A DNA stretch of 32,057 nucleotides from the NCBI GenBank assembly GCA_007693825.1, contig RECX01000183.1, forward strand, positions 1-32,057, read 5' to 3'. Source of the DNA: Balneolaceae bacterium. GTDB lineage: Bacteria > Bacteroidota > Rhodothermia > Balneolales > Natronogracilivirgulaceae. The notes under the pieces are model-generated. The model worked only from the letters and a program-made list of their open reading frames with translations. It had not been told where the DNA came from and searched no databases. Below, one piece after another: positions 1 through 32,057 of this stretch. Positions within the stretch are counted from its first letter, which is position 1. Each line of letters begins with the position of its first letter. The translations under genes and the position numbers were made by a program.

Positions 1-2
1 TG

Positions 3-833
3 ATTCCGGACATGGCTGCCGGACAGGTATCCATCAAATACGGTTTCCGCGGTCCCAATTTTTGTGCCGTTTCGGCATGTGCGACAGGTTCGCACAACAT
101 TGGCCTGGCATATGACGCCATCGTCAATGAACATGCAGACTATGCGGTTACCGGTGGGGCGGAGGCTTCCGTTTTCGGAATGGGGCTCGCAGGATTCAAC
201 TCGGTCAGGGCCCTTTCCACCCGAAACGACAGTCCGGAAACGGCATCACGACCCTTCGACAAGACCCGGGACGGTTTCGTCCTCGGTGAAGGAGCGGGGA
301 TGATGTTGCTGGAGTCCTATGAATCGGCAGTGGCTCGCGGGGCACGTGTTTACGGGGAAATTGTTGGATATGGTTTTTCCGCGGATGCTCATCATATAAC
401 AGCACCGGATCCCGAGGGGACCGGGGTAATCCTTGCCATTACCAGTGCCCTTAAAGCTGCCGGAATTACAACCGGGGATGTGGACCATATCAACATGCAT
501 GGTACATCCACTCCACTTGGTGATATTGCGGAAACGCAATCCATCAAAAAGGTCTTCGGAGACCACGCCTACAAGATCAATCTCAATTCCACCAAATCGA
601 TGACAGGACACACTCTTGGTGCCGCCGGCGCTATTGAGTCCATTGCCACCGTTCTGGCGATTTATCACGGTATCATCCCTCCGACGATCAACTATGAACA
701 TCCCGATCCGGACTGTGACCTTGACTACACCACCAATGAGGCGGTAGTCAGGGATATCACCTATGGCATGAACAATGCGTTCGGATTTGGAGGTCACAAT
801 ACAACCGTGGTTTTTAAAAAATTCCTGGAATAG
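3..833 (+). CDS. fabF: 3-oxoacyl-[acyl-carrier-protein] synthase II (KAS II), 5' truncated by the window edge
   Basis: Open frame continues upstream of the listed Met (IPDMAAGQVSIKYGFRGPNFCAVSACATGSHNIG). Catalytic Cys context SACATG, then HGTSTPLGD and KSMTGHTLGAAG with conserved His, and NAFGFGGHN; typical of FabF. Confidence 0.96.
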   Translation: MPDMAAGQVSIKYGFRGPNFCAVSACATGSHNIGLAYDAIVNEHADYAVTGGAEASVFGMGLAGFNSVRALSTRNDSPETASRPFDKTRDGFVLGEGAGMMLLESYESAVARGARVYGEIVGYGFSADAHHITAPDPEGTGVILAITSALKAAGITTGDVDHINMHGTSTPLGDIAETQSIKKVFGDHAYKINLNSTKSMTGHTLGAAGAIESIATVLAIYHGIIPPTINYEHPDPDCDLDYTTNEAVVRDITYGMNNAFGFGGHNTTVVFKKFLE

Positions 834-1579
834 TGATTAAACGAATCCGGGCTTTGCTTGAGCGGAAGCAGCTCGATTCTGTACAAAAAAAGAAAGTCAA
901 AGCCATCAGCGCCATGACCGGTTTGCCTGTTTGCAGACCGGCTCTTTACCTGAAGGCTTTGCGGCACAGGTCGCTTGTTGCGGAACGTAATCTCGCAGCA
1001 ACGGAATCCTATGAACAGCTCGAATTTATGGGGGACGCTGTCCTGGATCTCATTGTCTCTGAAATTATCTACAAAAAATTTCCAGAGGCAGGTGAAGGCC
1101 TGCTCACCCAATTGAGGTCTCGTCTGGTAAAAGGGGAAATGCTTGCCCAGATTGGCCGGAACATCCGCCTTATGGATTATATCGAGTTGGGAGACCGGGT
1201 AAAAAACCAGGGGGTGGAACACTCAGAAAGTGTCCTTGCGGATGCTTTTGAAGCTCTGGTAGGAGCTGTCTATGAAGATCACGGATATGAAAAATGTCGT
1301 GATTTTGTGGCGCGGCTGTATCGTCGGTATGTCGACTTTGACGAGATGATCTCTGCCCGTGACAACTACAAAAGCATGCTTCTGGAAGCGGCCCAGGCAA
1401 AAAAAATGCCGGCTCCGGTCTATCGCATTGTCGGGGAATCGGGTCCGGGACATGAAAAAACGTTTGACGTGGAGGTTCGCGTCAACGACAGAGTACTGGG
1501 AGCGGGCAGTGGAAAAAACAAGAAAAAAGCAGAACAGGCTGCCGCTCAGGAAGCCTTGAATATCCTGAGGAACATGTAG
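833..1579 (+). CDS. rnc: Ribonuclease III
   Basis: RNase III signature YEQLEFMGDAVLDLIVSE, second acidic motif ADAFEALVGAVYED, C-terminal dsRBD (GSGKNKKKAEQAAAQEAL). GTG start overlaps the fabF TAG stop. Confidence 0.95.
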   Translation: MIKRIRALLERKQLDSVQKKKVKAISAMTGLPVCRPALYLKALRHRSLVAERNLAATESYEQLEFMGDAVLDLIVSEIIYKKFPEAGEGLLTQLRSRLVKGEMLAQIGRNIRLMDYIELGDRVKNQGVEHSESVLADAFEALVGAVYEDHGYEKCRDFVARLYRRYVDFDEMISARDNYKSMLLEAAQAKKMPAPVYRIVGESGPGHEKTFDVEVRVNDRVLGAGSGKNKKKAEQAAAQEALNILRNM

Positions 1580-1617
1580 TTATTCTGTTGTATCTTGAAA
1601 TCAACACTATTAGTTTA

Positions 1618-1653
1618 ATCGGTTCGGTATCGTTCATCGGTTCGGCATCGTTC
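1618..1653. repeat. Two-copy 18-bp tandem direct repeat (ATCGGTTCGGTATCGTTC / ATCGGTTCGGCATCGTTC)
   Basis: Read directly; one mismatch between copies; sits in the rnc-ilvE intergenic region. Confidence 0.9.
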
Positions 1654-1673
1654 ACAATAATTCGAAGCGGAGT

Positions 1674-2744
1674 ATGTCAGAATTACCCATAAAAATCAAA
1701 AAGACACCTCATTCACGGTTGTCAGAAATCGATTTTGATCATCTTACTTTTGGCGAGCAGTTCTCGGACCACATGCTGGAGGTCCGTTACAGTGAAGGCA
1801 GCTGGCGCGACCCGCTGATCCTGCCTTACGGACAGATTCCCATGTACCCGGCCGTATCCACTCTGCATTATGGTCAGGCGGTCTTCGAAGGGATGAAAGC
1901 ATACCAGTACAAGGAAGACAAGGTGAGTATTTTCCGGCTCGACAATCATTACGATCGGTTCCGACGTTCCTGTGAGCGTGTTTGCATACCTGAGGTTGCG
2001 GAGGATGTTTTCAAGGAAGGCATGAAGGCGCTCGTTGAAATCGACAGGCAGTGGGTACCGAAAGAAAAATACAAGTCGCTTTATATCAGGCCTATCGTAT
2101 TTGCTTCAGATCAGACACTGGGCCTTCGCGCCTCCAAAAACTACCGTTTCTACATCATTTGCAGTCCGGTCGGAAACTACTACTCGGAGGGCATCAAACC
2201 CATTCGGCTTACCACCATGCCCAAATATGTGCGTGCGGTGCTGGGTGGTGTAGGTGATGTGAAGGTGCCGGGTAATTATGCAGCCAGTCTGCAGCCCACG
2301 ACCAAAGCGCAGCAGCTCGGATATACCCAGGTGCTTTGGCTGGATGCCATAGAGCACAGGTACGTTGAGGAGGTCGGAAGCATGAATATTTTCTTCGTGA
2401 TCGGGGATGTCCTGGTAACGCCACCGCTTAACGGAAGTATTCTGCCGGGCATTACGCGTAAAACGGTCCTTGAACTGGCAGTAAAGAAAGGAATGACCGT
2501 TCAGGAGCGGCCTGTTACCATGCAGGAAGTGGCTGATTTTCACAGGCAGGGCACCTTGAAAGAGGTATTTGGTGCGGGTACGGCCGCGGTGATATCGCCG
2601 GTAGGCGTAATCCACCATGATAACTATCAGATCACCATCGGTTCCGATGAGATGGGGCCGGTTGCCCGATGGTTTTATGACAATATCACCGGTATTCAGC
2701 ACGGAGAAGTCGAAGACCCGGATTCCTGGTGCACCCTGCTTTGA
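1674..2744 (+). CDS. ilvE: Branched-chain amino acid aminotransferase
   Basis: Fold-type IV aminotransferase: LHYGQAVFEGMKAY, RPIVFASD, GGVGDVKVPGNYAASL (PLP Lys region), EVGSMNIFFV, FGAGTAAVISPVG. Confidence 0.93.
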   Translation: MSELPIKIKKTPHSRLSEIDFDHLTFGEQFSDHMLEVRYSEGSWRDPLILPYGQIPMYPAVSTLHYGQAVFEGMKAYQYKEDKVSIFRLDNHYDRFRRSCERVCIPEVAEDVFKEGMKALVEIDRQWVPKEKYKSLYIRPIVFASDQTLGLRASKNYRFYIICSPVGNYYSEGIKPIRLTTMPKYVRAVLGGVGDVKVPGNYAASLQPTTKAQQLGYTQVLWLDAIEHRYVEEVGSMNIFFVIGDVLVTPPLNGSILPGITRKTVLELAVKKGMTVQERPVTMQEVADFHRQGTLKEVFGAGTAAVISPVGVIHHDNYQITIGSDEMGPVARWFYDNITGIQHGEVEDPDSWCTLL

Positions 2745-2772
2745 ACCACCCTTGAACCGAAACGGAGTTTTC

Positions 2773-3621
2773 ATGAAGCAATATCTGGATCTGGTTGACC
2801 GTGTACTGAAAAATGGCGTTCGAAAAGAGAACCGTACCGGTGTTGACACCATATCGTCTTTCGGTGAATTCTATAAAGTTGACCTTGCGGAAGGCTATCC
2901 GTTGCTTACGACCAAAAAGGTGCCGTTTCGCTCGGTTATCCTGGAACTGTTGTGGTACCTGAGAGGCGAAGATCACATCCGCTGGCTGCGTGATGAAAAC
3001 AATTGCCACATTTGGGATGCATGGGCCGGCGAAGACGGACATGTCGGTCCGATATATCCGGTCATGTGGCGTCGTTTCCCGTATTACGAAGAGGAGGAGG
3101 TCGACCTTGAAGGGGATGCCGGTACGCTGAAAATGAAGGTATATGAAAAAAAAGAGTACGACCAGATACGTAACGCGCTCGAGCTGCTGAAAACCGATCC
3201 GCACAGCAGGCGTATTGTTATCAGCGCCTGGCATCCCGGCCTTTTGAGCCAGATGGCCCTGCCGCCATGTCATGTGATGTTCGTATTCAATGTTGCGAAC
3301 GGACGGCTTAACTGTCATCTGACCCAGCGCTCCGGCGATATCGCACTGGGAATACCATTCAACCTGGCCTGTTATTCGGCGCTGACTATTGCAATGGCCA
3401 GGCTTGCGGGGCTGGACCCAGGTTTCTTCGCCCATACCATTGTGGATGCGCACATTTATGTCAATCACGTTGACGGCCTGAAAGAGCAGTTGTCACGGGA
3501 ACCCCGTCCGCTTCCACGTCTTGAGGTCACGGGCAACGATATTGATGAACTGACACTCGATGATTTCAAGCTTGTTGATTACAATCCGCATCCACGGATC
3601 CCTTTCGAGGTAGCCGTCTGA
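2773..3621 (+). CDS. thyA: Thymidylate synthase
   Basis: PLLTTKKVPFRSVILELLWYLRG, SRRIVISAWHPG, catalytic ALPPCHVMF, QRSGDIALGIPFNLACYS, YNPHPRIPFEVAV. The internal ATG at 2773 (MKQYLDLVDRVLKNG) is the likely start; the track ORF start at 2617 lies inside ilvE. Confidence 0.95.
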   Translation: MKQYLDLVDRVLKNGVRKENRTGVDTISSFGEFYKVDLAEGYPLLTTKKVPFRSVILELLWYLRGEDHIRWLRDENNCHIWDAWAGEDGHVGPIYPVMWRRFPYYEEEEVDLEGDAGTLKMKVYEKKEYDQIRNALELLKTDPHSRRIVISAWHPGLLSQMALPPCHVMFVFNVANGRLNCHLTQRSGDIALGIPFNLACYSALTIAMARLAGLDPGFFAHTIVDAHIYVNHVDGLKEQLSREPRPLPRLEVTGNDIDELTLDDFKLVDYNPHPRIPFEVAV

Positions 3622-3624
3622 GTC

Positions 3625-4113
3625 ATGGACAGCAAGATCATCAGCATGATAGTTGCTCACGACCCCAACCTGGTCATTGGCAGGGAAGGGTCATTGCCGT
3701 GGCGCATACCTGAGGATATGGCCCATTTTAAAAAGAGAACTACCGGACATGCCATAGTGATGGGGCGGGGTGTATTTGAAGAACTGGGGGAAAAGCCGCT
3801 GCCGAATCGCCGTAATGTTGTACTGAGCCGTTCCAGATGCTATGAAAATGTGGAAGTTTGCCGTAACCTTGAGGAAGTACTCGAACAGTTGAAAGACCAG
3901 AAGAAGTTTTACATTATCGGCGGAGCAGAGATTTACAGGCTCTTCTATCCGGTCTGCAACCGCATGGAAGTGACTCAGATCCACCAGGAGTACGATGGGG
4001 ATACCTTTTTTCCGGAATACCGGCACGAAATCGGTACTGTCTGGGAAGAGGTCCATCGGGAAGAAAAGCGCGAGTTCACATTTGTTGACTTTGAACGAAT
4101 CCGCAAAGCATGA
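3625..4113 (+). CDS. folA: Dihydrofolate reductase
   Basis: ISMIVAHDPNLVIGREGSLPWRIPEDMAHFKKRT, HAIVMGRGVFEEL, FYIIGGAEIYRLF; canonical DHFR motifs, adjacent to thyA. Confidence 0.95.
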   Translation: MDSKIISMIVAHDPNLVIGREGSLPWRIPEDMAHFKKRTTGHAIVMGRGVFEELGEKPLPNRRNVVLSRSRCYENVEVCRNLEEVLEQLKDQKKFYIIGGAEIYRLFYPVCNRMEVTQIHQEYDGDTFFPEYRHEIGTVWEEVHREEKREFTFVDFERIRKA

Positions 4114-5840
4114 CGAGCCGAACATTTTTCGCACTGATGATTTCTCTGCAGACCTGGCTGCTCGCCTGTTCCAATCCGGCAACAGCTGATATTCCGGTCA
4201 TCGTGCCGCTGCATGAGTATGAAAACAGCATCCTGGATTCAGGAGGGAAATTGCTGGAGGAGCAGGCTGCATTGAACATACATTTTTATGATCTGGATCT
4301 CAACGTGAATCCTGCTGACAGCACCATCAGTGGTGTGGTTAATACGCAGGCCCATGTCACCGGAAAAACCGGGAGATTTGCAGCACACCTGGATACGGTA
4401 TTCACCGTTTCAGAGGTGATCTATCATAAAACGGATGAAGCGGATATCCCGCTCGGGTTCTACCATGAGAACGGTCTGGTTGTGGCAAAGCTTCCCGGCG
4501 TCCTGGATGCGGGCAGCCATCTGAGTCTGAGCATTCATTACTCAGGCAGGCCGCGAAAGGCACCGAATCCACCTTGGGAAGGAGGATTTACCTGGGAGCG
4601 GACCCGTGACGGCAAGCCATGGATAGGCGTATCATGCCAGGTCAATGGCGCCGACATATGGTGGCCGGTAAAAGATCATCCTTCCGACAGGCCCGATTCC
4701 GTTTCCCTGCGCATTACGGTTCCGGAAGAGGTCATGGCGGTCTCCAACGGGGTCCTCCGATCTGCGGTTCAGCATCAGCCGGGTACACGCACGTTTCACT
4801 GGGTAACCAATGCGCCCATCAGCAACTACGCTGTCAGCATGAATATCGGACCTTACGCGGAGATTACCAGGCCATTTCAAAGCGTATCCGGAGAGGTATT
4901 TCCGATTATTTTCTGGGCGCTTCCTGAAAACAGGGAGAGGGCAGAGGAACTGATGGGACAGGTTGTGGACCACATGCGTTTTTTTGAAAACCTCCTGGGC
5001 CCGTATCCTTTCAGGCATGAAAAGTATGGCGTTGCCGAAGCACCTTTTTTCGGGATGGAACACCAGACCATTATTGCTTACGGTGCGGGATACGAAGATG
5101 ATACGGTATTCGACACCGGCTCCGGCTTTGACGACCTTCATCACCATGAATTGTCTCACGAGTGGTGGGGGAATTTTGTAACAGCGTATGACTGGAAGGA
5201 TTTCTGGATTCATGAAGGGTTCGGTACGTACATGCAGCCGCTGTATGCAGAACATCTGCATGGAAAAGAACAGTACCGCTACTTCATGAAACGCATTTAT
5301 GAGCGCATTGAGAACAACATGGCGATAGCACCGGAAGAATCCCGCACCACGAGAGAGATGTTTGAAGGACGGGATATCTACATGAAAGGCGCATGGGTGC
5401 TGCACTCACTCAGAAAACTGATCGGCGATGATGACTTTTTCCGTTCCCTCAGAAAAATGACATATCCGGACGGTCTTCCTGTGGACACCGGCGATCCGGA
5501 AACCGGAAAAAGGCCGTCCGTCCCGTCCCGGTATACCGACACCGATGAATTTATTGCCATTGCACAGGAGATAGCGGGCCGGGATCTTGGATGGTTTTTT
5601 GACGCTTACCTTCGATACAGCACCTTGCCCGAATTACAGGAACAGACACATGAAAACGGCCTGATCCTGACCTGGTCGGTACCATCAGGCCGCGATTTTC
5701 CCATGCCGGTGGAAGTATGGGATGGAGAAGAGCTGCAGATGGTGGTTCCCGACGGTGAATCGGTGATTACAGTATCCCGCCCGGAAGCGCTTCGTGTCGA
5801 TCCCCACAACAAGGTGCTCAGGGCCGGTATGTTTCAGTGA
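4110..5840 (+). CDS. M1-family metallopeptidase (aminopeptidase), predicted lipoprotein
   Basis: Zinc motif HELSHEWWGN with downstream HEGFGTYM; GMEHQT substrate-binding motif; lipobox-like LLAC near the N-terminus; start overlaps the folA stop. Confidence 0.92.
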   Translation: MTSRTFFALMISLQTWLLACSNPATADIPVIVPLHEYENSILDSGGKLLEEQAALNIHFYDLDLNVNPADSTISGVVNTQAHVTGKTGRFAAHLDTVFTVSEVIYHKTDEADIPLGFYHENGLVVAKLPGVLDAGSHLSLSIHYSGRPRKAPNPPWEGGFTWERTRDGKPWIGVSCQVNGADIWWPVKDHPSDRPDSVSLRITVPEEVMAVSNGVLRSAVQHQPGTRTFHWVTNAPISNYAVSMNIGPYAEITRPFQSVSGEVFPIIFWALPENRERAEELMGQVVDHMRFFENLLGPYPFRHEKYGVAEAPFFGMEHQTIIAYGAGYEDDTVFDTGSGFDDLHHHELSHEWWGNFVTAYDWKDFWIHEGFGTYMQPLYAEHLHGKEQYRYFMKRIYERIENNMAIAPEESRTTREMFEGRDIYMKGAWVLHSLRKLIGDDDFFRSLRKMTYPDGLPVDTGDPETGKRPSVPSRYTDTDEFIAIAQEIAGRDLGWFFDAYLRYSTLPELQEQTHENGLILTWSVPSGRDFPMPVEVWDGEELQMVVPDGESVITVSRPEALRVDPHNKVLRAGMFQ

Positions 5841-5867
5841 TGGGTCGGGCCACGCTACCTGGATTGA

Positions 5868-5911
5868 CCGCGCTTGATTCCCGGAAGGGCCGCGCATGAT
5901 TCCCGGAAAGG
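5868..5911. repeat. Two-copy 22-bp tandem direct repeat (CCGCGCTTGATTCCCGGAAGGG / CCGCGCATGATTCCCGGAAAGG)
   Basis: Read directly; two mismatches; between convergent genes. Confidence 0.85.
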
Positions 5912-5915
5912 CCGG

Positions 5916-7226
5916 TTACAGATACCGGTCCCCGTTATCAGGCAGCAGTGAGTCGCTGTTCGGGGTTTGAACCGTGTTTTCGCTTTGAACCGTATTTCCG
6001 GGGGAAAATGCATCCAAACTATCCTCCCCGACAAGCTCATCGTGTTCTGCGGTGAAGGAGAAAGGGGCTGACCATTCACCGGAAACCCCGTAAAAATCTA
6101 CTGCCATTACTCTCACTATATAGATGCCTGCACCGGGCAATTCGGCTGTAAATCGGTTTTTGTGATGAAGCGTCAGCACATGATGGAACCGCTCCTCTGT
6201 ATCCTGATAAATGTGGACCAGATACTGATCCGCCATATCAACCCGATTCCACATGATGGCTGCCGAAAACCCGCTCTTGTCTTCTGAATTTACCTCTGCA
6301 GCTGTTTTCGGATCACTGTCCGGTACCGGATCTTTCGCCTGACGTTGCGGAACGACATAGGCGGTTGTGATAAGTGGCTGTGCCGGAAGCGTGACTCTGG
6401 AATAATTGGCTGTTGTTATGCGTCCCATCAGCCCCTGGCCGGCGGGAACCTCACAAGGTGCATCACGGCAACTCCACCACAAGGTTCCGGTTTTTGATGT
6501 AAGGATCATGCCGGATTCGCCCCGGCAGTGAACTCCAAAAGAGACAGGTGGTGCATCATGATTGTGATACAGCGATTCATCAAAGCAGCGGACAATATCA
6601 GGAAAAGAGGACCCGGACAGATCGTTTTCAAACAGAAATTCGGCACTTTTGAGTATCAATTCAGATCCATCCGATACTATGGTTGCCCTGGAAGCGGGAT
6701 AAAGGATCATGGTGCCAGCCGGGCTGAAGTCAATCAGGGCGAAGTGTCTGGAGCAGGTTTCAACGATATCACCCGGAAGCAGTTCTTTGTTTTCCGGGAG
6801 GGCAAGGGTTTGGCCGTCACGCTCCACTTTCAAACACTGGTGTGAAAAGGCTACCCGTGCAAAGTGTGTGGGGGGTGCCATGATATCAGAGCCCGTCATT
6901 ACATCCATCGGAAAGATGCTGTCCGGGTGGATGCTTTCAGGTTGTGTACTGTCCAAATGGATGCTTTCTAAATGGATGCTTTCCGGCAAGAGGCTGTCCT
7001 TGTGGATGGATTCTGAGTCAGTTGTATCCGGAATGGTATAAGAGTTGCGTTTTCCGATTTCAGGATCTTCCGCGGCATCGTTTTTGCTGAATTCAGAAAG
7101 CTGTTGTGATACCTCCGAACTGGCATAGGCGGATCCGCTTTCCGTCCGGACGCTGTCTGTTCCTGTCGCCAGAAAGACAGCGATGAGCCCGGCTGCAATG
7201 ATAAACGCAATAATTCGGTAACTCAT
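5916..7226 (-). CDS. FecR-like / fibronectin-type-III-like exported or membrane-anchored protein with a low-complexity repeat segment
   Basis: N-terminal hydrophobic segment (IIAFIIAAGLIAVFLA); DSESIHKDSLLPESIHLESIHLDSTQPESIHPDS repeat; FecR-like stretch (LLPGDIVETCSRHFALIDFSPAGTMILYPASRATI); FN3-like stretch (AAIMWNRVDMADQYLVHIYQD...GIYIVRVMAVDFYGVSGEWSAPFSF). Confidence 0.6.
   Translation of the reverse strand: MSYRIIAFIIAAGLIAVFLATGTDSVRTESGSAYASSEVSQQLSEFSKNDAAEDPEIGKRNSYTIPDTTDSESIHKDSLLPESIHLESIHLDSTQPESIHPDSIFPMDVMTGSDIMAPPTHFARVAFSHQCLKVERDGQTLALPENKELLPGDIVETCSRHFALIDFSPAGTMILYPASRATIVSDGSELILKSAEFLFENDLSGSSFPDIVRCFDESLYHNHDAPPVSFGVHCRGESGMILTSKTGTLWWSCRDAPCEVPAGQGLMGRITTANYSRVTLPAQPLITTAYVVPQRQAKDPVPDSDPKTAAEVNSEDKSGFSAAIMWNRVDMADQYLVHIYQDTEERFHHVLTLHHKNRFTAELPGAGIYIVRVMAVDFYGVSGEWSAPFSFTAEHDELVGEDSLDAFSPGNTVQSENTVQTPNSDSLLPDNGDRYL
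5966..6001. repeat. Two-copy 18-bp coding tandem repeat near the 3' end of the FecR/FN3-like gene (encodes NTVQSE / NTVQTP)
   Basis: TTTGAACCGTGTTTTCGC followed by TTTGAACCGTATTTCCGG. Confidence 0.75.
6910..7016. repeat. Imperfect ~15-bp coding tandem repeats (consensus AAATGGATGCTTTCT; ESIHL-type peptide unit)
   Basis: Repeated GGATGCTTTC and CTGTCC units read directly; protein repeat PESIH/LESIH/LDS. Confidence 0.8.
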
Positions 7227-7231
7227 GAGAG

Positions 7232-8491
7232 TCAGATGTCGAGGGATACTTCTTTGAGATGGACTACGTAATGCTTGATAACCGGCTTAGTCAAAGCCAG
7301 GATATGTTGATTATCAGATGCTTTTGAGAACTCTACTGCCACATCGTCATTCTGGAGAATCCAGATGCCGTCGCTGTGGTAGGTATAGGCTTCACTCTGA
7401 CTGAAATCGTGGAACAGGTAACAGTCCATGGTTTCCTTGTCAGTTGGCAACTCCATGCGTCTGAGTGCATCTGCCGTCTGTTCTTTCCAGTATGTCAGCT
7501 GTTTTTCCGTTGGCTTCCTGTCAAGGAAAGTGGTGCGGAAGAAATCGCGATTGAGAAAACGCCGGCATAAATCCCGCAACACGACCTGATCAAAATGTTG
7601 CCAGTACTTCAGATTCATCAAGATATCATTATCGTCGAGATCTGCAAATGAATTGAGTATCTTTCTGTTCACTTTTTTTGAAGCCGCCTTTTTGTCCTTA
7701 AAGAAGAATTCCAGTGCAGGAGAATAAAAGGGCAGATCAATTCCCTGGTCTAACAGTTGCCGTGCCCGTTGAAGTATGGCGAGAAGCAATTTATCACCGC
7801 CAAGCACGGTTTTGTGCAGATAGACCTGCATGTACATCAGGCGGCGTGCAACGATATAATTTTCGATAGCATAGATGCCTTTTTTGTCAATTACGATATT
7901 TCCCTGATGGACCCGCATGGTCCGGATTATCCGGTCAATGCCGATGGCGCCTTCCTGCACGCCGGTAAACATGGCATCACGCCTGATGTAATCCAGGCGA
8001 TCAATATCAAGCTGGGAAGAAATGAGCTGATGCAGGAATTTTTTGGAGTATTTTCCGGTAAAGATGGCAATGGCCATATCCAACTGTCCGTCAAACTGGC
8101 GGTTGAGGTCCTCCATCAGCATCAGGGTGAGTTCCTCGTGATGGGTGTTCCGGATAATTCCTTTTTCCAGGGTATGGGAATAGGGACCGTGGCCGATATC
8201 GTGAAGGAGAATGGCAATCAGCGTGCTTTCGAATTCCTTGTGGGTAATGGTGGTGTCCCGCTCCCTCAGATGGAGGAGCACTCGCTGCATGAGGCCAAGT
8301 GCCCCCAATGCATGTGAAAAACGGGAGTGTTCGGCCCCGGGGAAAACCATATTTGCCAGCCCAAGCTGCCGGATCCTTCGAAGTCGCTGGACATAAGGAT
8401 GGTCAAGCAGTTTCAAAACCAGTCCTTTCGGCACATGGATGAAACCGTGGACCGGGTCCGTGAATATTTTGTATTGGGTGGATTTGTCCAT
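7232..8491 (-). CDS. HD-domain phosphohydrolase (dGTPase/SAMHD1-like)
   Basis: FTDPVHGFIHVPKGL, QRLRRIRQLGLANMVFPGAEHSRFSHALG, LLHDIGHGPYSHTLE (HD motif), LDIDRLDYIRRDA. Start chosen at the internal Met (MDKSTQYKIFTDPVHGF); the track ORF extends to 8515. Confidence 0.92.
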   Translation of the reverse strand: MDKSTQYKIFTDPVHGFIHVPKGLVLKLLDHPYVQRLRRIRQLGLANMVFPGAEHSRFSHALGALGLMQRVLLHLRERDTTITHKEFESTLIAILLHDIGHGPYSHTLEKGIIRNTHHEELTLMLMEDLNRQFDGQLDMAIAIFTGKYSKKFLHQLISSQLDIDRLDYIRRDAMFTGVQEGAIGIDRIIRTMRVHQGNIVIDKKGIYAIENYIVARRLMYMQVYLHKTVLGGDKLLLAILQRARQLLDQGIDLPFYSPALEFFFKDKKAASKKVNRKILNSFADLDDNDILMNLKYWQHFDQVVLRDLCRRFLNRDFFRTTFLDRKPTEKQLTYWKEQTADALRRMELPTDKETMDCYLFHDFSQSEAYTYHSDGIWILQNDDVAVEFSKASDNQHILALTKPVIKHYVVHLKEVSLDI

Positions 8492-8675
8492 CACTGGTAC
8501 CAGGAATCTGCACAAGGAAACGATGCCGCCGATGCCGGACGCCCGAAACCACGTTGTCTGTGAATGAAATTTTTACAGAAACTTGTTGCCATTGAAATTA
8601 CTATCATAAGGTACTGAAATGGTCTGTGAAAATAAGTATTATTTGACCTTTGGAACATCTTAACTCTGGAGGAAT

Positions 8676-9752
8676 ATGACATTTGACAAAAGAACAGCAG
8701 AATTTCTGGAAAATCTGCTTGTGACCCCGAGTCCGGCTGGATTCGAAAAAGCCGGACAGCAGGTATGGCTGGATTTTGTCAGGCCTGCAGCTGACCTGGT
8801 TGAAACCGATGCCTATGGCTCGGCTGCAGCGCGGCTGGATGTTGACCCGTCAGCAATCACCGTGATGCTTGAAGCGCATTGTGATGAGATCGGGATGATC
8901 GTTCAATATGTCGATGAATCCGGATTCGTATACATCAACAGGGTGGGGGGCAGCGATCCTGGTATTGCCCGGGCCCGCAAGGTTTTCATACACAGTCGTG
9001 ACGGTATCGTCAGCGGCGTGATCGGTAATACGGCCATTCATCTCCAGGACCGTGAAAATAATAAATTGCCCAAATGGAGCGATCTGTTTATAGATATCGG
9101 GGCTTCAAACAGGGAAGAGGCACTCGGCATGATACGCATCGGCGACCCCATCACGCTTGCCGAACAGTTTGAGTTCCTTTCAGACGACCTGATTACCGGG
9201 CGCGCCCTGGACAACAGGATCGGGGGATTTGTAATTGCCAGGGTTATTGAAATCCTGCAGTTGAGGCGCTCGGAACTGGCCGTCAACGTTATTGCACTCA
9301 ATGCCGTCCAGGAAGAAGTTGGCGGGTTCGGGGCCCGTATGATGGCCTATCGATATGAACCTGATGTCGCTTTTGTCACCGATGTGACCCACGCCACGGA
9401 TACCCCAGGCATCAATCATAAACAGCACGGGTTGGTAAAAATGGGCAAGGGTCCCGTGATAAATCATGGCGGCGCCAACCACCCGGCAGTTCTTGAGCAT
9501 TTTGAACAGATAGCGGAAAAAACAGGTATCCCGCTTCAACGGGAAGCCTCCGGATCACGGACCGGCACCGACGCCGACAGTATTTTTTATCAGAAAAGGG
9601 GGATACCCATAGGACTTGTTTCCCTGCCCCTTCGATATATGCACAGTCCTGTAGAACTGGCCTCTGTTCCGGATATCCTTCAACTCACAGACTTTCTGGC
9701 TGAGTCTGTGCTTGCCTTGCAAAAGGATCAGAAATTCACTCTTTTTGAATAG
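8676..9752 (+). CDS. M42-family metallopeptidase (glutamyl aminopeptidase / endoglucanase-like)
   Basis: LEAHCDEIGMIVQYVDESGFVYINRVGG, ALDNRIGGFV, NAVQEEVGGFGARM, DADSIFYQKRGIPIGLVSLPLRYMHSPVE; M42 metal-binding motifs retained. Confidence 0.93.
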   Translation: MTFDKRTAEFLENLLVTPSPAGFEKAGQQVWLDFVRPAADLVETDAYGSAAARLDVDPSAITVMLEAHCDEIGMIVQYVDESGFVYINRVGGSDPGIARARKVFIHSRDGIVSGVIGNTAIHLQDRENNKLPKWSDLFIDIGASNREEALGMIRIGDPITLAEQFEFLSDDLITGRALDNRIGGFVIARVIEILQLRRSELAVNVIALNAVQEEVGGFGARMMAYRYEPDVAFVTDVTHATDTPGINHKQHGLVKMGKGPVINHGGANHPAVLEHFEQIAEKTGIPLQREASGSRTGTDADSIFYQKRGIPIGLVSLPLRYMHSPVELASVPDILQLTDFLAESVLALQKDQKFTLFE

Positions 9753-9820
9753 CGGAACATTCCGACATATCGGCTGACGACCGGTTGCCGGTTACATGAC
9801 GTGCATGGCAGGAAGAATGT

Positions 9821-9859
9821 GAAAAAAAAAGCCATTAACGATTGCTCGTAATGGCTTTT
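9821..9859 (-). terminator. Rho-independent terminator for the histone-H1-like gene (possibly bidirectional)
   Basis: 11-bp perfect inverted repeat AAAAGCCATTA (9827-9837) / TAATGGCTTTT (9849-9859), with a 9-nt A run that becomes a U tract on the minus-strand transcript. Confidence 0.85.
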
Positions 9860-9897
9860 GTCAAACGTATAAAACAAAAAAAGAAATCGGATTTCTC

Positions 9898-10071
9898 TTA
9901 CTGTTTTTTACTGTTTTGGATATCAACACGGATTTCCTGAGACAATTTTTTAAGATCCTGGAGTGTTTTTCTTGCACGAGTTCCAGCAGTTTTATTGCTC
10001 TTGCTGTAGAACTTCTCCATATCCACCTCTAAATCATCAACCAAAGATTTTATTTCGTTGAATCTGTTCAT
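9898..10071 (-). CDS. Small histone H1-like (Hc1-type) protein, 57 aa
   Basis: My translation: MNRFNEIKSLVDDLEVDMEKFYSKSNKTAGTRARKTLQDLKKLSQEIRVDIQNSKKQ*. Strongly resembles the short histone H1-like proteins of Bacteroidota (KFY.K.NK.AGTR.RK..QDLKKL.Q.IR pattern). Absent from the track because it is <60 aa. Strong terminator directly downstream. Confidence 0.88.
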   Translation of the reverse strand: MNRFNEIKSLVDDLEVDMEKFYSKSNKTAGTRARKTLQDLKKLSQEIRVDIQNSKKQ

Positions 10072-10142
10072 GAATTAACTCCGTTAATTTTCAATTGAAT
10101 TACAAGTTACAAGAAGACGTCTCGCCTCCGTTTGATGGAAGC

Positions 10143-10168
10143 TAAATATAAGCAATCCAACATGTCAA
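10143..10168 (-). promoter_or_regulatory. Candidate promoter for the histone-H1-like gene (minus-strand TTG...TATATTTA)
   Basis: Minus strand reads TTG-N15-TATATTTA, one mismatch from the Bacteroidota -7 motif TAnnTTTG; about 70 nt upstream of the start. Spacing is shorter than ideal. Confidence 0.3.
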
Positions 10169-10260
10169 GTTAAAAATCGCTAATTAGGATATAAAAAAGC
10201 AGATTTATCGTAATATTTGTGAATAATTGGGAAAAATGCACGAGAATTATGCGGATTTTC

Positions 10261-10905
10261 TCAAGAGAGACGATGAAAACCACTTGTGTCAGGCAGATTT
10301 CCGAAGGCGTGGGTCGTGCCAAGATAGCTGTTTCGGGTCGGGGGCAACAGCTCCCCGGGAACCATTCTGAGCAAATCGCCCCTGCTCTTTATACCGTTTT
10401 TTTTCTGTTTGGCACTGTCAGTAAAAAAAGAATCACTGCTATCCTCCCGGGAGAACAATATCACGGTCCTGCATTCCATCCGGGCACTGAGTGCGTCGGC
10501 CAGGATCCGAAGGGGAACGGGTGTGATCTTTTGATGTGATTCGTCCCTGACCAGATTTGAAAGTATCAGATGTGTACCCGGTGGCCGGGCATCAATCCAA
10601 TGTCTGTCTATGGTCAGTTCCGGGCCTGAGAGGGAGATAATGTTTTTCTGGTAGCCATGGACACCCACCGAGGAGACACCATTGTCGGCCAGAAGGGCGA
10701 CAATCCGATGGTTCAGATCGCTCGTACTGCGCACCACCGCATCCTCTCTCATTATTCCCGTCTGGATCAGGCGGTCTGTATACCCGCTGTCTCCGTGTAT
10801 AATAATCCCGGAACAGTCCTTCTGCTGCCCCATGGCCTCGGAAAAAGACTTCATGAAGAGGGGATGGTCAAGGCGATCGTAATCGATTACTGCTATGTAT
10901 TTCAT
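10261..10905 (-). CDS. Amino-acid-kinase-fold (acetylglutamate-kinase-like) protein, apparently degenerate
   Basis: GIIIHGDSGYT, DLNHRIVALLADNGVSSVGVHGYQKN and TPVPLRILADALSARMECRTVILFSRED follow the order of NAGK motifs (VHGGG..., LN..va.L...G..avGLsG, adalAa.l.A..li.lt). The canonical N-terminal K-x-G-G is not evident. Confidence 0.5.
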   Translation of the reverse strand: MKYIAVIDYDRLDHPLFMKSFSEAMGQQKDCSGIIIHGDSGYTDRLIQTGIMREDAVVRSTSDLNHRIVALLADNGVSSVGVHGYQKNIISLSGPELTIDRHWIDARPPGTHLILSNLVRDESHQKITPVPLRILADALSARMECRTVILFSREDSSDSFFTDSAKQKKNGIKSRGDLLRMVPGELLPPTRNSYLGTTHAFGNLPDTSGFHRLS

Positions 10906-11027
10906 CTGTTTATAATTTCTGATTCATAAGGTCACATAGAATGTCCATGACGATTATAATCATGCCCCTGTGTGTCGGGTTGCCGTCATGGCCATTTCAT
11001 TTTGCCACTGTTATTTTATGACAAACC

Positions 11028-11852
11028 TCAGGGATGGTGGCCAAGATTCCCGGCTTTGAACTGGTAGGGCAGCAGATCGGAAACCGACAGACGGGAGCAC
11101 TCCGTATCGCTGTGATGCAGGTACATGACCCCATCCGGCATATGTTCCATTAGCACCTGGCGGCAGGCACCACACGGGCTTACATAATCGCTTTGAGGTG
11201 CATAGACATGAATTTCCTGAAACGTCCCGGCGCCGGAAGCTTTTGCTTTGGCGATGGCCACTCTCTCGGCACAAAGTCCTTTCTGCCAGTCGGTTGTTTC
11301 AATGTTTACACCTGAAAATATTCCGTTATCAGCCCGAAGGAGGGCGGTAACGGGAAATGAGGAGTAGGGGATGACGCATCTTTCTGTAAGCTTTTTAAGC
11401 CTGTCAATATCTGTCACCGCTTCGCCGGTCATGAACAGCTGTTCGCAATTCTCATGTGCTGGCTGCTCACGCACGATACACGGAAGATCGTAAACATCAC
11501 ACCAGTAGCGCACCATTTGGTTGTGGCACGGATCCGGCACACCGCCACCGTTTTTCAATTTCCGGTCAGAGTCCGTTTCATAGGTCTTTTTCGTTTCCCG
11601 TGTTCTGCCACCGTCCCCTCTCTTTGCAATGTGTGGTACCGGGAGGATAAGGGTTCGGGGCGAATCTCCCTCACTCAGACAGGAAAAAACAGCAGACTGC
11701 ACGGCATCAATGGAAAGGGGGAACGAGACATTTTCCACTCTTATTCCCGGATACAGTGTTTCGGATTCACCCCTGATGATACAGATATCGGTTTTCCCGG
11801 AATAGGGGGTATAGCATCGTGATTCGAGAACTTCCCAGGTTAAATTATTCAT
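11028..11852 (-). CDS. cdd: Cytidine deaminase, two-domain form with degenerate N-terminal domain and catalytic C-terminal domain
   Basis: C-terminal: VIPYSSFPVTALLRADNGIFSGVNIETTDWQKGLCAERVAIAKA...SPCGACRQVLMEH. N-terminal: CYTPYSGKTDICIIRGESETLYPGIRVENVSFPLSIDAVQSAVFSCL, CDA-like but without the CAE/PCxxC residues. Confidence 0.85.
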   Translation of the reverse strand: MNNLTWEVLESRCYTPYSGKTDICIIRGESETLYPGIRVENVSFPLSIDAVQSAVFSCLSEGDSPRTLILPVPHIAKRGDGGRTRETKKTYETDSDRKLKNGGGVPDPCHNQMVRYWCDVYDLPCIVREQPAHENCEQLFMTGEAVTDIDRLKKLTERCVIPYSSFPVTALLRADNGIFSGVNIETTDWQKGLCAERVAIAKAKASGAGTFQEIHVYAPQSDYVSPCGACRQVLMEHMPDGVMYLHHSDTECSRLSVSDLLPYQFKAGNLGHHP

Positions 11853-13681
11853 AGGTTATCCATTTTATCGGGAGAAATGAATATGCCATCACCCATGGTG
11901 TACAGCGGTGGTATGGAGACCTGCAACCGGCCGTTGATCGATGCGCGTCCCATTATTGCATTTGATACGGCTGTCTGTTGCCTTTTGTGTGGCGACCAGC
12001 CGAGCAGATGCACGTCGGCTTCTGCCATATTCAGGATGGCATAGGGTGTTCCGAGGGAAACGGCGATAACGGGATGTTCGCTCTGGAATATGTGATCCAT
12101 GAAAGGAGAAATGGTGTCATCGAGGCTGATGTCATCGGCAGACCGGATCGCAATGTGGGAAACGGCAATGACAAGATCTGCAGACCTGATCGTCTCGACA
12201 GCCTTCAGGCTGTCACGTTCGCACTGTCCGGCATGCACTGTCACCGTCTGCACCTCCCGGAATTGCCCGTCGAGCACCCGGGAAATATGATCATCCGGCT
12301 GCCTTCTCCCATCCGTAATGTTTACAATGCTGATTCTGTCAAAGCGGTTGTCGTCCAGTGGCAAAAGCTGGCCCTTGTTTCTCAGCACGGTAATGGATTT
12401 TTTGGCAATATGATCTGCAATCAGCCGATGTTCCCTGGTGCTGACGAGATCAGGCAACTGACCGATGTCCACAATTTGAGGATTGCGAAAGAGGCCCGCC
12501 CTGAATTTTTCCGTCAGGATCCGATGCACCGAGTCGTTGATACGGTCTCCAGCTATTTCACCGGAAAGGACCGCCAGCTGCACGGCATCCATGGCTTCTG
12601 CCAGATCGGCCGGGAGCAAAATCTGGTCAATGCCTGCCTTTACGGCGAGAACCGCCGCATCGCCGGCATTAAAAAAGTTGCGGATGCCTCGCATGCCCAT
12701 TCCATCAGTAACGATCAGACCGTCGAAAGCGAGCGTATCCCGCAGCAGCGTTCCTGTGATGTAGGGATCCAGCGTTCCGGGATGTCCGGCATTTCGGGCT
12801 ATTTCAGGAAGAGCGATATGTGCTGTCATGACGCTGGGGAGACCCGCCTGGATCGCCTTCCGGAACGGGATCATCTCCAGCGTTGAGAGGCGATGGTAAT
12901 CAAAGGGCAGGACAGGCAGGTCCAGATGCGAATCGACGTCCGTGTCGCCATGCCCCGGGAAATGCTTTGCGGTAGACATGACACCGGCATCCCGGGCACC
13001 CTCCATGAAAGCGATGCCGTACCTGGCAACCGTATCCGGATTTTCGGAATAGGATCGGACATTGATCACCGGGTTAAGAGGATTGTTATTCACATCCAGA
13101 ACCGGTGCATATATCTGATGGATGCCAAGTGAAGAGGCCTCCCTGGCGGTGATGTATCCTTTCTGGTAGGCAAAATGGGGATTTCCTGTGGCTGCAATAC
13201 CCATGGCAGGAGTGAAGTAGGTGGCCTGCGGAATTCTCATGGCTGCGCCGAATTCCATATCCTGACTCACCCAGAGTGGAATTCGGCTTTTTTTCTGAAG
13301 ACGATTTGTTACTATGGCCTGATCATAGATGTTGCCGCTGAAAAACATGATGCCGCCGACTTCCTTTTCCACAACAGCTTCTGTCATACGATGCCAGGCG
13401 GGGTCGTCCGCTGAGTAAAAACCGCCCCGGGCAGCAACGACAAACATCTGACCAATTTTCTGCCGAAGGGTCATGGACGCCATCAGTTGTTCCAGGTGTG
13501 CCTGTTCTTCCGGAAGCAGGGATGGTTTTTTTCCGTTTTCAACGGGGACGTATGCGGGATCGTCCGTCAGTGCCACATGAGATCCGCAGGAAACGAGCGC
13601 ATGTACACTGAAAAACAAAAATGCGGATACAATTACAAAGGCGAAAGCCGGACGCTGTCCGTCCAAAGGTCCCTGGCTCAT
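11849..13681 (-). CDS. Glycoside hydrolase family 3, beta-N-acetylhexosaminidase (NagZ-like), predicted lipoprotein
   Basis: GQMFVVAARGG, KHFPGHGDTDVDSHLDLPV, GLIVTDGMGMRGI (nucleophile Asp region); lipobox-like ALVSC. Start at internal Met (MSQGPLDG, 13681) gives an ATGA overlap with the upstream gene. Confidence 0.9.
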   Translation of the reverse strand: MSQGPLDGQRPAFAFVIVSAFLFFSVHALVSCGSHVALTDDPAYVPVENGKKPSLLPEEQAHLEQLMASMTLRQKIGQMFVVAARGGFYSADDPAWHRMTEAVVEKEVGGIMFFSGNIYDQAIVTNRLQKKSRIPLWVSQDMEFGAAMRIPQATYFTPAMGIAATGNPHFAYQKGYITAREASSLGIHQIYAPVLDVNNNPLNPVINVRSYSENPDTVARYGIAFMEGARDAGVMSTAKHFPGHGDTDVDSHLDLPVLPFDYHRLSTLEMIPFRKAIQAGLPSVMTAHIALPEIARNAGHPGTLDPYITGTLLRDTLAFDGLIVTDGMGMRGIRNFFNAGDAAVLAVKAGIDQILLPADLAEAMDAVQLAVLSGEIAGDRINDSVHRILTEKFRAGLFRNPQIVDIGQLPDLVSTREHRLIADHIAKKSITVLRNKGQLLPLDDNRFDRISIVNITDGRRQPDDHISRVLDGQFREVQTVTVHAGQCERDSLKAVETIRSADLVIAVSHIAIRSADDISLDDTISPFMDHIFQSEHPVIAVSLGTPYAILNMAEADVHLLGWSPHKRQQTAVSNAIMGRASINGRLQVSIPPLYTMGDGIFISPDKMDNL

Positions 13682-16122
13682 GGTATAAATCTTTGAATAT
13701 TTTTGATGTCGTGCGTTTGGTCGGGAGGCAGTAGTACCGGTTGTTTCATCATCCCCTGGTTCCACAACGTGAACTGGTCGATGAAGTGTCCGGAAAAGAG
13801 GTTGCCTGACTGGCCGGTACTCAAAACTGAATAATACCTGTGTTCTGGCCGCACCATCATAATGCCTTTCATGGTGACACCTGCTGCTTTTGAGATCGCG
13901 TCCCGGTTATGCTGCGGATACATGGCTTTGATGGAATGGGGTGAACCTGAAACGGTCATTCCCTCGGGCTGAAACAGGTTTCTTTCCGCCAATCGGGCAG
14001 GTCTGCTGTTCATCCTGGTCTCTTCAAAAAGCACCGGCTGAAAACTGCCATCAACAACCCTGTTCCACTGCCAGTCGTACGGTTCATTGCCATAGTTTGA
14101 TTCCAGAAATCCCAGTGTTTCCTTCATGCTGACAGTAATCCACTCGCGATGGGTATATGGGTGAGTTTCCGGCCATCTTTCCGGGTGAAGCAGCAGCTCG
14201 GTAACCGCTGAATAAAGGATATTGGGAGTTTTGAAAAGCATTTGGATATCACGATCCTCAAGCCAGGGGCGATACAGGTTCCGCGCGGCGGTTTTTTGGA
14301 ACTGCTGGAAAAGGGTCGCTGCTGTTTCATTTGGGTCGAACCTGTAGTTCCAGTTTCTCAGATAGGGGATGACTAGTTCCAGTACAGGATCAGTGCCATT
14401 CTCCGTTGCCGACACTTCGAGGGCTGAGACGATAATTGGAGTCAATTCCGCAGCATATGAAGAATATGTGTCGTTTGACCATTGTCCGATGATGTCAGAG
14501 ACCAACCGGTCTTCAGGGGTCTGCTCTAAAAGTTGCAGAAGTCTTTCGGATCTGTTCCAGGGAGGGGCAAACAGACATTTTTCGCCTGCATTTGCATGCG
14601 CCGGGACGGGTTGTTCGATAAATGTGACCGGATTGCCGGTTGCATTGTGCTGATGAGGCACAATTACAGAAGCGTCAATGGTTGCAACCGGAGTGTCGCG
14701 TTCTCCTGTCTCTCTGATCCGGAACGGCTGAGTATCCCTGTTCAGTTTTCCACCTGTGATGCGCCCGGTTTGTCCGCCAGCAGTGACATAAAGAATCTGA
14801 ACCGGTGGTATGGCAAGTGATTCGGCAGCACGCTGCAGTTGTTCCGGACCGTTGGCGTTCCTGATACTGAAAAGTGCAGCTATATCATCTGCTGCAGCCG
14901 GGCCCACCCACTCAAAAGCCAGATATCGGTTGTATTCCTCCGAGACGGCCACGACCGGTCTGTGACCTGCCTTTTTGGTTACAACCAGCAGCTCACCTCC
15001 GTTCCGCAACGGAAGGATGTGACGATCAAGACTCAGATTTGGATTCAGGCGGGACTCGATATCGGGATCATTTTCCCAGTCAACGGGCCGTGGCGGCGGA
15101 TCACGGAACAGCTCACCTGTAAAAAAAAAGCCGTTATCGGAAATAAGCGGCAGTATCTTCCAGGCAAGATGTTCGTTCTGACCCCCGGTGAAAACCGGCA
15201 AACCCGGTATCGTTACTCCGTAGTACCAGTTGTCCTGCTTTTGCAGTGCCATTTCGTATCCCGGATCAGGCAGTGTCAGCAGCGATTCCCTGGTATAGGT
15301 CAGAAGACCGAACGGGTTGGCTCCGGTCCTGGCAAAGGCTGCTCCGGTTCCTGTCAAACCGCTGCGGGGGGGAGCGGCGGTTTCTGAAAAACGGTAAAAG
15401 TCATCCAGAAGTGAAATGTATGCGTTTTCTTCCATGGAAGGCTGACCAGAGCCCCATAAAAGCTCCCTGGCATTGTCCATGCCGGTCAGCGCACGGATCG
15501 CCGTTCCGTCTTCAATGTAATGAAGATTAGCCATTGCTGGCTTTGCCCAGAACGCCTGTTGCTGGTCCCAGCTCCAGAGAATTAATACACCGATGGAATG
15601 CCACGGCTCCCAGGCTATCGGCTGCACATCGCCCAGGGCAAACTCGGGCGGCAAATGCCTGTGATGCTTGTCGATGAATGCGTTGACTCCCTTGGCGTAG
15701 GCATCCAACAAAACTTTCTCCGGTTGCGGCAACTGGCGGTATACTTCCTTCGCTATGGCGCCGAATGACATCGTAAGAAAAAAACGATCGATGTCCACCA
15801 TGGATTCCGCTATTTCCCTTGAATGAAGCCCCTCCAGCTTGTATTGCTTTCTGGTCATCTGCCACAGGCGGTCGCGTGCATGCAGAAAACCCATGGCAAG
15901 AAACAGGTCCGGCTCATGATTTGCCTTGATGCGGGGTACCTGGTGGGTGTCCCATGCGACCGTCACTTCCCCTTTCAGTCCGTTCAGCGTTACCGTATCC
16001 TCCAGGGACGGAACAACACTGTAGGAAGTCCAGTAAACGGACAATCCGGAGATCACCACAATGAGAACGATAAAAAGGATGGCAATCCTGACAGCGATAA
16101 GCTGTGATGTCCATTTCATCAA
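13678..16122 (-). CDS. Penicillin-acylase (S45, Ntn-hydrolase) family protein
   Basis: N-terminal TM; GEVTVAWDTHQVPRIKANHEPDLFLAMGFLHARDRLWQMTRKQYKLEGLHSREIAE is the classic S45 N-terminal region; TIPGLPVFTGGQNEHLAWKI. The nucleophile region is atypical (see findings). Confidence 0.85.
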   Translation of the reverse strand: MMKWTSQLIAVRIAILFIVLIVVISGLSVYWTSYSVVPSLEDTVTLNGLKGEVTVAWDTHQVPRIKANHEPDLFLAMGFLHARDRLWQMTRKQYKLEGLHSREIAESMVDIDRFFLTMSFGAIAKEVYRQLPQPEKVLLDAYAKGVNAFIDKHHRHLPPEFALGDVQPIAWEPWHSIGVLILWSWDQQQAFWAKPAMANLHYIEDGTAIRALTGMDNARELLWGSGQPSMEENAYISLLDDFYRFSETAAPPRSGLTGTGAAFARTGANPFGLLTYTRESLLTLPDPGYEMALQKQDNWYYGVTIPGLPVFTGGQNEHLAWKILPLISDNGFFFTGELFRDPPPRPVDWENDPDIESRLNPNLSLDRHILPLRNGGELLVVTKKAGHRPVVAVSEEYNRYLAFEWVGPAAADDIAALFSIRNANGPEQLQRAAESLAIPPVQILYVTAGGQTGRITGGKLNRDTQPFRIRETGERDTPVATIDASVIVPHQHNATGNPVTFIEQPVPAHANAGEKCLFAPPWNRSERLLQLLEQTPEDRLVSDIIGQWSNDTYSSYAAELTPIIVSALEVSATENGTDPVLELVIPYLRNWNYRFDPNETAATLFQQFQKTAARNLYRPWLEDRDIQMLFKTPNILYSAVTELLLHPERWPETHPYTHREWITVSMKETLGFLESNYGNEPYDWQWNRVVDGSFQPVLFEETRMNSRPARLAERNLFQPEGMTVSGSPHSIKAMYPQHNRDAISKAAGVTMKGIMMVRPEHRYYSVLSTGQSGNLFSGHFIDQFTLWNQGMMKQPVLLPPDQTHDIKNIQRFIP

Positions 16123-16137
16123 ACAGGAAAATATGTG

Positions 16138-16145
16138 TAAGTTTG
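16138..16145 (+). promoter_or_regulatory. Candidate -7 element TAAGTTTG upstream of lysA
   Basis: Exact match to TAnnTTTG; no convincing -33 element found. Confidence 0.25.
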
Positions 16146-16200
16146 GGGTTTATGAATGAATGCACAAATTACGAATTCTATACCAGAACCGTTTACATAA

Positions 16201-16250
16201 ATGCAACACAATCCATAATGCAACACAATCCATAATGCAACACAATCCAT
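16201..16250 (+). repeat. Three-copy 17-bp tandem repeat (ATGCAACACAATCCATA) spanning the lysA start codon
   Basis: Units begin at 16201, 16218 and 16235; the first two are identical over 17 bp and the third over 16 bp (then TC). Confidence 0.95.
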
Positions 16251-17500
16251 CATTGCCGGTCGACCCCGACCGGCTGCTTGCCATTGCGCAGAAATGGGGT
16301 ACGCCTACCTATGTCTATATGGAATCCATGATCCGTGAGCGTTGCCAGATGCTGAAGCGTCTGTTTCCTGACCTTCCGGTATCCTGGCTTTACGCTGTCA
16401 AGGCAAATGACAACCCCCATATCATCCGTATCATATCCGGGGAAGGGTTTGGTTTCGATACGGTAAGCTATGAAGAAGTGCTTTTGTGCCTGAAACTGGG
16501 AACCGGTCCGAAGCAGATTTTCTATACGGAAAACAACATGACCGACGCGGAGATGCAGGGGGCGGCGAAGGAGGGAGTGACCCTGAATATAGGATCCCTT
16601 GGCAGGCTCAGGGCGTTTTGTGAAGCATATCCGGGATCGGAATGCAGCATCCGTATCAAACCGGATATAAGCGACGGGCATCATGCCAAGGTGGATACGG
16701 GAAACCAGGACAGCAAGTTCGGGATCCGGCTGGACCTGATTCCGGAGGCGGTTCGTGTGGCTGGAGAACACGGTGTCCGAATCCGTGGAATCCATGCTCA
16801 TATAGGAAGCGGGATTCAGGAGCCTGAAAACATACTTGCGGAAATCGAAGTGCTGTTGAAATCATCCGCCGGCCTGGATGATCTGGCGTTCATCAATTTT
16901 GGAGGCGGGATCCCGATCCCTTACAGGCATGATGAGACACCTTTTGATCTTGACCGGTTTGCACATTTGGCGTCAAAGCGGCTGAAGGCATTTCTTGAGG
17001 CCAACAACCGGCCGGTATCCTTTTTCTTTGAACCCGGAAGATGGATTGTGGGTCCGGCCGGGATCCTTCTCACCCAGGTAAACACCGTCAAGGATCAGGG
17101 CCGCAAATTATTCCTTGGAACAGACACGGGATTCAATCATCTGCTTCGCCCGGCTCTGTATGAAGCGTACCATGAGGTTGTAAATATCAGTGCGGATGCT
17201 CATGGAACTTCCCAAACCTATCATATTGCGGGAAACATCTGTGAAAGCGGTGACATGCTGGGGCTTGACAGAGCGTTGCCGGAAAGCAAGCCGGGAGATT
17301 ATCTCGCCATACGTGACACCGGAGCGTATGGTATGACCATGGCTTCCCAGTACAACCGAAGAGCGCTTCCGGCGGAGGTGCTGATTACAGCGGAAGGGTA
17401 TCACAAAACGATACGCAGCAGGAAAACACCCGCAGAAACGGTAAACGACCTGCTAAAGGAAACCGGTTTGGCCGCCGCTCAAAAAAGCGAGACTTCATGA
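16235..17500 (+). CDS. lysA: Diaminopimelate decarboxylase
   Basis: Fold-type III PLP decarboxylase: VSWLYAVKANDNPHIIRII (PLP Lys), GFDTVSYEEVLL, IHAHIGSGI, INFGGGIPIPY, EPGRWIVG, GNICESGDMLG, DTGAYGMTMASQYNRR. Start placed at MQHNPSLPVDPDRLL; the track ORF extends to 16160. Confidence 0.93.
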   Translation: MQHNPSLPVDPDRLLAIAQKWGTPTYVYMESMIRERCQMLKRLFPDLPVSWLYAVKANDNPHIIRIISGEGFGFDTVSYEEVLLCLKLGTGPKQIFYTENNMTDAEMQGAAKEGVTLNIGSLGRLRAFCEAYPGSECSIRIKPDISDGHHAKVDTGNQDSKFGIRLDLIPEAVRVAGEHGVRIRGIHAHIGSGIQEPENILAEIEVLLKSSAGLDDLAFINFGGGIPIPYRHDETPFDLDRFAHLASKRLKAFLEANNRPVSFFFEPGRWIVGPAGILLTQVNTVKDQGRKLFLGTDTGFNHLLRPALYEAYHEVVNISADAHGTSQTYHIAGNICESGDMLGLDRALPESKPGDYLAIRDTGAYGMTMASQYNRRALPAEVLITAEGYHKTIRSRKTPAETVNDLLKETGLAAAQKSETS

Positions 17501-18519
17501 TTGATTTGCGCAGTGACACGGTTACCTGTCCCACCGATGGCATGTGGGATGCCATGTACAAGGCCGCCGTCGGGGATGATGTGTTCGGGGAGGATCCCGG
17601 ACTCATTGCGCTGGAAGAGAAGGTGGCCGATCTGTTCGGCATGGAAAAGGGGGTGTTTGTCCCCAGTGGGACGATGGGCAACCAGATCGGCCTGAAAGTG
17701 CATACGCAGCCGGCTGACGAGGTCATCATTGATGAAAACGCCCATATTTTTCACTCGGAGGGTGCGGCGGGCGGACTCATTTCCGGTATTCAGCTGCGTC
17801 CCCTTCCGGGTGAGCGCGGCGTCCTGAACACCGCGCTGGTCCGGTCGGCTATCCGCAACAGCAACGACTGGGATCCGCGTACCCGTGTTGTTGCGCTGGA
17901 AAATACTTCCAACAAAGGTGGCGGCACCTGCTATCCTCTTCACGTGATGCAGGAATTGTATCAGCTTGCCACGGAACGGGAACTTGCATTGCACCTGGAT
18001 GGTGCACGGATCTGGAATGCCGCCGTGGCCACCGGGACACAGCTTCGGGAATATGGAGCGGTATGTGATACCATTTCTGTATGCTTCAGCAAAGGGCTGG
18101 GAGCGCCGGTCGGATCCATGCTGCTTGGCAAGCAGGACGTGATCAAAAAGGCCCGGCGTTTCCGCAAGATCCTTGGAGGAGGAATGAGACAGGCGGGAAT
18201 GCTGGCAGCAGCAGCATCCTATGCCCTGGATCACCATTTTGAGAAACTGGAGGAAGATCACAGGAAGGCGAAAAAAATGGCGGAAGCTGTGGCCGGTTCA
18301 ACATGCTTTCATATCGATCCCGAACATGTTGAAACCAATATTCTGCTCTTCAAGGTGACCAAAGGCACTGTCGATGAGGCGCTTGCCTGGTTTGAAAGCC
18401 AGGATGTAGCCATGATACCATTTGGCGACGACACCGTTCGGGCCACCTTCCATTTCCAGATAAGTGACCATGACCTCGAAACAGCGCTCAGAGCTGTAAA
18501 CAGTTATAAAGGGGAATAG
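17497..18519 (+). CDS. ltaE: Low-specificity L-threonine aldolase
   Basis: IDLRSDTVTCPTDGMWDAMYKAAVGDDVFGEDP, HLDGARIWNAAVA, VCFSKGLGAPVGSML (PLP Lys); ATGA overlap with lysA. Confidence 0.93.
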   Translation: MIDLRSDTVTCPTDGMWDAMYKAAVGDDVFGEDPGLIALEEKVADLFGMEKGVFVPSGTMGNQIGLKVHTQPADEVIIDENAHIFHSEGAAGGLISGIQLRPLPGERGVLNTALVRSAIRNSNDWDPRTRVVALENTSNKGGGTCYPLHVMQELYQLATERELALHLDGARIWNAAVATGTQLREYGAVCDTISVCFSKGLGAPVGSMLLGKQDVIKKARRFRKILGGGMRQAGMLAAAASYALDHHFEKLEEDHRKAKKMAEAVAGSTCFHIDPEHVETNILLFKVTKGTVDEALAWFESQDVAMIPFGDDTVRATFHFQISDHDLETALRAVNSYKGE

Positions 18520-18530
18520 CCCGGCAACCA

Positions 18531-19763
18531 GTGAACCTTCTTCAATTCGCAATACGCTATAAACGGCTGATCTTTTTCGGATTTGCGCTGACTTTTTTTT
18601 CAAGTTTCGGCCAGACCTTTCTGGTATCGGTTTTCGTGCCTGGTTTTCTGGATTCGTTTGGCATCTCAAACGCCTACTTCGGCTCTTTATACTCCGCGGC
18701 GACACTGGCCAGTGCTTTTGTACTGGCATGGGCAGGCGCACTTATCGACAAGGTCTCCTTGAAAAGATACGCGCTGATAATCACTGCAGGATACATTGTT
18801 GCCATATGGATCATTGCTTCCTCGCAATGGATATGGATGCTGTTTATCGGACTGCTTGGTATCAGATTGTTTGGCCAGGGCTTGTGCGGACATACAGCCC
18901 ACACGACCATGGGCCGGTATTTTTCTACCACCCGGGGACGGGCCCTGAGTCTGACCAATCTCGGTTTCTCTTTTGGAGAGGCGGTGCTGCCTATAACCAT
19001 AACCGCATTGATAGGTGCGGTCGGATGGCGGATGGGCTGGACGTTCGTCAGTTTCCTTGTGTTGCTGCTGCTGCCGGCAATCATTGTGTATACGCTCGGA
19101 CGTGACCCCCGGGAGCATGCCCAAAACGGGACGCAAACAGGCAACGGCAACGCCGACAGGGACGCAGCAGGGCATCAGTGGCGGCGAAGGCTTGTGCTTA
19201 AGGATGCACGTTTCTACCTGCTTCTCCCCGGTGCCGTGTCCGCTCCGTTTCTGCTGACAGGTTTTTTTCTGTACCAGACGCAGCTTGCCGATTTCAAGGG
19301 CTGGAATATGGAAATCATGGCAACGGCCTTTATCGCCTTTGCAGTATCCAAATCGGCTTCATCTCTGCTCACAGGATCTCTTATTGATCGCTTCACGGCC
19401 TGCCGGCTTTTTCCTTTCTTCCTGATTCCGCTGCTGGCAGGATTCGGCTCATTGCTGGTATCAACCGAACCTGTCATGGTTTATATGTACATGTTTCTGG
19501 CGGGAGTCTCCATGGGAGCGGCTTTCACTATCAATACCGCCCTGTATGTGGAGCTGTACGGTACGGCCAATCTCGGTACGATCCGCAGCATGATGACCAT
19601 GTTCATGGTGATAAGCACGGCCATAAGCCCTGTCCTTTTTGGGCTTCTTCTGGATGCCGGACATTCTTTCGCACTGATCATCAAAGGTGCCATGGCATTC
19701 GTGATATTATCCATTTTACTTGGTATTTTCATATACCGGTCAGCCGGAGAAACCATCCATTAA
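18531..19763 (+). CDS. MFS transporter
   Basis: About 12 hydrophobic segments; MFS-like organisation with LAWAGALIDKVSLKRYAL and LLTGSLIDRFTACRLFPF loops. GTG start. Confidence 0.85.
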   Translation: MNLLQFAIRYKRLIFFGFALTFFSSFGQTFLVSVFVPGFLDSFGISNAYFGSLYSAATLASAFVLAWAGALIDKVSLKRYALIITAGYIVAIWIIASSQWIWMLFIGLLGIRLFGQGLCGHTAHTTMGRYFSTTRGRALSLTNLGFSFGEAVLPITITALIGAVGWRMGWTFVSFLVLLLLPAIIVYTLGRDPREHAQNGTQTGNGNADRDAAGHQWRRRLVLKDARFYLLLPGAVSAPFLLTGFFLYQTQLADFKGWNMEIMATAFIAFAVSKSASSLLTGSLIDRFTACRLFPFFLIPLLAGFGSLLVSTEPVMVYMYMFLAGVSMGAAFTINTALYVELYGTANLGTIRSMMTMFMVISTAISPVLFGLLLDAGHSFALIIKGAMAFVILSILLGIFIYRSAGETIH

Positions 19764-19772
19764 CCCATTTAT

Positions 19773-20378
19773 ATGAGCAAGCAAGAACTGATACTTTCCG
19801 GCAAGGCTTCTTTTTATCTGGAAGTGCCGTACCGTCTTTACCGCACCGCGAACAACGGTAAACAACCGCTATATGTGTATCTGCATGAAACCGGCAGAAA
19901 CCTGGCCGATCTGGAAAAAACAATTACACCGCTGATGGTCCTCCAGGGTCACCATTTGCTGATCCAGGCACCGTATCCCGATGTCTTGCCGGAAGATGAG
20001 GACCGTGCGTACTACTGGATACCGAACCATAAAGACGAACAGACCATTACAGCCGCCCGTGAATATGTATCCGAGTTTCTTCAGGAAGTCATCGACGGAC
20101 TGCTTCCTCACATTGAGGCGGGCAGGCTGGTGCTCGTGGGATGGGAGGGTTCCCGAAACCAGGTTTCCTATTTTTGCGCCACCAGGCCTCACTACATAAA
20201 CGAGATGATTCTGTTCGGCGGCTCGGTGAATAGATCATGGATGGAGCAGGACAGTTCGCGATACAAGCATCTCAGGATGCTTGGACTTTCGGGAAAAGAT
20301 GCCGAAATTACCGAAGAGACAGCCAGAACGATACAGCGATGGATTCAGGGGGATTCAAAATCAGCGGATCAGGAATAA
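19773..20378 (+). CDS. Alpha/beta-hydrolase (phospholipase/carboxylesterase)-like protein with atypical nucleophile elbow
   Basis: YVYLHETGRN, LVLVGWEGSRNQVSYFCATRPHYINEMILFGGSVN and LGLSGKDAEITEE align by pattern with the esterase elbow and Asp region. Confidence 0.55.
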   Translation: MSKQELILSGKASFYLEVPYRLYRTANNGKQPLYVYLHETGRNLADLEKTITPLMVLQGHHLLIQAPYPDVLPEDEDRAYYWIPNHKDEQTITAAREYVSEFLQEVIDGLLPHIEAGRLVLVGWEGSRNQVSYFCATRPHYINEMILFGGSVNRSWMEQDSSRYKHLRMLGLSGKDAEITEETARTIQRWIQGDSKSADQE

Positions 20379-20424
20379 CGACCATGGATTCTCACTGAAT
20401 ACGGCTTCATAATTTTCAAATTGA

Positions 20425-20454
20425 AATTCCGGTGGCCCTCGCAGGTCCGGAATT
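20425..20454. repeat. Inverted repeat AATTCCGG-N14-CCGGAATT downstream of the hydrolase-like gene
   Basis: Perfect 8-bp arms; a T run (ctttttt) follows about 15 nt later, so only weakly terminator-like. Confidence 0.5.
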
Positions 20455-20493
20455 ACCCCGGTACAGGCGCTTTTTTAGAAACAACAGTAAAAA

Positions 20494-20527
20494 TTTGTTA
20501 TTTAATGTGGATTTTTCTGTATTTTTG
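20494..20527 (+). promoter_or_regulatory. Candidate promoter of the response regulator gene (TTTG-N22-TATTTTTG)
   Basis: Matches the Bacteroidota-type TTTG / TAnnTTTG consensus in an AT-rich leader about 105 nt before the start codon. Confidence 0.45.
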
Positions 20528-20631
20528 ATGTTCATTTGTGTTATAGTTGGGAAGAGTTTCTTACATAAAAATGCCAGTTTCCCGTCAGCCATCGGCATTT
20601 TCCACATTGGATAAGTACATCACGAGCTTCT

Positions 20632-21327
20632 ATGAAAATACTTGTTATCGAAGACGACAGGATTGTTCGTACCCTTGTTAAACATGTACTGGAAAACGAG
20701 GGCCACGAGATAACAGTCGCTGACAGAGCGGATACCGGAGAGAGGATGGCTCTTGAAGATGACTTCGAAATCATTATCCTCGATCTTGGTTTGCCCGACA
20801 GAAGTGGCTTGGAGGTGTGCAAGACACTGCGCGAAAACAATATAGCTACTCCCATCCTCATTCTCTCAGCGTATCAGAACACGGACACCAAGATTGCGGG
20901 TCTCAATACGGGCGCCGACGATTACCTCACCAAACCATTTGACAACAAAGAGTTGCTTGCCCGTATAAACGCCATCATCCGGCGTGTCAGAAAAGGGGAA
21001 GAGACCAACAACACCTATGAATGCGGCGAGCTCAAAATTGACCTGGTGAACCGGGAGTTCTTCGTCAAGGACACCAAAGTGCTGCTGACGAATAATGAGT
21101 TCAACCTGATGGCTTATTTCATGAAGAATCCTGACAGGATCCTCTACAAAGATGAACTCACGAACAACGTATGGGATATAAACTTTGATACAAATACCAA
21201 TTTCCTCAACGTATACATCAGCTATATCAGGAAGAAAATCGAGGAACTGACGCCTGTCAATTACATCCAGACGGTTCGTAAAAAGGGATTCAAGCTGAAC
21301 AGCAAGCCGGTACGCGAATTCGAATAG
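20632..21327 (+). CDS. OmpR/PhoB-type response regulator (REC + winged-helix DNA-binding)
   Basis: ILVIEDDRIVRTLVKHVL, IIILDLGLPDRSGLEVC, GADDYLTKPF, C-terminal NEFNLMAYFMKNPDRILYKDELTNNVWD...FLNVYISYIRKKIE. Confidence 0.95.
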   Translation: MKILVIEDDRIVRTLVKHVLENEGHEITVADRADTGERMALEDDFEIIILDLGLPDRSGLEVCKTLRENNIATPILILSAYQNTDTKIAGLNTGADDYLTKPFDNKELLARINAIIRRVRKGEETNNTYECGELKIDLVNREFFVKDTKVLLTNNEFNLMAYFMKNPDRILYKDELTNNVWDINFDTNTNFLNVYISYIRKKIEELTPVNYIQTVRKKGFKLNSKPVREFE

Positions 21328-21343
21328 GACCGCCACAATCGAA

Positions 21344-22063
21344 ATGACCGGGACATCGAAAAGAAGAATCAGCAAGCAGCAGACCGCTTTTTTTGAACAG
21401 TATGTCAGCGAACACAAAAAAAAGCTGTTTCAATACATCCTCAACAACCGGACGCGCTTTTTTACCGTTGTGCTGGAGGATATCTACCAGTCACAAAATG
21501 CCTCTGCCGTGCTCAGAAGCTGCGATGCCTTTGGGATACAGGATGTCCACGTCATAGAAAACCGGAATGTATTTGATGTGGACAAAAGTGTTACCATCGG
21601 CTCTGAAAAATGGCTTGATGTCCACCGCTACAGAGACAGGCACGTCAACAATACGGAGATTGCCTACAGAGAGCTCCGGGAGAGGGGGTATCGCATTGTA
21701 GCAACCACTCCCCACGAAAAACAGGTTGCACTGCCTGACTATGTTCCGGATCAACCCGCAGCCCTGGTTTTTGGCACCGAAAAACTCGGACTGACCTCCT
21801 ATGCCATAGCGCAGGCAGATGAGTGGCTGCATATTCCCATGCATGGATTCAGTGAGAGTTTCAATATCTCCGTGAGCGTGGCACTTTGCCTGTACCATCT
21901 GCGAAGACATCTTGATGAGCAAAAAAACGACTGGAACCTGACCCCGGAAGAAAAGGAAGTACTCTACTTGCTCTGGCTGCGCAAGTCGGTTCACAGATTG
22001 CCTGCATTGGACCGGAAATTCAAAGAGCTTCTGGAGAATTCATCCCTGCCATCTCCAGACTGA
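21344..22063 (+). CDS. trmH: TrmH-family (SpoU) tRNA/rRNA 2'-O-methyltransferase
   Basis: LEDIYQSQNASAVLRSCDAFGIQDVHVIEN, ALVFGTEKLGLTSYAIAQADEWLHIPMHGFSESFNISVSVALCLY; classical SPOUT motifs. Confidence 0.92.
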   Translation: MTGTSKRRISKQQTAFFEQYVSEHKKKLFQYILNNRTRFFTVVLEDIYQSQNASAVLRSCDAFGIQDVHVIENRNVFDVDKSVTIGSEKWLDVHRYRDRHVNNTEIAYRELRERGYRIVATTPHEKQVALPDYVPDQPAALVFGTEKLGLTSYAIAQADEWLHIPMHGFSESFNISVSVALCLYHLRRHLDEQKNDWNLTPEEKEVLYLLWLRKSVHRLPALDRKFKELLENSSLPSPD

Positions 22064-24233
22064 TACGCCCGCGCTGCTCATCGACGGAGGCGATCCGCAC
22101 TTTGATGATATCACCCACAGAAACCACATCATGCGGATTTGTGACACGTTTGCTGCTCATTTTTGAGATGTGAAGAAGCCCGTCCTGCTTGACACCGATA
22201 TCCACAAAAGCCCCGAAGTCAACCACATTGCGCACGGTCCCTTCCAGTTCCAGACCTTCCCTCAGGTCGCTCATGGAAAGGATTTCCTGCCGGAGCAATG
22301 GCTTCGGAAGGGATTCCCTTGGATCTCGTCCCGGTTTTTGCAGCTGCTCCATGATCAGTTCCAGCGTAGGTGTCCCGACACCCAGTTTCCTGGCGGTTTC
22401 ATCTGTTTTGAGGTTCCGGAATTTGATGGGGAAAAGGGCGACCGAATCCGGAATTTCCCCGGGCTGCACTCCGATGGAATCACAGAGTTTGAGCGTTGCG
22501 TCATAGCTTTCCGGGTGGATGGCGGTGTTGTCCAGCGGGTTGGATGATTCCGGTATGCGAAGGAACCCCGCCGCCTGCTGAAAACGGAACGCGCCCAGTC
22601 CGGAAACCTTAAACAGCTCCTGACGGCCGCGAAAAATACCGTTTTTATTGCGGTACGAAACGATCTTTTCAGCGATCGTGCGGCTGAGGCCGGAGACATA
22701 GGCCAAAAGCGACGAACTGGCTGAGTTCAGGTTTACACCGACATTGTTCACGCAGCTTTCAACCACATCATCCAGTTTTCGTGAAAGGTTTGCCTGGTTG
22801 ACATCATGCTGATACAGGCCAACTCCAATGGATTTGGGATCGATCTTGACCAGCTCGGCCAGTGGGTCCTGCACGCGACGGGCAATGGAAATGTTTCCCC
22901 TCATGGCCGCCTCCAGGTCTGGAAACTCCTGCTTGGCGAGGGGAGATGCCGAATAGACCGAAGCACCGGCCTCATTGACAATGAGATAGTGCAGATCCTC
23001 GTCCCTGTTCCTGGTTTGCCTCTCCGAAATCAGCGCTGCAACTGCCAGCTCGGTCTCCCGGCTGCCGGTTCCGTTCCCGATTGCAATAAGAGTGACACCG
23101 TGAGCGTCAATGAGCCGATCCATGGTCTGGATGGACTCCCGTACTTTCTTCAGGGGAGGAGTAGGGTAAATCGTGGTCCCTTCCAGATATTTACCGGTAC
23201 CATCCACAACAGCAACCTTGCAACCGGTCCGGTAGCCCGGATCAATGCCCATCACCGTGCGGGCAGACAGTGGCGGTTGAAGCAGAAGGTTTCTCAGATT
23301 TTCCGCGAAAGTGTGGATGGCATGCTCCTCGGCTTTTTCTGTCAGCTCCTTTCGCGCCTCCCTTTCAAGTGCAGGAAACAGAAGCCGCTTGAAACTGTCC
23401 CGCAAAGCCAGTGAAAGATGGCTGGAAAAAATCGATTTTCGATTTGTTATGATAAAGCGCTCCATGCGTTCAAGTGCTTTATCCTCCAAGATTTCTAGCT
23501 TGGCGCCAAGAATTCCTTCCCGTTCACCCCGGTTAATCGCAAGTATCTGGTGTGGTTTGAGATAGCTTATTTTGCAATTGAAATCATAGTACTCACGGAA
23601 GGTTTCGCGCTCGTCCGGTTCAGAACCTCTGGAGGTCCGGAGTGCACCATGCCGCTGGATCTGCTTGCGCAGTGCGTTGCGCAAGTCTACCTCTTCATTG
23701 ATCCATTCCGCGCAGATGTCACGTGCACCCTGGAGCGCATCCTCCACATCAGGCACACCTGCTTCGGCATTGATAAACGTTGCGGCTATCGATTCGGGGC
23801 TTCCGTTTACCACATCCTCTTCCCACATCTGATCCGCCAGTGGTTCCAGCCCTTTTTCCCGGGCAATGCTCGCCCTCGTTTTACGCTTCTGTTTGTAGGG
23901 CAGATAGATGTCCTCAAGGTCTTTCAGCAACGAACAGGAACGGACCTGTTCCTCCAGTTCCTCCGTCAGCTTTCCCTGTTCGCGGATGGACGCCAGAACC
24001 GTCTCCTTGCGCTCGGCAAGCAGCCTGAGATATTCGAGCCGATCACGGATCTCCCGCAGGATTTCCTCATCAAGTCCGCCTGTGCGCTCCTGGCGGTAGC
24101 GTGCCATGAATGGGATTGTTGCTCCTTCCTCGAGCATTGAGGTTACCGCAGAGACATGTCCTGCAGGCAGGGACAGCTCTTTGGCGATTTGAGAAATTAT
24201 TCCGTCTGATGACATCTTTTTGTTATTTTGCAT
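22020..24233 (-). CDS. tex: Tex-family RNA-binding transcription accessory protein
   Basis: ATIPFMARYRQERTGGLDEEILREI, VMGIDPGYRTGCKVAVVDGTGKYLEGTTIYP, SIGVGLYQHDVNQANLSRKLDDVVESCVNNVGVNLNSAS, C-terminal S1 domain (LEGTVRNVVDFGAFVDIGVKQDGLLHISKMS). Confidence 0.96.
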   Translation of the reverse strand: MQNNKKMSSDGIISQIAKELSLPAGHVSAVTSMLEEGATIPFMARYRQERTGGLDEEILREIRDRLEYLRLLAERKETVLASIREQGKLTEELEEQVRSCSLLKDLEDIYLPYKQKRKTRASIAREKGLEPLADQMWEEDVVNGSPESIAATFINAEAGVPDVEDALQGARDICAEWINEEVDLRNALRKQIQRHGALRTSRGSEPDERETFREYYDFNCKISYLKPHQILAINRGEREGILGAKLEILEDKALERMERFIITNRKSIFSSHLSLALRDSFKRLLFPALEREARKELTEKAEEHAIHTFAENLRNLLLQPPLSARTVMGIDPGYRTGCKVAVVDGTGKYLEGTTIYPTPPLKKVRESIQTMDRLIDAHGVTLIAIGNGTGSRETELAVAALISERQTRNRDEDLHYLIVNEAGASVYSASPLAKQEFPDLEAAMRGNISIARRVQDPLAELVKIDPKSIGVGLYQHDVNQANLSRKLDDVVESCVNNVGVNLNSASSSLLAYVSGLSRTIAEKIVSYRNKNGIFRGRQELFKVSGLGAFRFQQAAGFLRIPESSNPLDNTAIHPESYDATLKLCDSIGVQPGEIPDSVALFPIKFRNLKTDETARKLGVGTPTLELIMEQLQKPGRDPRESLPKPLLRQEILSMSDLREGLELEGTVRNVVDFGAFVDIGVKQDGLLHISKMSSKRVTNPHDVVSVGDIIKVRIASVDEQRGRISLEMAGMNSPEAL

Positions 24234-24279
24234 TATTGTGTCAAATCATCAAAGATATCAGCCGTAACATCTATTTACA

Positions 24280-25059
24280 ATGGAACAGAACACAAAAGAG
24301 GAATTATTGCAATTTGCAATTTACCTGGCGCGCGCCGCCGGTAAAAAAACACTCGCCCATTTCAGAAAAAAAATTGATGTGGAACGCAAGGGTGATGATT
24401 CTCCCGTGACCATCGCCGATCGGGAAGCAGAGAAATGGATGCGGGAACGAATCGTCGAAAAATACCCGGATCACGGCATTGTCGGGGAAGAATTCGGAAC
24501 TGAAAAGGAAGCATCTTCCATCCGCTGGATTCTGGATCCCGTAGATGGCACGCTGTCGTTCATTCACGGAATTCCGCTCTATACCACGCTTATTGGTGTT
24601 ACCATCGATGGTGAGCCTGAAATCGGGGTTATCTATGCCCCGGCAACGGACGAACTTTGCGAGGCCGCCATTGGGCTGGGCGCCCGCTACAATGGCAAGG
24701 ACTGTCGCGTATCCGAAACCGCCCTCATGCGCAAGGCCGTTCTCCTCAGCACGGACATCACGACCATCATCAGTGAGGGACTGGAGGATCCTTTCCGGGT
24801 TTTGCTTGACGAATGCCGGTTGCATCGCACCTGGGGTGATGCGTACGGCCACATGATGGTTGCCACCGGAAGAGCAGATATCATGTTTGATCCATTGCTT
24901 AACATATGGGACGCCGCCCCGCTGCTTCCGGTCATGCAGGAATCCGGAGGTGTTTTTCTTGATTTTGCCGGTCATGCGGCTATTGACAGCGGACACGGTT
25001 TCTCTGCCAATGAGAAGCTGGCGCCCGTTGTGTTGTCCGCCATGGAATCCACTCGCTGA
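24280..25059 (+). CDS. hisN: Inositol-monophosphatase-family phosphatase, probably histidinol-phosphatase
   Basis: DREAEKWMRERIVEKYPDHGIVGEEFG, ILDPVDGTLSFIHGIPLYTTLIGV, NIWDAAPLLPVMQESGG. Family is secure; the HisN substrate assignment is less so. Confidence 0.85.
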   Translation: MEQNTKEELLQFAIYLARAAGKKTLAHFRKKIDVERKGDDSPVTIADREAEKWMRERIVEKYPDHGIVGEEFGTEKEASSIRWILDPVDGTLSFIHGIPLYTTLIGVTIDGEPEIGVIYAPATDELCEAAIGLGARYNGKDCRVSETALMRKAVLLSTDITTIISEGLEDPFRVLLDECRLHRTWGDAYGHMMVATGRADIMFDPLLNIWDAAPLLPVMQESGGVFLDFAGHAAIDSGHGFSANEKLAPVVLSAMESTR

Positions 25060-25087
25060 TTATTGACAATCCTATCCAAACAAACAC

Positions 25088-27436
25088 ATGGAAAGAATGC
25101 CAGTCGCATTGAAATCCGTTTTGCTGACAGTCCTGTTTATCTGTTTGAATACAGCCGCTATCCAGGCCATCCATTCACCGGACCAGAGAGGGACCCGTGT
25201 CTCGGACTATCCGGTCCGGCCGGACATGGAGGTCACATATGCCGGTTTGGAGTTGCAGCTGGAAGCGGGTTTTGATGGAAAAAAAATCCGTGGTATGGCT
25301 GCCTACCGGTTTCGTCCAAAACATGCTTACGTGGATAAGCTTGTCTGGTCGGCTCCCGGCATGACGATCAGGGAACTTACTCTGAACGGGGAGCGGGTGC
25401 CGTACCGCTTGCAGGGTGATTCGCTGGTCATTTCTTTCCCGGACGAACCGGATCCGGGCAGGGAACATGTCCTCTCTGCAAGCTATACCGCTGATCCGGA
25501 ATTTGGTGTGCATTTCCGGCATAACGGAACTATTTTCTCGTCAGCACTGCCCGGCAGTACCGCTCACTGGGTTCCCGGTCCCATCCATCCATGGGCAGCA
25601 ATGCCGGTAGTCATCAGGCTTGAAGTGCCGGAACCGCTCACGGGGGTTGCCACCGGAGCACTGGAGGTGGAGACCAGCACGGACGGGGGGCGTCTTTTTG
25701 TGTTTCGAAGTGCCGTGGATGTGCCGCTTTCCGGTCTTTTTTTTGCTGCCGGACAATTTGAAGTGGAGGATTCGTTTTCAGGTACAAAAAATTTGAGAAT
25801 CTACCGGGAGGAAGGAGTTTCCACCCCGGACCGCATTCAGGAACTGTTGTCATTCATGACCCGGCGTGTACGTGACTACGAGCGCCTGATGCAAAGTGAA
25901 ATTCCCCTTCAGGCCTTCCATGCTGTTTTGTTGTCGGACAACATGTGGGAAACATGTCCCTATTATGCCGGTGCCGTTGTAACTCATGACGAGAGCGATC
26001 AGGCGGGCACGGTGATAGCACGTGCACTGGCTGCACAATGGTTCGGTATTTCACTGAGGCCGGAACGCTGGCAGGAATCCGGTCACATTACGCTGTTGCA
26101 GGCACTGGCCGCCGAGAAGCTGTCAGAAGCGGACTGGCAGGCGGCAAAGGATCCCGTTGAGGAGGCATTTATCATTCCTGAAACGGTTTATCAGGCCCGG
26201 AGCATGGATCAGTGGCAATGGTCACGCCACTTTTTGCGCCAAAACTCCATGCCGGTCTACACCGGCGCACTTGATGGACTCATGAGAACCCTTGCTGCCC
26301 GCAAGGGGGTGCTGACCTCTTTTGAGTTTTCTTCCCTGATATACGAAATAACGGGCCGATGGATGGATACTCCTCAGATCACGGAAACTCAGCCCGATAT
26401 GTCATTGCGCTATCGGGTAGCAGCGGAGGAAATCCGCGGATCAGACCGAATATCCCTGACCTTTGAGGCGCTTGATGATCTGTTTGACGAGGAAATTGAC
26501 GTCCGCGTTTATTTTGTTCGTGACGGCCGAATTCATGACAGGTCCGTCACCTTTTCCGGTACCGGTGACCGGCTGGAATTGTCCCCCGGCGGTTTCATTA
26601 ACAATCTGTGGATGGAAGCGGCAGAGGAGAATGATATACGGTTTCATTTGGAGAAGCCTTTTTCGTACTGGCTTTATCAGCTGCGGCGTGATGAGGATGC
26701 GGACAGAAGAAAAGAAGCGGCACTGGCTCTCAGGGATTTCTCGACGGACCCGGACCTGCAGCTTGCCGTACAGGACCTGCTGAATCGGGAACAGGACCCG
26801 GAAGTACTGGCTGCCATGCATCGGCTCATGGCTGAACTCACATCCGGGGCAAGCGGCACTGAGCGTCGTTTTCTGGAGGGCATTACTTCCCGGCATGAGC
26901 TGATCCGTTTGGAATCCATGAAAGCCCTGGGAGCATACAGGGGGAATAGCCAGGTTGAAAACCAGGTTCTTTCCGTTATCCAGAGCTCCGATGACATCAG
27001 ATTGGTCAACGAGGCCATACGCACCTACAGAAAACTGATATCCGGGGAAGACTTCCGCGAATTTGCCATTCGTTTTCTCAGGGAGGACCGCCAGGATCAG
27101 CTGTTTTCAAAAACACTGATCGAGGAACTGTTTGCCATTCCGGCTGACGAGTCTGCAGTGAACGCTGTCCGCGAGTACCTGAATGCCGGCTATTCCTTTG
27201 AACTCCGCTGGCTGGCTTTCCGGCAGCTGAGAAAACACGCGGCACACACAGGCTGGCAGAAAGATTTTGCCCGGGAATTTTCTGAAGATCCTGATCCCAG
27301 GATACGCTTTGCCACTCTTTTTTCCGTATCGCTCATGAATTTGGAGGATCGTGGACCTTTTTTAGACTCTCGTATGTTGGTTGAGTATGATATTCGTATA
27401 TTGAAACAGGCAAGCGTGCTCGCTTCCCAAGAATAA
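25088..27436 (+). CDS. M1-peptidase-like protein with C-terminal HEAT-like repeats; zinc-site residues apparently absent
   Basis: N-terminal M1 beta-sandwich-like region (GMAAYRFRPKHAYVDKLVWSAPGMTIRELTLNGERV); ARALAAQWFGISLRPERWQESGHITLLQALAAE at the HExxH...NEGFA position; C-terminal helical repeats (LALRDFSTDPDLQLAVQDLLNREQDPEVLAAMHRLMAEL...). Confidence 0.75.
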   Translation: MERMPVALKSVLLTVLFICLNTAAIQAIHSPDQRGTRVSDYPVRPDMEVTYAGLELQLEAGFDGKKIRGMAAYRFRPKHAYVDKLVWSAPGMTIRELTLNGERVPYRLQGDSLVISFPDEPDPGREHVLSASYTADPEFGVHFRHNGTIFSSALPGSTAHWVPGPIHPWAAMPVVIRLEVPEPLTGVATGALEVETSTDGGRLFVFRSAVDVPLSGLFFAAGQFEVEDSFSGTKNLRIYREEGVSTPDRIQELLSFMTRRVRDYERLMQSEIPLQAFHAVLLSDNMWETCPYYAGAVVTHDESDQAGTVIARALAAQWFGISLRPERWQESGHITLLQALAAEKLSEADWQAAKDPVEEAFIIPETVYQARSMDQWQWSRHFLRQNSMPVYTGALDGLMRTLAARKGVLTSFEFSSLIYEITGRWMDTPQITETQPDMSLRYRVAAEEIRGSDRISLTFEALDDLFDEEIDVRVYFVRDGRIHDRSVTFSGTGDRLELSPGGFINNLWMEAAEENDIRFHLEKPFSYWLYQLRRDEDADRRKEAALALRDFSTDPDLQLAVQDLLNREQDPEVLAAMHRLMAELTSGASGTERRFLEGITSRHELIRLESMKALGAYRGNSQVENQVLSVIQSSDDIRLVNEAIRTYRKLISGEDFREFAIRFLREDRQDQLFSKTLIEELFAIPADESAVNAVREYLNAGYSFELRWLAFRQLRKHAAHTGWQKDFAREFSEDPDPRIRFATLFSVSLMNLEDRGPFLDSRMLVEYDIRILKQASVLASQE

Positions 27437-27458
27437 CACCACACCACTACTTGTTTTT

Positions 27459-27722
27459 ATGAATTATATCATTAAACTTCCGCCCAAGTCAAAGCGCGAT
27501 GACATCATCGATGCCTGGGTTAATGATGTGCTTCACGACCATGATTACAGCAGGCTGAGAAACACGCTCAATAATCTTATTGAAAGCGGATTCAACAGGG
27601 ATGGTGTTATGTTCATGTTTCTGCATCGCACCACACACGAAATTGCGCGGAAAAAAATCGTACAGCAATCTCGCTACGAACTCGCCGAAATCGCGTTCAG
27701 CAATCCCATCAGCCTTAACTGA
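27459..27722 (+). CDS. Conserved-looking hypothetical small protein, 87 aa
   Basis: Intact ORF starting 22 nt after the M1-like gene in the same direction; no family recognised. Confidence 0.6.
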   Translation: MNYIIKLPPKSKRDDIIDAWVNDVLHDHDYSRLRNTLNNLIESGFNRDGVMFMFLHRTTHEIARKKIVQQSRYELAEIAFSNPISLN

Positions 27723-27800
27723 CGCCTGTAACGGAATCCTGTCCGGAGCATACGGTATCATACTGGAGTATACTGCAGAAACAAGTGGCTGCACTCTGTT

Positions 27801-29084
27801 TCAGTTTTCCCGCATCCACCTCCAAAGCTCCCTGAAACTGGCTTTTTTACCGTACATGAGGATTCCTGTGCGGTAAATCCGGGCGCTCATCCACATCAGG
27901 AGAACGAAAGTAAGGATCATGAGCAGGACAGTGGCACCGAACTGCCAGATTGGGATCTGAAGTACTGCCATGCGAACCGGCATCAGGATAGGTGCAAAAA
28001 AGGGCACCATGGACAGGGTAACGGAAAGTGTGGAAGCAGGGTCATCTGATACCGGAAAAAGAAACATCAGCGGGATGATGATCAGCATGATGATGGGCAG
28101 CTGCAGTTGCTGGCTGTCCGACTCCTGATCTACTGCGGAACCAACAGCCGCAAAAAGCGAACTGTATATCAGGAATCCAAGCAGGAAAAAAAGTACAAAA
28201 CTGATCCATATCATCGGTCCGATCGGAGGGATGCTGAAGGCAGCCACCTCTGCAGCAGCATCAGCGGCTTCTGCAGTCTCCGGTCCGGCACCAAGGAAAA
28301 GCGCGATGACGGGTCCGGCAGCAGCCATCAATACTGCCCCGGCGACGGCCCAGATGATAAACTGCGTCAGTCCCAGCATGGCAACCCCGATTACCTTCCC
28401 CATAAGCAACTCAAAAGGCCGGACTGAGGAGGCGATCACTTCCACGATACGGCTTGTTTTTTCCTCCATCACACTGCGCATGATAACGGCGCCATAGCCG
28501 AACATCGCACCGTAAATAATGAATCCCATGATGAACCCAAGGACCATGTAAAAGTCACTGTCGGCCGCCTCTTCACCTTCAGCCGTGATGGTAAGATTTT
28601 CCGTCTGGACGCGATCTGACAGGATGTGACGGACTTCCGCCGGGGTGTCCAGCCGGTCGAGCCGGATATCCCGGACGGTTCGCTGTATGTCGGTTCGGAT
28701 TCTCGATGTAACTGTCATCCCCGCAGTGCCACCGTGATAAAACACCGCACTGCCCTTGCCATCCAGCAGTTCATGCGGTATGACGATGTAACCTTCAATT
28801 TCGCCCCGCATAAGGGATTGCCGCAACGAATCAGGATCGGCATCGGTCAGCTGGTAATAAACCGAGTCGCCGGCCACCAGTTCCTGTCCAACAGCACCGG
28901 TTTCATCATAGACAAGAAACTGGCGGACACGGTCGCCGGACATGGTCTGTATGAGGGCTGGCAATACCAGCAGGAGGATCATTAGCACCGGCGCCAGAAT
29001 AGTGGAAACAACGAATATCTTGCTTTTCAATCGCGTAAGATATTCCCGTTGGATGATAAGCAGAAGTTTCTCTCTATGGATCAT
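27801..29084 (-). CDS. natB: ABC-2 type transporter permease (NatB-like Na+ efflux/export family)
   Basis: IIQREYLTRLKSKIFVVSTILAPVLMILLL, AVIMRSVMEEKTSRIVEVIASSVRPFELLMGKVIGVAMLGLTQFIIWAV; downstream of, and ATGA-overlapping with, the ATPase gene. Confidence 0.87.
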   Translation of the reverse strand: MIHREKLLLIIQREYLTRLKSKIFVVSTILAPVLMILLLVLPALIQTMSGDRVRQFLVYDETGAVGQELVAGDSVYYQLTDADPDSLRQSLMRGEIEGYIVIPHELLDGKGSAVFYHGGTAGMTVTSRIRTDIQRTVRDIRLDRLDTPAEVRHILSDRVQTENLTITAEGEEAADSDFYMVLGFIMGFIIYGAMFGYGAVIMRSVMEEKTSRIVEVIASSVRPFELLMGKVIGVAMLGLTQFIIWAVAGAVLMAAAGPVIALFLGAGPETAEAADAAAEVAAFSIPPIGPMIWISFVLFFLLGFLIYSSLFAAVGSAVDQESDSQQLQLPIIMLIIIPLMFLFPVSDDPASTLSVTLSMVPFFAPILMPVRMAVLQIPIWQFGATVLLMILTFVLLMWMSARIYRTGILMYGKKASFRELWRWMREN

Positions 29085-29992
29085 GAGCCCACCTCCCTGG
29101 AAACGGAATCAATGAATATTTCCTGTATACTCGGCTGCACGAGCTCAAATCCCTGAACACGAACATATTTCTGAGCTTCCCGCAAAATGGCCTGATCATC
29201 AGCTCCCTCCAGCAGCCGCAACTCCGCAAAATTCGTGGATCTGTTGTTTACGCGGACATTTTTCAGCTCGGACAGAAACCGGCTGTCACCGGTAAACCGC
29301 AACCGGATACTGTTCTGCCCGTAGGATGACCGAATCTGATTCAGGTCTCCGTTGAGGATGAGCTGGCCTTTGTTGAACAGGGCAATGTCATCGCAGAGCT
29401 GTTCCACCTGTTCCATTCTGTGCGTGGCGAAAAAGATGGTTTTGCCGGCATCCCGCAGTTCCAGGATCACGTCCTTCAGCATTTCGCTGTTGATAGGGTC
29501 TAGGCCGCTGAACGGCTCGTCAAAAATGAGGCAGTCAGGGTCATGCGAAATGGTGGCGACAAATTGAATTTTTTGCTGCATACCCTTGGAGAGCTCCCCG
29601 ACTTCCTGGCCAATCCAATCATATGCGCCAAAACGTTCGAGCCAGTAACGGATGCGCTTGCGGGCGTCCTGCCTGGAAAGGCCCCTGAGCCGCGCCAGAT
29701 AGATCAGCTGCTCACCGACTTTCATTTTTTTGTAGAGCCCGCGTTCTTCCGGCAGGTAGCCCAGGCGTGCCTGGGTTTCGGGTCCCACCGGGATTCCGAA
29801 AACCGTGATGCTGCCGGAATCCGGCTTCAAAATATATGTAAGCATGCGGATGCTGGTCGTTTTTCCGGCACCGTTGGGTCCGAGAAGGCCGAAAATACGG
29901 CCCTGCCTGACTTCAAAGCTGACATCATCCACAGCACGGAAGTCGCCAAACTTTTTGGTAACACCATCAAACCGGACTATGGAATCACTCAT
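29081..29992 (-). CDS. natA: ABC transporter ATP-binding protein (NatA-like)
   Basis: Walker A GLLGPNGAGKTTSIRML, signature VGELSKGMQQKIQFVATI, Walker B CLIFDEPFSGLDPIN, H-loop FATHRMEQVEQLCDDIALF. Confidence 0.92.
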   Translation of the reverse strand: MSDSIVRFDGVTKKFGDFRAVDDVSFEVRQGRIFGLLGPNGAGKTTSIRMLTYILKPDSGSITVFGIPVGPETQARLGYLPEERGLYKKMKVGEQLIYLARLRGLSRQDARKRIRYWLERFGAYDWIGQEVGELSKGMQQKIQFVATISHDPDCLIFDEPFSGLDPINSEMLKDVILELRDAGKTIFFATHRMEQVEQLCDDIALFNKGQLILNGDLNQIRSSYGQNSIRLRFTGDSRFLSELKNVRVNNRSTNFAELRLLEGADDQAILREAQKYVRVQGFELVQPSIQEIFIDSVSREVGS

Positions 29993-30108
29993 GGCAGATC
30001 ACTGTTCAAGTAATTAGTCAATATTCAGAATGCCGAAAAAATAAAGTTTGTAAGATAGTCTTCAAATTTCTTATATACCTGTAAAATGTTGCACCTGCGA
30101 TGTTTTTT

Positions 30109-30130
30109 CGGTCAATTGACCGGTCAACGG
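30109..30130. promoter_or_regulatory. Candidate operator: 14-bp perfect palindrome CGGTCAATTGACCG plus adjacent extra half-site GGTCAA
   Basis: Read directly; located in the natA-glgA divergent intergenic region. Confidence 0.4.
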
Positions 30131-30170
30131 AGAGCTTGTTTCCACAGGACATCCAATGAGATACAGGTAA

Positions 30171-30188
30171 AACAATTGTTTACGTAAA
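30171..30188. promoter_or_regulatory. Overlapping palindromes AACAATTGTT and TTTACGTAAA just upstream of glgA
   Basis: Both are perfect 10-bp palindromes sharing the TT at 30179-30180. Confidence 0.3.
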
Positions 30189-30207
30189 TCACAGCAGAAA
30201 GTTTCTT

Positions 30208-31650
30208 ATGCAGGTTATTCACATCAGTTTTGAGTGTTATCCGGTGGCCAAAGCCGGCGGTCTGGCCGATGTTGTTGGTGCGCTCCCAAAATATTTACAA
30301 CAGTTTGACGTCGATTCGTGGGTTGTCATGCCTCATTTTGACATAGAATGGGTACGCAACCATCAGCTCGATACCGTTCATATGGGTGTTGCCCGCCTCG
30401 GAGAGGAGCGGTTTGAATACCGGATCGTTCGGGAAGCGGGTGGAGTCCTCGGATTTCCACTATACCTTGTGGATATACCTGGAAGGCTTGACAGGCCGGG
30501 GATTTACATCGATCCGCAGAGTGATTTTCCTTACTGGGATGAATTCGAACGGTTTGCAACATTTCAGATTGCGGTGCTTGACTGGCTTAAATCGTTCAGT
30601 CAAAAACCGGATGTGATCCACTGCCACGATCATCACACGGCACTTATTCCGTTCCTGATGACCAGCTCTCCGGTTTATCATGAATTCCACGCCATCCCAT
30701 CAGTGCTGACCATTCACAACGGGCATTACCAGGGGTGGTACGACCCTGGAAAACAATTCCTGCTGCCGAAAATAAATCCTGAGCGGGAAGGGTTTCTCTA
30801 CTGGAACGGGAGACTCAACGCTCTTTCGGCAGGTATCCGCACGGCATGGAAAATTACTACCGTTTCAGATTCCTATCTGCATGAACTGCAGCATTCTTGC
30901 AAGGGCCTGGAGTCCCTGCTGTCCCACGAGCACATGAAATCAGTGGGTATCATCAATGGAATCGATACCGATGTCTGGAATCCTGAAACCGATCCGCTGG
31001 TCATAAAAAATTATGATGAAAAGACATTCCAGGACGGAAAGGCGAAAAACAAGGAGTGGATCTGCAGTGAGTTCGGCTTCGATCCGGAGCTTCCGTTGTT
31101 TTCATTTATCGGAAGACTGGTAGACGAGAAAGGCGCCGACCTTCTGCCGGATCTGATTGTCCGCTATCTGGAGACGGGGCTTAAAGGCAGTTTCCTGATT
31201 CTTGGCACCGGTGAACCATGGCTCCACGACAAGTTCAGGGAGATGAAAGGACGTTACGTCAATTTTTTTGATGCATCTCTAACCTACAATGAAGAACTGG
31301 CGCATCGCATCTATGCCGCCAGTGATTTTCTCATGATGCCCTCAAGGGTGGAACCGTGCGGGCTCAACCAGATGTACGCAATGAGATATGCGACACTTCC
31401 CATTGTGAGAAATATAGGAGGCCTTAGGGATACCGTCAAAGACTTTTCGCAGCCGGACGGATACGGCGTCCTGTTTGATCATTTCAATCTTGATGATGCC
31501 TACCACGCGCTGCAGAGAGCATCCACAGTTTATTTTGACAGGAAGCTGATGACCACGCTTCAGAAGAGAGCTATTACCAAGAATTTCTCCTGGCATAGCT
31601 CGGCGGAAAAATATCACAAAATGTACGAATCATTAATCAAGGAGAAGTAA
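30208..31650 (+). CDS. glgA: Glycogen (starch) synthase, GT5
   Basis: [20 protein letters not shown] (KxGGL ADP-glucose motif), [73 protein letters not shown]. Confidence 0.95.
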
Positions 31651-31652
31651 CC

Positions 31653-32057
31653 ATGATGGAATCAACATTAGCCGTTATACTTGGTGGCGGTGCCGGAAGC
31701 CGTCTTTTCCCTTTGACAAAAAACAGATCCAAACCCGCCGTGCCGGTCGGAGGGAAGTACCGGCTTGTGGATATACCCATATCCAATTGCCTGCATTCGG
31801 AGATACGTCAGATTTACGTGCTTACACAGTTCAATTCTGCCTCACTCAATCAACATATCAAAAATACATTTCACTTCGACCCTTTCTCAAGAGGTTTTGT
31901 TGATATCCTTGCGGCAGAACAGACTCCAAGTTCACATCAGTGGTATCAGGGTACGGCGGACGCCGTCCGTCAGACGTTCCGTTATCTGCAGAATCACCGG
32001 GCCGACAAGATCCTTATCCTGTCCGGCGACCAGCTCTACCAGATGGATTACCGGAAC
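31653..32057 (+). CDS. glgC: Glucose-1-phosphate adenylyltransferase, 3' truncated by the window edge
   Basis: My translation: [69 protein letters not shown]...[39 protein letters not shown]-glucose pyrophosphorylase N-terminus. Runs off the end, so absent from the track. Confidence 0.95.

Follow-up and report, generated by a model that had tools for sequence, protein, structure and literature searches.

In the stretch of DNA analysed here (the window, 32,057 nucleotides), the start of the lysA gene lies in a perfect tandem array of three 17-bp units, and this array is real and ordinary in origin. We consider it very likely that it arose through a recent slippage duplication of the start region, confined to this lineage, that LysA is still made from the third ATG of the array, and that the two minicistrons in front of it are by-products of the duplication without an evolved regulatory role.

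The array occupies positions 16200–16250 of the forward strand, where Tandem Repeats Finder reported a period of 17, 3.0 copies and 100% matches for the unit AATGCAACACAATCCAT; the threefold unit at the lysA start that the earlier note had described is thereby borne out. Each of the three repeat ATGs (16201, 16218 and 16235) is in a different frame. Minicistron 1 (16201–16218, forward strand) and minicistron 2 (16218–16235, forward strand) both read ATG CAA CAC AAT CCA TAA, encoding MQHNP, and the last A of each TAA is the first base of the next ATG. This gives TAATG overlaps at 16216–16220 and 16233–16237, through which minicistron 2 is joined to copies 1 and 3. The sequence thus confirmed the chain of coupled five-codon frames that had been claimed, and the array shows the overlap of a stop codon with the next start codon by which termination-reinitiation coupled leader cistrons are recognised. 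The first ATG (ATG1) retains the native upstream context of lysA, TTTACATAAATG, which is the same in the close relatives L002 and L003 and includes the in-frame TAA of the relatives, and it now opens a five-codon peptide. The third (ATG3, 16235) is the sole repeat ATG that shares the frame of lysA, and its context, CATAATG, was created by the repeat junction. Copy 3 is followed by a C and then by the lysA frame, which is open to 17500. It is correct, as had been noted, that gain or loss of units keeps the last copy in frame, but this property is general to tandem duplications over start codons. The RNA of the array has essentially no structure (−1.4 kcal/mol, z +1.15).

The gene that begins in copy 3 (16235–17500, forward strand) encodes a diaminopimelate decarboxylase of 421 amino acids. 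LysA scored 373 bits against TIGR01048 (cut-off 298). The dN/dS ratio was about 0.11–0.14 against L002 and L003. At the sequence level lysA is intact, and its divergence from these two nearest relatives shows the mark of purifying selection.

LysA was sought in 98 related genomes, and the DNA 5' of the gene was then read in each member of the genus. The protein was present in all nine other genus members, and among named genomes the gene is closest to those of the CSSed16 series, which are Balneolales genomes assembled from metagenomes. The earlier note had proposed a check of copy number in close relatives, and the result was uniform, as each of the nine genomes has one copy of the unit at the same site with the same flanks. 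No array before lysA was found in these nine genomes, and the leader ORFs are not conserved in them, no leader copy being present. The single, unvarying copy in relatives that had been named as evidence against a regulatory array is therefore what is seen between species, where the copy number is three here and one in the nine relatives. The LysA proteins of L002 and L003 are about 93–94% identical to that of the window, and 57 and 56, respectively, of the 60 bases upstream of the first ATG are identical. A TAA triplet stands directly 5' of the ATG in eight of the nine relatives, the exception being L004 with CAA. As this TAA is in frame right before the ATG, LysA starts there or later, which fixes the native start. 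Since all nine relatives are single-copy, the single copy is ancestral and the lineage of the window gained 34 bp; the identity of the three copies fits a recent gain. As far as the compared genomes indicate, this +34-bp expansion is private to the lineage, and nothing in them suggests that the array is conserved as a regulator.

Short tandem arrays are also frequent elsewhere in this genome, which is a 3.2 Mb draft of 354 contigs and 86% complete. The census covered 789 kb of contig sequence, roughly one quarter of the total (L084–L163 and the window), and found 48 perfect arrays with at least two copies and a period of 15 or more (61 per Mb), while 13 arrays of period 10 or more reached about three copies. 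One base-shuffled copy of the 789 kb contained zero perfect arrays of period 15 or more, so the array is not due to base composition. In half of the short perfect arrays of the genome the period is not divisible by 3. In the comparison sample (L164–L223), four genus relatives had 7 arrays in 396 kb (18 per Mb) and three more distant genomes had 3 in 400 kb (7.5 per Mb), contig sizes differing between the samples. By these densities the genome is seemingly rich in short perfect arrays (period 15–60), which may reflect more frequent short tandem duplication in this lineage or an effect of assembly. With such a density, one array falling on a start codon is unsurprising. A perfect array of four 15-bp copies lies at L138:8825–8884, and the orthologous stretch of the genome G002 (L234) has two copies within 3 mismatches, so that there, too, species differ in copy number. 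The array at lysA occurs at one place in the genome, where further copies of its unit were only scattered single matches with 1–2 mismatches. Taken together, the single-copy relatives with the same flanks and the abundance of perfect arrays in the genome support well the suggestion that the array is a slippage-derived duplication of the start region.

We propose that the 17-bp segment over the lysA start codon underwent a duplication, for which the unit size and the perfect copies suggest replication slippage as the most likely mechanism, and that a recent expansion confined to this lineage brought it to three identical copies. The native initiation context now feeds the MQHNP minicistron, and the start of lysA would have moved 34 nt downstream to the third ATG. 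LysA would still be produced, by direct binding of the 30S subunit at ATG3 in the unstructured leader and/or by reinitiation through the two TAATG overlaps. In the bacteria and archaea that have been tested, overlaps of stop and start are reported to support reinitiation, and the Shine-Dalgarno motif is reported to be rare at overlapping genes of Bacteroidetes (PMC6728339). The output of LysA may be somewhat altered, probably modestly lower, and the minicistrons would be by-products without an evolved regulatory role.

How special the chaining of stop and start codons is was estimated by simulating single tandem duplications across the start codon in 512 gene-like ORFs of this genome. With a 17-bp unit, about 47% of the duplications created an ORF with a stop codon overlapping the following start, with ATGA in about 43% and TAATG or TGATG in about 5%. 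In the single-copy sequence of L002 and L003, one of the 15 breakpoints for a 17-bp unit yields TAATG. Duplicating the start codon with a 17-bp unit thus commonly produces a stop/start overlap, and the TAATG form is a minority. Because TAATG is not automatic (one breakpoint in 15, and about 5% genome-wide), there is some room for selection for tight coupling.

That the array is an artefact of assembly or binning, the true genome having one copy, is in our judgement very unlikely. The draft state of the genome noted above, the origin of the relatives from metagenomes and the larger number of short tandem arrays here than in relatives would fit such an error. However, the usual short read is longer than the 51-bp array and reads would therefore span it, and assemblers do not typically err by an exact 17-bp triplication. 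Another reading places the start of LysA upstream, at the ATG at 16160, from which translation would read through the repeats and add an N-terminal extension of 25 residues (16160–16234, forward strand). The frame is indeed open from 16160 to 17500, but it coincides with that of lysA only at three copies: this ATG stands 41 nt before the first repeat ATG, which at one copy leaves 16160 out of the lysA frame, and 16160 is in frame here because the two extra units add 34 nt to the 41 nt. This ATG is also absent from the close relative L002, and in eight of the nine relatives the in-frame TAA lies immediately 5' of the native ATG. We rejected the start at 16160 on this comparison and regard it as extremely improbable, since its frame depends on three copies and L002 is without that ATG.

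Two further readings give the minicistrons a function. One of them, which we find very improbable, is that they enhance reinitiation by holding ribosomes near ATG3, so that the output of LysA rises. Korolev et al. proposed that leader genes near a gene raise its initiation rate, but the leader spacing that was reported for Bacteroidetes is 11–14 bp (PMC4833913), as against an overlap here. Moreover, lysA of the relatives works from the first ATG with no leader ORF, and the arrangement is not conserved. The other is the copy-number-tunable translational attenuator of the earlier note, in which LysA falls stepwise as each extra unit brings one more minicistron and one more round of reinitiation, while slippage varies the number of units. 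The geometry suits it, as the last copy is always in frame and TAATG overlaps link the units, and identical 17-bp copies are expected to be prone to slippage. Nevertheless, the nine genus relatives have one copy and the array is found in one genome only, no variation in copy number was seen, and many like arrays stand elsewhere in the genome with no minicistron arrangement. MQHNP contains no Lys codon, no terminator-like site was found in 16050–16300, so that attenuation of the terminator type was rejected, and no Rfam family matched in the window at gathering scores, so that a lysine riboswitch or other known RNA was rejected as well. As a stop/start overlap is in addition a frequent by-product of a 17-bp duplication at a start codon, the attenuator found no support and is highly unlikely. 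The same low standing applies to a population rheostat, in which cells with one, two, and three or more units would make stepwise amounts of LysA by successive termination and reinitiation with the enzyme unchanged; we hold it to be highly improbable.

Upstream of the array, a conserved block, AATTACGAATTCTATACCAGAACCGTT (16167–16193, forward strand), lies shortly before the native start. In comparison across the genus and family, its conservation ahead of lysA is strong within the genus, while in the family it can be recognised in a less exact form. The block is intact here, the array having been inserted downstream of it, and it occurs once in the genome when 3 mismatches are allowed. A TTCT/AGAA RNA hairpin in the block was considered and rejected, as there was no compensatory change, most pairs were invariant and a few were broken. 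Since the pairs lack covariation, it is no less likely that the block is a DNA site for the divergent promoter region; it could serve as an operator or belong to the promoter of the divergent gene. The latter is a large ORF of 814 amino acids (13678–16122, reverse strand) that had no NCBIfam match; its start region, close to lysA, is conserved throughout the family. The segment 16123–16147, GAAAATATGTGTAAGTTTGG, adjoins the start of this divergent gene, is conserved in most of the family and contains TAnnTTTG. This motif, TAAGTTTG (16138–16145, forward strand), is conserved in the genus as well as in most of the family, and we take it to be a candidate Bacteroidota-type −7 promoter element for lysA. 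A sigma-70 promoter made by the repeat (TTTACA-16-CATAAT, 16192–16219) was rejected, with one match against 0.8 expected by chance.

The array resembles minisatellites made by slippage in its perfect head-to-tail copies, its single-copy relatives and a unit length like that of many arrays in this genome; unlike ordinary minisatellites, it happens to cover a start codon. With termination-reinitiation pairs and short leader genes (PMC6728339, PMC4833913) it shares the one-base overlap of stop and start and a short ORF directly before a gene. It differs from those leader genes in consisting of two identical five-codon ORFs that were born of a duplication and are unconserved, and in overlapping where Bacteroidetes leaders are spaced. 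TAACTGA direct repeats before start codons were reported in Beggiatoaceae and some Bacteroidetes (PMC4679880), and these are likewise tandem repeats with stop codons at a start codon; however, they are one 7-bp sequence found upstream of the start of many genes, whereas here the start region of a single gene is itself repeated. Like the leader peptides of amino-acid attenuation, the minicistrons are short ORFs before an amino-acid biosynthesis gene, but the array has none of their Lys codons, terminator or conservation. In the literature searched, with most subscription journals outside the search, there was no example of the exact arrangement, only these comparators.

As it stands, the array is of little consequence, though it illustrates clearly, in a natural setting, how a short duplication of a start codon makes stop-start-coupled minicistrons in one step with the protein untouched. 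If the copy number varied and set the levels of LysA, a housekeeping gene would be reversibly tuned in a new way, and, if true, this would also offer a natural test of serial reinitiation in bacteria in which Shine-Dalgarno pairing is hardly used.
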